This document shows positions 1-64,000 of a stretch of DNA of 64,000 nucleotides, piece by piece. Location of the stretch: contig JAPPJZ010000074.1 in the NCBI GenBank assembly GCA_028874365.1, forward strand, positions 1-64,000. Reading direction: 5' to 3'. Source of the DNA: Chloroflexota bacterium. GTDB taxonomy: Bacteria; Chloroflexota; Dehalococcoidia; Bin125. The position numbers were made by a program, and so were the translations under genes. The notes under the pieces are model-generated. The model was given only the letters and a program-made list of their open reading frames with translations. It was not told the DNA's origin and did no database searches. Each line of letters opens with the position of its first letter. The first letter of the stretch is position 1.

Positions 1-45
1 TGCTGGTTTTTCGGCCTCTGGCACGTGCTCAGCTGATTGGCTCGC

Positions 46-204
46 ATGTCTCGCCTGCCCCGCTCACGCTGCCTGATGGGTCTGGGCATCGCGCTCGTGG
101 TCACTGGCGTCGTGTTGATCCACAGCATCGGACCGTTGCTGATCCTCGCCGGCCTCGGCGCACTGGCGGGCGGCGTCGGCCTGGCCAGGCGAGGCGGTCG
201 GTGA
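46..204 (+). CDS. small predicted membrane protein (52 aa)
   Basis: Short ATG ORF MSRLPRSRCLMGLGIALVVTGVVLIHSIGPLLILAGLGALAGGVGLARRGGR; hydrophobic core; read directly, below ORF-track cutoff. Confidence 0.4.
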   Translation: MSRLPRSRCLMGLGIALVVTGVVLIHSIGPLLILAGLGALAGGVGLARRGGR

Positions 205-292
205 AACCGAGACCCTCGGGATCCGACCTCGCCCGACGCGCCGGCACCTGGCGCGCCATCAAGTCGGCTGCGGCGCTCGATGCAACACGTGA

Positions 293-961
293 GTGCGCTC
301 CTATGCTGAAACAGCCCTGCCGCCGACCGCGGGCTCAGCGCTCGACAGCCATGGAGCAACCGATGTCGTCGCTGAAAGGATCAACCCCATGGCCGACTCG
401 TTCGCCGATCAACTGCGCGCCCAGCTCGATGGCATCCAGGCGGAGCTTGAGCGGCTCGACGCGAAGCGCCGGCTGATCGAGCAGCTGCTGAGCCTGGAGT
501 CCGGGTCCGCCGCAGCGACCGCATCGTCCGCCGACAGTCCGCCGGCGCGGCACCGGTCCCGGCGATCGGCGCCCTCGGTCAAGCGTCCGCGGCTGCCGCG
601 CGGACTGATCACGGGCAAGATCCGTGAGTTCCTCGGAGCGCAGCGCGAACCGGTGCACGCGACCGCGATCCTGGCCTACCTGGAGCAGCACGAGGCCGCG
701 CCGCGCTCGGTCAAGCCGATGGCGTCGCTGCAGAACACGCTGCAGCGGCTCAAGGAACAGGGCGAGATCGAGAACGCCGGCCGCAACCACTGGCGGCTGC
801 GCCCAGCAGAGACTGCACAGCCATCTGCAGCGAATCCGCCCCCAGCATCCACGCCATCCGAGGCCGGAACGCCCGCCCCGGCTGCTCCGCATCCCATCTC
901 CGGACCGCCAGTGGTCACTTCGACCACGACGTTCGGCACGCGCACAGGCTCAAGTGAGTGA
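293..961 (+). CDS. hypothetical protein with winged-helix-like segment
   Basis: ORF; RGLITGKIREFLGAQREPVHATAILAYLEQHE...LQNTLQRLKEQGEIENAGRNHWRL resembles wHTH; coiled coil N-terminal part; true start may be 390. Confidence 0.55.
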   Translation: MRSYAETALPPTAGSALDSHGATDVVAERINPMADSFADQLRAQLDGIQAELERLDAKRRLIEQLLSLESGSAAATASSADSPPARHRSRRSAPSVKRPRLPRGLITGKIREFLGAQREPVHATAILAYLEQHEAAPRSVKPMASLQNTLQRLKEQGEIENAGRNHWRLRPAETAQPSAANPPPASTPSEAGTPAPAAPHPISGPPVVTSTTTFGTRTGSSE

Positions 962-1522
962 TAGCGGAGACGGCAAGCGAGGCATCGATCGGCGCGATGC
1001 CGCGTCGCCAGCGCGTGTCCGGCTCGGCCCGCCGGGCAGCAACGGCTCGCGCCGCTTGCACCGCCGGCAAGCAGGGAATGCGCCGATCTCGGTAACGAGT
1101 GCGACCTGTCCCGCTGCGCGAATCGGCTTCCGCGCCGACCGGCGGCCAGGGCGTTTCTGCCTATCGGACTCCCGGTTCGTCCAACACCAGCGGTTGCGAG
1201 ACATGGCAGCCCTCGCACCAGCACCAGTCGCGCAGGGCACCTGAGCCGGTTAGCGGTCAACGCGCTTCAGCGTCAGCTCGTGCCGCTCGTGCCCCCAGCG
1301 AGCGAGCTGGCGCCGCGCCTCGCGGTCCAACTCCTGCAGCCCGCGCTCGTTGCCGGCAAGCTTGGGCCGGACCCGCTCAAGCGCGCCTGCCAACGGCGCC
1401 GTCATACTCACCCGCGCCCGCCACTCCTCCGCCGATGTATGGTTAACAGACCCTGGCTATCGACACCCGGATATCGACAGAGCCCCTTAGGTTGTCAACA
1501 GCAAGCGCCCGGTGCAGCGAAG

Positions 1523-2197
1523 ATGCGGAACAGAATCCGTCCGGCGACCGTGATTGCGACCGATAGACGACACGCACGGGCATCTGCGTTTTCGGTGCTC
1601 TTGGTGGTGTTGACGGTTGCAGCTTGCCGCGAGCCCAGCACCAGCACCGGCTCGGCCACACAACAGGCTGCCCAACGACAGCAGCAACAGGAAGCGCCCG
1701 ACGCGCCTCAGTTTCCCGCACTCAACGCGCCGCCGGCGGATGTGGACGGGCTTCAGACTTACGAGATCGTGGCGATGCTGATGCGTCTCCCTTCCGGTGA
1801 GTCGGCGTGCGACGATTCGCGGCCCGTGGTGGTGGAACACATGGAGGCGGACGCCCCTGGGGAGTACGTCAGGATCCCGGCGGACTTGAGCCTGGACGAG
1901 ACGGTCCCGGTGGCGCTGCTGACAGCGCTTGAAGCGCACGGCCTGCCGTTCACGGCCTACAAGTTCCGTTGGATCGAGGAATGGCGGATTGTGATGTTCG
2001 CGCCGCCCCGTGGCGCCTGGGACGGAACTGCAGAGAGTCCATTAGTGATCGAACTCGGCCTCAGCCGGGTCAGCGAGCGAGAGCTGACGGGGGATGAGAC
2101 CGGCGCTCGAGAGACGCAAGAGTTTCTGTGGTCCGTGAACAGCGCGGCATCCATGATTGGCTGCGTACCCGCGCCGCGAAGCGTCACCTTCGAGTAG
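1523..2197 (+). CDS. hypothetical lipoprotein
   Basis: Signal peptide and lipobox-like LVVLTVAAC near N-terminus when started at internal ATG 1523. Confidence 0.5.
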   Translation: MRNRIRPATVIATDRRHARASAFSVLLVVLTVAACREPSTSTGSATQQAAQRQQQQEAPDAPQFPALNAPPADVDGLQTYEIVAMLMRLPSGESACDDSRPVVVEHMEADAPGEYVRIPADLSLDETVPVALLTALEAHGLPFTAYKFRWIEEWRIVMFAPPRGAWDGTAESPLVIELGLSRVSERELTGDETGARETQEFLWSVNSAASMIGCVPAPRSVTFE

Positions 2198-2301
2198 GCA
2201 TAGGTGACACTGCTGACCGCTCGCCGATCGCGGATTCCGAGATACTGGACCTGGGCCGCGAAAGTAGAACCTCACCGGCCATGAGTGAGCGGGCTTGAAT
2301 C

Positions 2302-2871
2302 GTGCGCAACGGCAGGCTCTGGTTGGTTGGGGTGATCGCGCTCTTCGTCGGCTTCTGGTTGCTTCGAGGCGTGCTCAGCAGTCCGGACGGTTCGCCGAGC
2401 GAGTCGGGCGAGCCGGCGAGACGATCCGTGTTGGCTGCGGAGGAAGTCGAGGCGCAGGAGCTGGTCGTCGAGTTGGTCGAGCCTCCGTCCTCGGCGGGAA
2501 CGATCTCGCCAACTGGGCTCCTGCGGCGCATGTACTCCTCGCTCTGGATGGCCAATGGGTTCTGCTGGGAAGAGGCTGAGGCGGCATACGACGCCGCATC
2601 GCCGAAGGTCGATACCGGACTCGACCCCGGTGGTGATCCGCCGGCCGATCTGCTGGAGTTCTTCGAGGGCCGGGGCGAGAGCTACGACGACTACGCCTAC
2701 CACTGGTTCAACCGCAATCAGCTGCTGTTCATGCACCAGGAGATGGTCGTCACTGAAGGAGGACGAAGCGGACCCAGCGCAGGCGTCTTGAGAATCGTGC
2801 GCCGCGAAGGCCCCGACAGTCAGCAGTTTTGGGAGACGTACGATGCTGCGGCGGTGTACCCGTGCGACTAG
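2302..2871 (+). CDS. hypothetical membrane-anchored protein
   Basis: GTG start; N-terminal TM RLWLVGVIALFVGFWLL; ORF intact. Confidence 0.5.
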   Translation: MRNGRLWLVGVIALFVGFWLLRGVLSSPDGSPSESGEPARRSVLAAEEVEAQELVVELVEPPSSAGTISPTGLLRRMYSSLWMANGFCWEEAEAAYDAASPKVDTGLDPGGDPPADLLEFFEGRGESYDDYAYHWFNRNQLLFMHQEMVVTEGGRSGPSAGVLRIVRREGPDSQQFWETYDAAAVYPCD

Positions 2872-3264
2872 TGGCGGGCCGATGGCAGCCGGTTCGAGCG
2901 GCTCGCCCGGTCGATCGAGCCGTTGTCGGCGCCAAGCAGCGCGGATCTTGCCCGGGGTGGGGACTGGGAACCACGTTCAAGCAAGGCAGCGACCACCACC
3001 AAGTGGTCTGGGCGTGGACCGATCTACGGGCCGAGATCACGAGCGATCGAAACAGGCACAGCGACCAGGCGTGTTGACGCGGGCGATTCGTCCGCTGCCC
3101 GGCACCTCGCGCGCCAACGCGAGCAACCACGTCCATGCCAACGGCGTACCTGGGCTGCGGACCAGTGCAGCTGGGTCCTACCGGACAGGAACGACCCTGA
3201 CGGAATCGCTGCTCGGTTGGACTGGGCAAAACTGCTGCTCCTTGCCAATCAGTACAGTGAGCCG

Positions 3265-3738
3265 ATGGACCTTCCAGCGATCGTCCGTCAGTTCCTTGGC
3301 CGGGTCGTCCGCCTTCGTCTTCGTACTGTGCTCTTGATCGCAGTGGCGCCGATCGCCGTGCTGTTTGTCTACGCCTTCGGACGCTCGTTGGACGAGTCTC
3401 TGGGTTACGACCTCACCGGTTCAGGTGCGGTTGTGCTGGACACGGTCATCGTCTGCTTGCCTGAGCACCGCCTCTTGATTCTGGCCGGCGCCCTGTTCGC
3501 CTACAGTTTCATTGGTGCGGCATTCTGGTTGGCCGCGCTGACTACATACGCCGCGGTCTCATCACTGCTCACCCTCCGGCGCCGACCGACCGGCGCCACG
3601 TCGAAACGCCCACGCAGCCTCGGGTTGCTGGTGATCATCGTCGGCATCGTCGTCGGTGCGCTCTGTGCCTGGCAGTTGGCGGAGTTGACTGTGTGGGGCG
3701 GCGGTGAGCCGTCTGCATTCCCTCCGCCCGGTGGATAG
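3265..3738 (+). CDS. predicted multi-TM membrane protein
   Basis: Internal ATG 3265; several hydrophobic segments (TVLLIAVAPIAVLFVYAFG, LLILAGALFAYSFIGAAFWLAAL, LGLLVIIVGIVVGALCAW). Confidence 0.5.
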   Translation: MDLPAIVRQFLGRVVRLRLRTVLLIAVAPIAVLFVYAFGRSLDESLGYDLTGSGAVVLDTVIVCLPEHRLLILAGALFAYSFIGAAFWLAALTTYAAVSSLLTLRRRPTGATSKRPRSLGLLVIIVGIVVGALCAWQLAELTVWGGGEPSAFPPPGG

Positions 3739-4454
3739 CATCGGTTGCCTGCGGAACCTCACACAGGCTGCGGCTGGTAACTCGCCAAGACCTATGGGCC
3801 ACCAAAACGCAAGATCGCCAAGGTCTTTAGGCCACTTCGCCAGGCATCGAGCCATCTTGGTCTCCGGGATGGCGATCATCGCTGCCCCCTCTCGGATGCA
3901 GCGCTCATCGTCCTACCGTTAGCTGACCTGGACACACGTCTGACGATCTGGTCATGACCCTGGAGAACTGGGAACGAACCTGGCGATCCGGTCACGGACT
4001 TGGCGAGACGTGCTCCGTTCACAGAGGGCGCCACAAGGTGGTACGCGAGATACCGTACTTGGCCGTCCTCTGCTGGTACCCATGCGGCTACGCGCGGCCC
4101 CACAAGCAGTCTCGGACGGCTTCGCGCAACGCCGTCCTCTGCGGCCATAGCGAGATCCGCACTTCGCTCGCCCCTCTTGGTCAGTACAACTGCGTCTATC
4201 GCTACGCCGTACCGCCGTCGCCTGCCGCGTTCCATAGCGCAGTGCGCGCTCGCGCAGGTGGCGCCGGACCGCATCGTCCGACTCTGAGGTCTCCTGCCGC
4301 TCTTGCACGGAACTTCGATCCCTTTCTCCTATTGAACATCAGTTCGCGTGCGCCAGCCATCGGGCGACTCGAACATGGCGCGGCCGGCATGTTGGGTGGC
4401 CTCTGGAGCGATATCCTGTTGTTGACGACACACCGCAGCGGCGAGGACGCGACC

Positions 4455-4733
4455 ATGACCCATACAAGGAGCGCCGACGAGATCGCCCGCCTCGGCGACG
4501 AAATCTATGAGCGCGACATCCGCCCACAGGTCGAGGCCGAGCACCACGGCGAGTACGTGGCCATCGACGTGGAGAGTGGCTGCTGGGGACTCTCCGATGA
4601 TCTGCGGGGAGCTCGTGAACAGCTGCGCGCAACTCAGCCGGACGCAGCCGACGTGTGGCTGCTACGCGTGGGGCATCGAACGTTGCACCACATCGGCGGA
4701 CGCCCGCTACGGCCGGCAGAGCGGTTGCAGTGA
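4455..4733 (+). CDS. DUF5678-like small protein, partner of aspartyl protease
   Basis: MTHTRSADEIARLGDEIYERDIRPQVEAEHHGEYVAIDVESGCWGLSDDLRGAREQLRA...; 4-bp GTGA overlap with next gene. Confidence 0.5.
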   Translation: MTHTRSADEIARLGDEIYERDIRPQVEAEHHGEYVAIDVESGCWGLSDDLRGAREQLRATQPDAADVWLLRVGHRTLHHIGGRPLRPAERLQ

Positions 4734-5101
4734 TCAGCGGCGTTGTCACCGACAGTCTCGACGCGGTGATGCCCATCACTGTCCAGGGACCATCCGGGAG
4801 GGTGCGGACAATCGACGCGGTGCTTGATACCGGGTTTGGGGGATTTCTCACCCTGCCCCCATTGTTGATTGCCGACCTGGATCTGCCATTCGTCGGCCTG
4901 GGAAATGCCACCTTGGGCGACGGCAGTGAGGTCTCGTTTCCGTTCCATGATGTCGCTGTACTTTGGGACGGGGAGCAACGTTTCGGCTTCGCTGACGCTG
5001 CCGACACGACCCCGCTGGTCGGGATGCGTCTGCTGGAAGGCCATGACTTGCACATCGAAGTCGTCGACGGCGGCCGGGCGACCATTGAGCGGCGCGGCTG
5101 A
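4730..5101 (+). CDS. retropepsin-like clan AA aspartic protease
   Basis: GTG start overlapping previous stop; AVLDTGFGGFLTLP (DTG) motif, ~123 aa. Confidence 0.65.
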   Translation: MISGVVTDSLDAVMPITVQGPSGRVRTIDAVLDTGFGGFLTLPPLLIADLDLPFVGLGNATLGDGSEVSFPFHDVAVLWDGEQRFGFADAADTTPLVGMRLLEGHDLHIEVVDGGRATIERRG

Positions 5102-5151
5102 GCCACGCATCACTACTTCTTGACAATCGGACGCCGACATAGACTGCGCCC

Positions 5152-8073
5152 ATGCCGTCAACGCTCTCCGCCGCCGAGTTCGCCGCGAAATGGCGCGGCA
5201 ACGCCCGCCGCGAGAGCGCCTCCTCCCAGGAACACTTCATCGACCTCTGCCGACTGCTCGGCGTTCCGACCCCCGCTGAAGCCGATCCCTCGGGCGAGTC
5301 CTACACCTTCGAGGCCGGTGCCGAGCGGCTGAGCACCGGCGGTCAGGGCTGGGCCGACGTGTGGAAGCTCGGACACTTCGGCTGGGAGTACAAGGGCGAC
5401 CGTGCCGATCTCGCGGTCGCCTACCGACAGTTGCTCGACTACCGCGAGGACTTGGAAAACCCGCCCGCGCTGGTGGTCAGCGACATGGACCGCATCCAGG
5501 TCCACACCAACTTCACCAACACCCGACCACGCGTCCACGAGATCACGCTCGAAGACCTCGCCGAGGGCGGCGACCGGACCGCTGAGGCGCTGCGCGTCCT
5601 GCGGGCCGTCATGGTCCAACCGGAAGACTTACGCCCGCGCCAGACGCCGGACGAAGTCACCCAGGCCGCCGCCTCGCGCTTCGCCGACCTGGCGCGTTCG
5701 ATGCAGGATCGCGGAAACGAGCCCGAACAGGTCGCCCATTTCCTCAATCGCGTGCTCTTCTGCCTGTTCGCCGAGGATGTCGGCCTGCTGCCGCGACGCC
5801 TGATGACCGACCTGGTCGAGTCATGCAGGGACGACCCCGCCGAGTTCACCAGTGGACTCGCCAATCTGTTTCGGCTGATGTCAGACCGCGAAGCCGGCCG
5901 ACTCTTCGGTACCCAGCGCGTTGAGTGGTTCAACGGCGGACTGTTCGACGACGACTCCGTGCTGCCCTTCACCCGCGAGGAGCTGCGCACCGTCGCCGCC
6001 GCCTCCAGTCTCGACTGGTCGCAGGTCGAACCCGCCATCCTCGGCACCCTCTTCGAGCGCGGACTCGACCCGGCCAAGCGCGGACAGCTCGGCGCTCACT
6101 ACACCGACCGCGAGAAGACCCTGATGGTCGTCGAGCCCGTCGTCATGACGCCGCTGCGCCGCGAGTTCACCGCAATGCAGGAGCGCGTTTCAGAGCTGAT
6201 GAAGGATCGCCAGCCCAGCCCGCTCACCCGCGATGGCAAGCGACGGGCCAACCTGCCCAAATGGGAGCGGGACGCCGAGGCCGAGTGGCGCGCCTACCTC
6301 CAGCGCCTGCGCGACGTGCGCGTGCTCGACCCGGCCTGCGGCTCCGGCAACTTCCTCTACGTCACCCTGCGCCTGCTCAAGGACCTCGAACAGGAGGCCA
6401 TCCGCTGGGGCGCCGAGCGACTGCGCATCACCGGCGAGTTCCCCCGCGTCGACCCGCACAACGTGCTCGGCATCGAGATCAACCCCTACGCCAAGGAACT
6501 CGCCGGCGTCGCCATCTGGATCGGCCACATCCAATGGATGCTCGACCACGGCTATGGCTTCCCCCGGGACCCAGTTCTCCAACCGCTCGACAACATCGAA
6601 CTCCGGGACGCCATCCTCGCCTACGACGAAGACGGCAATCCTGTGCCGGCGATCTGGCCGGAGGCGGAGTTCATCGTCGGCAATCCGCCGTTCTTGGGCA
6701 AGGCGAAGCTCCGCGAGTCTCTGGGGGACGAGTATGTGGAAGCTCTCTTTAGGGCTTGGGGTTCGCAAGTTCCCAACAGCGCGGATCTGGTCTGTTACTG
6801 GCACGAACTCGCCCGGCAAGTCATTGCCGTTGGTTCGTCAAGACGCGCTGGGCTGCTGGCGACAAACAGTATCCGAGGCGGCGCGAATCGTGTGGTTCTC
6901 GAAGCGATCAAGGGCAGTGGTGAGTTGTTTCTGGCATGGTCGGACGAACCGTGGATTGTTGAAGGAGCGGCAGTTCGTGTCTCGATCGTCGCGCAAGACT
7001 CCGGAACGGAGACTGACCGAAGTCTCGATGGTAAGGCAGTGCCATTCATCAACTCTGATCTCACGACCGGAGCCGACCTAAGCACTGCACGGTCTCTCGA
7101 TGAGGGTGCCAAGCTGTGTTTCGAGGGAGTCAAGAAGGCCGGATCTTTCGACATCGCCGGTGAGGCGGCAAGGGCGATGTTGATGCAGCCCTCGAATGTC
7201 AAGGGACGGCTGAACGCGGACGTCGTCGTTCCTTCCATCAATGGCTGGGATGTCACTCGGCGCCCTCGTGATGTGTTCATCATCGACTTTAGGGACATGC
7301 CTCACTCTGATGCGGCTGGCTACGAGACGCCGTTCTCACATGTCGAAGAGCATGTCTTGCCGTTTCGCGCAAAGAACCGCGAGAAGCGAAGCCGCGAACT
7401 CTGGTGGCAACATCAGCGTCCTAGACCACTGATGCGTACGGCACTGGAACCCTTCAGCAGATTCATTGTGACCCCGGCAGTCGCCAAGCACCGCGTCTTC
7501 GTCTGGCTCTCAAGGCCGCAACTGCCTGATCACCAGCTGTACGTGTTTGCCCGCGACGACGACTATGCCTTTGGCGTTCTCCACTCCCGAGCGCACGAGC
7601 TCTGGTCGCTGCGCATGGGCACCTGGCTCGGCGTCGGCAACGATCCGCGCTACACGCCAACCACGACCTTCGAGACCTTCCCCTTCCCCTGGCCGCTCAA
7701 CACCCCCGACGACGCGCTGACCCCGCAGCAGCGCGAGCACCGCGACGCCATCGGCGCGGCGGCCAAGGAGCTGGACGACAAGCGCCGACTCTGGCTCAAC
7801 CCGCCCGAGTGGGTCCGCGAGGTCCCCGACGTCATCCCATCCCTCCCCAACCGCCTCCTTCCCGTCGACGATGAAACCGCCGAGCAGCTCAAGAAACGCA
7901 CTCTAACCAACCTCTACAACCAGCGCCCCACCTGGCTCGACAACCTCCACCGAACCCTCGACGGCGCCGTCTTCGCCGCCTACGGCTGGCCCGCCGAGAT
8001 CGAGGACGAACGAATCCTTGAACACCTCCTTACCCTCAATCTGGAGCGGGCTGTCGCTCACGAGGTGAAGTAG
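5152..8073 (+). CDS. MmeI-like type IIL restriction-modification enzyme (nuclease-like N-terminus + N6-adenine MTase)
   Basis: 973 aa; motif I DPACGSGNFLY, motif IV NPPF; N-terminal WADVWKLGHFGWEYKG (D...ExK nuclease-like). Confidence 0.85.
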   Translation: MPSTLSAAEFAAKWRGNARRESASSQEHFIDLCRLLGVPTPAEADPSGESYTFEAGAERLSTGGQGWADVWKLGHFGWEYKGDRADLAVAYRQLLDYREDLENPPALVVSDMDRIQVHTNFTNTRPRVHEITLEDLAEGGDRTAEALRVLRAVMVQPEDLRPRQTPDEVTQAAASRFADLARSMQDRGNEPEQVAHFLNRVLFCLFAEDVGLLPRRLMTDLVESCRDDPAEFTSGLANLFRLMSDREAGRLFGTQRVEWFNGGLFDDDSVLPFTREELRTVAAASSLDWSQVEPAILGTLFERGLDPAKRGQLGAHYTDREKTLMVVEPVVMTPLRREFTAMQERVSELMKDRQPSPLTRDGKRRANLPKWERDAEAEWRAYLQRLRDVRVLDPACGSGNFLYVTLRLLKDLEQEAIRWGAERLRITGEFPRVDPHNVLGIEINPYAKELAGVAIWIGHIQWMLDHGYGFPRDPVLQPLDNIELRDAILAYDEDGNPVPAIWPEAEFIVGNPPFLGKAKLRESLGDEYVEALFRAWGSQVPNSADLVCYWHELARQVIAVGSSRRAGLLATNSIRGGANRVVLEAIKGSGELFLAWSDEPWIVEGAAVRVSIVAQDSGTETDRSLDGKAVPFINSDLTTGADLSTARSLDEGAKLCFEGVKKAGSFDIAGEAARAMLMQPSNVKGRLNADVVVPSINGWDVTRRPRDVFIIDFRDMPHSDAAGYETPFSHVEEHVLPFRAKNREKRSRELWWQHQRPRPLMRTALEPFSRFIVTPAVAKHRVFVWLSRPQLPDHQLYVFARDDDYAFGVLHSRAHELWSLRMGTWLGVGNDPRYTPTTTFETFPFPWPLNTPDDALTPQQREHRDAIGAAAKELDDKRRLWLNPPEWVREVPDVIPSLPNRLLPVDDETAEQLKKRTLTNLYNQRPTWLDNLHRTLDGAVFAAYGWPAEIEDERILEHLLTLNLERAVAHEVK

Positions 8074-9395
8074 TGGCTGAACATTTCCTGAAGTTGAATG
8101 AACTGATGTTTCTCCCTCATGCCTTCAATGGCGACAGCACCAACACCGAGTACTCGCATCAGGCATAGGATGACGAGGTAGTACACGGAGTGACTCAGAA
8201 ACTGGCGCGGCGGTCGATACCGCTGGTAGGTGGACTTATCCTCTCCGTGAGCCACGTTGTTCCGCTCCTCCTTCACGACCTTGCTCCAGAGTTCTAGATC
8301 CCCAACCCAGTCTGTGAAGACATTGCCAGCCAGGTTGCCGAGATACTCAAGGCGTTGCCTGTACTCCATGTCAGCGTCTCCAGAGTGAATGCGGGCAAGA
8401 GCGTCGGCAGATCCCGCAACGCTGAGAAAGCGGGCGTCCACGAACTGAGCTGGCATGAACTGCATCGCTAGCGCTGACTGGATTATCACGTCGTATTCGG
8501 CGGAGAGCTCCAACCAGTTGCCGATCCCTTCTAGGCCGCCAAGATCGGACAGAGTGAAGAGCATGTCGAAGCGCTGCACGTCTCGTTCCGGGTATGAGGG
8601 AGGGTTATGGTCCCACCGCCGAAACAGCTCGAAGGCGATAGGGCGCTGCGTGCCATGCAAACCATCTTCGAGGTAGTCCGGGTGGCTGAGAAATGCTGAT
8701 TCGATGAGTTCGGGAGCATCGATCGCAAGAGACAGCAGATTGCGAATCGTGATTGCTCTCCCTATCAGGTCCTCTATGCGGCTAGGCCCAGAGGTCTCGA
8801 GCTTCAACACACAGCCATAATCCAGCCGCGCTTGTCGGGACGATGCTCCAGATATCTGAAATGTAGGTCGCAACGAAATCTCAGCGTCAGGATTCAAAGC
8901 CGGATCTTCCGTCGGCGGCCGATAGCTCAACCGGTACTCAACAAGCCTGCCGCTGCGTTCGTCGTAGTCGTGTTCTTCAACTGCTCTGGCGTAGTCTGCC
9001 CAAGAAGCCAAGTGTCTCGATTGAATGGCGATTGAGGTGACACCTGCAAGGTCTGACGGAGCCAAGTGAACGCCCTTTAGCAGCGCCTGGGCGAGAAACG
9101 TCTGGGATTGGAACACCCCAGGTAAGCGGTACTGGTAGTTGGAGGAACCGCAGCCGAGAAGAGTGTAGATTCCGTCTCCCGCGACGCCGTGAATCTGGCG
9201 TGCGGGAATGGGTACACCGGGTGTGGTATCGGTATCGGGGACATCGTCGAATGCCCCGGTCAGCGCTAGCTCGATCCCGGCTTGGGAATCGAAGCGCAAG
9301 CGTCCTGGCACCTGGTGCTCGGGTGCGTCAGCGTCCCAGAATATTCCATTGGCATCAATCGTGGTCACCGCTGTCACCTCCTGAGAAAGTGGCAA
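8058..9395 (-). CDS. ApeA-like protein with C-terminal HEPN domain (anti-phage candidate)
   Basis: C-terminal KVVKEERNNVAHG contains RX4H HEPN signature; N-terminal beta-rich part resembles ApeA N-terminal domain. Confidence 0.7.
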   Translation of the reverse strand: MPLSQEVTAVTTIDANGIFWDADAPEHQVPGRLRFDSQAGIELALTGAFDDVPDTDTTPGVPIPARQIHGVAGDGIYTLLGCGSSNYQYRLPGVFQSQTFLAQALLKGVHLAPSDLAGVTSIAIQSRHLASWADYARAVEEHDYDERSGRLVEYRLSYRPPTEDPALNPDAEISLRPTFQISGASSRQARLDYGCVLKLETSGPSRIEDLIGRAITIRNLLSLAIDAPELIESAFLSHPDYLEDGLHGTQRPIAFELFRRWDHNPPSYPERDVQRFDMLFTLSDLGGLEGIGNWLELSAEYDVIIQSALAMQFMPAQFVDARFLSVAGSADALARIHSGDADMEYRQRLEYLGNLAGNVFTDWVGDLELWSKVVKEERNNVAHGEDKSTYQRYRPPRQFLSHSVYYLVILCLMRVLGVGAVAIEGMREKHQFIQLQEMFSHYFTS

Positions 9396-9425
9396 TCACC
9401 ATAGAGCGCAGGTTGGTCGGTGTCT

Positions 9426-9770
9426 TCAGTCGTGTCGACGGTTGAGACGCCAAGTCATGAGGTTGTTGCGCCATGTGGGCAGGCCTTGGTCCGTTGAGCC
9501 CTTAAAGGCGAAGGAGACCACGCGCTGCTCGACCACCTGCCTAGTGGCGTTGGCAAACTGCGGTCGACCTTCTCGCACGGGTGATGCAGTTCCGACCTGC
9601 ACCGATCCGCCCGCCTCTTCCAGGGATAAACGGTCGAGCGGTGAATCTCCATCACGCAGCCGGCGCGACTGGTGCCACCCAGCAGCTCGTCCATGCAGTG
9701 GTTTCATGTGGTCGTAGGTGAGGGGTTGCGCCGCGCCGGGCAGCGACGGTTCGATCACCCAATCGAGCAC
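9426..9770 (-). pseudogene. degraded IS481-type transposase/integrase fragment
   Basis: Two frames carry pieces: MEIHRSTVYPWKRRADRC (HTH-like) and RPQFANATRQVVEQRVVSFAFK (helical linker seen in IS481 transposases). Confidence 0.45.
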
Positions 9771-9836
9771 CTTGTTCCCCCGAGTGGCGGATGTGCAACC
9801 GGTGGACGATGAACGCCGGTTTGGAACCGACTGCCT

Positions 9837-11141
9837 TCAGCCCCAGCGTGTTGGCATCTGATCCGCCGGCGTCTCCCAGCGGTCCATGCCCTTGAGCCAG
9901 GCGCTGCCGAGGTTTAGGCAGTAGTGCTCCATTTGGGTGCTGTGGATGTCTGGCTTCTGCTGAGCCAGTTTAAGTGCCCTTGGCCAGTTGGCAACCACAT
10001 CCCTAGTGAACCAGGCAAGCGCGACCAACGAGACCCGCTCGGCGTCGCTGAGACCCCACCACAGTTCACTGAGATGCTTCCCGGCCGGCGTCTCGGTGAC
10101 ATCGAGGTCCAAGTCCGCAGAGATGATGCGCAGCCCACCGCCGTTCGATGGGTGCGCGGCGATGCGTTTCCGCCACGCTTTCTGGACCTTGGCGTGGGCA
10201 GCATCCATTTCGATCACCTTCGCCCGCGAGATGCTGGGCGGCGGCTCCTTCATGCTCTGCAGGTGCCGAATGCGTTCCAGCTCCGCTTGCCTTTCCGCAC
10301 GCAAGGTCTTCAGCGCCTCACGGGGCTTGTCGACCTCCGGCTCTGGAATCGACCACAGGGGAAACGGCCAGTTGGCGAGCGGATCCGGCGAAGGCCGGTC
10401 CTCTTCCTGAACCGCCAGAGCCTTCAAGTCCTGCCGCACGGCGGACAGCGTTTCGTTGATCTTGGCGAAGAGGTCCGAGACTTGCATCGCCTCTGGATCG
10501 ATCGGCTGCCAGATGGTCGCAACGCGCGCGAGGCCTCGCTCGGTCGTGATTCCCTGTGCCCGCAAAGACAGCGCGACCCCGACGCAGTTCGACCTGCGAT
10601 ATCCCCCGATCGAGGAGTTGAAATCCTGGGGCGTCACCCAGTACGGGTCTTGGCCGCTTTGCTCAGACTCGGTGAGGTCCTGAACGAGGTCGACGTAGAT
10701 GTTCCGCTCCCGTTCGCTCTTGATCTCGTTCTGGAAGATCCAGTCTACGTCCAGTGGTCCGTCGAGGTAGAACGGCTGCATCTCCTGTTCGATGTAACCA
10801 GCCAGTTCAGGAAGATCGACCGGTCGCCATTCACAGGCGCGGACGTAGATGCCCTTCCACTTGTGGTCACGCCACCGCTTGAGAGTGCTGGCCCGGTCGC
10901 TCGGACGGGACTGCGGGCAGCGAACTGCGTCGATCAGAATCAGCACCTTGGCCGCTTCCTCGTCAGCGAAACTCCCCAGCAGCGAGGCGATCGATTCGTC
11001 CCCATCGCGTGAGGCGCGCTGTGCGGCCGCGTCAAGCCGTCTGATGTTGGCGGCGAGGTGATCGATGCCGCTTGCCACGATACGCCGGAACGACTCCGGG
11101 TTGCGGTTGCCCAAGTCCGAGACTGCGATGGATTGAGTCAC
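9837..11141 (-). CDS. AbiV-like (HEPN-type abortive infection) protein with long C-terminal extension
   Basis: N-terminus ...DGDESIASLLGSFADEEAAKVLILIDAVRCP...LKRWRDHKWKG resembles AbiV helical core (EE..K, DHK). Confidence 0.5.
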   Translation of the reverse strand: MTQSIAVSDLGNRNPESFRRIVASGIDHLAANIRRLDAAAQRASRDGDESIASLLGSFADEEAAKVLILIDAVRCPQSRPSDRASTLKRWRDHKWKGIYVRACEWRPVDLPELAGYIEQEMQPFYLDGPLDVDWIFQNEIKSERERNIYVDLVQDLTESEQSGQDPYWVTPQDFNSSIGGYRRSNCVGVALSLRAQGITTERGLARVATIWQPIDPEAMQVSDLFAKINETLSAVRQDLKALAVQEEDRPSPDPLANWPFPLWSIPEPEVDKPREALKTLRAERQAELERIRHLQSMKEPPPSISRAKVIEMDAAHAKVQKAWRKRIAAHPSNGGGLRIISADLDLDVTETPAGKHLSELWWGLSDAERVSLVALAWFTRDVVANWPRALKLAQQKPDIHSTQMEHYCLNLGSAWLKGMDRWETPADQMPTRWG

Positions 11142-11284
11142 GCTTGCACCATTTTCATTCGGCGCCTGTGGAGGTATACCCAGAAGTTGTGAATCGGCCT
11201 GGAGAGGTGAGGAGGCGTACCATCCCTGCGTCCAGTAAGCGCCGGTGGAAGCTGGCCAGGAGGATTACGCCGGATGTTGAGGGT

Positions 11285-11600
11285 AATGGATGAGCGCGCC
11301 GCAGCGCCGGTCGGCCTGGACGAGCTGGTCCGACTGGCCGCCCAGAGGAGATGCTCGCCGTGGCGCTGGAGGTGGAGCGCCGGGCCTATCTCGAGCGCCA
11401 CGCCGCGGCGCTCGACGCTGACGGGCATCGGCTGGTCGTGGGCAACGGCTACCACCAGGCGCGCGAGATCACGACGGCGGCGGGCTGCGTCCCGGTGCTG
11501 CCGCGGCGGTGCGACGACCGGCGAACGGGGGAGCGCTACCTCTCGGCGCTGCTGCCGCTCCACATGCGGCGCTTGCCCACACTTAGGTTGCCTCAAGCCG
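11285..11600 (+). pseudogene. IS256/Mutator-family transposase N-terminal remnant
   Basis: MLAVALEVERRAYLERHAAALDADGHRLVVGNGYHQAREITTAAGCVPV...RYLSALLPLHMRR; frame breaks on both sides. Confidence 0.65.
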
Positions 11601-12010
11601 TGGCCAGTTCTTGGTCAGTTCCGCGAACCACCACTCGACCAGGTTCATCCAGCACCTGTAGGTCAGGGTGAAGTGGAAGCCGGGGTGGCTTTGAAATCAA
11701 CGCTGACTCTCCGCTGTTCGGTGGGTGGAGATGTTGTCGAAGACGACATGCACTGCGAACTTGTCAGGCAGCCCCTCGTCGATCAGGTCGAGGAAGCGGC
11801 AGAACTCGCAAGCCCGACGCCTGGGGTCGAGTTTGGCGAACACATAGCCGGAGGCTGTCCTGCGTCATGTGCGGGGCAGGTTGTCGAGCGGCGCGGAGAG
11901 CTCGGTGAGGCCCTTACGTAGGCGGACGTGGCTTGGAACGCCGGGGAGTGTCAGCTGCGTAAGCGCAGCACGATCGAGCGCCGGCTTCTTGGTGCGCGTC
12001 AGTTGCCTGG
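11595..12010 (-). pseudogene. IS630-family transposase remnant
   Basis: Reverse strand frames give PALDRAALTQLTLPGVPSH..., then GYVFAKLDPRRRACEFCRFLDLIDEGLPDKFAVHVVFDNISTHRT and HPGFHFTLTYRCWMNLVEWWFAELTKNW; stops/frameshifts between. Confidence 0.65.
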
Positions 12011-12424
12011 GCGGCGGCATCCAACTGGTCGACCCGTCTGGGCATCGTCGCCGTGACATGCGGACGGCACAGAGGTCAGGTTCAGGGCGAGCCTCGGGCG
12101 GACTACCTCTCGCCTGTGCGGTGACGAGTCGACCCACGAAGCCAGCGGCCGGTCTGGTCAAAGGATCCATGCGAGCCCGCTTGGTCCGTCGACCGACGCC
12201 GATACTGACGCTCCCGAACCCATTGTCGGGACAGATGGCCTTCCTGAACCTGAAGATCCGTGCCCGACTCGACCTTGGTCTCCTGAGCAGTGTCGTGTGG
12301 TCAGTACTCGCCTACCTCGCGAACCGCGGGTCCATCATTTGAGCGGAGCAAATGCCGAGCGGTGTCCGTTTGCAGTCCTCTTTGAGCAACGGTGTCCTGA
12401 GCCGTTATCGTTGAGCGACAGACC

Positions 12425-13738
12425 TTGGGGGCGGCTATGCCGGACTTTGAAGCGTACGTGGCCTCCATTGAGGACAGGGCATCCGCAGCCCTCGTGTCTG
12501 CCCCTGAAGGGTCTGTTCTATACGGCAGCGACGATTTGCTTGATGGGCAAGTGAGCCACAAACTCCGCGAGGCCATTCCGCTGGGCGTTCGTCGCGAACG
12601 TGGAGCGTTCTTCACCAGTTCGGACCTGAGGTCTGCGGCGTTAGTTGCTTGGCCGGGTACCGACGGCCCAAGCGGCCCGGTGCTCGATCCGGCAGTGGGC
12701 GCCGGAGATCTCCTCATCGAAGTCGCGCAGAGCTTGCCCGTCTTCACCGGCCTGGACGCCACGTTGGATTTCTGGGGTGCGCAGCTTCATGGTCGTGACA
12801 TTGAGCCCTCGTTCGTTCGATTGGCAAAGGCACGGCTTGCGCTGCTCGCGATCTCGCGCGGGGCGATGCCGTCGGCCGGTCCCCCGCTGCGATTGGACGA
12901 CCTGTTTCCGGGCATCGCGGTTGGAGACGGCCTTGACGTGTTGAACGACGGTTGGGAAAACGGACACATCTTGATGAATCCGCCGTTTGGCTACCACAGT
13001 CCGGAGTTGGCTGTCGAATGGGCGAAGGGGCGAACTAACATGGCCGCGTCGTTCCTGGCGAGTGCGGTCGAGCATTCAACGGCCGGGACGTGTCTAACAG
13101 CGATCTTGCCTGAGGTCATCCGGACGGGTTCGAGGTACGGCCGGTTGCGCGCGTTCGTCAGTGAGCGCCTTCGAGTGATCGGAGTCGAGCCGTTCGGCAG
13201 GTTTGACTCCTGGACAGACGTGGACGTGTTCACCCTTAGGGGCGTCGTCACGGAGGCCACTGTCGAAGAGGCTTCGGGGTCAGTTGAGTGGTGGCAGCGA
13301 TCGAACGGCAGGAGATTAGGCGAGCTGTTTGACGTCTCAGTCGGTTCAGTTGTCCCGCATCGAGATGAGGAGTCGGGTGAAGACCATCCTTATCTGCAGG
13401 CTCGGCAGATTCCTCTTGGAGGCGAGTACGATGCATCTGAGGCGGAACAGCGGCGCTTCGTCTCTCGTCTGTTCGAACCACCGTTCGTCGTGGTTCGGCG
13501 AACCTCACGTCCTGCCGACCGAGCCAGGGGGGTAGGGACACTGATTGAGGGATCAGTCGGCGTTCTCGTCGAGAATCACCTACTGGTGTGCAAGCCCAAG
13601 GACGGCTCGATCGACTCCTGTCGTCGCGCCGTCGCCGTGCTTCGGTCTCCCGAGTCACGAGCGTGGCTAGATCAACGAATCCGGTGTCGCCATCTCACCG
13701 TTGGCGCGCTCCGCGAGATGCCATGGCTCGACAGATGA
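12425..13738 (+). CDS. N6-adenine DNA methyltransferase (HsdM/type IIG-like with TRD-like C-terminus)
   Basis: DPAVGAGDLLIE motif I; ILMNPPFGYHSPE motif IV; start likely 12437. Confidence 0.8.
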   Translation: MGAAMPDFEAYVASIEDRASAALVSAPEGSVLYGSDDLLDGQVSHKLREAIPLGVRRERGAFFTSSDLRSAALVAWPGTDGPSGPVLDPAVGAGDLLIEVAQSLPVFTGLDATLDFWGAQLHGRDIEPSFVRLAKARLALLAISRGAMPSAGPPLRLDDLFPGIAVGDGLDVLNDGWENGHILMNPPFGYHSPELAVEWAKGRTNMAASFLASAVEHSTAGTCLTAILPEVIRTGSRYGRLRAFVSERLRVIGVEPFGRFDSWTDVDVFTLRGVVTEATVEEASGSVEWWQRSNGRRLGELFDVSVGSVVPHRDEESGEDHPYLQARQIPLGGEYDASEAEQRRFVSRLFEPPFVVVRRTSRPADRARGVGTLIEGSVGVLVENHLLVCKPKDGSIDSCRRAVAVLRSPESRAWLDQRIRCRHLTVGALREMPWLDR

Positions 13739-15786
13739 ATACGGCAACATTTCGCTTCTCGACAGACATTCTGCGGCGACTGGGGGAGGAGCTCATCACG
13801 AGTTTCGACCAGGGAATCGTAGAACTCGTGAAGAACTCCTACGACGCGGATGCAACCAAGTGCACCATTCGACTTGCGGGTACGAGCGTACCTGGCGGGA
13901 CGGTGGTCATCACAGACGACGGGGACGGAATGTCGAGCGAAGATGTCCTCGATGGTTGGTTGGTCCTTGGTCGCTCCCGGAAGGTGCCAGGCGAGCGAAC
14001 TGCCCTAGGTCGGTTACCGGCTGGGAGCAAGGGGCTAGGCCGGCTTGGTGCCCTGAGACAGGGTCAGCAAGTCCTACTAACCACAAGATCGCGCGATGAA
14101 CCCAAAACGGAGCATTCGACTTGCATCCGCTGGGCTGATTTCGCATCTCACGAGGTTGTTGAAGACGTCCTGCTTCCCATAAGGAGCTCAACGTCGGAAG
14201 GGGAACATGGAACGCGAATAGAGATTCGCGGGCTGCGTTCCTGCGTCAGCGAGCGGGAAGCCAAGGCGCTCGCACGTGAGCTCCTGTTACTCGCTGATCC
14301 CTTTGGCGATCCAGCCGGATTCGCCCCAACGCTGATTGCACCTGAATTCGAGGAGCTTGAAGCGCTCGTTCAACGGGCATATTTCGACGACTGTGAGTAC
14401 CGGTTAGTCGCTGTTCTCGACGATTCAGGATGCGGGAGTGCCAAGGTCTTCGATCAGTCCGGGAGGGTTCGCTGGGCGAGTCGCGACGGAGAACTCGGTG
14501 GGCCGTACGGCGCGCCCGTGACAAAGTTCGAGCTCTGGGTCTTCTTGCTCACGAGGGAGTCCTTCAGTGGTCGAGCAGCGACTATCAGTGAAGTCAGGAG
14601 CTGGCTGCGCGAGGTCGGAGGGGTTCATCTGTATCACCGAGGCCTTCGCGTGCGACCGTATGGCGATCCTGGGCATGACTGGTTGGACATGAATCTGGCT
14701 CGGGCGCGAGGTCCGGAGCTTCGCCCATCAACCAACACTTCGATCGGCCGGGTTGAGGTGCTCGATGAAGGTCACGAGCTGCAGCAGAAGACGGACCGTT
14801 CTGGGTTCATTGAGAGTGACGCGTTTCGGGAGCTTCGCAGATTCGCTGATGATGCACTCGACTGGATGCACGACAAGCGCATCAAGGAACGGGAACATCG
14901 TCGCGAGACTCGGAAGCGCGAGGTTGGCGACCGTGTATCGGCTGCTCGCGACCAGCTCGACCAGGCAGTCGGTCAGCTGCCGCTGGATTTGAGACATCCA
15001 ATCGAACGTGCGACTCGAAGGCTGGAGGAGGCCAGAACTTCTGAGCAAGAGCAAATGAAGGAAGAACTAGGGCTCTATCAGACCTTGGCCAGCGTTGGCA
15101 CAGCGGTTTCCGTCTTCGCTCATGAAATCGAGGGGCCGGCGACCAACCTTACGACCTCTCTGGCCACGGTGGAACGTAGAGCGCGACAGGCATTGCTGGC
15201 GCGATATGACTCCCTGCTCAGCCGGCCGGTTGAGGTCGTCAAGCAGTCTGCCGAGCTGACGGCCAGGTTCGCGACACTGCCACTGGGACTGCTGAAGAGA
15301 AGCAAGCGGAGACGCACGATACTGGACGTCAACGCTTCAGTCGCCGCCACGGTACGGCTGTTCGAACCGTACTTGCGAGACGCGCAGATCAAGACTGTCT
15401 GCGAGTTCTGCGATGAGGAAGCGAAGATCTTCGGATCGCTTTCGGCGATCGAGGCGATCGTGTCCAATCTGATCACGAACTCAGTGAAGGCTTTTCGACG
15501 GCCCGAGATCCCGTTGGCCGAGAGGAGGCTCAAGATTCGAACGACGATTGAGGGGGACTCAGTCTCGATCTCGGTGCTCGACAATGGACCGGGAATCGAC
15601 CGGCGGTTAGAGGACAGAATCTGGCTTCCTGGAGTCACCAGTGACGAGAACGGAACCGGTCTCGGTCTAGCGATTGTTCGCGACACTGTAGCTGATCTCG
15701 GTGGCAAAACACATGCAATTCGTAGGGGCGAACTGGGCGGAGCCGAGTTTATCGTGACGTTGCCGCTGAGGAGAGACGCGTCGTGA
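13735..15786 (+). CDS. double-GHKL protein: N-terminal Hsp90/MutL-like ATPase + C-terminal histidine-kinase-like ATPase
   Basis: Two Bergerat folds: VELVKNSYDADA/DDGDGM/GSKGLGRLG and IVSNLITNSVKAF/DNGPGI/NGTGLGLAIV; HAHEI-like segment SVFAHEIEGP; ATGA overlap with upstream gene. Confidence 0.85.
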   Translation: MNTATFRFSTDILRRLGEELITSFDQGIVELVKNSYDADATKCTIRLAGTSVPGGTVVITDDGDGMSSEDVLDGWLVLGRSRKVPGERTALGRLPAGSKGLGRLGALRQGQQVLLTTRSRDEPKTEHSTCIRWADFASHEVVEDVLLPIRSSTSEGEHGTRIEIRGLRSCVSEREAKALARELLLLADPFGDPAGFAPTLIAPEFEELEALVQRAYFDDCEYRLVAVLDDSGCGSAKVFDQSGRVRWASRDGELGGPYGAPVTKFELWVFLLTRESFSGRAATISEVRSWLREVGGVHLYHRGLRVRPYGDPGHDWLDMNLARARGPELRPSTNTSIGRVEVLDEGHELQQKTDRSGFIESDAFRELRRFADDALDWMHDKRIKEREHRRETRKREVGDRVSAARDQLDQAVGQLPLDLRHPIERATRRLEEARTSEQEQMKEELGLYQTLASVGTAVSVFAHEIEGPATNLTTSLATVERRARQALLARYDSLLSRPVEVVKQSAELTARFATLPLGLLKRSKRRRTILDVNASVAATVRLFEPYLRDAQIKTVCEFCDEEAKIFGSLSAIEAIVSNLITNSVKAFRRPEIPLAERRLKIRTTIEGDSVSISVLDNGPGIDRRLEDRIWLPGVTSDENGTGLGLAIVRDTVADLGGKTHAIRRGELGGAEFIVTLPLRRDAS

Positions 15787-16496
15787 TCGCGCCGGGATCC
15801 TTCGTGGCTGTCATAGATGACGAGCAACTGAACGCCGACACCACAGCAGGTGTCGTATCGGACGCCAGTCTGAAGCCGGTCGTAATCAGCCGGGATGCCG
15901 GTCAGTTCCCCAGCGTGAGTGATCTTCTGGAGATGGTTCAGAGTGCCCGCTGCGAGGCGGTGATCTGCGACCATCGACTGAGCACAAAGGGCCTCGCACA
16001 GTTCACGGGTGCACAGTTCGTCTCGCAGTTGTATCAGCAGCACATTCCCGCTGTATTGCTTTCCACCTTCGCGGCCATCGACAAGGACGATTCGATCCGC
16101 CGATATCGCTCGGAGATTCCTCTCGTCATGGCGCGCTCAGAATTGGCTCCAGAGAGCTTGGTCAAAGGGCTGGAGTATTGCCGCGACGAACTTGAAGGCC
16201 ATGTTGCGCCGGAGCGACAGCCGTGGCGAACGCTCGTCCGAATCGTTGATGTGCTGCACGATGTCAATCAGGGCGTGGTGGACGCAGTTCTGCACAACTG
16301 GAATCCGAATAGTGCCGTCCGCTTCCCTCTCGAGGTCGTGGACAATCCTGAAGTTGCGTCCGCGCTCCAGGCCGACTTCAGCGGCGAGCTCCGAGTGTTC
16401 GCACGGGTCAATATCGGATGTCGAGACGAGAGCGAACTATTCTTTGGGGGCTTTGAGGTCGCGCCTGAACCGGATGTAGAAGCTCTTGGCACCTAG
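15783..16496 (+). CDS. response-regulator-like (degenerate receiver) protein
   Basis: FVAVIDDEQLNADT, AEVICDHRL-like AVICDHRLST, AVLLSTFAAID; GTGA overlap with upstream gene. Confidence 0.65.
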   Translation: MIAPGSFVAVIDDEQLNADTTAGVVSDASLKPVVISRDAGQFPSVSDLLEMVQSARCEAVICDHRLSTKGLAQFTGAQFVSQLYQQHIPAVLLSTFAAIDKDDSIRRYRSEIPLVMARSELAPESLVKGLEYCRDELEGHVAPERQPWRTLVRIVDVLHDVNQGVVDAVLHNWNPNSAVRFPLEVVDNPEVASALQADFSGELRVFARVNIGCRDESELFFGGFEVAPEPDVEALGT

Positions 16497-17484
16497 AGCG
16501 TGGATCTTGGACGTAGGGCACGGAAACTCGACTGTCATCGAGGACGCTGGATGCGTGTCCATTGTCGACGGCGGAAGGCGAGACGCACTGATTCGCTTCC
16601 TCCTGGAGCGCGGCATCACCAGAATCGACAGCGTGATCGTTTCGCATGCGGACGCTGACCATTGCGGCGGAATCTCCCTGCTACTTGCAGATCCGAGATT
16701 TCGGGTCGGTGAGGTCTTCGTCAATCCCGACCAGCGCCAGACCGGCACTTGGCGCGATTTCCTGTCAGTGATGATCGACGCCAGAGAGCGCGGAACCCAG
16801 TTCCGGCTTGCCTTGAACGACATCGATGCCGCTGATGTTTGCTGTGGAGACAGCCGGCTGGAAGTTCTCGCACCGTCTCAAGACCTCGCGGCTCGAACAG
16901 CGGTCGGGACCACGGCGGACGGCAAGCGACTAGATGCCAATACAATTTCCGCCGTCGTTCGCGTTTGGGCGAGAGAATCACCGCGCCTTCTGCTCACCGG
17001 CGACATCGATCGGATCGGATTCGACGACCTGGTCGCTCACCGTCCAGAACTGAACTCGGATGTGCTCGTCTTCCCTCATCACGGAGGTCTGCCTCGTGGC
17101 GCGGACCCGGAGTCCTTTGCCGAGGCTGTTGTCCGCGCAGTCGATGCGCAGCTCGTCGTGTTCTCGAATAGCCGGGGCCAGTACGGGACTCCCCGTCCGG
17201 AAATTGTGGCGACGGTACTGCGTCGAGGAGGCGATGTCCACATCGCGTGTACACAGTTGTCCCAGCTTTGCGCGGCTGATGCCCCCGAACCGGAGGTTGG
17301 CGCAGAGGACTGGTTGCCGATGGCCGCCGTCTCCCCGTCGAGATGCGCTGGCACGCTGATGATCTCTCTTGCAGAGAGCTTCTCTTACAGGCCCTCGCGG
17401 ACCAGCCATTCTGCGTTCATCAGCAACCATGCCCCGACGGCCTTGTGCATGCGTCAGCCCTTGCAAGGAAGTGCGAGCGGCTGA
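16486..17484 (+). CDS. MBL-fold metallo-hydrolase (ComEC C-terminal-like)
   Basis: TTG start overlapping previous gene by 11 bp; WILDVGHGNS, SHADADHCGG (HxDxDH), LLLTGDID, VFPHHGG. Confidence 0.8.
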   Translation: MAPRAWILDVGHGNSTVIEDAGCVSIVDGGRRDALIRFLLERGITRIDSVIVSHADADHCGGISLLLADPRFRVGEVFVNPDQRQTGTWRDFLSVMIDARERGTQFRLALNDIDAADVCCGDSRLEVLAPSQDLAARTAVGTTADGKRLDANTISAVVRVWARESPRLLLTGDIDRIGFDDLVAHRPELNSDVLVFPHHGGLPRGADPESFAEAVVRAVDAQLVVFSNSRGQYGTPRPEIVATVLRRGGDVHIACTQLSQLCAADAPEPEVGAEDWLPMAAVSPSRCAGTLMISLAESFSYRPSRTSHSAFISNHAPTALCMRQPLQGSASG

Positions 17485-17559
17485 GTCGCATCTGAATGGA
17501 CCACACCGCATGAGGAATGGAGGTATTCCTTCTTCTTCGGAGTGATTAACCGTCGAGAA

Positions 17560-17586
17560 TCGTGGGGCTGTAGTGCCCCGTGACTC
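17560..17586 (+). terminator. possible hairpin terminator downstream of MBL operon
   Basis: gtGGGGCtgtagtGCCCCgtgac inverted repeat; no strong U-tract. Confidence 0.3.
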
Positions 17587-17748
17587 TCTGTAGCTGCTTA
17601 CAACACGACTTCCCAAGCGAAAGTTCGCAGTTCGGTAGCGTTTCGCCCACCAGCACGCCCTCTCACGCGGACGCCCCAGCCGGTCATGGTTAGCTCGCGC
17701 TGAAGGCGCTAGCTCTAGCGGGCCGAGCGCCGCTGAACAGAGCCTCAG

Positions 17749-18066
17749 ATGTCCCAGCCAACCCGGGTGCATGTCGTCGTTGGAGGGTTCCCGCCGGGCA
17801 GGCACGGTAGCACCGGCGGCATGCCGGAGCGGACCAGCGATCGTCCGGACGGCCGTCGGCGCATGGCCAAGCTGCCGTACCACGACGTGCTGGGCGGCTA
17901 CTTCATCACCCATCCGCCGATCCGCGAGATGAACGTGAGCGTGTCCGATCACAACCATCCGCTGACATACAACCTGCCCGACTCGTTCCTCTGCAAGGAC
18001 GAGCCCTACATGATCGAAGTGATCCACCCCGATACGCAGATCCTGCTGACCACAACCTCTGTCCCT
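17749..18066 (+). pseudogene. ThuA-like domain remnant
   Basis: VHVVVGGFPPG... then LGGYFITHPPIREMNVSVSDHNHPLTYNLPDSFLCKDEPYMIEV; internal region missing, frame runs into unrelated sequence. Confidence 0.5.
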
Positions 18067-18079
18067 GGCTATACCACAC

Positions 18080-18592
18080 GAAGCCGGCGCGGCGGCGGTG
18101 CTGACCTGCTTTGGCGTGGGCTCGCTCGTTGCGCGCGTTCTGCTTGCCGCCTGGGGCGGACCGATGCGGCGGATGAATGGCATTCTCGGCTCGATGATCC
18201 TTGCCGGCGTCGGCGGCGTGATCACGGGGATCTCCGAGAGCCTCGTCGTGACCGCGGCGGGTGTGTTCATCATCGGCGCGTCGTTCGTCTTCGCAATCGG
18301 TCTCAATCGGGTCATCTGGCAGGTCAAGGCAGCCGCTGAAGTACTGGGTCGAGTTTTCGCATTGCGCGTGCTGATTGGAGTCGTGGCGCAGTCGACTGGG
18401 ATCATCCTCGCCGGCCTCACGCTGGCCACCTTCGCGATCCTTTCCTTCGTGGTCCGGCCGATCTGGCGATTGGAAGACGCCCTGCCGGACCAACCACCGC
18501 AGGTGGATTCGGAATCGGATTCGGAACAGGAAGCCGACGAGTCCGCGCGGATGGCGGAGGAAGGACGGGCTGATGACGCGACAGGATGCTGA
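18080..18592 (+). pseudogene. MFS (DHA3-type) transporter C-terminal fragment
   Basis: HEAGAAAVLTCFGVGSLVARVLLAAWGGPMRRMNGILGSM...VLGRVFALRVLIG; N-terminal TMs absent. Confidence 0.55.
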
Positions 18593-18594
18593 CC

Positions 18595-19345
18595 CCTCGC
18601 TCCCTGGTCGCGGTCTCGACTACCAGCGGATGCCGGGACACTGACTGCTGGCGCGGATGGGCAAGCGAGTACTCAGGCCGGGCGGGTTTGAGCTGACTCA
18701 GCAAATGCTTGACGGGCTCGAGATCGGTCTGGAAGACGATGTCGTCGAGTTTGCACCGGTCCTCGGGGTGACCGCGCGCGGCGCTAGAACGAGAGCCGCG
18801 GTCGTACATCGGAATCGAAGGCGATGAGCGCGCAGCGAAACAAGTGCGCAGCTATCTCAAAGGAGACAGAGCTGCCTGACGCATCCGCCTCGGTTGTGTA
18901 TGGCGAGGCGATGCTGACCATGCAGACCGAACGACACAAGGCCGAGATTGTCGCTGAAGCCGCCCGTGGTTTGCGTTCGGGTGGCCGGTACGGCATCCAC
19001 GAGCTCGCGCTGGAGCCCGACGCCCTGTCTGAGGAGCTAGAACAGGAGATTCAGCAGGCGCTGTCGGGCGCGATTCACATCGGGGCGCGGCCGCTCACGC
19101 CAAGCGAGTGGCCCATCTTGCTGGACGAGCGGGGACTTCAGGTTGAACTCCAAGTCAGCGCGCCGATGCATCTGCTGGAGCCGCGTCGCTTGCTGCGCGA
19201 TGAGGGAGTCGCGGGAACGCTGCGTTTTGCCTGGAATGTCGTGCGGACCCCGCACGCACGTCGGCGCATCCGGGCGATGCGCTCGGGCTTCCGCCGCTAT
19301 GCCGAGCAGCTGAGCGCCATTGAGATCGTCGCGGTCAAACAGTAG
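18595..19345 (+). pseudogene. SAM-dependent methyltransferase, frameshifted
   Basis: Pieces in successive frames: LDYQRMPGH*LLARMGKRVLRPGG...DDVVEFAPVLGVTARGA; ALEREPRSYIGIEGDERAAKQVRSYLKGDRAA*; LPDASASVVYGEAMLTMQTERHKAEIVAEAARGLRSGGRYGIHEL. Confidence 0.65.
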
Positions 19346-19585
19346 GGGGACGACGAAGCGTCCTCACAGGCGCGCAGGTCTACTGGGCTGCTCGAGTCGA
19401 TTCGCCGTTACGCGACCGACGTGATGCCCTGGACAAAGGCCCGGTAACATCGTGCCTGACGGGCTCAACGCGTAGAGGGAAACCGAAGCTTCTGCCCAGT
19501 GATCTGGCGGTCCGAGCGAGCGAAGCAGAGGAGTCCCTCTGGACCGGTCGCGTTGGCTCGCTGGCTGGAAACAGTGCCAGCGGGA

Positions 19586-20863
19586 CTACTCGTTCTCCAG
19601 AACCCGCTCCTGGATGTCGCGCAGGAACTGGGCGAGGTCGGCGATCGCTTCCGGCAGTCGCGGTCCGAAGCCGAGCAGGTACAGGTCGGCCATCGATATC
19701 ACGTGAGGACCCCGGCCCGCTTTCGTTTGGGCCATTCCGGGGATTTCGAGCAGTCCATCAATGCCGCCGACCACGGCGAGTCCCCGGTCCATGACCAGGT
19801 ACACGTCAGGATCCGCCGCAACCAGCGCTTCCGGCGTCAGCGGTTGCCAGCCGACGATGCCGGCTTCAGCGGCGGCATCGATGCCGCCCGCCGCCTCGAT
19901 GATCGTTTGCGCTTGGTTGCCTTCGCCGGAGACGAGCTGTAGGCCGCCTCGACGGATGTAGATGTGCATCACGCGCAGGGGCTTGTCGTTTTCTGCCGCA
20001 GCGATGACCGCGTCCATGCGTTTCTCCACATCGATGGCGAGTGCATCCGCTCGCCCGGGAATGCCGAGCGCCTGACCAACGAAGCGAATCTTGATCTGCG
20101 GCGCGTCCAGGCCGTTGAGGTCTTCGATGATCAGCACTTCCACCCCGGCCTGACGCAACTGCTCGAGCACTTCGGCCGGACCGGCCATGGGCGTGCCGAT
20201 AATCAGGGTCGGCTCGAAGTCGAGAATCGCCTCGGCATTGAGAGCGCCGGCGAAGCCGAGGTTCGGGAGCTCTTCCGCGACCCGCGGAAAGATCGAACTG
20301 GTATCCCGGGCGACCAGGAACTCCTGCACGCCCAGGGCGTAGACGATCTCGGTGATGTCGCCGAAGAGCGTGATCAGACGAGTGCCCTCGGGCACCGCCT
20401 CTTCTGGCTCCATCTGTTCCGTCTGTTGCTGCTGCATGGATGTTTGTCGCTGCGATTGTTGTTGCTGCGCGGGAGCGCTCTGCTGTTCGGCCGCTTCGGT
20501 GGAATCCGCTTGAGACTGGGATTGCTGCGCAGCTGCAGACGCCGTCGTCTGCTGTTCCTGCTGGGCCGCCTGTTGCGCCGATGTCGATTGCGTCAGCTCC
20601 GATTGATTCTCGGCCGGTTGCGTCTGAGCAGCCTGGTCCCGTGCTGCCGCGGATTCTTGCTGTTGTTCGGCTTCGCCGAAGCCTTGCTGCTGCTCTGTCG
20701 ATTGCTGGACATCCTGCTGGGAGATCGACTGCGATGGTTCGTCTTCGCCGCAAGCTGTTGCGAGTATTGCGAAACCCAGCACTAGACCAACAAGTATTCC
20801 GGCGCGCCAAAGTGGACTCTTCGATCGCGGCATGGGTGTCGTCCTTCGTGATGAATTTCTCAA
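19586..20863 (-). CDS. heme/iron ABC transporter substrate-binding protein (HmuT/TroA-like) with Gln-rich linker
   Basis: Lipobox ILATACGED; Q-rich ~110 aa segment; RLITLFGDITEIVYALGVQEFLVARD...; periplasmic binding fold. Confidence 0.8.
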   Translation of the reverse strand: MRNSSRRTTPMPRSKSPLWRAGILVGLVLGFAILATACGEDEPSQSISQQDVQQSTEQQQGFGEAEQQQESAAARDQAAQTQPAENQSELTQSTSAQQAAQQEQQTTASAAAQQSQSQADSTEAAEQQSAPAQQQQSQRQTSMQQQQTEQMEPEEAVPEGTRLITLFGDITEIVYALGVQEFLVARDTSSIFPRVAEELPNLGFAGALNAEAILDFEPTLIIGTPMAGPAEVLEQLRQAGVEVLIIEDLNGLDAPQIKIRFVGQALGIPGRADALAIDVEKRMDAVIAAAENDKPLRVMHIYIRRGGLQLVSGEGNQAQTIIEAAGGIDAAAEAGIVGWQPLTPEALVAADPDVYLVMDRGLAVVGGIDGLLEIPGMAQTKAGRGPHVISMADLYLLGFGPRLPEAIADLAQFLRDIQERVLENE

Positions 20864-20963
20864 GCTCCGAGCGCCCCTACTGGTATATCACCAAAAGCTG
20901 CCATAAACGACAGAAACAGAACCAGATGGATGGTTGCTTGATATCCAGGCGGCCAGAACGCGG

Positions 20964-21920
20964 CTAACCCTCGAGGTCGACGGTCCTGGTTCCGACTCCG
21001 CTCACAATCAGTTCGTGTAACACCTCGATGAACTCGGAATCATCGTTGGGCATTTCAATTCTCGACAGATTGATGCCGAGATCGTCGGCTCGCTCAATGG
21101 CCTCAATGTCGATGTCGTAAAGGAATTCCAGGTGGTCGCAGACGAAGCCAAACGGCACCGAGAGGACGTTGGTCCGCCCCTCGGCGGCGATCGTGTCGAT
21201 CGCGTCAAGGATGTCCGGGCCGAGCCAGGGTGTTGGTGTCTTTCCGGCGCTCTGGTAGGCGAATCGCCAGGACGACACCCCGGCAGCTCGCGCCACAGCG
21301 CCGGCGCTGTGGAGTAACTCCGCGGGATACGGGTCGCGCGAGTTGACGATTCGAGCCGGGAGGCAGTGCGCCGAAAACACGACCTCCACATGCGCCGGAT
21401 CCGCGTCAATCCGGCGAAGCGCGTCGTCGATTCGTCGCGCAATTGGGTCGACAAAGCGCGGGTTGGCGTGCCCGCTCTGAATGAACGCGGTCGGCGGCGG
21501 ATCGGACAGACGATCGAGGGCCCGGCGCATCAGCTTCTCGTAGCCGGCAATGCTGAGCATGGAGTAACACGGCGCCAGTGGAAAACCGACCAGTTCGTCC
21601 ATTCGGTCGCCGTCGATTTTATCGATCGCCTCTGCGATGTACGGATGCCAGTGCTTCATGCCGACATAAACCCGCCGCTCGTCTTCGGGACAGTCCTGGT
21701 TGAGCCGGGCTTCCAGGTTCCTGGCTACGCGTTCGGTGATCTCAAGCAGCGGCGTCTTGCCGCCGACGCGGCGGTAACGCTCGGTCAACTCGGCAACAGC
21801 ATCGGGGGATGGCGTCTGTCCGCCGCGAATATCTCGGTAGTAGGGCTCGACTTCGTCCAGGTTGCGCTGCGTACCGTACGCCATGAGCAGGACGCCGTTG
21901 CGCCCATGTTGCGCGGACAT
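20964..21920 (-). CDS. hemH: ferrochelatase
   Basis: GVLLMAYGTQRNLDEVEPYYRDIRGG, YVGMKHWHPYI, FPLAPCYSMLSIAGY, VVFSAHCLPARI. Confidence 0.85.
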   Translation of the reverse strand: MSAQHGRNGVLLMAYGTQRNLDEVEPYYRDIRGGQTPSPDAVAELTERYRRVGGKTPLLEITERVARNLEARLNQDCPEDERRVYVGMKHWHPYIAEAIDKIDGDRMDELVGFPLAPCYSMLSIAGYEKLMRRALDRLSDPPPTAFIQSGHANPRFVDPIARRIDDALRRIDADPAHVEVVFSAHCLPARIVNSRDPYPAELLHSAGAVARAAGVSSWRFAYQSAGKTPTPWLGPDILDAIDTIAAEGRTNVLSVPFGFVCDHLEFLYDIDIEAIERADDLGINLSRIEMPNDDSEFIEVLHELIVSGVGTRTVDLEG

Positions 21921-22579
21921 CAGCCGATCAATTCCAGAATGCGCTCGGGAGACCGATGCACGCAGGTGAAGATCGGCGTGTCAGCCAGGGTGTGCCTCCG
22001 CGCTTCGGTAGAACGTAGGTCTGTGACTAGATCCTGGAACTCGGCCAGCGACTCCGTCTCGTAACCGACGATGAACTCCTGATCGCCCAGCCCCGTGGAG
22101 TAGAGCAGGATCTGCGCGATCTTGGGATATGTGCGGCCGACCTTGATGTGTTCACCCGTCATCTTGCCTCGGTTCTCGCGGGAGAACAGGTACCACTCAG
22201 CCGTCTTTGTGAACGGATAGAGGACGAAATAGCGCTGCTTGTCGGCGATTTCCTCAGCGTGATCCTGCTCAGTCCGCGCCTGACCTTAGGTCGAGCGGCG
22301 AAGCAGTCCGAAGTATGAATAGCTCACCTCAAGGAACTTGCCGAGCTCGGTGCGGAGCAGTGAACGGAGGGTCTCCTCAAGCGGCTCAAGGCCATCAGCG
22401 CTGCGCCAGAGCATGAAGTCGGCGTCGGCGCGAATGCCCATCAGGCTGAACGAGCGGCACGGAACCTGGCTTTCGGTCTCGCTCAGGCTACGAAGAAACT
22501 GGTCGCGACCGTCCGCCCTGCTCTCGGCGTCAAGTCTGCGCCAGGCCGGATCGAGCCTGAAGAAGACGAACTGAACCAC
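21920..22579 (-). pseudogene. hemQ: HemQ (chlorite dismutase-like coproheme decarboxylase) interrupted by an in-frame TAA at 22286-22288
   Basis: Two ORFs in identical frame: FVFFRLDPAWRRL...VSYSYFGLLRRST* and GQARTEQDHAEEIADKQRYFVLYPFTKTAEWYLFSRENRGKMTGEHIKVGRTYPKIAQILLYSTGLGDQEFIVGYETESLAEFQDLVTDLRSTEARRHTLADTPIFTC; stop overlaps hemH start (TGATG). Confidence 0.7.
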
Positions 22580-22731
22580 CGACTCGTTGATCGGCGCCTG
22601 CGCTGTTTCCTTGGACAGGTCTCGCTTTCCATCGAATCGGCGACAAGGGTTGGGCGAATGCCTCGCCCTCCGCGCCGCTCACGGCACCTCTGGAGGGTGC
22701 TTATCCCCATTGCATCTAAATCTTCCTAAAG

Positions 22732-22759
22732 TTGCATAGATTGCAAGTATCTGTAGAAT
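22732..22759 (+). promoter_or_regulatory. putative promoter with overlapping palindromic operator
   Basis: TTGCATAGATTGCAA (TTGCA-N5-TGCAA); TTGCAT-16 bp-TAGAAT resembles -35/-10 upstream of imelysin gene. Confidence 0.35.
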
Positions 22760-22806
22760 CTCTCAGTGAGCGAGCAAGATCGAACTTCCCCGAGGAGGAC
22801 CTGCCA

Positions 22807-23988
22807 ATGCATGCTCAGATTCGCCGCTTGTCGCGGTTCAGGTTGTCACTGTCGACGATTCCCTTGGTCGCTGCCATCGCGCTCGCGGCCTGTTCTGGAG
22901 ACGATGCGCCGGACGTCTCGGCTACAGATGTGGTCGAGCATTACGCTGACGGGGTGCATCACACCTATGTGCTCAGTCTCAATAGCGCGGTTGTGATGCG
23001 CGAGGCGATCCACGCGTTCCTCGACGATCCGACCCCTTCCACGCTCGAGGGGGCGAAGCGGGCCTGGTTAACCGCGCGTGACGACTACGGTCCCACCGAG
23101 GCCTACCGCTTCTACGACGGACCGATTGACAACGAGGAAGACGGTCCCGAAGGCCAACTCAACGCTTGGCCGATGGACGAATCCTACGTTGACTACGTCG
23201 AAGGCAATCCTGGCTCCGGGATCATCAACATGGTCGATGAGTACCCCGAGATCGCAACCGACCTGCTGATTGCGCTCAATGAAGCCGGCGGCGAAGAGAA
23301 CGTTTCAACCGGCTGGCACGCAATCGAGTTCCTCCTCTGGGGTCAGGACATGAACGCCGACGGTCCCGGCGACCGCCCAATCGAGGACTACACGATCAAC
23401 GCCAACGCCGACCGCCGCGCCACCTACCTCACGGTCGTCACCGACCTGCTAATCGACGATCTGCAGTCGATGGTCGATGCCTGGGCGCCAGGAAGCTCCA
23501 GCAACTACCGCGCCGAGTTCCTCGACCTCGATACGGATGAAGCGCTGGTCAAGATCATCACTGGTATCGGCGAACTGTCCCGCGGCGAACTCGCCGGCGA
23601 GCGCATGGTCGTCGCCTACGAGGCCCGCTCCCAAGAAGACGAGCACTCATGCTTCTCCGACAACACGGTCAACGACATCATCGCGAACGCCAAGGGCATC
23701 CAGAATGTCTGGCTGGGCGACTTCGGAGCGCTGGTTGGCCCCGGCATCGTCGACCTGGTCCGCCAGGAAGACCCGGAACTCGCCGATCAGCTGACCATGG
23801 AGATCGCGGCCAGCGTCGCCTACGCGACGGCGATTCCTTCGCCGTTTGACGCACATCTGATCGCCGACCTGCCCAACTCCGATGCCGGACGCCGCGCCGT
23901 GCTGACCACGATCGAGTCGCTGGAAGACCAGACTGACAAGATCGTCGCCGCCGCCGAGGCGCTCGGCGTCAGCATCAATGTGACGTAG
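22807..23988 (+). CDS. imelysin-family lipoprotein (iron-regulated)
   Basis: Lipobox ALAACSGD; GWHAIEFLLWGQD (GxHxxE). Confidence 0.85.
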   Translation: MHAQIRRLSRFRLSLSTIPLVAAIALAACSGDDAPDVSATDVVEHYADGVHHTYVLSLNSAVVMREAIHAFLDDPTPSTLEGAKRAWLTARDDYGPTEAYRFYDGPIDNEEDGPEGQLNAWPMDESYVDYVEGNPGSGIINMVDEYPEIATDLLIALNEAGGEENVSTGWHAIEFLLWGQDMNADGPGDRPIEDYTINANADRRATYLTVVTDLLIDDLQSMVDAWAPGSSSNYRAEFLDLDTDEALVKIITGIGELSRGELAGERMVVAYEARSQEDEHSCFSDNTVNDIIANAKGIQNVWLGDFGALVGPGIVDLVRQEDPELADQLTMEIAASVAYATAIPSPFDAHLIADLPNSDAGRRAVLTTIESLEDQTDKIVAAAEALGVSINVT

Positions 23989-24004
23989 GACCGGCGCCGA
24001 CTCG

Positions 24005-25480
24005 ATGCCCGGGCGATATGCCGCCAGACGACGCGCCATCGCCGCGGGCATCGGGATCATGTTCGCGCTGCTGATCACCGCCCTGGCCTCCACGGTCTGT
24101 TCCGACGGCGGAGTCGATGGCGGGCCGCTGGGTCTTACCGCCGACGACACTGCCAACCTCTTCAGTGGCGGAGAGACAACCGCGACGAACGTTACCCGTA
24201 ACGCCTTCTCGTTCTCGGCGCGCAATCTGAATCGAGAGCAGCGACGCCGGTTCGAGATTGGCGATAGCTTCTTTGAACAGAACTGGGTCACAGCGCCGGC
24301 CTCGACCGAGGCACGCGACGGACTGGGACCCACGTTCAATGCCCAGTCCTGCTCCAGCTGTCACGCGCTCGATGGCCGCGGCAGACCTCCATTCTCCAAT
24401 GATGATCCAGAACGCGGCTTGCTGCTTCGACTCTCGCTGCCGGAGAAGTTCCGCGATCTGTTCGCCCCCGACTCTCTGGCCGCGCCAAAGGGAGGGCCAG
24501 TGCCCGATCCGGTGTACGGCGGACAACTTCAAGACCGCGCAATCCACCGGGTCGAGCCCGAGGGCCGAATGGTCATTACCTACGTCGAGATCCAGGGCTC
24601 ATACGCCGACGGAACCACGTATACGCTGCTCAAGCCCACCTATGAAATTGCCGACCCGGCGTTCGGTCCTCCGCACGAAGAGCTGCAGATCTCACCGCGC
24701 GTCGCGCCGAGCGTCTTCGGCGTTGGATTGCTCGAAGCGATTCCCGTTGAAATCCTGGAACTCCTCGCCGATCCCGACGACGAGGATGGCAATGGCGTCT
24801 CAGGGCGCATCCACATGATCTGGAATCCGGAGACGGGTCAGTTCGATGTAGGACGATTCGGCTGGAAGGCGACCGTGCCCAGCGTCCGACAGCAATCGGC
24901 CAACGCGTTCCTCGGTGACATTGGGATCACCTCAAGCATTCATCGCGAACAGAACTGTCCCGAAGCTCAGACATCCTGCCAGGAGGCATTGTCCGGAGGC
25001 GATCCCGAGGTCTCGGACGACCGGCTGGAAGCGGTGGTCTTCTATTCGCAGACCCTCGCCGTCCCCGCTGCACGCGGCTACCGAGAACGCAAGGAGGGCG
25101 CCGAGCTGTTTTTCGCCGCCGGCTGCCACCTCTGTCACGTGCCCAGGATGACCACGGGCGACCACGAGATCGCAGCGCTGAGCGGGCAGCTCATCCTGCC
25201 TTACACCGACCTGCTGCTGCACGACATGGGGCCCGAGTTGAGCGACGACCGGCCCGTGCACGACGCCGCCGGTTCGGAGTGGCGGACGCCGCCGCTCTGG
25301 GGGATCGGCCTGATCGAGGCTGTCAACGGACATAACCACCTCTTGCACGACGGCAGGGCTCGCGGAGTCGCCGAGGCAATCCTATGGCACGGCGGCGAGG
25401 CCGAAGCGTCGCGCGAGGCCTTCCGCAACATGTCGGCTGAGGACCGCCAGAGCCTGATCGATTTCATCAACTCCCTCTAA
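24005..25480 (+). CDS. di-heme oxidoreductase (DUF1111/putative thiol oxidoreductase)
   Basis: Two CxxCH: CSSCHALDGRG and CHLCHVPRM; DGRARGVAEAILWHGGEAE. Confidence 0.85.
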   Translation: MPGRYAARRRAIAAGIGIMFALLITALASTVCSDGGVDGGPLGLTADDTANLFSGGETTATNVTRNAFSFSARNLNREQRRRFEIGDSFFEQNWVTAPASTEARDGLGPTFNAQSCSSCHALDGRGRPPFSNDDPERGLLLRLSLPEKFRDLFAPDSLAAPKGGPVPDPVYGGQLQDRAIHRVEPEGRMVITYVEIQGSYADGTTYTLLKPTYEIADPAFGPPHEELQISPRVAPSVFGVGLLEAIPVEILELLADPDDEDGNGVSGRIHMIWNPETGQFDVGRFGWKATVPSVRQQSANAFLGDIGITSSIHREQNCPEAQTSCQEALSGGDPEVSDDRLEAVVFYSQTLAVPAARGYRERKEGAELFFAAGCHLCHVPRMTTGDHEIAALSGQLILPYTDLLLHDMGPELSDDRPVHDAAGSEWRTPPLWGIGLIEAVNGHNHLLHDGRARGVAEAILWHGGEAEASREAFRNMSAEDRQSLIDFINSL

Positions 25481-25498
25481 TCTCCGAGCGGACACACC

Positions 25499-26596
25499 AT
25501 GGCAACACGCTCTGTCGACCTCCCAGTGCGAAGCACCGTACTTCTGTCAATCCTGTTGCTCGGCGCCGCGCTGCCGATGTCGGCCTGTTCCAACGACGTC
25601 ACACGCCGCGATGTCGCGGAGTCATTGACCGAGCTGGTTATTGTGCCTCGCTACGAGACCGCCGCCGGCAGCGCCGAGGCGATGAGTGATCGGATTCGCA
25701 TTCTGGTCTCAGACCCGACAGAGGGGCGGCTCGAGGCGGCCCGCGATAGCTGGCGCGAGGCGCGCTCAAACTGGAGCCGCGTACAGGCCTACACCCTTGG
25801 CCCGGTAATGGAACTGCGCATCCCCTCGTTGGTCGACTGGTGGCCGATTGATGAGAGCAAGATCAACGAGGCGCTTACCCGGCCGGAGATTTCCGCAGAT
25901 GATGTTCGCGAGACATTCGCCGCCGACCAGCGCGGATTCAGCGCACTGGAACATCTTCTCTTTGCGGACGGTGATGGCGTGCTCAGTCGGCTCCAGGCGG
26001 GCGACGATGCCTACGGACAGTACGTCAGCGCGTTGGCTACCGTGATCGCCGACGCTGTCAGGCTGGCGGCCAACGACTGGAGCGGCGAGTATGGCGAGTC
26101 CTTCTCTGGCAGCGGCGATCGTGCCATTTCCGAGAACCTCGCCATTGCCGACCTCGTGCGCGTCCCCGTGTTCCTAACAGAAACCGTCGGCGACATGCAA
26201 CTTGGTGTGGCGCTCGGCATCACCAAGCCGAAAGCTGATCTCAGTGCGATACCCGAAGGAAATGCCGGCGCCGGAGTGGACGACCTGGCACAGTATGTGC
26301 ACGGCATCCAGGACACGTATCTCGGGGACACTGACGGCCTGGGCATCTCGGATCTGATTGCCCAACTGTCTGAAGACGCCGACCAACGGATGCGCGATGC
26401 GCTCACGGACGCGATCGACGCCATCGAGTCGCTGAGGGGTAACAGCCAACCGCTCAGGCAGGTGATTGAGACCGATCCCGACGCAGTTGCCAGGACCCGC
26501 GACGCGATCAAAGCCGTCCAGATTGTGCTGAACACTGAGATTGTGAGCCTGCTCGGCGTCACAATTGGCTTCAGCGACAACGATGGCGACAGCTAA
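25499..26596 (+). CDS. imelysin-family lipoprotein (second copy)
   Basis: Lipobox LPMSACSND; GFSALEHLLFADG; overall imelysin layout. Confidence 0.8.
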   Translation: MATRSVDLPVRSTVLLSILLLGAALPMSACSNDVTRRDVAESLTELVIVPRYETAAGSAEAMSDRIRILVSDPTEGRLEAARDSWREARSNWSRVQAYTLGPVMELRIPSLVDWWPIDESKINEALTRPEISADDVRETFAADQRGFSALEHLLFADGDGVLSRLQAGDDAYGQYVSALATVIADAVRLAANDWSGEYGESFSGSGDRAISENLAIADLVRVPVFLTETVGDMQLGVALGITKPKADLSAIPEGNAGAGVDDLAQYVHGIQDTYLGDTDGLGISDLIAQLSEDADQRMRDALTDAIDAIESLRGNSQPLRQVIETDPDAVARTRDAIKAVQIVLNTEIVSLLGVTIGFSDNDGDS

Positions 26597-26616
26597 CGCG
26601 GCAGGCGCAGGATCAA

Positions 26617-28035
26617 ATGCGGATGGCGCTGACTGATCTTCCATCGACAGGCTTCGCGCGAGGACCCCGTCTCGGGACGCTTGACCTGTGGCGGCCGATC
26701 GACGTTCTCCATCGTCGCGGATCGGAGCCCGTGGATGCGACGTCGATCGCCGTGTTCCGGATCGCGTTCGGGATTGTGGCGTTGGTCGCGATCATCAGGT
26801 TCTTCGCTTACGGCTGGATCGACCAGCTCTACGTCGACCCGCTGCACCATTTCTCATACGTTGGCTTCGAGTGGGTCCGGGCTTGGTCTGCGCCATGGAT
26901 GCATCTCCACTTTGCCGCGCTGGGCGCACTCTCGATCGCGATCATCCTTGGCTGGCGCACAAGAGCATCGCTATTGCTGTTCGCTGTGGGATTCACCTAC
27001 ATCGAGCTGATTGACAAGACGACCTACCTCAACCACTACTACTTCATCTCGTTGGCGGCGTTGCTGCTCGCGTTCATCCCTCACGACCGTGCCTGGTCCC
27101 TCGATGCTCGGCGTGGGAGTGGTACCGGCTGGACGCCGGCCTGGACCGTCTGGGCACTGCGAATCCAGATCGCTCTGGTGTATTGCTTTGCCGGCTTTGC
27201 CAAGCTCAATCACGACTGGATCGTCAATGCCGCCCCGTTGCGCTTTTGGCTTCCGCAACACGCACACCTACCAATCGTCGGACCGCTGCTCGACGAGCTA
27301 TGCGTCGCCTACGCGTTGAGCTGGGCGGGGGCCGCCTTCGACCTCACGATCGTCGCCTGGATGCTCTGGGGTCGGTCCCGACCGCTCGCCTTCGCTGTGC
27401 TGATCGTCTTCCACCTGGTCACCGGCCAACTCTTTTTGATCGGCGTGTTCCCGTACATGATGATCGCCGCGTCACTGATCTTCTTCGGGCCAGGCTGGCC
27501 TCGGCGTCTCGTCTCCCGAATCCGACATCAGCCGGCGACGCCGAGCGATCCGCCCGCACCGGGTCTGAGATCGCAGGTGCCGTCGACGTTAGGCCGACTT
27601 GCCGTGCTCGTTGCGATAGCGGTGCTCATCGTGCAGATCGTGGTCCCGCTCCGCCACCACTTCTACCCGGGACCGGTGCAATGGAACGAGGAGGGCTACC
27701 GGTTCTCCTGGCGGGTCCTGCTCACGGAGAAAGTCGGCCACATCGAGTACAGAGTCACAGATGCTCAAGGTCGCAGTTGGCTGGAGCTGCCGGCCGCATA
27801 CCTCAGTCCGCTCCAGGCCGAGCGCATGACGACCCAGCCAGACCTCATCCTGGCGACCGCGCACATCATCCGCGAATATCACGCCCGACGGGGCAGGCAG
27901 GTCACAGTTCGGGCCGACGCACTCGTCAGCCTCAACGGACGTGCCGGCCAGCGCCTCATCGACCCGGACGTCGATCTCGCCACCGAGACGCCGGGCATCA
28001 CCCCAAAGCACTGGATCCTCCGGCCGCCGGACTGA
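26617..28035 (+). CDS. HTTM domain (VKGC-like) membrane protein
   Basis: FRIAFGIVALVAIIRFF...TYIELIDKTTYLNHYYFISLAALLLAFIP; multi-TM; start likely 26623. Confidence 0.75.
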   Translation: MRMALTDLPSTGFARGPRLGTLDLWRPIDVLHRRGSEPVDATSIAVFRIAFGIVALVAIIRFFAYGWIDQLYVDPLHHFSYVGFEWVRAWSAPWMHLHFAALGALSIAIILGWRTRASLLLFAVGFTYIELIDKTTYLNHYYFISLAALLLAFIPHDRAWSLDARRGSGTGWTPAWTVWALRIQIALVYCFAGFAKLNHDWIVNAAPLRFWLPQHAHLPIVGPLLDELCVAYALSWAGAAFDLTIVAWMLWGRSRPLAFAVLIVFHLVTGQLFLIGVFPYMMIAASLIFFGPGWPRRLVSRIRHQPATPSDPPAPGLRSQVPSTLGRLAVLVAIAVLIVQIVVPLRHHFYPGPVQWNEEGYRFSWRVLLTEKVGHIEYRVTDAQGRSWLELPAAYLSPLQAERMTTQPDLILATAHIIREYHARRGRQVTVRADALVSLNGRAGQRLIDPDVDLATETPGITPKHWILRPPD

Positions 28036-28396
28036 TTGAACAGGACAGCGGAATGCACCCAAGCGACGCGTGCCTCCCGTGAGGCATTTGAACAAGCGCT
28101 AGGTCAGGAGCTGCCACCCAAAGGCTCACAGTTCGGTACACCAAGGCTCATGCTTCCCGACATCAAGCTCCGTTGAGTTGACGCTCCTGTCGGAGCTCTG
28201 AAGGCGCGAACGACTCTTGGGCAGGAACTACGGACACCAGCGGCGTATCTGCTCGAGGGGTCCGTCGTCACGGCAGAGCACGCGCCGAATCTTTCGATTC
28301 GGTTCCCTCGTTTGTTCGCGATTGGTACGTGACCGCGCCCACTGCTTTCAATCTGTTGGCCTCTTCCAGCACGCCGCGAGTCGCTGCTCTGCGGCA

Positions 28397-28966
28397 CTAA
28401 CCGTCGCCACAGATCACGATGTGCGAGCCGTCGGCGTTGGTGTGGACCGCGCGCGACGCTCCCGCGAAGCCGAAGACGAGCCGGTAGCCCGGCGTGACGA
28501 CCTGGGCGTAGGCGGAGCCCTCTTGCGGGCAGCCCAGACTGGCGTCGGACCACTCCACTGTCTCGGAGCCGACGAGCGCGAGGTCGCGCTCATCCAGGTC
28601 TAACTCGTCGGCCAGCAGCCTGCGCGCCGCCGACTCGATCTGCTCGGGCGCAGCGACATTGTCCGGCGCGGTGGTTGACTGTTCCTCGGACACTCCTGAA
28701 TCCGCGACGCTGACGCTCAGCGGAGTGCTGTTCAACCAGCGACCGGTCTCGGCGTCGGCGGGGAGAAATCGGGACTGCGGAAGCTGGCGTGGCCCCCAGG
28801 CCTTATTGTTGCGCTGCTGCAAGCCGACCTCGACCCGACCGTCGTCGAGCCGGCGGGCATTGATCCGGACCTCGGAGTCGCCCGAGGTCGCCGCCCAGAC
28901 GGCGCCGAGTACGCCGAAGGCGACGAGCATCCCAGCGGCAAACCAGACAATTGCCTGAACTCTCAT
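28397..28966 (-). CDS. hypothetical secreted/anchored protein
   Basis: N-terminal TM MRVQAIVWFAAGMLVAFGVLGAVWAA; intact ORF. Confidence 0.5.
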   Translation of the reverse strand: MRVQAIVWFAAGMLVAFGVLGAVWAATSGDSEVRINARRLDDGRVEVGLQQRNNKAWGPRQLPQSRFLPADAETGRWLNSTPLSVSVADSGVSEEQSTTAPDNVAAPEQIESAARRLLADELDLDERDLALVGSETVEWSDASLGCPQEGSAYAQVVTPGYRLVFGFAGASRAVHTNADGSHIVICGDG

Positions 28967-29281
28967 GTCTCGTCCCTCTCGTCAACGTGCGCGGACAACG
29001 ATGCCGCGCGTAGGCGCCGAGCCGCTGCCTACCGTTGCGAGTCGTCCAACCCAGCCGCGTACTGATCCCGTAGCGCAGCGATGCCGACCCTGGCGCGCGG
29101 TGGATGTGCCAAACGTAGGACGGCCGGCCTCCACTGAGCGTCATGCCCTTGCGAAGTCGACGGTCGTGCAGGCAATGGGCGGCCGCGTCGATACGCTTCT
29201 GCAATCTGTTCCTCTGGCAACCGTCGAGACAACTGAAGCGTACTCTGTATCGATGACGGTTTTGTGACTGCAATGACCCCG

Positions 29282-29299
29282 TCATATGATTTCATATGA
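29282..29299. promoter_or_regulatory. tandem palindromic octamer TCATATGA x2 with 10-bp period
   Basis: TCATATGATTTCATATGA read directly, ~100 bp upstream of hybrid kinase/regulator. Confidence 0.4.
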
Positions 29300-29396
29300 T
29301 CAGCGCAAGACCGACACTCCGCCCGCGTCCGGCCGGCAAAGCGAGTGATCAGAGAGACCGAGCCTCTGCGGCGCGCGAGGCGAAACCGAGACAAGC

Positions 29397-31775
29397 ATGG
29401 ACGGCGTTGACGATCGAGACCGACGCATTGCGGAGCTGGAGACTCGGCTCTCGCGGCTGGGCGAGGCGAGCTTGCGGATTTCGGAGAGTCTCGACTTCGA
29501 CACGGTGTTGCAAGAGGTGGTCGACAGCGCCCGCGCGCTCACCGGCTCCCGCTACGGGGCGATCACCGTCCGCCGCGAGTCGGATCGCTTGTCCGACATG
29601 ATCGTCTCTGGTCTGTCCGGCGAAGAGCGTCAGGAACTACTGGAGATGCCCGACGCGCCGGCCTTCTTCGAGTATCTCAGCGGCCTTGAAGAGCCGTTGC
29701 GCATCTCCGATATCGACACGCACATGCGCGAATCACGCATGCCCAGCTTTGTCCCGCCGATACCGGCGGCGTCCCTGCTCGTCGCTCCGATCCGGCATCA
29801 GGGCGTCGGCGTGGGCACCATCTACCTGGCCCACGACCGCGACGACCGCCGCTACTCTCGCGAGGACGAGGAGACCCTTGTCATGTTTGCGTCTCAGGCG
29901 GCGATGGTGATCGCGAACGCGCGCCGCCACCATCAGGAGCAACAGACGAGGGCCGACCTCGAAACATTGATCGACACCTCGCCGGTCGGCGTTGTCGTGC
30001 TCGACGCGACGACGGGCGTGCCCAAGTCCTTCAATCGCGAGGCCTCGCGGATCGTCGATCGACTCCGCGCTCCCGACCAATCGCCGGCTGAGCTGCTGGA
30101 GGCGGTGACCTTCAAACGAGCCGACGGACGGCAGATCTCGTTGCGCGAGTTCCAGATGACCGAACTCCTGAGCGTCGGGGAGACTGTCCGGGCTGAGGAG
30201 ATCGTATTGCGCGTCGCTGACGGGCGTAGCGTGACGGTGTTGCTCAACGCTACGCCCATCACGTCAGAGGACGGCGTGGTCGAATCGGTGGTCGTGACGC
30301 TGCAGGACATGGCGGCGGTGGAGGAACTGGAACGACTGCGGGCCGAGTTCCTGGCCATGGTCAGCCATGAGCTACGTGCTCCGCTGACATCGATCAAGGG
30401 ATCGGCCGCCACCGTTTTGGAGTCTGATATCGACCTCGATCCCGCCGTGGTGCGACAGTTCTTCCGAATTATCGAGGAGCAGGCCGATCACCTGAATACG
30501 CTGGTCTCTGACCTGCTCGACGTGGCGCGCATCGAGACCGGCAGCCTCCCGGTTAGCGCCGAACCGTCCGAGGCCACGGTGCTGGTCGACCGCGCCCGCA
30601 GCGCGTTCGCTAACGCCGGCGCCACGAACCCGTTGCAGATCGACGTCGAGCCGGCCCTGCCACTGGTCATGGCTGATCGGCGTCGCATCGTCCAGGTGCT
30701 CGTCAATCTATTGACCAACGCGGCGCGCAACTCTCCCGACTCGTCGGTGATCCGCGTGAGTGCACAGCGCGAGGCTACGCACGTAGCCGTCTCGGTATCC
30801 GATGACGGACGCGGTATTCCGGCCGAGAGCCTACCGCTGTTGTTCCGCAAGTTCACCAGCGTGCCGTCCGAAGCGCCACCTGGCGCCGCTGGCCTCGGGC
30901 TGGCGATTTGCAAGGGCATCGTCGAAGCCCACGGCGGCCGAATATGGGCCGAGAGCGACGGTCCCGGACTGGGCGCGCGCTTCACATTCACCCTGCCGAC
31001 GGTCGATGTTGTCGCAGGGCAGCCCGTAGAACTAGCGCCAGGGCGTGCCCAGACCGGGGCGAAGTCCGGCGAGAACGAGCCGGCCCGCGTTGTCGCCGTG
31101 GACGACGATCCGCAGGCTCTGCGTTACGTGCGCGACGCGCTGGTCGAGGGAGGCTACGAGCCGCTCGTCACCGGCGACCCTCAGGAGGCGTTGCGTTTCA
31201 TGCAGGAGCAGCGGCCCCACCTGGTGCTCCTCGACCTTGTCCTGCCCGGCGTGGACGGCATCGATCTGATGAGCCAGATGCTGAAGGTCGTCGACGTGCC
31301 CGTGATCTTCCTCTCCGCCTACGGACGCGACGAACTGATCGCCCGCGCATTCGAGATGGGCGCCGCCGACTACGTCGTCAAACCCTTCTCGCCAACCGAA
31401 CTCTCGGCCCGGATCAGAGCCGCACTCCGCAGCCGCGAGGTCTCCGAACCGCCACCGCCGTACCGGCTGGGGGACCTGTCCATCGATTACGTGGAGCGCA
31501 GCGTGACGGCGTCTGGGGAGCAGATAAAACTGACGCCCACCGAGTACCGGATGCTGGCCGAACTCTCTGTTAACGGCGGGGAGCTGGTGACCTACGACCG
31601 CTTGCTGGCTCGTGTCTGGGCAGAGCGGAGCGATGGTGACCTAAGGCCCATGCGGACGATGATGGGCAAACTACGGCGCAAACTTGGCGAAGACGTTGAG
31701 AATCCGAGGTACATCTTCACTGAGCCCCGTGTGGGTTATCGGATGCCCCGCTCGGAGACGGCTGGCGAGGGTTGA
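29397..31775 (+). CDS. hybrid two-component protein: GAF-PAS-HisKA-HATPase-REC-OmpR-type wHTH
   Basis: FLAMVSHELRAPLTSIKG (H-box), DDGRGIP, GLGLAICKGIVEAHGG, VVAVDDDPQALR...LLDLVLPGVDG...VVKPFSPTEL, then IKLTPTEYRMLAELSVNGGELVTYDRLLARVW. Confidence 0.88.
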   Translation: MDGVDDRDRRIAELETRLSRLGEASLRISESLDFDTVLQEVVDSARALTGSRYGAITVRRESDRLSDMIVSGLSGEERQELLEMPDAPAFFEYLSGLEEPLRISDIDTHMRESRMPSFVPPIPAASLLVAPIRHQGVGVGTIYLAHDRDDRRYSREDEETLVMFASQAAMVIANARRHHQEQQTRADLETLIDTSPVGVVVLDATTGVPKSFNREASRIVDRLRAPDQSPAELLEAVTFKRADGRQISLREFQMTELLSVGETVRAEEIVLRVADGRSVTVLLNATPITSEDGVVESVVVTLQDMAAVEELERLRAEFLAMVSHELRAPLTSIKGSAATVLESDIDLDPAVVRQFFRIIEEQADHLNTLVSDLLDVARIETGSLPVSAEPSEATVLVDRARSAFANAGATNPLQIDVEPALPLVMADRRRIVQVLVNLLTNAARNSPDSSVIRVSAQREATHVAVSVSDDGRGIPAESLPLLFRKFTSVPSEAPPGAAGLGLAICKGIVEAHGGRIWAESDGPGLGARFTFTLPTVDVVAGQPVELAPGRAQTGAKSGENEPARVVAVDDDPQALRYVRDALVEGGYEPLVTGDPQEALRFMQEQRPHLVLLDLVLPGVDGIDLMSQMLKVVDVPVIFLSAYGRDELIARAFEMGAADYVVKPFSPTELSARIRAALRSREVSEPPPPYRLGDLSIDYVERSVTASGEQIKLTPTEYRMLAELSVNGGELVTYDRLLARVWAERSDGDLRPMRTMMGKLRRKLGEDVENPRYIFTEPRVGYRMPRSETAGEG

Positions 31776-31911
31776 TAGCGGACAACCAACCTGGGGAAGT
31801 TCCTAAACCGACTGAGGATCGACCGGGCAGCGTTACTCGTGCAATCGATGGCCCGGTGGTTTGCCCTCGGTCGCTCCGGGTCGACGCGTCCGCGACTCCT
31901 AAGCGGAGCTT

Positions 31912-34143
31912 CTACGCGAACGGGGTTGGGTCCAGGAACCGGTCGAGCACGTTGCGCGTCATGCGCGAGACGTTGTTGTTGTGATCGTTGTGGAATAGCG
32001 CCGAACTCCAGCCAATCGAGCCGGTCGAAAAGACCGCGCCGCCGCGCGGGGTCTCGAAGAAGACCACGTCGGCGTGCACCTGCGGGTCGTCCTGACCGCC
32101 GATCGAGAGCAGCATGTGACCGATGTCCTCGTTGACGCGGATGTAGCAGTCGGTGTGCTGCTCGGAAGTCGCGACCGTCAGCGCATGCGGCGGCGTCCCA
32201 TAGGCGCGGCTGGCCGAGTCCAGTTCGAGGCCGGCTGCGCCACCGCCAATCAGTCCGAAGTCGCCGATGATCTCGTCGTCAATGCCTTCAAAGATGAACG
32301 CTGCACGCGGGTCGTGGCTATCGGCAGTGCGGCGGAAGTAGGAGGAGTGGTCGAATCCCTGGGCAATGAAGCCGTTGCCAACGAGCGACTGCGGCGTGCG
32401 TCCGGCGCGCCACCAAAGCCCCCCGTACTCGCCGGTAAAGGCCATGAAATACTCGCCCGGCTCGCTTGCCCAGGAGCGCGAACCATCTTCTGTGCGGCGC
32501 ATCTCCATGGCGCCCGGTTTGTCGTCGCGATAGGCGACGCGCCAATAGAAGCCGTTGCCGCCCATGTACATCAGCCGGCCGCCACGTTGCGTGAAGGCGT
32601 GGACGGCGTCCCACATGTTGGTCGAGTAGTACTCGGGGTGGCTGCACGTCATGACGCAGGAGTAGCGCTCCAGGAGTGAGACGCCGTCCTGGTGCATGTC
32701 TTCGTCGGTGATCACGTCAAAGGGGATGCGCTGCGCTTCGAGCCACTCAACGATGTGCATGTCGGCGCTGAGCTGCCACAGCCAGTGGTGGGTCGGACGG
32801 ATGTTGATCAGCGGGCGGAGACGAGAGGAGTAACAGACACCCGTGCCGTCGTTGTGGTTGTCGTACATCGAGTTGCCGTACTCGGGGTGGCGGTTGAGGT
32901 AGCGCTCCTCCGGTCCGATCACGGCAAGGTGATTGGCGAGCAGTTCGTTGCCGAACTCGATTCCGCCGCGGGAGTTGCCGTAGGCCATGTAACTGGCCGT
33001 CGGAATCAGTAGCGCCAAGGACGCCGTTGCGCGGTCCCGCGGCGGCCGCACTACGAAGCTGATGTGGTCTTCCTGATCTCCGGCCGTGAGGCGTGCGGCG
33101 TAGAGTCCGCTCGGCGTGTCGGCGGGGACCTCCAATTCAAAGTCGGCGTCCCACTCGCAGTCGTAGAGCGAGTCGTCGAGGAAGTGGATGGCGGCGTACT
33201 GATCCGGCGCGTGATTGAAGTCCAGCTCATCTCCGGTCCAGTTGGAGCCGCGCACGGCGCGAATCGGCAGATTGATAAGCCGGCCGTGCGCGCGGTTGGG
33301 AGAGATGTCGATGATGTCGTCGGTATCCATCGCGCGCGAGAAATCCCAGGCGGCGCAGATGTCCGTGCGCAGGCCTCGGGGAACCGCGTCGCTGCGCAGG
33401 GATTCGATTTCACTGCGCTCCAGGACCCGGGAAGCGACGACCGGACGCTCGATGCGACCGTTGAAAATCATTTCACCAACGGGCTTCCCGCGGGCCTCCT
33501 CGCGGCTGGCGGCGGCGATCAGCAGCGGTGCGTTGCAGCGGACGACGGCAGTCCCCTTGCTGTCGTGTTTGACTTCGCCGCTTGAGGTGTCGCGAGCATA
33601 GGAATCAAGCAGTTGTTGCCGCAGGTGAACCTCGCCGCTGGAGGAGTCGTACGTCGCGCTGACCAGATACCACTCGCGGGCGACCAGGGCTTGTCCGAGC
33701 GTGAACTCCCTCAGACCACCATCGCCGTCACCCAGCTGCAGGACGAGGCCGTCGGCCGGATCGGTCCAGAGCGCAAATCCGCATCCGGCTTCGATGTCCA
33801 TCTTCGAGATAATGCAGGCCCGACGAAGGGCCGGCAGCGTGGGAAAGATGGCAGCCTGCAGGCTGAGATCACTAAGGGCGTCGAACGCAGGGCCGTCGGG
33901 TACGACGGCGTAGGAGCCGCAATAGGTTTCCTGACTGCGTCCGGGATACTCGCCGCTCACCGACGTTTGCAGGAGCTCGTCCCGGTAGCCCGGCCCGCTG
34001 GGCTGGCGATCTCCCGAAATCAGGCGAACAATGTCCGCTTGATAGCGGTCGACGCCGGGCTCGCAGCTAACCATGAAGCGTATGCGTTCGCCGGGGGCGA
34101 CGCTGATTTCGTCGCTGTAGCCGGCGATCTTCTTTTCGAGCAT
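31912..34143 (-). CDS. N,N-dimethylformamidase large (beta) subunit-like protein
   Basis: 743 aa; LamG-like N-terminal half and DMFase C-terminal region (SYMAYGNSRGG..., ADMHIVEWLEAQRIPFDVITDEDMHQDG..., YMGGNGFYWRVAY). Confidence 0.7.
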   Translation of the reverse strand: MLEKKIAGYSDEISVAPGERIRFMVSCEPGVDRYQADIVRLISGDRQPSGPGYRDELLQTSVSGEYPGRSQETYCGSYAVVPDGPAFDALSDLSLQAAIFPTLPALRRACIISKMDIEAGCGFALWTDPADGLVLQLGDGDGGLREFTLGQALVAREWYLVSATYDSSSGEVHLRQQLLDSYARDTSSGEVKHDSKGTAVVRCNAPLLIAAASREEARGKPVGEMIFNGRIERPVVASRVLERSEIESLRSDAVPRGLRTDICAAWDFSRAMDTDDIIDISPNRAHGRLINLPIRAVRGSNWTGDELDFNHAPDQYAAIHFLDDSLYDCEWDADFELEVPADTPSGLYAARLTAGDQEDHISFVVRPPRDRATASLALLIPTASYMAYGNSRGGIEFGNELLANHLAVIGPEERYLNRHPEYGNSMYDNHNDGTGVCYSSRLRPLINIRPTHHWLWQLSADMHIVEWLEAQRIPFDVITDEDMHQDGVSLLERYSCVMTCSHPEYYSTNMWDAVHAFTQRGGRLMYMGGNGFYWRVAYRDDKPGAMEMRRTEDGSRSWASEPGEYFMAFTGEYGGLWWRAGRTPQSLVGNGFIAQGFDHSSYFRRTADSHDPRAAFIFEGIDDEIIGDFGLIGGGAAGLELDSASRAYGTPPHALTVATSEQHTDCYIRVNEDIGHMLLSIGGQDDPQVHADVVFFETPRGGAVFSTGSIGWSSALFHNDHNNNVSRMTRNVLDRFLDPTPFA

Positions 34144-34165
34144 GGATCGGTCCCTCGGCGTGAAT

Positions 34166-34480
34166 TCAGTCGAGTACGAGTGGGGTTCCGGTGATCAGTT
34201 CCCAGCGCATTTTGAAGACCGCTCGCTCGGCGTCTTCGAGCGACGTGAAGACCTGGTCTTCGAGCAGGGTGACATCCACACCGCGTTGTCCCGAGAGCTG
34301 GGCCAAGCCCCACTCCTGGTAGGGGATGCGGGTGACCAGGACGTAGCGTCCGGCTGCTTCGGTGTCCCGCATGCGTGTGACGATGCGCTGCAGCGCGGCG
34401 CTGTGCGGGCCCATGGGGTTGCCCATGAACTCTCGCGCGAGATCGGTACGGCTTGGGTCGATTGGATACTGAGACGGCAT
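34166..34480 (-). CDS. N,N-dimethylformamidase small subunit-like protein
   Basis: MPSQYPIDPSRTDLAREFMGNPMGPHSAALQRIVTRMRDTEAAGRYVLVTRIPYQEWGLAQL; adjacent to large subunit. Confidence 0.6.
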   Translation of the reverse strand: MPSQYPIDPSRTDLAREFMGNPMGPHSAALQRIVTRMRDTEAAGRYVLVTRIPYQEWGLAQLSGQRGVDVTLLEDQVFTSLEDAERAVFKMRWELITGTPLVLD

Positions 34481-34690
34481 CGATAGCCCCGTGGGTTCGA
34501 TGGCGCAGTCTAGGCCTGGCAGGGAGGCGATGCAATCGGTGCGGGCGCCATGGGCAGACCGTACGTTGTCCTGGCCCACGCTGAGATGCGAACAGCCGTG
34601 GTTCGCAGCGCCGCCGGACGTGCAATCGTGTCCGGTCCCGTCAGACCTGTTGGTTTAGCATGGTCCCAACTCAATCGAGGGGGCACACGG

Positions 34691-35722
34691 GTGAGCCGTT
34701 TCTTCGCCAGACGATCGAGTGGCCGCTCGGTCGGAGATTTGGCCGCTGACGAGGTGAAGCCCACGGTTGACGACTACTCGGAACTCTTTGACGAGAGCGC
34801 CGAGCAGCGCAAAGAGCGCTATCACACGGTTGTCAATCACTATTACAACCTGGCGACCGACTTTTATGAGTTTGGCTGGGGCCGGTCGTTTCACTTTGCC
34901 CCTCGGAGGCGAGGCGAGAGCTTGAGCGCTTCCTTGCTGAGGCACGAACTGTTCCTCGCCGCGCGGCTGTCGATGACCTCCGGAATGCAAGTGCTCGATG
35001 TGGGCTGCGGGGTCGGCGGACCGATGGCCAACCTGGCCCGTCACACCGGCGCGAGCTTCGTGGGGATCAATCTCAACGCTTACCAGCTCGAGCGAGCGAA
35101 ACAGTACACGAGCGATCTTGGGTCGCAGTGCCGCTTCATCCACGGCGACTTCATGCAGGTTCCAGAGGCCGATGGCCAGTTCGATGCCGCGATGAACATC
35201 GAAGCCATTGCGCACGCACCGGACAAGACCGGGGTGTTCAGAGAGGTCTTCCGCGTTCTTCGTCCGGGTGGTGGATTCGCGGGCTACGACTGGTGTTTGA
35301 CTGACTCGTTTGATCCAGCGAACGAGGACCACATGCGGATTAAGAACGACATCATGAAGGGGAACGGGCTTCCAGATATCGCGCACACGTCGGAGATCAG
35401 CTCGGCGTTGCTGGCAGCGGGCTTTGAGCTGTTAGAGACCCGCGATCTCGCCCTCGAGTCAGATCCGGAGACTCCCTGGTATCGCCCATTGCAGGGTCGG
35501 GACCTGAACCTGACGAGCCTTCCGCGAACGCCGATCGGTCGAGCCGTCACGAATCTGGCTCTGGGAGTGGGGGAGAAGTTGCGGATCGTGCCGGAAGGCG
35601 CTCAAGAGATCAGCAGCGCACTGAACGCCGGCGCGGACGCGCTGGTTGACGGTGGGATCACCGGTGTGTTCACGCCGATGTTCTACTACCTGGCGCGTAA
35701 GCCCCTTGCCAGCGAAGACTAG
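34691..35722 (+). CDS. sterol C-24 methyltransferase-like (ERG6/SMT)
   Basis: GTG start; VVNHYYNLATDFYEFGWGRSFHFAPRRRGESLSASLLRHELFLA...GMQVLDVGCGVGGPMANLA...MNIEAIAHAPDK; YNLATDFYE-WG-SFHF is characteristic of ERG6. Confidence 0.85.
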   Translation: MSRFFARRSSGRSVGDLAADEVKPTVDDYSELFDESAEQRKERYHTVVNHYYNLATDFYEFGWGRSFHFAPRRRGESLSASLLRHELFLAARLSMTSGMQVLDVGCGVGGPMANLARHTGASFVGINLNAYQLERAKQYTSDLGSQCRFIHGDFMQVPEADGQFDAAMNIEAIAHAPDKTGVFREVFRVLRPGGGFAGYDWCLTDSFDPANEDHMRIKNDIMKGNGLPDIAHTSEISSALLAAGFELLETRDLALESDPETPWYRPLQGRDLNLTSLPRTPIGRAVTNLALGVGEKLRIVPEGAQEISSALNAGADALVDGGITGVFTPMFYYLARKPLASED

Positions 35723-35749
35723 CTCCAGCGTCCAGCATCGGATATCGAG

Positions 35750-38700
35750 TTAGCCGCTGCGGGTCTGGCGTCGCTCCTCGTAGAGTCCGAGCGCGTGCAA
35801 GGGGAAGTACTGGCGATAGAGGACGTAATCCAGCAACGCCGTGCGGAAGAAGACGCCGGCCATGTCTTGCCGGGGCCACGTCCCATCCGGGCACTGCCGA
35901 TCGATCAAGAAGCGAATGCCCCGAGTGATCGCCTTCCAGTCGGCATCCCCCGCCTCGAGAAGGGCGATCAACGCCCAGGCGGTGTGGATGACCTGGCTCT
36001 CGTCGTGGGCTACGTATTGCCCGGTCATGCAGCCGCTGTGGTGCTCGCCCCAGCCTCCGTCATCGCGCTGGCGATCCAGCAGCCACTGGCAGGCCGAACG
36101 TAGCGCGGGATCGTTCGGCTCAGCGCCTCCGGCGATCAGCCCCCGGATCCCGAAGAACGTGCCGTAGATGTACTGCACGCCCCAGACCCCGCGCCATGAT
36201 CCGTCGTTCGCCTGCGTCCGGCGCAGCGAGGCGTCAGCCCGCTCCATCGCGCGCTCCGCTCTTCGATCGATGACTTTCGGGGAATGCTCCCGGCAGGCCG
36301 CGAGCGCTGCGAGGCAGGAAGCCGTGCATTCGACATAAGAATGCTCCGTCATCGACTCGCCGAACATTTCGGCGGGGTTGATTCGTTCGAGGTCGAAGCG
36401 AGACCGCTGCGACTCATAACTACCGAACCCACCGTCGCGATTCTGACCTCGCAACATGAATTGAACCGCGTCGCGCAGCTCGCTCGGACTGACCGATGAG
36501 GGATCCGCGGCGATGATCCCGAGCGCTGCTTCAGCCGTACAGTCGGACACCGGCCAGCCATGCCATTGGGCAGCGAAGCACCAGCCTCCCTTTGGATCGT
36601 TGCGGTAGGCCTCGCGAAAGCCTGGGAAGCTGGTATCGATTTGCTGCTGCTGGAGGTAGACGGTCCCACGTTGGAGCGCGTCTGTCACCCCTTCCAGTTG
36701 CCGCGCCGTTGCCAGCGCCTGCAACGCGAATCCGGTGTCCCACGAGGCGCTTCTGGCGCCGGTCATGCGTGCGCCGCGGTCATCGTCTTCCCAGAACCAG
36801 AGGTCGGCCTGCTCAAGCGCTCGCCGACAGTCGGCGTCGTCGGGATCTTGTAGCCACAGGGCCAGGATGTTCAGCAGGCCGCTGACCGGCGAAATGCTGG
36901 TGTGATCCGTCGTCTTTAGTTCCCACTTGATTTGCTCGATCAGTGCGTCGACTGACTTGGCCCGGAGGCGCTTGCTGTGGAATCGTTCCACGAGCTGCGT
37001 CCCGCGATACAGACCTCGGAGCCACGCCGTTGGTTGTGCGAACAGATCCGCCTGACGCAAGCGACCACGACTAGCGGGGAAATCGACGCTCTCGAACCCC
37101 TGTGGGAACAGTTCTTCGCGCAATGACGCGATCAACGGAGTGACGGGCGTTTGGAATCGGCGTGCATAGATCGCCGCCATGGCCATGTAGATCAGCCGCG
37201 TGTGGCAGTACCAGTTGGAGGGATGGAGCGGTAGACGGCGCGGGAGGCTCCAAAGTTCGGGCAGGACGGGGTGCAATCCGCTCCAGTCGTAGAGATTGAG
37301 CAACGCCAGCCAGAACTTGCCCCAGCTTGGGATGCCGAGCGTTCCTTCCTCATGCAAGAATCGGCGCGCCGGCTCGAGCAGCCGATCGTCCCGTTCCACG
37401 CCGAGCAATCGTGCTGCGATGTAGACAAGGGTGGTCACGAACAGATGCGGCGCCGAGTGATCGTGGAGGCCCCACTGCCCCTCCGGCAGCCGAGATTGCT
37501 CGAAGTAACGAAGCAAGCGTCGCCGCCGCTCGGGCTCGATGGGCCGCCCGATGATGTGCTGCAGCAGTACCCACTGCGCCGTGATCATCGGGCACCAAAC
37601 CATTTCGCCTTCCCAGCCGCCGTCCTCGCCCTGGAGGTTCAGCAGAGGCGCGGTCGCTCGCTGAAGCGCTGGACCGGCATCTGGCAAGACAGTCTCGGTC
37701 TGGCGCGGCTCGTCGGTTTGAGCCGAGACCGATGACCCCGATGGCATCGAAGTCAAGAAAGCGCGGGCCAGTGCTTCAGTGGGGCGCTCATTCCCTGTTC
37801 CGCCCGCACGTCGGACGTTGTACAAGTGCCAGGCGGCTCGTAATAGCCAAGCAAGACGATTACTCAGCCCACGAGCGACGTCACGATACCGGCGCCAGGC
37901 CAACCGGTTGAGTGACTTCGGCACCGTTGCCCTGAGCGCCCACAGCACCGTTGTGGTGAACTCCCGGCTCAAGCTTCGTATCGAGGTGTCTTCACAGCCC
38001 AGCAGCCGCATCGTGCGGCCGCGCACTCCCGAACTGGCCCGCCAGCGACTGTACATCGCCTCCCGAAGTGCGGCGCCTTCGGCCCGCGGATCGGCGAAGA
38101 CCTCGTAGAGTCCCATCGCCAGGAGTTCCGGAACTCGCGTCGCCTCGAACCGATGGTTTCTGAAGTCGCTGAATTCTTCGCCTTCGGCCAACGCGAAGGC
38201 ATCGCCGAACCCAAGCGTGATCCCGGTAGCGGTCAACGGGTGGTAGTGTCCTGCGGCATCGCCGATCAGCACTCGGCGCGAGGTTCCATACGTTAGGCGC
38301 GGGCTAATCACATTGGCGGCCGCGTGAATCCCCTGCTCGGACCAGGCTTCGATGAAGGCGGAGCGGAGCGTCTCCGGCATCCAGCGGGCATACGAGTCCG
38401 AGAGCAGGCCCTCCCACTCATGAGGGGAGTGATCAAGCGGGATATCGATGACCGCTCGAACACGATCCTCGCTCAGGCGATAAATGAGCATCGGACCGGG
38501 CGCGCCGCTGACGACGTGCCCGTAGCCTTCGAAGGGCAAGCTCACTCCCTTCAGCGTCAGCCCGATCATCCTCGAACAGGTCCTCGTTTGCGTGGCCAAA
38601 CCTAACGATCGCCGAACGACGGAGGAACGCCCGTCGGCGCCAACGATTCTCTCAGCGAGAACGGTGCTGCTCACGCCGTCCTGCGTGAACGTGATTCGTC

Positions 38701-39106
38701 CGTCTTCCACCGTGCGCACGCGGGCATGAAGCAACAGGTCGATAGCCGGATCGTCGCCGGCTACCTGGCGCAGATGCGAAACAAGAGCCGCGTGTTCGCA
38801 CACCAAACTGCGCGATCCATCGGAGTACGGGAGTAAGATCGGCTCCTGACCGTCTTCTGGAAGCACGGCGAATCCTTCGCCCGAGTTGCTTGGCACCTCT
38901 CCCGCGACTGAAATGCCGAGTTCATTCAGGACTTGCACCGCGGGAGGATGCAACCACTCACCGGCCAGTCGTTTGGCCGCAGAAGGATTCGCCTCAAAAA
39001 GCGCGACCCGATAGCCCTTCCGCGCATGAGCGATTGCGCAGACGCATCCGACCGGTCCGGCACCGACGATTGCTACGTCGTAGCGTCGTTCAGTCGCGCC
39101 GATCAC
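35750..39106 (-). CDS. fusion: squalene epoxidase (N) + oxidosqualene cyclase (C)
   Basis: N: YDVAIVGAGPVGCVCAIAHARKGYRVALFEA, VGADGRSSVVRR, LIGDAAGHYHPLTATGITLGFGDA; C: QLQGEDGGW-like repeats, PVSDCTAEAALGI (OSC DCTAE motif), GGWGEHHSGCMTGQY; one uninterrupted ORF; GTG start overlapping CYP51 stop (GTGA). Confidence 0.85.
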   Translation of the reverse strand: MIGATERRYDVAIVGAGPVGCVCAIAHARKGYRVALFEANPSAAKRLAGEWLHPPAVQVLNELGISVAGEVPSNSGEGFAVLPEDGQEPILLPYSDGSRSLVCEHAALVSHLRQVAGDDPAIDLLLHARVRTVEDGRITFTQDGVSSTVLAERIVGADGRSSVVRRSLGLATQTRTCSRMIGLTLKGVSLPFEGYGHVVSGAPGPMLIYRLSEDRVRAVIDIPLDHSPHEWEGLLSDSYARWMPETLRSAFIEAWSEQGIHAAANVISPRLTYGTSRRVLIGDAAGHYHPLTATGITLGFGDAFALAEGEEFSDFRNHRFEATRVPELLAMGLYEVFADPRAEGAALREAMYSRWRASSGVRGRTMRLLGCEDTSIRSLSREFTTTVLWALRATVPKSLNRLAWRRYRDVARGLSNRLAWLLRAAWHLYNVRRAGGTGNERPTEALARAFLTSMPSGSSVSAQTDEPRQTETVLPDAGPALQRATAPLLNLQGEDGGWEGEMVWCPMITAQWVLLQHIIGRPIEPERRRRLLRYFEQSRLPEGQWGLHDHSAPHLFVTTLVYIAARLLGVERDDRLLEPARRFLHEEGTLGIPSWGKFWLALLNLYDWSGLHPVLPELWSLPRRLPLHPSNWYCHTRLIYMAMAAIYARRFQTPVTPLIASLREELFPQGFESVDFPASRGRLRQADLFAQPTAWLRGLYRGTQLVERFHSKRLRAKSVDALIEQIKWELKTTDHTSISPVSGLLNILALWLQDPDDADCRRALEQADLWFWEDDDRGARMTGARSASWDTGFALQALATARQLEGVTDALQRGTVYLQQQQIDTSFPGFREAYRNDPKGGWCFAAQWHGWPVSDCTAEAALGIIAADPSSVSPSELRDAVQFMLRGQNRDGGFGSYESQRSRFDLERINPAEMFGESMTEHSYVECTASCLAALAACREHSPKVIDRRAERAMERADASLRRTQANDGSWRGVWGVQYIYGTFFGIRGLIAGGAEPNDPALRSACQWLLDRQRDDGGWGEHHSGCMTGQYVAHDESQVIHTAWALIALLEAGDADWKAITRGIRFLIDRQCPDGTWPRQDMAGVFFRTALLDYVLYRQYFPLHALGLYEERRQTRSG

Positions 39107-40491
39107 CTGAAGACTCTGCCCTGCGCTCTGCGCCGATAGCGGAGCCGGCAGGGTGTCACGGGGCCAGTCACCCAGCTCCCGTAGTTCGGCGTGGGGAAGT
39201 TCGTCTCGAGACTGAAGTCGAACCGGTCGAGCAGCACAGTCCAAATCGCCTTGACCTGCATCTCGGCAAAGTGCTTGCCCATGCAGCGATGCTTGCCGCC
39301 GCCGAAACCGATCAAGCTGTAGTGGTGCTGTTTGTCCTCACGAGCCGGCGGGGCGAAGCGATCCGGATCGAACCGGTCCGGGTCGGCGAACAGATGAGGC
39401 AGCCGGTGCGACACCGCCGGCGACACCATGGCCAGGCTGCCCGAGGGCACGACATAGTCCCCGTAGCGCATCGGGTTGAGCACCTTGCGGATGAGGAGGA
39501 TCAGGGGCGGGTGGAGCCGCTCGCACTCACGCACGGCGTGCTCCATGGTCACCTGTTGCTTCAGGCCGTTGAGGCTCATGCTCGCGGTTTCGCCGTAGAT
39601 GGCCTTCGTCTCGTCTCTGACCCGAGCCAGATATTGGGACGCTCGTACGAGTTCCAGACCGGTCCAGGTCGCGAGCACCGCGCTGGTGTGCTGACCGGCG
39701 AACAACACGGTCAACAGAATCCCGGTGATTTCGTCATCACTCAGCGCGCGTCCGTCGCTGTAGCTGGCATCCATGAGCGACTGCATGAAGTCGTCAGGAC
39801 GATCGACGGCGCGCCGTCGCGCCGTCATGATCCGGCTGAAGAGATCGGCCACCTGCACGCGTGCCCGGTCGCGGCTGCGATGCGCAGGGGTGGGCAGCCT
39901 GGGCAGAAAGAAGCCGAGCGTGTTGATGCCCTTTTGCAGATCGTGATACGCGTCGGCGAAGCCCGCATCGACCTGATCCCGAACCTCCTGCCCGATCAAA
40001 CTGCGACTGGCGATCTTCACGGTTAGCTGGTTCATCGCGGTTGGCAGATCCAGCTCACCTTCGTCGCCAAGCGAGTCGGCCAATTGCGAGGTCTCATCGA
40101 ACATGATTTGAGCGAAGCGCTGCATCGCCGCTTCCCTGAGCGCCGGATAGAGGAAGCCGAGCTGTTCGTCCATAATTTGGGGAGCAACGTCGTAGGCCAC
40201 CCCTTGTCCGAAGATCGGGACCGTGAATTGATAGACGGCCTTCGCGTTGAGTTGGTCCTCTGGCGCGCCAAAGAATGCGTCGTGAGCTTCGGGTCCAGTG
40301 AACAGCACAAACTGACGTGGGCCCAGTCGGAATCGGTACAGATCGCCCAGGTCGCGCCAGCCTCGGCTCAGCATGGCGACCGGGTCGCGCTGGAATTGCC
40401 ACAGGTGCCCGATCAGCGGCAGCCCGCCATCCAGCTCGGGAATCGTCCGATGCTCCTCGGATGTCGTCAGTACGCCAGGCAGTTCAGTCAT
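39103..40491 (-). CDS. sterol 14-alpha-demethylase-like cytochrome P450 (CYP51)
   Basis: VLFAGQHTSAVLATWTG (CYP51 I-helix), FGGGKHRCMGKHFAEMQVK heme-binding motif. Confidence 0.85.
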   Translation of the reverse strand: MTELPGVLTTSEEHRTIPELDGGLPLIGHLWQFQRDPVAMLSRGWRDLGDLYRFRLGPRQFVLFTGPEAHDAFFGAPEDQLNAKAVYQFTVPIFGQGVAYDVAPQIMDEQLGFLYPALREAAMQRFAQIMFDETSQLADSLGDEGELDLPTAMNQLTVKIASRSLIGQEVRDQVDAGFADAYHDLQKGINTLGFFLPRLPTPAHRSRDRARVQVADLFSRIMTARRRAVDRPDDFMQSLMDASYSDGRALSDDEITGILLTVLFAGQHTSAVLATWTGLELVRASQYLARVRDETKAIYGETASMSLNGLKQQVTMEHAVRECERLHPPLILLIRKVLNPMRYGDYVVPSGSLAMVSPAVSHRLPHLFADPDRFDPDRFAPPAREDKQHHYSLIGFGGGKHRCMGKHFAEMQVKAIWTVLLDRFDFSLETNFPTPNYGSWVTGPVTPCRLRYRRRAQGRVFR

Positions 40492-40523
40492 CTTTGTTCC
40501 CACTGGAGGCCAAGATAGCGAGT

Positions 40524-41621
40524 CTAGTAGACACGGGGAATCAATGCGTATGGCACTCTTCGGGTATAGCGTTCCCACAGGGCACCATACTTGGCACGAC
40601 ATCGGCGATCGTCGCGCCTTGCCCGATGCCACAGCAGCGCCGTCAGCCATACCGGCAACGCATAGGGTATCCAAGACGAGAACGCTGTCGTGAGCGCAAA
40701 CGCAAAGTACACGCAGATCTCGCCCGAGTAGTTCAGGTGTCGCCCCACACCCCAAAATCCGGACACCAGCAGTCGCCCGTCGAGCGACTCGGCCTGCCGG
40801 CCCCAGATCGAGGTCTCCGCATTCTGTTTGAAGCGGTGTTTCTGCTCGTTGGCGCCGCGGAACAAGCAGAATCCGATGACAAACAGCAGGCAGAGCGCAG
40901 CGCCGGCCAGAGGCGGGATGGAATCCGTTGTGTCGACCAACCACCAGCCGGCCAGACAGTAGAAGAAAGGCACCAGGACATAGTCGCCCCATGCCAGCAT
41001 CCAACCGAACCGCTCCGAAACGATGTCCCAAGTGTAGATCATGCCGTACTCAAACTGGAAGTAGTTCAACACGTACAATCCGGTGAACACCTGGTAGAGA
41101 ACCATCTGCAGCGTGAGTGAACCGTGCGTGTCGTACTGTACAACTGCAAATGACACGTTAAACAGCGCGAGCGCTATGAGAGAAGGTCGGTAGCTGAACA
41201 GCTTCAGATCAACCCCGAACCAGGAGGGGTTGAGCTGACGGCCAAAGAACACCCCTCGCCACAGTCCCGGCGAATCGCTCTGGCGCCGGGACCCTTGCCA
41301 GTACAAGACGGCCGACAGAGCCCAGGCAAAGATGTTCGCCACAACGAACAACTCGGCAAAGTGGGTGTGCAGCACCGAGAGCGAGATCAGGTCGAAGACA
41401 TCGCCGAGCACGGCCAGGAGCATGGCGACCAGGAACAGCGCGAGCCCGTTGAGCTTGTAGGTGCGAGTTGCGCCATCCGGGTCAGGCCTGCCGACCACGT
41501 GGCGCCCCGGTAGCCACCTCGAACCCAGCAGCAAGACCCCCACAAACACGAGGAAAATCCCCGTCGCCTCGAGCAAATGTTGACCGGAGAAGGTCGTCCA
41601 GGCTGCCGGGACCTCAGGCAT
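40524..41621 (-). CDS. sterol reductase of ERG4/ERG24 family (C-14 or C-7 reductase)
   Basis: LLVSGFWGVGRHLNYSGEI and RRDDRRCRAKYGALWERYTRRVPYALIPRVY; multi-TM. Confidence 0.8.
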   Translation of the reverse strand: MPEVPAAWTTFSGQHLLEATGIFLVFVGVLLLGSRWLPGRHVVGRPDPDGATRTYKLNGLALFLVAMLLAVLGDVFDLISLSVLHTHFAELFVVANIFAWALSAVLYWQGSRRQSDSPGLWRGVFFGRQLNPSWFGVDLKLFSYRPSLIALALFNVSFAVVQYDTHGSLTLQMVLYQVFTGLYVLNYFQFEYGMIYTWDIVSERFGWMLAWGDYVLVPFFYCLAGWWLVDTTDSIPPLAGAALCLLFVIGFCLFRGANEQKHRFKQNAETSIWGRQAESLDGRLLVSGFWGVGRHLNYSGEICVYFAFALTTAFSSWIPYALPVWLTALLWHRARRDDRRCRAKYGALWERYTRRVPYALIPRVY

Positions 41622-42723
41622 CGACCGAGTTCGCGGCAGCCTCGCGGTCCAGGTGTTCCTGCCACTTGCGGACGGTCACTTGCTGGAACGAGCGGACCAC
41701 CGGATTGACCTCGATCGGCGGAGCCTCCCAGTTGTTCTCATAGCCGGTTTGCTCGGCTTCCACCGCCCAGCGATCCTGGGAGAGCAAGGGGCCGATCAAC
41801 ATCCGGTTGGCGAGCCGCAAGACGGTGGTCATGGCCCAGCGCGGGATGCGGATCGGCAGCAGGGGGAGCTTGAGCGACCTGAAGTAGAAGAGGAAAAACG
41901 TGCGCGTTGTCCGCTCATCGACCGGTAGCACGAAGAGCCAGTGCTTGATTTCGTCATCGGTGTTCGATCGCTGGTAGGGATACTCGTAGCAGAGTTCCAT
42001 GTGGTTGGTGTTGAGACGATTGTGGTCGACGAATTTGCCGGAGATGCGTCCACGACCTACTCGCGTTTCGTAGGCGAGGTGCACGTCGTCCCCGATGGTC
42101 TCGTGACGCGTGAGGGTCGCGCCGTCGAACGGACGATACTGACGATGCAGATAGGCGTGGGAGAAATCGCTCACGTTGTCGATGATGATCGAATGGTGGG
42201 CCGAGAGGTCGAATCGCAGCGGTACGCAGGCCCATCGACCGGGCCCTTCGAGCTCGGGGATCTCCGGGATCTGGCGCTCTGAGGCCTTGGACGGATCGCC
42301 CGGGAAGATCCAGACCAGCCCGTAGCGGACCTGGACGGGATATGAGCGCACCGACAGTCGCGGAACCTGCTTGCGCCCAAACAGATCGGGGATCTCAGCC
42401 ACGCGGCCGTCCTCGTCGTACTCCCAGCCGTGGTAGCCGCAGACGAGCCGACACCCCTCGACCTCGCCGAGCGAGAGCTTGATCTGGCGGTGCAAACACC
42501 GATTCTCGACCGCGTGGAACGATCGATCCTCGGACCGAAACAGCGCGATCGATTGCTTCCAGAACACCACCTCGGTCACCGTTCCGGGCTTGATCCTTCG
42601 TACCTCCTCGACTGCGTACCAGTAATCAGGATTCATCCCCACGGAGCGCGCACGCTGGCGCAGGTTGTCGGCATGCGCGAACCCCGGAGGTCCGACCGAT
42701 GGCGACCCGATCTCGACGCTCAT
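41614..42723 (-). CDS. Rieske oxygenase, SdmA-like sterol C-4 demethylase
   Basis: CLHRQIKLSLGEVEGCRLVCGYHGWEYD Rieske; DNVSDFSHAYLHRQ mononuclear Fe site; located in sterol operon. Confidence 0.75.
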   Translation of the reverse strand: MSVEIGSPSVGPPGFAHADNLRQRARSVGMNPDYWYAVEEVRRIKPGTVTEVVFWKQSIALFRSEDRSFHAVENRCLHRQIKLSLGEVEGCRLVCGYHGWEYDEDGRVAEIPDLFGRKQVPRLSVRSYPVQVRYGLVWIFPGDPSKASERQIPEIPELEGPGRWACVPLRFDLSAHHSIIIDNVSDFSHAYLHRQYRPFDGATLTRHETIGDDVHLAYETRVGRGRISGKFVDHNRLNTNHMELCYEYPYQRSNTDDEIKHWLFVLPVDERTTRTFFLFYFRSLKLPLLPIRIPRWAMTTVLRLANRMLIGPLLSQDRWAVEAEQTGYENNWEAPPIEVNPVVRSFQQVTVRKWQEHLDREAAANSVDA

Positions 42724-42781
42724 GTCACATAGCCCTCAGGATTTGCGCTGTTTCGTTCACCTACCGCTCGACCGGCCATGG

Positions 42782-43876
42782 TTAACCGCCCACCGGCGCG
42801 GTCGATTCGGGGCGCTTTGCTCGTCGATTCGTGATTGCGTTTCGCTCATAGTGGAACGCGTAGGCGTCCTCCACTGCGCTACGGATCGTCGATGGTTGGA
42901 AGCCAAGCTCCTCCTTCGCTTTGCTGGTGTCCGCGTGACGACACTGCTGCAGCAGGCGGATCGCGCCGGGTGTGAAGCGCTGCGGATAGCTCGGCCAGAA
43001 ACGGCTGAGAGCGTAGCTCGCGACCTCCGAGAACGGCAGCATCAGGCCGAGCGGTATCTGCCGGCGTGGTCGCTTGACCCCCGAGACCGCCTGGAAGTGA
43101 TCCAGCATGTCCGAGATCGTCTGATACTCGGAACTGAAGATGTACTTCTGTCCCGATCGACCGCGCTCCATGCTGAGCATGTGGCCCTGAACGATGTCCT
43201 CTGCGGCGACGAACTCGAACCCGCCATCAACGTAAGCGTGGAGCTTGCCGTTAGCGAAGTCGCACAGTGTCCTCCCCATTCGCGAGGGGAAGAAGTCGTT
43301 GCCCCCAACGACCGCGCAGGACGTGGCCACGACGACCTCCTGACCACCCGCGGCCGCATGCCAGCATTCGGTCTCGACCATCGCCTTGCTGCGCTCGTAA
43401 GGCATGGTGCGTTCCATCGGATAGAACGGCATCGATTCCCTGGTTGGAGTGGATGTGTCGTCGAGGTCGTAGCCGACGGCGCTGAACGAGCCCGTCACCA
43501 CGACCTTCCCGGCCTCCATCTCGCGCGCCGCTTGGAGCACGTTGCGGGTGCCAACCACGTTGGATTCGAAGACGTCCCTTCGATGAGCGCCGTTCCCGTC
43601 GATGGTCGAAACGAGGGCAGCCACGTGAAAGACGCCGTGGCAGCCGGCCAGCGCCTCGCGGGTCGCATCCAGGTCTCGAACATCGCCGTAGACCCGCTCG
43701 ACATCGAGCCCCTCGATGGCTTCGTTGTTGTCGTCCTGTCTCAGCAACACGCGGACGCGAACGCCGTCATCGAGCAATCGGCGTACCAGATTGGCGCCGA
43801 CATGCCCGGCGGCGCCCGTCAGGAACACTGGCGGCGACGATGTGCCGGAGTGATGTTCGGGTGACTGCGAAGCCAT
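42782..43876 (-). CDS. SdmB-like NAD(P)-dependent epimerase/3-beta-HSD-type sterol C-4 decarboxylase candidate
   Basis: VFLTGAAGHVGANLVRRLLDDG; YERSK active site; adjacent to sdmA-like gene. Confidence 0.72.
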   Translation of the reverse strand: MASQSPEHHSGTSSPPVFLTGAAGHVGANLVRRLLDDGVRVRVLLRQDDNNEAIEGLDVERVYGDVRDLDATREALAGCHGVFHVAALVSTIDGNGAHRRDVFESNVVGTRNVLQAAREMEAGKVVVTGSFSAVGYDLDDTSTPTRESMPFYPMERTMPYERSKAMVETECWHAAAGGQEVVVATSCAVVGGNDFFPSRMGRTLCDFANGKLHAYVDGGFEFVAAEDIVQGHMLSMERGRSGQKYIFSSEYQTISDMLDHFQAVSGVKRPRRQIPLGLMLPFSEVASYALSRFWPSYPQRFTPGAIRLLQQCRHADTSKAKEELGFQPSTIRSAVEDAYAFHYERNAITNRRAKRPESTAPVGG

Positions 43877-44034
43877 GTAGCTCCCACATTACGCATTTGG
43901 CAGCCGGCTTGGAGGATGAGGCAACGTTAATCGGTGCCCCTTAGAGGTGCAAGATTGCTTGACACTCGACGCGTCGGTCACGGGGGCGTCGCTATGATGC
44001 ACATCTGGTCTGTCCAGGCGCGTCGGTTCGATCT

Positions 44035-44769
44035 GTGCAGCGAGGGAAGTCAACGGGTTTGAGCAGGGCGAGCGAGCGAACAGGCGGATGGGGTGCCCCA
44101 GCGGGTTTGCTCGCGGTGCTGGCGATCGCGCTGCTGGCGTTGCCCGGGATGGGCGCCCGCTACTGGCTGCATGGCGAGCTCGACGCATTGCATTGCCTGT
44201 TCAGCCTGTTCTTCTCGATCAATCTCGTGATCTGTTGGTGGGAGATGTGCCTGTATCTCCGAAGGGACTACATCGAGACGCGCCTGGAGCATTGGCGTCA
44301 ATGGCAAAGCGAGAGCGGACGCACCCCGGCGGTGGAATTTCTGACCGCCCGGGTGCCATTGAACCGAATCCACTCGCCGACCGTCTGGGCGGATGTCTGG
44401 GCGACATATTCGATGTTCGATTCGGCATATGCGGATCGCAACACGTACGGGTTCAACATCGATATCGCCAATGGATTCACGACGCCGTGGACCACGCTGA
44501 TTCTGTACGCGGCTTACACCGGCGGCGTTTTGCCGGCGATTGCCGCGGGCATTCTCGGGGCGATGCTGTTCTGGCAGTGGGTCTACGCATCGTCGCTCTA
44601 CCTCGTCAGTTTTTTCGTGGGACAGAAGCGCAGCCGTCTCACGACTCGCCAGTTCTATGCGTACATCGTCGGGCCGAACGCGATTTGGATAATGATCCCG
44701 ATGGTGGGTCTGTACCTCTCCATCCGCCTGATCGTGGACGGCGACTACCGAGTGCTGGGCATCAGCTAG
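44035..44769 (+). CDS. EBP/EXPERA-like multi-TM protein (candidate sterol isomerase)
   Basis: WATYSMFDSAYADRN...GFTTPWTTLILYA...QWVYASSLYLVSFF...FYAYIVGPNAIWIMIPMVG; layout resembles emopamil-binding protein (W..YA..DSRY, NALW...P). Confidence 0.45.
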   Translation: MQRGKSTGLSRASERTGGWGAPAGLLAVLAIALLALPGMGARYWLHGELDALHCLFSLFFSINLVICWWEMCLYLRRDYIETRLEHWRQWQSESGRTPAVEFLTARVPLNRIHSPTVWADVWATYSMFDSAYADRNTYGFNIDIANGFTTPWTTLILYAAYTGGVLPAIAAGILGAMLFWQWVYASSLYLVSFFVGQKRSRLTTRQFYAYIVGPNAIWIMIPMVGLYLSIRLIVDGDYRVLGIS

Positions 44770-44840
44770 CGCCCGATGCATGACGGCCGGTGACGTCGAG
44801 CTATGCTCCGCCGTGATCGAATGTGCGAGGGGACAACGGC

Positions 44841-45887
44841 ATGAGCCGGATCGCCGACGTGCGGACCACCATTCTCGACTCGACGCCTCTCACGCAGGTG
44901 TTTGTCACAGTGACGGACGGCGACGGACGCACGGGGCTCGGCGAGACTTGGTGGGGCATCCCCGACCCGGAGCGACCGGGCGCAGGCGGGCGCCCGATCG
45001 CGGGCGTGGTCAACGAGTTGTTGGCGCCGAGGGTCCTCGGTCGCGAAGCCGGCGAGATCGGACGACTGTGGTTCGAGTTGTGGGACTACGGATATCGCTA
45101 TGCCGACCAGGGCATCTTCCCGATGGCCCTGTCCGGCCTCGACATCGCGCTGTGGGACCTGCTGGGCAAGAGGTTGGATGCGTCCGTGTTGCAACTGCTC
45201 GGCGGTTCCCGGCATGACGCCGTGCCCGCCTACGCGAGTCTGCCGCCGCTGCGCGATCCTGAACTGGTCGTGAGCGAGACCCAGCGCGCCATCGACGCGG
45301 GTATCGGCGCGGTGAAGCTGCACGAGCTCACGATCGACCACGTTGAGCGCCTGCGCCGGCGTTTCGGCGAGGGGCTGGCGATCATGGTCGACGTCAACGG
45401 TCATTTCGACCCGCTCGAGGCGACCGCGTTCGGTCGCAGGCTCGCCGATCTCGGGGCGACCTGGTTTGAGGAACCGGTCCGGCCCATGCGCGATCACCGA
45501 GCGATGGACCGGGTGCGCCGGGAGTCAGGCGTCGACATCGCCGCGGGTGAAAATGAGTACACGCTGGAGGATTTCGAGCGGTTGCTGCGCTCTCAGGCGA
45601 TCACCTACCTCCAGCCCGAGGTGACGAAGATCGGTGGCATCACCGCCGCCCAGCGTGTGGCAACGCTCGCTGAACTTCACAACGTGGCGCTCAGCCCACA
45701 CAACTTCCGTCCGGGTCCGTCCCTCTACGCCTCCCTCGCTTATGGGTTTGCGTGCTCGGCAACCCGGTGGTTCGAGATCCCCTGGGTTCCGGAAGACCGC
45801 CGCTTCGCCTCCGACATGCCGTTGCCCGAGATCGAGGATGGGCACGTACTTGCACCGAAGGGCTCCGGCCTCGCTATACCGCTGTAG
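44841..45887 (+). CDS. mandelate racemase/muconate lactonizing enzyme family protein
   Basis: Enolase-superfamily layout: ALSGLDIALWDLLGK, VKLHE, DVNGHFDP, FEEPVRP, AAGENEYT, SPHNFRPG. Confidence 0.85.
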   Translation: MSRIADVRTTILDSTPLTQVFVTVTDGDGRTGLGETWWGIPDPERPGAGGRPIAGVVNELLAPRVLGREAGEIGRLWFELWDYGYRYADQGIFPMALSGLDIALWDLLGKRLDASVLQLLGGSRHDAVPAYASLPPLRDPELVVSETQRAIDAGIGAVKLHELTIDHVERLRRRFGEGLAIMVDVNGHFDPLEATAFGRRLADLGATWFEEPVRPMRDHRAMDRVRRESGVDIAAGENEYTLEDFERLLRSQAITYLQPEVTKIGGITAAQRVATLAELHNVALSPHNFRPGPSLYASLAYGFACSATRWFEIPWVPEDRRFASDMPLPEIEDGHVLAPKGSGLAIPL

Positions 45888-45951
45888 TGGCGAGTGGCTC
45901 GCATCGAACGTCACCCGAACTACGCGCCGGGCTCCATCAGCTCAAGCTTCG

Positions 45952-47055
45952 TCAGAATCCGGATGCGAGGCTGCGCCGCGCTCGGTCGATCAGGAACAGG
46001 AAGACCGGTGTGCCGATCACGGCGGTCAGCACGCCCAGCGGCATCTCCGCCGGAGCGACGATCGTTCTCGCACCCAGGTCGGCGCCCAAGACGAGGATGG
46101 CGCCCGCCAATGCGCTCGCCGGCATCAGCCGGCGATGATCGGGTCCAACCGCAAGGCGCACCATATGCGGCGCGATCAGACCAATGAACCCGACCACTCC
46201 CGCCACTGCCACGCCGGCACCCGTCGCCAATGCCGCTGCCGATACGATCGTGAGCTGCGTGCGCTGAACCGGGACCCCTAGATGTCTTGCCTCCGCATCT
46301 CCGAGCGTCAGCAGGTTGAGCGCTCCCGACTGGCGCACCAGCACGACGATCGCGAACAGGATCAGGGGTCCGGCTGAGTAGGCAAACTCCCAGAGCGACC
46401 CGGCCAGGCTGCCCAGCATCCAGAACACGATGTCACGCAATTGTTCGTCGTCCGAGAATGACAGAATCAGGCTGATGCCGGCGCCGAGCAGCGCGTTGAC
46501 TGCGATCCCGACGAGCAACATCGTGGCCATCTGCGCGCGTCCGCTGCGCCGGGCAAAGCCATAGATCAGAAACGTCAGAACGAGGCCGCCCAAGAACGCC
46601 GCGACCGGCTGCACGAACAGTCCCCAGCTCACCGTGCCCAGCACTACCGCGACTGCGACCGCGAACGCCGCCCCGCTCGAGACGCCGATTAGCCCCGGGT
46701 CGGCGAGCGGATTGCGGAACAACCCTTGCAACGCTGCTCCGGAGACTCCCAGCCCCGCCCCAACCGCCGCCGCCATGAGCATCCGTGGCACCCGGATGAC
46801 CCAGACGACCGCTTCCTCGCGCGCCGTGTAGTCGATGCCGACATTGATCCCGATCTTGCCCAGGATGATGGCGATGATCCGTCCGACCTCGACATCGAAC
46901 GCGCCCAGCCCCAGATTGGCCAGCACAAGCAGGATCAAGCCTGCGGAGAGGGCGCCCCAGATCAGCGGCTCCACCAGGCGCGGAAGCGTCGACTCGACGC
47001 CGCCGGCCAGTTCCGGACGTCGCTCGCGCAGCTGGGCCAGCGGGCGGTTGACCAT
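45952..47055 (-). CDS. FecCD-family iron/heme ABC transporter permease
   Basis: VIRVPRMLMAAAVGAGLGVSGAALQGLFRNPLADPGLIGVSSGAAF; FIGLIAPHMVRLAVGPDHRRLMPASALAGA. Confidence 0.9.
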   Translation of the reverse strand: MVNRPLAQLRERRPELAGGVESTLPRLVEPLIWGALSAGLILLVLANLGLGAFDVEVGRIIAIILGKIGINVGIDYTAREEAVVWVIRVPRMLMAAAVGAGLGVSGAALQGLFRNPLADPGLIGVSSGAAFAVAVAVVLGTVSWGLFVQPVAAFLGGLVLTFLIYGFARRSGRAQMATMLLVGIAVNALLGAGISLILSFSDDEQLRDIVFWMLGSLAGSLWEFAYSAGPLILFAIVVLVRQSGALNLLTLGDAEARHLGVPVQRTQLTIVSAAALATGAGVAVAGVVGFIGLIAPHMVRLAVGPDHRRLMPASALAGAILVLGADLGARTIVAPAEMPLGVLTAVIGTPVFLFLIDRARRSLASGF

Positions 47056-47137
47056 CGCTATTCGTTCCGGATTGCGGTCTGCTCAGACTGGCACGTCGCT
47101 GGATGCTCCGTCACGATATCGGCTTATCGCTTCCGGC

Positions 47138-48496
47138 CTATGCCTCGCGGAAATTGCGACCGTGGAGGATGCTGCCGTAGTGATTGAACCAGCGCTTTGC
47201 CTCGGGGTCGTCGAAGGGGTAATCCGCGCCGAGCTGCCTCGCAACGCTCAGCCCGGTCACGAAGCAGGTCTCCTGGCTGTTGATCAGCGTGTGCGCTCCA
47301 CAGTGCCATGTGCCCCGCCTGCCCTGGATGAAGCGGAAGAGGTTGACCAGGAGCACCACGTGTTTCACATCATGCACGACGTGTTGAAACCAGCCTCGGT
47401 GAATGACCTTCTGTTCCTCGATCGCGCTGATCGGGTTGTAGGTCACCAGGCATGGCCGTTCGGAGCCGTTCGCCCAGGGCTGCTGGTTGTGCATGATGTA
47501 GGTGATCTCATAGTTGTCGGGCCGTGCGCCGTACTGCTCGATGTGATTGCTGCGGGTCTCCAGAGGCTTCACGTCGTTGTCCGGCAGGACAGACGCGTCC
47601 CAGTGCACGATCGCGTGGTTGTGTAACTCGCTCTCGTAGCGAACTGACGACAACAGATAGCGCTCCAAGTAGCTCGGCCGGTCCAGCATCATCAGGGTCT
47701 GATTCGCGTTGCAGGCGAAGATCACGTCGTCGTAGGTCTCCTGGACTCCTGCCTCGTCCTCGATCACCACGCCGGCCTTGCGCCGGTACACCTTGCGCAC
47801 GGCGCGATTCAGATCAATGCGGTCCGCGAAATCGGCGGACAGGCAGTCGTAGATTCGTCGCGTGCCCTGGTCCCAGGTCTGCATCGGCGTAGCCGACTCG
47901 ATGTTGAAGAACTCGAGGTAGCGCGAGAACAAGGCAGCCGGCATGTCGAACACGTTCGTCGCCATCAGAAAGTTCACGAACATCGGCTTCAGGATCTTGT
48001 ACCTGAAGCCGCCCGAGAATCCGCCCAGATTGAGCAGCGTGCCCATGCTGATGTAGTTGAATGGGTTGAGCGCGTTGAGCAGCTTCGAGCGTGACCGTGT
48101 CAAGGCGCCGAAGAGGTGCAAGAGCTGGAGCAGGCGCTGAAACCTCGCAATCTCGTCCTGCAACTCCGCCCGAATCTCGGAATCGAAGTCGTGGGCGTAC
48201 ACGTCGCCGCGGTAGCGCACGCTGTAGTTGAACTTCGTATCCAGCAGGTCGATTTGGAAGCGTCTCAACAGCAGTTGGATGTGGTGATAGACCGACGGGA
48301 TGCAGGCAGTGACAGAGATGTCGAACGGTATCAGGCTGCCGTCTGCCTGCGGCATGTCGACGGTCACCGCATTGCCACCGAGCCGATCGTTGGCTTCGAA
48401 CACGCGGATTTCAAACCGGTCGGGGTGCTGATGCAGCGCCCAGGCAGCGCCGAGGCCCGCGACCCCGCCGCCGACGATTGCTACGCGGCGCGGCAT
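47138..48496 (-). CDS. FAD/NAD(P)-binding amine-oxidase-like oxidoreductase
   Basis: MPRRVAIVGGGVAGLGAAWALHQHPDRFEIRVFEANDRLGGNAVTVDM; start inside longer ORF, 2 bp after upstream Rieske stop. Confidence 0.75.
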   Translation of the reverse strand: MPRRVAIVGGGVAGLGAAWALHQHPDRFEIRVFEANDRLGGNAVTVDMPQADGSLIPFDISVTACIPSVYHHIQLLLRRFQIDLLDTKFNYSVRYRGDVYAHDFDSEIRAELQDEIARFQRLLQLLHLFGALTRSRSKLLNALNPFNYISMGTLLNLGGFSGGFRYKILKPMFVNFLMATNVFDMPAALFSRYLEFFNIESATPMQTWDQGTRRIYDCLSADFADRIDLNRAVRKVYRRKAGVVIEDEAGVQETYDDVIFACNANQTLMMLDRPSYLERYLLSSVRYESELHNHAIVHWDASVLPDNDVKPLETRSNHIEQYGARPDNYEITYIMHNQQPWANGSERPCLVTYNPISAIEEQKVIHRGWFQHVVHDVKHVVLLVNLFRFIQGRRGTWHCGAHTLINSQETCFVTGLSVARQLGADYPFDDPEAKRWFNHYGSILHGRNFREA

Positions 48497-48498
48497 GT

Positions 48499-49584
48499 CT
48501 AGGGTCCTGCCAGACGTGCCGCGGTCCGCTGTTCCGTCGGCAACTGCAGCACGTCCTCCTGAGCGGAATAGAACTGCCGGCAATAGCCGCGATAGGTCAT
48601 GATTTCGCCGTCGGAGCGGCAGAGGCGGGGCCTCGGCTGATACCGCTTGCGGCTCCAGATCACAACGTCCTGCTGCACGTCTACCTTCTGAAACGCTCCG
48701 AAGATCCTGTTCATTAGCGGCGCGCGCAGTCGGGTGGGCAGGAATCTCAAGCCGATGATCGGTCGTTGCGGATGTCGCATCTCGCCGATCTGCCCGGCGA
48801 GCGTCAGGTCGAGCAGTCTGCCGTCGACCGGCGTCGCAAGCACCCACAGGCGGAAATCCATGCCAATCGAGTGTTCTCGACCTTCAACGAACGAGTAACC
48901 CAAACCGAACGCGCCAGCCCGGGCGCTGGCATTCAACGTGACGCTGCCCAACCCAGCGATTGACTGCGTTCTGCTGAAGTCGAACTGACTCTCCAGGCGC
49001 GGCCCGTCGACCAAGACTGGGTAGTCGCCGTTGACGTTGTCGTAGCCGTGGACGTAGCGCAGGTGTGCAATGTCGACGGCGTTTTCGGTGGTCTCCTGAG
49101 GGTGGCCAGGGAACCGCATGGTGCGGAAACCGATGCTGCTCCACCCGGTCTGATCAGGTACCTCAGCCGGCAGCTGCCATTGCGGTTCTCTTCCGGCAAT
49201 GCCCCACCAGGCAAAGATCATTCCGCAGATTTCCCGGGTCGGAAACGTCCTCAGTCTTGCCGAGCGCGGCGGTGCCGCGAATGGTGTAGCCACGCACTGG
49301 CCAGCCACGTCGAACTCATAGCCGTGGAACGGACAGACCAGCCGGCCGTCGCACACGCGACCGCCGGTATCGGGTCCCAGGTACGAGCCGAGGTGCGGAC
49401 AGTAGGCCTCGGCGACACAGACGGCGCCAGCCTCGTCGCACCAGACGACGACATCCTCGCCCATCCACGTCTTCTCGATAATGTCGGCGTCGCGCACCTC
49501 CTGGATGGTCGCCACGAAGTACCAACCCTCGGGGAACGGGGAGGGCAACAGAGAGCTTCCGCCATCAACCATTCGCTGCGCCAC
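48499..49584 (-). CDS. Rieske oxygenase (Neverland/DAF-36-like or KshA-like)
   Basis: CPHLGSYLGPDTGGRVCDGRLVCPFHGYEFD; TENAVDIAHLRYVHGYDN. Confidence 0.75.
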   Translation of the reverse strand: MAQRMVDGGSSLLPSPFPEGWYFVATIQEVRDADIIEKTWMGEDVVVWCDEAGAVCVAEAYCPHLGSYLGPDTGGRVCDGRLVCPFHGYEFDVAGQCVATPFAAPPRSARLRTFPTREICGMIFAWWGIAGREPQWQLPAEVPDQTGWSSIGFRTMRFPGHPQETTENAVDIAHLRYVHGYDNVNGDYPVLVDGPRLESQFDFSRTQSIAGLGSVTLNASARAGAFGLGYSFVEGREHSIGMDFRLWVLATPVDGRLLDLTLAGQIGEMRHPQRPIIGLRFLPTRLRAPLMNRIFGAFQKVDVQQDVVIWSRKRYQPRPRLCRSDGEIMTYRGYCRQFYSAQEDVLQLPTEQRTAARLAGP

Positions 49585-49814
49585 AGTCGGCTCCTGTTGC
49601 GGTCAACATAGGCGGCTACAGTTGACCACACAGTTGGTACCGACACTCTATGGCAGGCGAGCGTATCGTCCGGAACTCGTAATGCGTCAACTCATCGACG
49701 TTTCCGCCCCGGTGACAGGAATTTCTCCTTCAGGCAGTCGATCTAGACTGGATCAATCGGGTATGCGTTGCTCTCGGCCTCAGCAGCTGTGACCAACCGC
49801 AAGGAGCAAGACTC

Positions 49815-51893
49815 ATGACTACTGCTGCTCCAGCACTGTCGGCACCCCAGCTCAGCATGCCGCAAGAGCTGGTGCTGATGCTGCTCAACGAGGAGAGCGG
49901 CTACTTTCGGCAGGTCCGAGGCTGGAACTTGAACTGTGCCATGGTCGGTGCCGGGCTGGCAGAGCTTTCTCTGATCGGTCGCATCGACACGGATATGGAC
50001 TCTCTGCAGCTCCTCGACTCAACGCCGACAGGCCACGCAGCGTTGGACCCTATCCTGGAGGCGATCGTTGCCGAGGATGACCGGCACAACGCTCAGTACT
50101 GGGTTGAGTTCCTCGCTCCCCGGGCCGACACCTTCATCGACGTTGCCCTCGACCGCCTCGCAGAGATGGACATCCTCGAGCATCACGAGGGGGAGTTCTG
50201 GACGTTGAGCCACTCAGCGGGGCAGTCGGACCAGCTCGCCGAGACCGGGGCAATCACCGCTGCCGGATTCGTCAGATCGCGCATCGCGCGCGTCATCTTC
50301 GAGGATGAGATTCCCGATCCGCGGGACGCGATCCTGATTTCGCTCCTCGACACCTGCGATGTGCTGCGCTTCATCTTCCAGCTCGAACCCAAGGACGAGG
50401 AACGTGTCGAGTTCGTCGCTCATCTCGATCTGCTGGGGCGTTCGATCTCCGACGCCGTATCCCAGAACTTGACCAGCCCGCTCGTTCGACAATCGGCGCT
50501 GACCAGGTCCATTCCGAAGGTCAGTCTGCTGCGCATGCTGTTCAATCCGCATGCCCGGACGGGTAATGTCCCGGCGCTGTTCGCCAGTCTGGCCGAGCAG
50601 TACGGGCCGGTCTTTCAGATAGCCCCGCCGTTCCAGGCGCCGACGATCTTCCTGACGGGCCTGGAGGCCAATCGATGGGCCCAACGGGAAGGCAGGCGAT
50701 TCCTGACTTCGACGAAGTACCTGAACGAACTTGAAGAGGAATACGGGGCCCACGGGATCATCCCATCATTGGACAGTTCCGATCACTTTCGCATGCGCAA
50801 AGCGATGCAACCGGGTTTGTCCCGGGCCCGACTGGAGAGCCAGCTGGAGGAGTTGTATCGGCGCATGCGGTCGCACCTTTTTGAATGGAACGCCGGCGAC
50901 GCGATGCCGGCGAAGACCATGTCGCGGCTGATGACCAATGCACAGATCTCGCCCCTCCTGGCGAGCGTTGACTCTCAGGACATCATTGAGGACCTGATCG
51001 CGTACAAGGAGCGAGCGCTGAACACTCGCGTGGCGAAGGTGATGCCCAAGTTCCTGTTGCGGACCCCGGCTATCAAGCAACGCGCCAAGAGCATCGAGGC
51101 GATGCTTGAGCGAGTGCAACGGGCCCATACGCCGGCCCAGCGGGTCGATGCCCCACGGGACGTCGTTGACGACTTGCTCAGTCTGCACGCGAACGATCCG
51201 CAGTTGCTGCCGGAGTCGAGTCTGAAGTTCGCACTCTCTGCTCCGCTGCTGGCCAGCATGTATCTGGGCGACACGATCGGGTTCGCTCTCTACTCGATGG
51301 CGTCACAGCCAGATCTCTACAGGCGGATTCAGGCCGAGGCCGACGCGATCTTCGCCGACGGCGATCCCGACGCCGAGGTCTTCCACGGTCCGGATATCGA
51401 CGTCACGCGGCGCTTTGTGTTGGAGTGCCTGCGGATGTACCCGGTCGTTCCCGGCTCGCTGCGCAACGTCATGAACAGCTGCGTCGTCGAAAACTACGAG
51501 CTACCGTTGAGCGCTCGGGTCCTGGTCGTTCAGACCGCCGCACACTACATGAGTGACGTGTTCCCCGACCCGCACAAGTTCGACATCGATCGATATCTTC
51601 CCGGACGTGACGAGCATCGCACGCTCGGATACGCGCCGTTCGGATTGGGCACGCACACCTGTTTGGGCAACCGATGGGTGGAACTGCAGATGGCCGTCGA
51701 TTTGCTGATGATCGCGTACTACTTCGACGTGGAAGTGCGGCCCGCCAATGCCAAACTGCGCATCAGCCCGTTCCCATCGCTGTCGATCAGCAACAAGGTG
51801 AAGTTCCACATCGCCCGGCAGCGGCGCGAGATCCCTGCGGCGGGTGCGCCGAATGGATCGGCGCCCACGCTCGGTTGCCCTGTCCTCCACTAG
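49815..51893 (+). CDS. fusion protein: GPP34-like N-terminal domain + cytochrome P450
   Basis: N: LSMPQELVLMLLNEESGYF...MVGAGLAELSLIGRIDTDMDSLQLLDSTPTGHAALDPIL; C: FGLGTHTCLGNRWVELQMAVD (heme loop), VLECLRMYP. Confidence 0.75.
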   Translation: MTTAAPALSAPQLSMPQELVLMLLNEESGYFRQVRGWNLNCAMVGAGLAELSLIGRIDTDMDSLQLLDSTPTGHAALDPILEAIVAEDDRHNAQYWVEFLAPRADTFIDVALDRLAEMDILEHHEGEFWTLSHSAGQSDQLAETGAITAAGFVRSRIARVIFEDEIPDPRDAILISLLDTCDVLRFIFQLEPKDEERVEFVAHLDLLGRSISDAVSQNLTSPLVRQSALTRSIPKVSLLRMLFNPHARTGNVPALFASLAEQYGPVFQIAPPFQAPTIFLTGLEANRWAQREGRRFLTSTKYLNELEEEYGAHGIIPSLDSSDHFRMRKAMQPGLSRARLESQLEELYRRMRSHLFEWNAGDAMPAKTMSRLMTNAQISPLLASVDSQDIIEDLIAYKERALNTRVAKVMPKFLLRTPAIKQRAKSIEAMLERVQRAHTPAQRVDAPRDVVDDLLSLHANDPQLLPESSLKFALSAPLLASMYLGDTIGFALYSMASQPDLYRRIQAEADAIFADGDPDAEVFHGPDIDVTRRFVLECLRMYPVVPGSLRNVMNSCVVENYELPLSARVLVVQTAAHYMSDVFPDPHKFDIDRYLPGRDEHRTLGYAPFGLGTHTCLGNRWVELQMAVDLLMIAYYFDVEVRPANAKLRISPFPSLSISNKVKFHIARQRREIPAAGAPNGSAPTLGCPVLH

Positions 51894-51911
51894 GCAGATA
51901 CCTACCGGCGC

Positions 51912-54395
51912 TCAGGAGGGGGTCGATTCCCGCTCGTGGCGCTCCTGGATGTCGTCGATAGTCTCGTCCAGTTCGTCCCACATCCGCTGCATCGTCGAGC
52001 GTAGCCGCATGTTCTGGTAAGCGCCCCAGACCGTCATCGCCGGCGGCACGACCAGGATGGAAACGATCAGCGAGTAGGCGATCGTGATCGCCGCGGTGAT
52101 GCCGAACTGTTGCGAGGCGAGCAGCGGCGAAGCGATCAGCACACCGAGACCAAGTGCCGTCGTCATCGCCGAGCCCAGGAGCGCCGAGCCCGTCGTAGCA
52201 AGGGTTCGAATTGCTGCCTGCTCGGGGTCGCGCAGACGCGTGAACTCCTCCCGGTAGCGATGGATCAGGTGGATGGTGTAGTCGACTCCGATGCCGATCG
52301 AGAGGGCGGTGATGATCGAGGTGATCAACGAGTAGGGGATGCCCAGCAGCGCCATCGTGCCCAAGACCCAGATCAGGACAAACACGATGGGGACGACGGC
52401 AACGAGCGCCAGTGCGGCCTGGCGGTGCGTGACCCAGAAGAAGATGGCGAGAATGGCCAGCGCCGCCGCAATGGTGATGCTGATCGCCTCTGTCTGTCGC
52501 TCGGTAATCGAGTCGGTGATCGTCACACCGATGATGCTTTCGGATGTCGCCGTCAGGGCTCCGTCGGTGCCGATCCACAGCGCCTCGAGTTCTTCCTGGA
52601 CCTGCCTCGCCCCGACGCTGTCGCCGGACATCGTGGGGAATTGGACCAGGATCTTATCCACGCCGTTCGGATTGTTGACCAGCGCGTGCGAGAACCCTGG
52701 ATCCAATGATTCGAGCTCGTCCAGCACCTGCTGCATCTGCGCAGCGTCAAGCTGCAGGCCCGCGGAGGCCTCGCGGAACATCGCGGCCAGCCTCGGGTCG
52801 TACTTGTCGCCCTGATCTCCGCTGTCCGTTATCCAGTCTCGAATCAAGAGCTCGTAGGAGGTTTGCAGTGGCCCGGCCGCGAAGTCCGGTCGACGCTTCT
52901 CATCGTCGAACGCGGCCGCGAGGTCCCGCAGATTGAGCAACGTTCTCGTCTCAGTCGCCTCAGCCTCGATCAGGACGGTCGTCAGTTCGGTCGGGCCGCC
53001 AATCGCGGCATCGAGCGTGTCCCAGTCTTCCAGCACCGTGCCTCCGCGTGGGAGGATGTCGCGAATGCTGAACTCCGACTCCAGATCAGTCGCCGCAACG
53101 CCGAAGCCTATCGTCAGTGCAAGTACGACCAATACGAACGGCGCCGGCCTGAGGGCAACGTTGGTGCCCAGGAACTCGGCTGCTCGTTCGATCCCGGGAA
53201 TCGCCTGGGCGATCAATCGTTGCGGCTTGAGGGTGCCCTTCGCCTCGCGTCGTCGGTCAACGATCGTGCGTCCTGCAGGAACCAGCGTCAGCATCACGAT
53301 CAGGCTCATGCCCACGCCGAACGCCGCAACGACACCAAAGTCGCCGACGATCTCAACCGGGGAGAAGAGATTCGCCAACAGGCTGACCATCGTCGTCACT
53401 GCGGCGAGCAACAGCGGGACCGCGACGTTCCGCAGCCCCGTGCGCACTGCATCCAGCACCGGGGCGCCACTGACCCGCTGCTCCCGATAGTTCGAGATCA
53501 CCTGGATGGCATAGTCGACTGTCAGACCGATGATGATGATGGGGACCAACGCCGTCAGCGCATTTGGCGGTCCAACCACTCCGAGCGCATCCGGACCGAG
53601 CCATCCTTCCAGCCCGACAACCCAGATCAGCGAAATCAGCAGCCCGACGAGCGCGAGGACCAGGTCGGAGAGGGTCCGGAGGAACAGCACGATCAACACG
53701 GCGATCAACAGCAAGGCGATGCCGATGAGCGGCGCCATCCCGTCCTCGGTCGCCTGTTTGTATTCGTCCTCCACGACGATTGGCGACACACTGCTCACGC
53801 TCAGCGGCCCGCTGTCCTCGGTCGCCAACAGGTTGATGTGCCGTTCGGCGTCTGCGGTTCGCTCGTCCTGCGTGTTGCGCAGGTGGACCGTCGCAATCGA
53901 GACGAACGTCCCATCCGCGTCGGTGCCGGTCAGCGCGCTGACGATCGGCTCGATAGCCGGCGCTTGACGAACGGCGTCGATTTCCGCCTCTGTGACCGCA
54001 TCGAAGGAACCAACGCCCAGGGCTGCCTGAAGCAGATACGAGGGCGACACGATCGGATCGGTCGGCGTGAGCAGCGGTTGGATATCGGGGTCGGTGGCAA
54101 TTCTGTTCAACAGACCGCTCATCTGCGACAGCCCCTCGGGAGTCAGCGCCTCCCCCCTGAAGATCAGAGTGACCAGTCGGACATCGCCGGTTTGTTCAAA
54201 GCTCTCGCTGATCTCTTCGATTGCGGTAGCAAGCGCTCCGTCCTGAGGCAGCAGTGCGACGTCGGTACCGTCCACGATCGGCACGCGCCGACCGGCGCCG
54301 GCGGCCAGCACCACGGTGATGATCAGGAGTACGCCCAGGGTGACCCACGGTCGGGCCGTTACGAGGCGGCTGAGTCGTTCAAGTATCTGATTCAT
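51912..54395 (-). CDS. RND/MMPL-family transporter
   Basis: Two repeated 6-TM blocks; IGLTVDYAIQVISNYREQR and IGIGVDYTIHLIHRYREEF. Confidence 0.82.
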   Translation of the reverse strand: MNQILERLSRLVTARPWVTLGVLLIITVVLAAGAGRRVPIVDGTDVALLPQDGALATAIEEISESFEQTGDVRLVTLIFRGEALTPEGLSQMSGLLNRIATDPDIQPLLTPTDPIVSPSYLLQAALGVGSFDAVTEAEIDAVRQAPAIEPIVSALTGTDADGTFVSIATVHLRNTQDERTADAERHINLLATEDSGPLSVSSVSPIVVEDEYKQATEDGMAPLIGIALLLIAVLIVLFLRTLSDLVLALVGLLISLIWVVGLEGWLGPDALGVVGPPNALTALVPIIIIGLTVDYAIQVISNYREQRVSGAPVLDAVRTGLRNVAVPLLLAAVTTMVSLLANLFSPVEIVGDFGVVAAFGVGMSLIVMLTLVPAGRTIVDRRREAKGTLKPQRLIAQAIPGIERAAEFLGTNVALRPAPFVLVVLALTIGFGVAATDLESEFSIRDILPRGGTVLEDWDTLDAAIGGPTELTTVLIEAEATETRTLLNLRDLAAAFDDEKRRPDFAAGPLQTSYELLIRDWITDSGDQGDKYDPRLAAMFREASAGLQLDAAQMQQVLDELESLDPGFSHALVNNPNGVDKILVQFPTMSGDSVGARQVQEELEALWIGTDGALTATSESIIGVTITDSITERQTEAISITIAAALAILAIFFWVTHRQAALALVAVVPIVFVLIWVLGTMALLGIPYSLITSIITALSIGIGVDYTIHLIHRYREEFTRLRDPEQAAIRTLATTGSALLGSAMTTALGLGVLIASPLLASQQFGITAAITIAYSLIVSILVVPPAMTVWGAYQNMRLRSTMQRMWDELDETIDDIQERHERESTPS

Positions 54396-54571
54396 ATTGC
54401 GTAGTTCACCACTGATTCAGCTCGCTGAGGAGCGGCGTGACGACGAAGCAGATCCTTCATTTGCATCAATGAGTAGGCTAGCGTGCGTTGCGGTCGGTTC
54501 CATCGAAGCACCCGACGCTACCTATCCCACCGTTGTGTCTGCTCTGCGAAACCATCGTTAGGCTCCTGAAC

Positions 54572-56296
54572 ATGCGAAATAGCTCGTTACTGGTGAGACT
54601 GTTTAGCCGTCGATTGTCTGTGCTCCTCATTCCCCTGTTCGTTCTCGTTGCACTTGTTGGGTGCGGTGGTGAAGAACGGGTGCTCACGATCCTCTACTGG
54701 CAGGCGCCAACACTGCCGGGGCCGTATCTCTCAGGCGGATTCAAGGATCGAGACGCCGGCGCGATCACGCTGGAGCCTCTCGCTCACCATGCCCCAGACG
54801 GCTCGTTGGCGCCTGCGCTGGCCGCGGAGATCCCGACTGTTGAGAATGGCGGTGTCGCAAGGGACATGCGTTCCATCACCTGGAAGCTGCATGATGGACT
54901 GAAGTGGTCGGACGGAAGCGATATGACGGCCGCAGACGTGGTCTTTACGTGGCGATATTGCACGCATGAAGAGACGGGCTGCACATCCCGCGACATCTTC
55001 GCCGGCGTGTCATCGGTGGAGGCGCTCGATGATCGCACGGTGCGTGTCAACTTTGAGTCGCCGACTCCGTACCCTTACCTGGCGTTCGTCGGGGCTGGTT
55101 CACCGATCATCAGCAGCGATCAGTTCGAAGACTGCGTTGGAGCGGCAGCGAGTGGCTGTGTTGAGGAGAACATCGCCCCGCTTGGGACTGGTCCCTATCG
55201 AATCGTTTCCTTTGTTGCCGACGAGGAGGCGGTCTTCGAGCGCAACCCGCACTATCGAGGCGAAGAGCCGTACTTCGACCGGGTGATTCTCAAGGGCGGC
55301 GGCGAGGCCGAGGCGGCCGCTCGGGCCGTGCTCGAGCGCGGAGAAGCCGATTACGCCTGGAACCTGCAGGTCGAACCAGGAATGCTCGCCGAGCTGGAGG
55401 CCCAGGGACATGGCATCGTCGTGTCGGCATTCTCCGACCTGGTGGAGCGCATCGTCCTGAATCAGACCAACCCTGATCCTGCGCTGGGCGATGACCGCTC
55501 GGAGTATCTCGGCGGCGCCAACGCACATCCGTTCCTCACGTTCGAACCGATTCGGCGGGCGATGTCGATGGCAGTTGACCGCAGCCGACTCGCGGATCTC
55601 TATGGGTTCGCCGGTCGACCGGAGTGTGACCTGATCGCCGGTCCGGCCCACTACGTGTCGGGTGCGAACGACGAGTGTCTGCGGCAAGACATCGACGGCG
55701 CCAATGCACTGCTGGATGAGCACGGTGTCGTCGATAGCGATGGCGATGGCATTCGGGAGTATCAAGGTGCGCCGCTGCGCGTTGCGTACATGACCTCGAC
55801 GAACGCCATTCGGCAGGAGACGCAGGCGCTCGTTGGCCAATGGTGGCGGCAGATTGGAATCGAGACGGAGTTGCTCGATTTCGAGGCCAGCGTGTACTTC
55901 GGCGGCGATCCGGTTGAGCATGCTGCTGCGTCGTACCGGCGCTTCTTCGCGGACGCGCAGATGTACACCACGGGCGGTGGAATCGAGCCGCAGGTCCACC
56001 TGTCTGAACAACTCTGCAGCCAGATCGCGAGCCGGGAGAACCGATGGGCGGGGGCGAACATCGCTCGGGTCTGCGACCCGGCATATGACAATGCCTTCGA
56101 GGAACTGCCGTCGCTGCCAATCGGTGCCGAGCGTGCGGCGGCGGTCAAGCGGCTGAACGACGTGCTTGTGCGCAGCTATGTGCAGATCCCGCTGGTTAGT
56201 CGCGGAGTCGTGTCGGCCCACCTGAACACGCTCAAAGGGGTCCGATTCAACGCTTGGGATAGCGAACTGTGGAACATCGCCGAGTGGCGGCGGTGA
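54572..56296 (+). CDS. ABC transporter substrate-binding lipoprotein, family 5 (peptide/nickel-type)
   Basis: Lipobox LVALVGCGGE; ITWKLHDGLKWSDGSDMTAADVVFTWRYC. Confidence 0.8.
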   Translation: MRNSSLLVRLFSRRLSVLLIPLFVLVALVGCGGEERVLTILYWQAPTLPGPYLSGGFKDRDAGAITLEPLAHHAPDGSLAPALAAEIPTVENGGVARDMRSITWKLHDGLKWSDGSDMTAADVVFTWRYCTHEETGCTSRDIFAGVSSVEALDDRTVRVNFESPTPYPYLAFVGAGSPIISSDQFEDCVGAAASGCVEENIAPLGTGPYRIVSFVADEEAVFERNPHYRGEEPYFDRVILKGGGEAEAAARAVLERGEADYAWNLQVEPGMLAELEAQGHGIVVSAFSDLVERIVLNQTNPDPALGDDRSEYLGGANAHPFLTFEPIRRAMSMAVDRSRLADLYGFAGRPECDLIAGPAHYVSGANDECLRQDIDGANALLDEHGVVDSDGDGIREYQGAPLRVAYMTSTNAIRQETQALVGQWWRQIGIETELLDFEASVYFGGDPVEHAAASYRRFFADAQMYTTGGGIEPQVHLSEQLCSQIASRENRWAGANIARVCDPAYDNAFEELPSLPIGAERAAAVKRLNDVLVRSYVQIPLVSRGVVSAHLNTLKGVRFNAWDSELWNIAEWRR

Positions 56297-56344
56297 GTGG
56301 GTAGCCCAGGACGGCCGGTGTCAGCAGGACACGTGAGGGGTTGG

Positions 56345-56417
<73 letters not shown>

Positions 56418-56464
56418 ACGCGGATCTCCAGCGCCCTCAGCGTACAAGGCGTTGCGACTGCCGT

Positions 56465-57025
56465 TCAATTGACCGTTCCATCGTCGGCGAGCAGGCCGTC
56501 CGGCAGATCGACAGTCATCGCGCCGGTTTCGAGATCAACGTCGACCACGACATCGCGAAGCGCGGGGATCAGCAGATCGCGCTGTTCGCCGCGGTCCACG
56601 ACGTAGACATCGTTTGCTCCGGTGCGCAGGACTTCACGAATCGAGCCGAGGCGCACGCCTTCGCGGGTCAGGACTTGCAGCCCCTCGATTTCATCGAGAT
56701 ACCAGAATGGCTCTTCGGTCTCAGGCCGCTCGGCGTCGGGCACTTCGATGAGTTCGTTGCGCAGCGCCTCGGCCGATTCCCGATCGCCGACCCCGTCGAG
56801 GTACAGATAGACGCGACCCTTCTGCCAGGTGCAGCGGGCGACGCGTCGCGACTCTCCGCCAATGAACACCCGCGCACCGGGCTCGAAGCGTTGCGGAAAG
56901 TCGGTCAGGGGCAAGGCCTTGAGCTCGCCCTTGAGACCGCGCGGCCGCTCGACCACGCCGACGGCGCGGAAGCCGTCGCGCGGCAAGCGGTCTTCAGGCT
57001 TGCGTTGTCCCAGCCGTCGAGGCAT
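56465..57025 (-). CDS. rimM: ribosome maturation factor RimM
   Basis: RLPRDGFRAVGVVERPRGLKGELKALPLTDFPQRF; PRC-barrel C-terminus WYLDEIEGLQVLTREGVRLG. Confidence 0.85.
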   Translation of the reverse strand: MPRRLGQRKPEDRLPRDGFRAVGVVERPRGLKGELKALPLTDFPQRFEPGARVFIGGESRRVARCTWQKGRVYLYLDGVGDRESAEALRNELIEVPDAERPETEEPFWYLDEIEGLQVLTREGVRLGSIREVLRTGANDVYVVDRGEQRDLLIPALRDVVVDVDLETGAMTVDLPDGLLADDGTVN

Positions 57026-57033
57026 TGTTTGCG

Positions 57034-57261
57034 TCAGCGAATGTCGAGTGAGGTGTCTACCGCGCGAGCGTGACCGGCCACCGAGAGCAGGGTGCGCATG
57101 GCCATTGCCAGGCGGCCTTCGCGACCGATGATCCGACCCATGTCGTCCTCATGCACATTGAGCTGAATGGCAACGTGGTCGCCGTTTTCCACGCGTTGAA
57201 CGCTGACGGCATCTGGCTCGTCGACCATCCATTTGGCCACGTATTCGATGAAGTCTTCCAT
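57034..57261 (-). CDS. khpA: KH-domain RNA-binding protein (KhpA)
   Basis: MEDFIEYVAKWMVDEPDAVSV...DMGRIIGREGRLAMAMRTLL (GxxG). Confidence 0.88.
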   Translation of the reverse strand: MEDFIEYVAKWMVDEPDAVSVQRVENGDHVAIQLNVHEDDMGRIIGREGRLAMAMRTLLSVAGHARAVDTSLDIR

Positions 57262-57272
57262 CAGATGCTCGA

Positions 57273-57587
57273 CTATTCGGCCGTCGCGGCGGCTGCGGCG
57301 GCCTTCTTCGCGTCGGCTCGCTTGCTGCGCGGCCTGGGTTGCCATGGCTCGATCAGGCCCTCTTTGGCGAGGAAACGATGCACGGTCTCGCTCGGCCGGG
57401 CGCCATGCGAGAGCCAGTGTTTCACGCGCTCGCTGTCGACCTCGAAGGTGGCCGGGTCGGTCAGGGGGTCGTAGTGGCCCAGGCTCTCGACGAAGCGCCC
57501 GTCGCGCGGCTTGCGCGAGTCCTGGACGACCACTCGATAGAAGGGCCGTCCCTTACGCCCGTGACGGGCGAGTCGAATTTTCAGCAT
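57273..57587 (-). CDS. rpsP: 30S ribosomal protein S16
   Basis: MLKIRLARHGRKGRPFYRVVVQDSRKPRDGRFVESLGHYDPL. Confidence 0.95.
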   Translation of the reverse strand: MLKIRLARHGRKGRPFYRVVVQDSRKPRDGRFVESLGHYDPLTDPATFEVDSERVKHWLSHGARPSETVHRFLAKEGLIEPWQPRPRSKRADAKKAAAAAATAE

Positions 57588-57662
57588 GTGCTCAGATCTG
57601 CCTGCTTCTTACTTGTCACTCGACTTCCAGCGTAGACCGCTTTGGCGATTGGCGCTGTCGTG

Positions 57663-59012
57663 CTAGCGACGCCCGAGCGCTGTGCGTGCGCCGGGCGCGC
57701 CCGGAACACGGCCCGAGGCGATGTCCTTCATGATCCCTTTGGCCTGCTTGAACTGATTCAACAACTGGTTGACTTCCTGCGGCGATGTGCCGCTTCCCCG
57801 GGCAATCCTCCGCCGCCGCGAACCGTTGATCATGTCCGGTTTGTGCCGCTCCTCCGGCGTCATCGAGAGCACGATCGCCTCGAAGTGGGTGAAGAAATCG
57901 TCATCGATCTCGTCGACCTTGATCTGGTCTTTGATCGAGCTCAGACCTGGAATCATGCTCACGATCTGCGAGATCGGTCCCATCTGACGGACCTTGCCGA
58001 TCTGCTCGATGAAGTCTTCAAGGTCGAACTCGCCGTCTTGCAATCGTCGACGCCAGACGTTGGCGTCCTGTTCGCCGAACTCTTCGGATGCGCGTTCGAC
58101 CAGAGTGGACATGTCGCCGCGACCGAGGATGCGACTGGCGAGCCGATCGGGGTGGAACTGCTCGAGGGCGTCCGGCCGCTCGCCGACGCCGAGGAATTTG
58201 ATCGGCGCACCGGTGACGGAGCGAATCGAGAGCGCCGCGCCGCCGCGGGCGTCGCCATCCATTTTGGAGAGGACCACGCCGGAGATGCCGACGGCCTCGT
58301 CGAAGGCGGAGGCGGCGTTGACGGCGTCCTGGCCGGACATGGCGTCGGCGACGAGCAAGACTTCAGTGGGCTGGAATCGATCACGCAGCTCGGTGATCTC
58401 CGACATCATGCCTTCGTCGATATGGAGACGTCCGGCGGTGTCGACGATGACTGTAGCGGCGCCGATCTGCGCGGCACGATCGAGTCCCTGCTCAACGATC
58501 TTGACCGGTGGTTCGTCGGTACCGAGGTCGAAGACTTCGATGTCGAGCTGGCGGCCGAGTGCCTGGAGCTGGTCGATGGCAGCGGGTCGGTAGACGTCGG
58601 CGGCGATTAGGAGCGGACGGTCTCCGGCCTTTCGCGAGCGCAAGGCGAGCTTGGCGGAGGTCGTGGTCTTGCCGGAGCCCTGGAGGCCAACCATGAGAAT
58701 GATGGTGGGTCCCTGCGAGGCTCGCTGAAGGCTCGGCGACTCAGCACCGAGCAGCGCGATCAGTTCCTCCTCGATGATTTCCACGACTCGGTTGAGCGGC
58801 GTTGGCGACTTCATCACCTCGTCGGTATTGGCCCGGGAGCGAACCGCCTTGATGAAGTCGCGGGCGACCTTGTAGTTGACGTCGGCTTCGAGCAATGCCA
58901 ATCGGACTTCGCGTAGGGCGGCCTCGAGGTCCTTCTCCGAGATGGCGCCGCGCCGACCGAGGGTCGCGAAGACGCCCTGCAGTTTTCCGCTCAGCGCATC
59001 GAACATTGCCAT
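57663..59012 (-). CDS. ffh: signal recognition particle protein Ffh
   Basis: GLQGSGKTTTSAKLA, DTAGRLHID, SKMDGDARGGAALS. Confidence 0.95.
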   Translation of the reverse strand: MAMFDALSGKLQGVFATLGRRGAISEKDLEAALREVRLALLEADVNYKVARDFIKAVRSRANTDEVMKSPTPLNRVVEIIEEELIALLGAESPSLQRASQGPTIILMVGLQGSGKTTTSAKLALRSRKAGDRPLLIAADVYRPAAIDQLQALGRQLDIEVFDLGTDEPPVKIVEQGLDRAAQIGAATVIVDTAGRLHIDEGMMSEITELRDRFQPTEVLLVADAMSGQDAVNAASAFDEAVGISGVVLSKMDGDARGGAALSIRSVTGAPIKFLGVGERPDALEQFHPDRLASRILGRGDMSTLVERASEEFGEQDANVWRRRLQDGEFDLEDFIEQIGKVRQMGPISQIVSMIPGLSSIKDQIKVDEIDDDFFTHFEAIVLSMTPEERHKPDMINGSRRRRIARGSGTSPQEVNQLLNQFKQAKGIMKDIASGRVPGAPGARTALGRR

Positions 59013-59168
59013 GTGGGGCCGCTTCCGTTTCGCGTTCCTCGAGTCGCTCTCAGGCTAGAGGTTGTTGGCGCTCGTGGATTGTCGGGTTTTCAGGTTTCGG
59101 GTGACTTTTTTTCTGAGCGCCTCGGGCCCTGATCTTCAGTGTGTTGCTGGAGATCGTGCCCCAGGACC

Positions 59169-59202
59169 TTCAGGTTCTTTCAGGTTCTTTCAGGTTTCTT
59201 CG
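59169..59202. repeat. short tandem repeat (TTCAGGTTCT x ~3)
   Basis: ttcaggttctttcaggttctttcaggtttcttcg in ffh upstream region. Confidence 0.6.
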
Positions 59203-59547
59203 TGCGGTCTCGCGTTCGATCTTGTTCGGTTTTGTTCGGGTACGTTCGATTCTGGCGCGTCGGCGCACCGATTCGGACGAGCATGGAGGGCGCGATTCGA
59301 GGCTGTTACGGCGCGGTTGCGATCAAACATCATCGGCGCTTTCGGTGGTCGGTCGCAGGCTGTTTCAGGGATTGTATACGAACACGGGTTCGATAACACA
59401 AAGAGCCTAGTGGCGTGGGCAACAGTGGCTGGGGCTGCCGTGCGGTGCGCCGTGCGAGCCCGACTCGCTGCGGGGGTGGGATAGCGACGCGATCAGGGCT
59501 GGCTCGTTTCTAGTGTTGGGCGAGAATCGCGATTGGCCTCGGCGCCG

Positions 59548-59612
59548 ACCCTCACCCCCCGCCTACGCGGGGGCAGGCTCTAGCCCTCTCCCAGAAGGAG
59601 GGGACCGGAGGG
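59548..59612. repeat. possible dispersed palindromic intergenic repeat
   Basis: ccctcaccccccgcctacgcgggggcaggctctagccctctcccagaaggagggg; hairpin-rich, style of MAG-wide dispersed repeats. Confidence 0.4.
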
Positions 59613-59675
59613 AGCGGGGGCCGGATGCGCCGGACCGGTGGGTGCTGCGGGGCCTGCCTGAGTGGGAATCGGGTT

Positions 59676-60701
59676 CTAGGACAGGCCAGCCTCGGCCATG
59701 CGGACGCAGAGGTCGCCGACGCGGACGCTGTAGCCCCACTCGTTGTCGTACCAGCTCACGACCTTGACCTGTGTGCCTTCTAGCACCATGGTCGAGAGTG
59801 CGTCGATGATCGAGGAGGCGGGCGATCCCTTGAAGTCGCTGCTGACGAGCGGCTCATCGGTGTAGTCGAGGATGCCGTGGAGCGGCGATTCGAGGTCGGT
59901 GGCGGCCTTCTCGAAGGCGGCGTTGAGTTCCTCGGCGTCGGTGGCGCGCTCCGCGTCGATGACGAGGTCGACGACGGAGACGGTGCTGGTCGGCACGCGG
60001 TAGGCCATGCCGTTGAGCTTGCCGTTGAGGTGGGGCAGCACGAGTCCGACGGCCTTGGCGGCGCCGGTGGTGGTGGGGATGATGTTCATTGCGGCGGCGC
60101 GTGCGCGGCGCAGATCGCTGTGCACGGTGTCGAGGATCGCCTGATCGTTGGTGTATGCGTGGATCGTCGACATGATCCCGCTCTTGATGCCGACGGTGTC
60201 GTCGAGCACCTTGGCCATCGGCGCGAGGCAGTTGGTGGTGCAGGAGGCGTTGGAGACGACGTGGTGCGAGGCCGGATCGTAGGCGTCGTCGTTGACGCCG
60301 AGCACGATGGTCAGGTCCTCGTTCTTGGCGGGCGCGGAGATTACGACCTTGGACGGACCGTGGTTCAGGTGCCCTCGCGCTCGTTCGGCATCGGTGAAGA
60401 TGCCGGTGCTCTCGACGACGATTTCGACGCCGTAGTCGCCCCAGGGGATCTGTCCGGGGTCGCGCTCCGAGATGACAGCGATGCGCTGGCCGTCGATGAC
60501 CAGGTCGCCATCGACCACGTCGACCTCGCCCGGGTAGCGGCCGTAGTTGGTGTCGTACTTGAACAGGTGGGCGTTGGTCTCGGAGTCGGTGAGGTCGTTG
60601 ATGGCGACGACCTTGAGGTCATCGCCATGGAAGTCGAGCATGCCCTTGAGCACCTGCCGACCGATCCGGCCGAAGCCGTTGATGCCAATGTTCGTTGTCA
60701 C
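59676..60701 (-). CDS. gap: glyceraldehyde-3-phosphate dehydrogenase
   Basis: [38 protein letters not shown]. Confidence 0.95.
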
Positions 60702-60818
60702 GAAGGTCTCCTGAGTGTGTGGAAGGGATGAGTTCTCTTGCAGGATCGCAGAGCAAGGCAGTGCGCTCAAGCATTCAGGGGTCGATGGTGGGTATCGCGA
60801 GCCATTGTCGCTGCGGCA

Positions 60819-61715
60819 CTAGAGCAGGATGCGCTTCGGCGCGCCCGAGGGTTGGCGGCGGAAGTTGTCGATCAGCAGGCGCTGGCGGCCCTGGTCGATG
60901 ATCCACTGTCCCCGGCAGCGGCGCTGATCGTCGAGGATCGTCTGGCTCTGCCTGTGTAGGCGCTGGTACTCCTGCCGATCATCCGACTCGACGCCGAACA
61001 GTCCGCTGCCGACGGCGAATCGACATTGACGATCCTGGATCGTGATCTGCCAGCCGAGCAGCAGTTGGGCCCAGCCGAGATGGAAGGCTTCGTCGGCCCA
61101 GTTGACGAGGAAGCGCTTGTCGTGCGAGCCGTCGGCGGTGAGCAGAGCCGACGCGCCGAAGTGGGGACGGGATAGCTCGGAGACGGCGCGATAGGCGTCG
61201 GCGGTTTCGGGCGCCATCGCGATCTGCTGACCGGCCATGTACTGACCCATGCCGATCTCGGTCGCGTGATGCTCGGGGTTGTTGGACCAGGCCTCGCGCA
61301 ACCAGTCTTCGAACTCGATCTGCTCGTCGCCGACGACGGCCTGCTCGGCGCCGAGCCACTCCATCACAGCGCGCATCAGCGGCAGCGTCGCGGAGTAGGA
61401 GGCGCGAGCAGTGAGGGCGCGCGCCTCGAGGCCGCCGGAATACACGCGTGACCAGAACAACAAGGCGGAGGCATAACGCCGGTTGCGGAACGATGATCCA
61501 TAAGACTGTTCGACGATCTTGCGTTGGAGCGTGAAGGCGTCCTGGAGCCAACGCAGGTCGAGCGGCAGCGCGAACGATGTCTCGCGGAAGGCGTCACGGC
61601 GAACCTGCGGTTCATCATCGCGAGGTTTGAGCAGTTCGGGAGTGGCCGAGGGAAAGGTGATCGGCGAGATTCGCTGCCTGGGCGGGTCAGGCGCTCCACT
61701 CGGCTCGGTGGTCAT
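60819..61715 (-). CDS. hypothetical protein
   Basis: ORF from MTTEPSGAPDPPRQR; 4-bp ATGA overlap with upstream ORF. Confidence 0.55.
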   Translation of the reverse strand: MTTEPSGAPDPPRQRISPITFPSATPELLKPRDDEPQVRRDAFRETSFALPLDLRWLQDAFTLQRKIVEQSYGSSFRNRRYASALLFWSRVYSGGLEARALTARASYSATLPLMRAVMEWLGAEQAVVGDEQIEFEDWLREAWSNNPEHHATEIGMGQYMAGQQIAMAPETADAYRAVSELSRPHFGASALLTADGSHDKRFLVNWADEAFHLGWAQLLLGWQITIQDRQCRFAVGSGLFGVESDDRQEYQRLHRQSQTILDDQRRCRGQWIIDQGRQRLLIDNFRRQPSGAPKRILL

Positions 61716-62263
61716 CTCGATCGGTTTCCCGCGTCTCGAGAGGCCAGCAGCGCTTCGAGCCAAGAGAGCAGGCGCTCGCTCTGGGCGTCGACGAAGGGGC
61801 GATCGGGATGCCAGGCCCACAGTTCGCGCACGACCTCCAGCGTTGACCAGGTGCTGCCCTCGCCGCCGTTCGCGATCTGCACCAGCCGGGTTGCCACTTG
61901 TTCGGCATTCCAGACCAGCGGCCGCTCGTAGTCGAGCATGCGGGTTGACTGGGTCAACGCGCGGATCCAGCGCTCGACCGTATCGAACGGGACGCGGCGA
62001 TCCATGAGCAGGGCGCGGAGCGCCAACACCTCTGGCAGATCGACGACGCGGGCCGGCGGTCGATCGGGCGGGGGAACCGGCTCGGGACCGTCGTCCTCCG
62101 GCAGTTGGTCGAGTTCGGACGTCCAGCGCTCGGCGGGTACTCGCCTGAGCTCGTTGTAGACCAGGGCTCCGCCGGAACCGCCGTCCCACCAATCTCGCAG
62201 CCGCTCGTGACGCGTACTGGTGAGTTGGGTGACATCGGAATTGGGCGTCGTCGGGGGAGGCAC
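61712..62263 (-). CDS. hypothetical protein
   Basis: Intact ORF MPPPTTPNSDVTQLTSTRHERLRDWWDGG...; coupled to downstream gene. Confidence 0.5.
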   Translation of the reverse strand: MPPPTTPNSDVTQLTSTRHERLRDWWDGGSGGALVYNELRRVPAERWTSELDQLPEDDGPEPVPPPDRPPARVVDLPEVLALRALLMDRRVPFDTVERWIRALTQSTRMLDYERPLVWNAEQVATRLVQIANGGEGSTWSTLEVVRELWAWHPDRPFVDAQSERLLSWLEALLASRDAGNRSR

Positions 62264-62478
62264 GCCGCAAGGTTATCGCAGGTGCTTCTGTTGCGTGTCG
62301 GCGCGAAGTTCTGTTGCGGGAGGGTTACGTGGAATAACTGATAACCGCGATTACGGATGGGCCACGCGTGTTCTGGCAAGCGCTTGCTAGAGCGGATCCA
62401 GCGCCGACACGCGTGGTCGGCGCGGCCAATACCAGCCGTCTACCAATACCGGCGAGCACGAAGGGGCAGCGCAGCGAC

Positions 62479-63405
62479 ATGGAACATGAAATCCAGCAGT
62501 TTCTCACATACATGGCCGCAGAGCGGGGGGCCTCGGCGAATACCATCTCGGCGTATCGCAACGATCTGGCTCAGCTGCGGGCCTACTTCGTCGAGCAGCA
62601 CGCGAAGCTGCACGAGGATGATCCCGCGGCGACGACTCCGATCGAAGAGATCGACGCGGAGCAGCTGCAGGAGTACATCGTTCACCTTCGCGAGCAGCAG
62701 TACGCCGCGGCGACGGTCGCGCGCAAGGTTGCTGCGGTTAAGAGCCTGTTCAGCTACCTGCACGGCGAGAACGTGATCGACGTGAACCCGGCGGAGCAAC
62801 TCAGTTCGCCTCGGGTCGGACGCAGCCTGCCGCGTACGTTGACCGTCCAAGAGGTCGACGCGCTGCTTGAGCAGCCGGGCCGCTGGAACACTCCGGAGGC
62901 GGCTCGCGATCAGGCGATGCTCGAGATGCTGTACGCCACGGGCATGCGGGTCTCCGAGTTCGTCTCGCTGGACCTGTCGTCGATTGAGCTGCAGGGGCAG
63001 CGGGCGTCGGTGCGGTGCGTCGGCAAGGGACGGCGCGAGCGGTTGATTCCGATTCACTCGGCCGCCGTCGCGGCGTTGCATCACTACCTGCAGGAGGCGC
63101 GGCCCAAGCTCGCTCGGGGACGGCGCGAGGTTGCGCTGTTCATCAATCGGCGGGGCGAGCGACTGACGAGGCAGGGCGTCTGGCTGATTATCAAGCACTA
63201 CGCGCAGGAGGCCGGGATCTCGGGGGTGACGCCGCACACGCTGCGTCACAGTTTCGCGACGCATCTGCTGCGCGGCGCTGCTCCGTTGCGCAACGTCCAG
63301 GAGTTGATGGGCCACGCCAACATCTCGACGACGCAGCTGTACACCCAGCTGACTGACGAGCACCTGCGGGACGTCTACGATCGGGCACATCCGCGCGCCA
63401 GCTAG
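62479..63405 (+). CDS. tyrosine recombinase XerC/XerD
   Basis: QFLTYMAAERGASANTISAYRNDL; LYATGMRVSE; HTLRHSFATHLL; LMGHANISTTQLYTQ. Confidence 0.92.
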   Translation: MEHEIQQFLTYMAAERGASANTISAYRNDLAQLRAYFVEQHAKLHEDDPAATTPIEEIDAEQLQEYIVHLREQQYAAATVARKVAAVKSLFSYLHGENVIDVNPAEQLSSPRVGRSLPRTLTVQEVDALLEQPGRWNTPEAARDQAMLEMLYATGMRVSEFVSLDLSSIELQGQRASVRCVGKGRRERLIPIHSAAVAALHHYLQEARPKLARGRREVALFINRRGERLTRQGVWLIIKHYAQEAGISGVTPHTLRHSFATHLLRGAAPLRNVQELMGHANISTTQLYTQLTDEHLRDVYDRAHPRAS

Positions 63406-63432
63406 TCCAAGCCGGCCGGCGCACGAGCCTGA

Positions 63433-64000
<568 letters not shown>

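Follow-up and report, generated by a model that had tools for sequence, protein, structure and literature searches.

A candidate anti-phage operon in which a DNA methyltransferase accompanies a MORC-like histidine kinase, a receiver protein and a ComEC-type MBL-fold hydrolase

The four genes of the operon

According to its ORF list, the window, a 64,000-nucleotide stretch of DNA from a Chloroflexota bacterium, carries four consecutive genes on the + strand at 12425-13738, 13735-15786, 15783-16496 and 16486-17484. By reading the sequence we confirmed that the genes overlap as an earlier note on this DNA had claimed, by ATGA at 13735-13738, by GTGA at 15783-15786 and by 11 bp at 16486-16496. The motifs listed in that note, DPAVGAGDLL, NPPF, IDDE/CDHRL and HADADHCGG, were likewise located in the sequence and with Pfam. 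Scans for promoters and terminators gave nothing above shuffled sequence.

The first gene (12425..13738, + strand) encodes a predicted N6-adenine-type DNA methyltransferase, with a weak match to N6_Mtase and matches to BseCI and type I M profiles. Its start is more probably ATG at 12437 (433 aa) than TTG at 12425. Motif I (DPAVGAGDLL, 12686-12715, + strand) and motif IV (NPPF, 12977-12988, + strand) are conserved in members of the family and predict the DNA methyltransferase activity typical of a type II restriction-modification system. The C-terminus contains a target-recognition-like region. A known restriction endonuclease fold was not found in the operon, and the position of the nuclease is taken by the ComEC-type MBL gene.

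The second gene (13735..15786, + strand) starts at ATG 13735, with an open frame that itself reaches further upstream, and encodes a kinase of 683 aa. The two Bergerat ATPase domains that had been claimed for this protein were both found with Pfam, HATPase_c_3 (5.6e-21) at about 13780-14142 and HATPase_c (3.7e-22) at about 15445-15771, both on the + strand. Between them lies the predicted phospho-accepting residue His463 (15121-15123, + strand), a conserved catalytic residue. Profiles built on PDB structures matched MORC2 (2.5e-6) and ZraS (6.5e-25), and a BbrUII model matched residues 8-183 (3.2e-20). The AlphaFold model resembles ZraS and MORC2 with DNA, the latter over ~450 columns with a TM-score of 0.34 by query length. 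The MORC2/3 profiles and the model thus point to an N-terminal GHKL and S5-like ATPase module as in MORC/paraMORC proteins. As judged from Pfam, PDB profiles and the model, the kinase combines a MORC-like ATPase of the DNA-clamp kind with a histidine kinase core of canonical type.

The third gene (15783..16496, + strand) encodes a protein of 237 aa that matches Response_reg (PF00072) only at 0.003; its AlphaFold model (pLDDT 90.5) matched receiver folds. The receiver domain (residues 1-137) contains Asp12/13 and the predicted phospho-acceptor Asp63 (15969-15971). The switch Thr/Ser is retained in all copies but one. The position of the switch Lys is mostly occupied by Arg, and otherwise by Pro or Trp, and since this lysine is replaced, phospho-signalling by the receiver may be atypical. 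The C-terminal beta domain (residues 145-226) has no solved relative that we could find. As the AlphaFold model and fold searches revealed no recognised DNA-binding output domain, the protein probably does not work as an ordinary transcription factor. We rejected this assignment because the beta domain that makes up its C-terminal part gave no match in the fold searches. The receiver had been proposed to form part of the sensor; the model and the fold searches indicate that it looks like a relay output instead.

The fourth gene (16486..17484, + strand) encodes a ComEC-type MBL-fold hydrolase of 332 aa, a predicted nuclease effector (Lactamase_B, 4.3e-10; ComEC/Rec2 profile, 1.8e-19). The metal ligands in its motifs HADADH (16645-16662, + strand) and HHGG (17077-17088, + strand) are invariant, and a C-terminal Cys/His extension contains C255, C262, C287, H308 and C321. 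DNase activity has been demonstrated for a relative (PMC8579336). The same branch supplies DNases to several anti-phage systems, and these anti-phage relatives are released by proteolysis (PMC12799240).

A methyltransferase of this family also heads a sister operon of identical gene order, in which a kinase and a receiver are followed by a PtuB-like HNH nuclease as the fourth gene. This arrangement suggests that the MBL protein occupies the nuclease slot of the operon, a placement that we predict from sequence. The nuclease effector role put forward in the earlier note is supported both by the ComEC-type family and by this swap.

The sister-operon HNH protein resembles PtuB of retron Ec78. PtuB-like HNH effectors can act on RNA, so that DNA need not be the substrate of the effector. 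A reading that builds on this is abortive infection without DNA restriction, in which the phosphorelay would free the MBL protein as an RNase or nucleotide hydrolase and the cell would be shut down, with methylation setting only a threshold or having an unrelated role. MBL enzymes do include RNases, a HEPN protein of MAE_28990 type is part of a third module found next to methyltransferases of this family, and the methyltransferase can be missing from the operon. Taking into account, on the other hand, that the closest solved relatives of the MBL protein are the DNA-degrading domains of ComEC and not RNase Z or beta-CASP enzymes, and that HamM, the tested defence member of the same branch, is a DNase and leaves RNA uncut (PMC12799240), we consider abortive infection of this kind rather unlikely.

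Recurrence of the kinase, receiver and MBL genes

Searches starting from the kinase, from the receiver (in plasmids) or from the MBL protein (in plasmids and viral contigs) recovered the same loci. The three genes were adjacent and in the same order in every complete readable locus (24 of 24), and the trio is spread over seven bacterial phyla, plasmids and prophages. Because this order is kept in other phyla at ~30-45% protein identity, the arrangement in the window is not a matter of chance. Catalytic residues of the phosphorelay and of the MBL protein are kept across these loci; the H-box His and N-box Asn of the kinase and D12, D13 and D63 of the receiver are invariant in all intact copies, as in two-component partners. 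Occurrence is patchy, with the operon present in its own genome and in one of 14 congeners.

Concerning the methyltransferase, an orthologous gene accompanies the trio in most loci. In Geomonas its slot is taken by a different N6 enzyme and in prophage L095 by a cytosine-5 enzyme, while in Lentzea the methyltransferase gene is convergent to the trio. Seven cyanobacterial loci carry the trio without an adjoining methyltransferase, and no orthologue was found elsewhere in the six of these seven genomes that were searched. The methyltransferase is an exchangeable module of the operon. Co-conservation of all four genes, named in the earlier note as a check, thus holds in so far as they form a co-occurring set, but the core consists of three genes. 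Similarly, an N6 enzyme that could mark self is present as proposed, but strict self-marking by this particular enzyme is not general, and the exchange of unrelated methyltransferases in Geomonas and the prophage makes it doubtful that the kinase has a fixed, sequence-specific readout.

These observations raise the possibility that the three-gene core is the true system and the methyltransferase a passenger, or an independent gene travelling with several modules. Its absence in cyanobacteria, its convergent orientation in Lentzea, its replacement in Geomonas and prophage L095, and the presence of the same family beside two other modules would all be in line with this. However, a DNA methyltransferase lies directly beside the trio in every complete locus outside the cyanobacteria, even where an unrelated enzyme has come in its place. 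This suggests that methylation is functionally required. We therefore regard the passenger role as improbable. We also noticed loci (L029, L048, L049, L095 and L072) in which damage hits the restriction half and the methyltransferase is intact. This fits restriction-modification logic, and we set it aside as the cases are too few when the lengths of the genes and the chance of sequencing errors are considered.

The operon lies among other defence genes in the window, and related loci are found in prophages. Its neighbours are an MmeI-like type IIG restriction-modification enzyme (5152..8073, + strand; PADLOC REase_MTase_IIG, 1.7e-293), a protein with ApeA_NTD and Apea-like HEPN domains (8058..9395, - strand; Pfam ApeA_NTD1, 3e-29; PADLOC PDC-S58, 8.8e-21) and an AbiV-like HEPN protein (9837..11141, - strand; AbiV_defense TIGR04498, 34.3 bits against a cut-off of 27). 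Elsewhere, genes for DISARM DrmD, SoFic, TIR/Cap17, Ppl and HerA occur near the trio. A regulator of the ordinary two-component kind, paired with a metabolic MBL hydrolase and without a role in defence, would account for the canonical histidine kinase half of the second protein, and many MBL hydrolases are indeed metabolic. Nevertheless, no classical sensor or membrane domain was found in the proteins of the operon and no DNA-binding output domain either, and the genes co-occur with DNA methyltransferases, prophages, plasmids and defence islands in a patchy distribution. An ordinary regulator is thus highly improbable.

Comparison with known systems

Searches for named systems with PADLOC, Pfam, NCBIfam and PHROGs gave matches at the level of domains only. 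The earlier note had not recognised this set of genes, and indeed no library names it, but the combination of a methyltransferase, a dual-GHKL kinase and a receiver is of a kind predicted in 2021 by Bellieny-Rabelo et al. as HEF_HK/Response_reg_2, with C5-methyltransferases; the MBL gene goes unmentioned in the text of that paper (PMC8011034). The operon shares with these elements a methyltransferase and a soluble kinase with an N-terminal HATPase_c_3, a kinase domain and a C-terminal HATPase_c, encoded beside a receiver gene, and the kinases are detectably homologous. On the other hand, in the loci fetched, HEF_HK kinases are ~1000 aa with PF19191 and Response_reg_2 receivers 550-620 aa with PF19192, whereas the window kinase (683 aa) and receiver (237 aa) gave no match to these domains. 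PF19191 was not found in the window kinase at E values up to 0.1, while positive controls matched. The window receiver gave only PF00072, at 0.003, while controls matched PF19192 at 1e-28 and 2e-13. With both defining domains missing, membership was rejected. A search for members in the window's own phylum found none, and no control matched in that search either.

MORC/paraMORC ATPases occur at restriction-modification loci (Iyer et al. 2008, PMC2292703), and the operon resembles them and the BbrUII/HgiDII enzymes in its N-terminal GHKL and S5 module tied to DNA methylation. Unlike them, it has no fused nuclease or helicase, and instead pairs a histidine kinase core with a receiver protein. 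As in the MBL nuclease-protease pairs of Hachiman, AVAST, Lamassu and DRT (PMC12799240), a ComEC-type MBL protein with intact metal ligands is encoded by a separate gene and would be restrained by a signalling partner. In the window, however, its partners are a histidine kinase and a receiver, and Pfam recognised no trypsin-like protease domain in any of the four proteins; matches to the MBL models of these pairs were local and weak. Membership in MADS was rejected, as the mad2 match in PADLOC was local and weak. Septu and retron Ec78 share with the sister operon the HNH effector type of its fourth slot; unlike them, the window operon has an MBL protein, no ABC ATPase and no retron. Detocs resembles the operon in using phosphorelay logic for defence. 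It is not known to include a methyltransferase or an ATPase of the MORC-like kind, and ATP is degraded by its main effector. PADLOC gave no match named Detocs, in a release that may or may not include models for it.

Discussion

Our results suggest, through the recurrence of the trio in seven phyla and in prophages, a so far undescribed immune system, in which two-component signalling leads to the release of a nuclease. On balance we lean towards a mobile anti-phage operon, acting like a restriction-modification or abortive system, that is gated by a His-Asp phosphorelay. Foreign or unmodified DNA would be engaged by the MORC-like ATPase at the N-terminus of the kinase, and this would switch on the attached histidine kinase, so that His463 is autophosphorylated. 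The phosphate would then be transferred to Asp63 of the receiver, whose C-terminal domain may act on the translationally coupled MBL protein and free it to act as a nuclease, most likely on DNA. The methyltransferase, exchangeable as it is, would mark host DNA or otherwise set a threshold, keeping the kinase silent. More tentatively, restriction of a new class could be at work here: foreign or unmodified DNA would be read by a MORC-type DNA clamp, and a ComEC-type nuclease would be licensed by His-Asp phosphorelay, with interchangeable methyltransferases and, counting the sister operon, either an MBL or an HNH nuclease.

Restriction is usually conceived as the cutting of DNA with no signalling step involved. 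If the proposal is true, a two-component phosphorelay would be placed between recognition and the nuclease, and MORC-like ATPase-kinase fusions, which have had no assigned function ever since their prediction in the neighbourhood of restriction genes, would gain one. It raises the questions of whether methylation specificity or the kinase decides the target, and of how the phosphorylated receiver frees the MBL nuclease. Since methyltransferases and nucleases have been exchanged in nature around the relay, ready-made pairs for testing are at hand.

Operon layout and genomic setting

An earlier note had proposed a candidate undescribed four-gene defence operon in the window. Its four open frames, together with their overlaps and motifs, were borne out by ORF and sequence reading: methyltransferase (12425-13738), kinase (13735-15786), receiver (15783-16496) and metallo-β-lactamase (MBL) hydrolase (16486-17484), all on the forward strand. 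ATG 12437, and not TTG 12425, is the probable start of the methyltransferase, and ATG 13735 that of the kinase. The source is a draft genome of 3.1 Mb. The closest named match is a Dehalococcoidia (Chloroflexota) metagenome genome (77-83% protein identity, gene order kept). With the kinase as query, the operon was found in 1 of 14 congeners, and its distribution is therefore patchy. This single congener (locus L009, contig G007:C81) also encodes another dual-GHKL kinase, a distant one, together with a response regulator of 380 aa.

Just 5' of the operon lie three more genes of defence type, for an MmeI-like type IIG restriction-modification enzyme (5152-8073), an ApeA_NTD-HEPN protein (PADLOC candidate PDC-S58; 8058-9395) and an AbiV-like HEPN protein (9837-11141). 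Among the loci fetched for comparison (L numbers), neighbours included DISARM DrmD (L019), SoFic (L016) and a gene annotated as herA anti-phage helicase (L010), and several operon copies are within prophages.

Protein features

Protein 1 is predicted to be an N6-type DNA methyltransferase, with a weak Pfam N6_Mtase match and profile matches to BseCI and type I M subunits. DP..G.GDLL, NPP[FY] and a C-terminal RIRCRHLT motif, the last of which we read as part of a putative target-recognition region, are present in nearly all family members.

Protein 2 contains two GHKL ATPase domains (Pfam). The N-terminal part of the family profile matched MORC2/MORC3 (2.5e-6) and the C-terminal part ZraS and other histidine kinases (6.5e-25). 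The AlphaFold model (pLDDT 79, with the H-box region modelled poorly) matched ZraS-type kinase cores, and also MORC2 with DNA over about 450 columns. His463, the histidine of FAHE, and the N-boxes are kept in all intact copies, and the G boxes nearly so.

Protein 3 consists of a receiver and a C-terminal beta domain (AlphaFold model, pLDDT 90.5); the fold matches listed fall on the receiver part. Asp12, Asp13 and Asp63 are invariant; the switch lysine has mostly given way to Arg, Pro or Trp.

By profile search against ComEC/Rec2 structures (1.8e-19), protein 4 belongs to the MBL hydrolases of ComEC type; its HxDxDH, bridging Asp and HHGG motifs are all invariant. Outside the MBL core, in a C-terminal extension, C255, C262, C287, H308 and C321 are also invariant, which suggests an additional metal site that might be the regulated or DNA-binding part. 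On its own, the MBL domain of ComEC cuts circular DNA as a Mn2+-dependent DNase (PMC8579336). In Hachiman, a related MBL protein acts as a DNase once activated by a protease, and AVAST, Lamassu and DRT have counterparts of it (PMC12799240).

Co-conservation of kinase, receiver and MBL hydrolase

The kinase was used as query against GTDB genomes, plasmids and IMG/VR contigs; the genome scan, by conserved peptide patterns, reaches close relatives only, locus-search E-values are scaled to candidate stretches, and several compared loci are metagenome contigs. Kinase loci were found in seven phyla (Chloroflexota, Thermodesulfobacteriota, Pseudomonadota, Bacteroidota, Planctomycetota, Actinomycetota and Cyanobacteriota), as well as on three plasmids and within contigs of prophages. 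The co-conservation check proposed in the earlier note came out in its favour for three of the four genes: the order kinase, receiver, MBL was present in all 24 complete loci, where the three genes usually overlap or nearly abut. Incomplete copies included one plasmid copy with an IS within the MBL gene and one prophage copy with a broken kinase. Searching plasmids with the receiver recovered exactly the three found with the kinase, and the same three ranked first with the MBL hydrolase. On viral contigs, 8 of 8 close MBL relatives adjoin receiver and kinase where the contig extends far enough. Pairwise identities of the three proteins were correlated (Spearman 0.54-0.73, 190 pairs), those of the methyltransferase less so with the trio (0.07-0.44); as locus pairs are non-independent, these values are descriptive.

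Exchange of the methyltransferase and of the nuclease

The operon's methyltransferase, METHYLTRANSFERASE, is an exchangeable component. An orthologue lies immediately 5' of the trio in most loci, and in Lentzea it is convergent and downstream. In Geomonas a different type II N6-methyltransferase (PADLOC MTase_II, 563 bits) is the substitute; compared with a related bacterium bearing the usual enzyme, kinase identity is 62% whereas methyltransferase identity is 18%. In prophage L095 (3194-8504), a C5-methyltransferase convergent to the trio replaces the N6 enzyme; there kinase and receiver are broken and the MBL gene is intact. No methyltransferase was found beside the trio at seven cyanobacterial loci, nor an orthologue elsewhere in the six of these genomes that were searched. 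A methyltransferase-less trio in Nostoc paludosum (L022, 3569-11645) has as its flanking genes a TIR-pYEATS gene and a Cap17-like ATP nucleosidase + TIR gene.

With the methyltransferase as query in plasmids and viral contigs, three modules were found to adjoin this family: module A, the kinase-receiver-MBL set of the window operon; module B, in which the methyltransferase is followed, in the same gene order as A, by a related dual-GHKL kinase, a receiver and an HNH nuclease resembling PtuB of retron Ec78 (1.8e-6); and module C, a convergent pair of GmrSD_N (DUF262) and HEPN_MAE_28990. The A kinase is always paired with MBL and the B kinase with HNH. On the methyltransferase tree, module labels need at least 5 changes versus 15.5 in shuffles; the modules were therefore swapped several times, yet are clustered. 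The HNH nuclease of sister module B, in matching gene order, puts the MBL hydrolase in the predicted nuclease position of the operon.

Module B was seen at L054, L056, L059-L063, L071, L049 (K. variicola plasmid, with Ppl as neighbour) and L048 (R. phaseoli plasmid), the kinase being split in the last two, and module C in prophages L055, L057, L058, L064-L067, L069, L070, L072, L076 and L078. At L035, L040, L042 and L031, other methyltransferases (N4/N6 or C5) precede a dual-GHKL kinase and a gene in the receiver position; no Pfam family was matched by the third protein of either L035 (440 aa) or L042 (414 aa).

Relation to known systems

MORC-like ATPases were tied to restriction loci by Iyer et al. 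2008 (PMC2292703), and two-component genes were noted within McrBC operons in the CoCoNuT paper (PMC11090510). Loci of the HEF_HK/Response_reg_2 type, a methyltransferase, kinase and receiver arrangement predicted by Bellieny-Rabelo et al. 2021 (PMC8011034), served as positive controls: they have PF19191 and PF19192, whereas the window proteins have neither, and their kinases are distantly homologous to the window kinase. The terms lactamase and MBL are absent from the text of that paper, and a search of the open-access literature found no publication on the MBL set. The MBL set is therefore a new form of a broader kind that is already known and on which, as far as could be found, no experimental work exists.

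Proposed mechanism

At the sequence level, the operon and its relatives show a constant gene order, catalytic residues that are kept, a methyltransferase that can be exchanged and, in the sister operon, an exchanged nuclease. The main uncertainty is whether the effector would act on DNA or RNA, because the sister modules have PtuB-like and HEPN effectors. We propose that the MORC-like part of the kinase would engage foreign or unmodified DNA, that the kinase would then phosphorylate the receiver, and that the receiver would release the MBL nuclease; at home, methylation would hold the system quiet. This scheme draws support from the published DNase activity of the ComEC and Hachiman MBL proteins. 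The phosphorelay may be a stand-in for the protease of Hachiman-type MBL activation.
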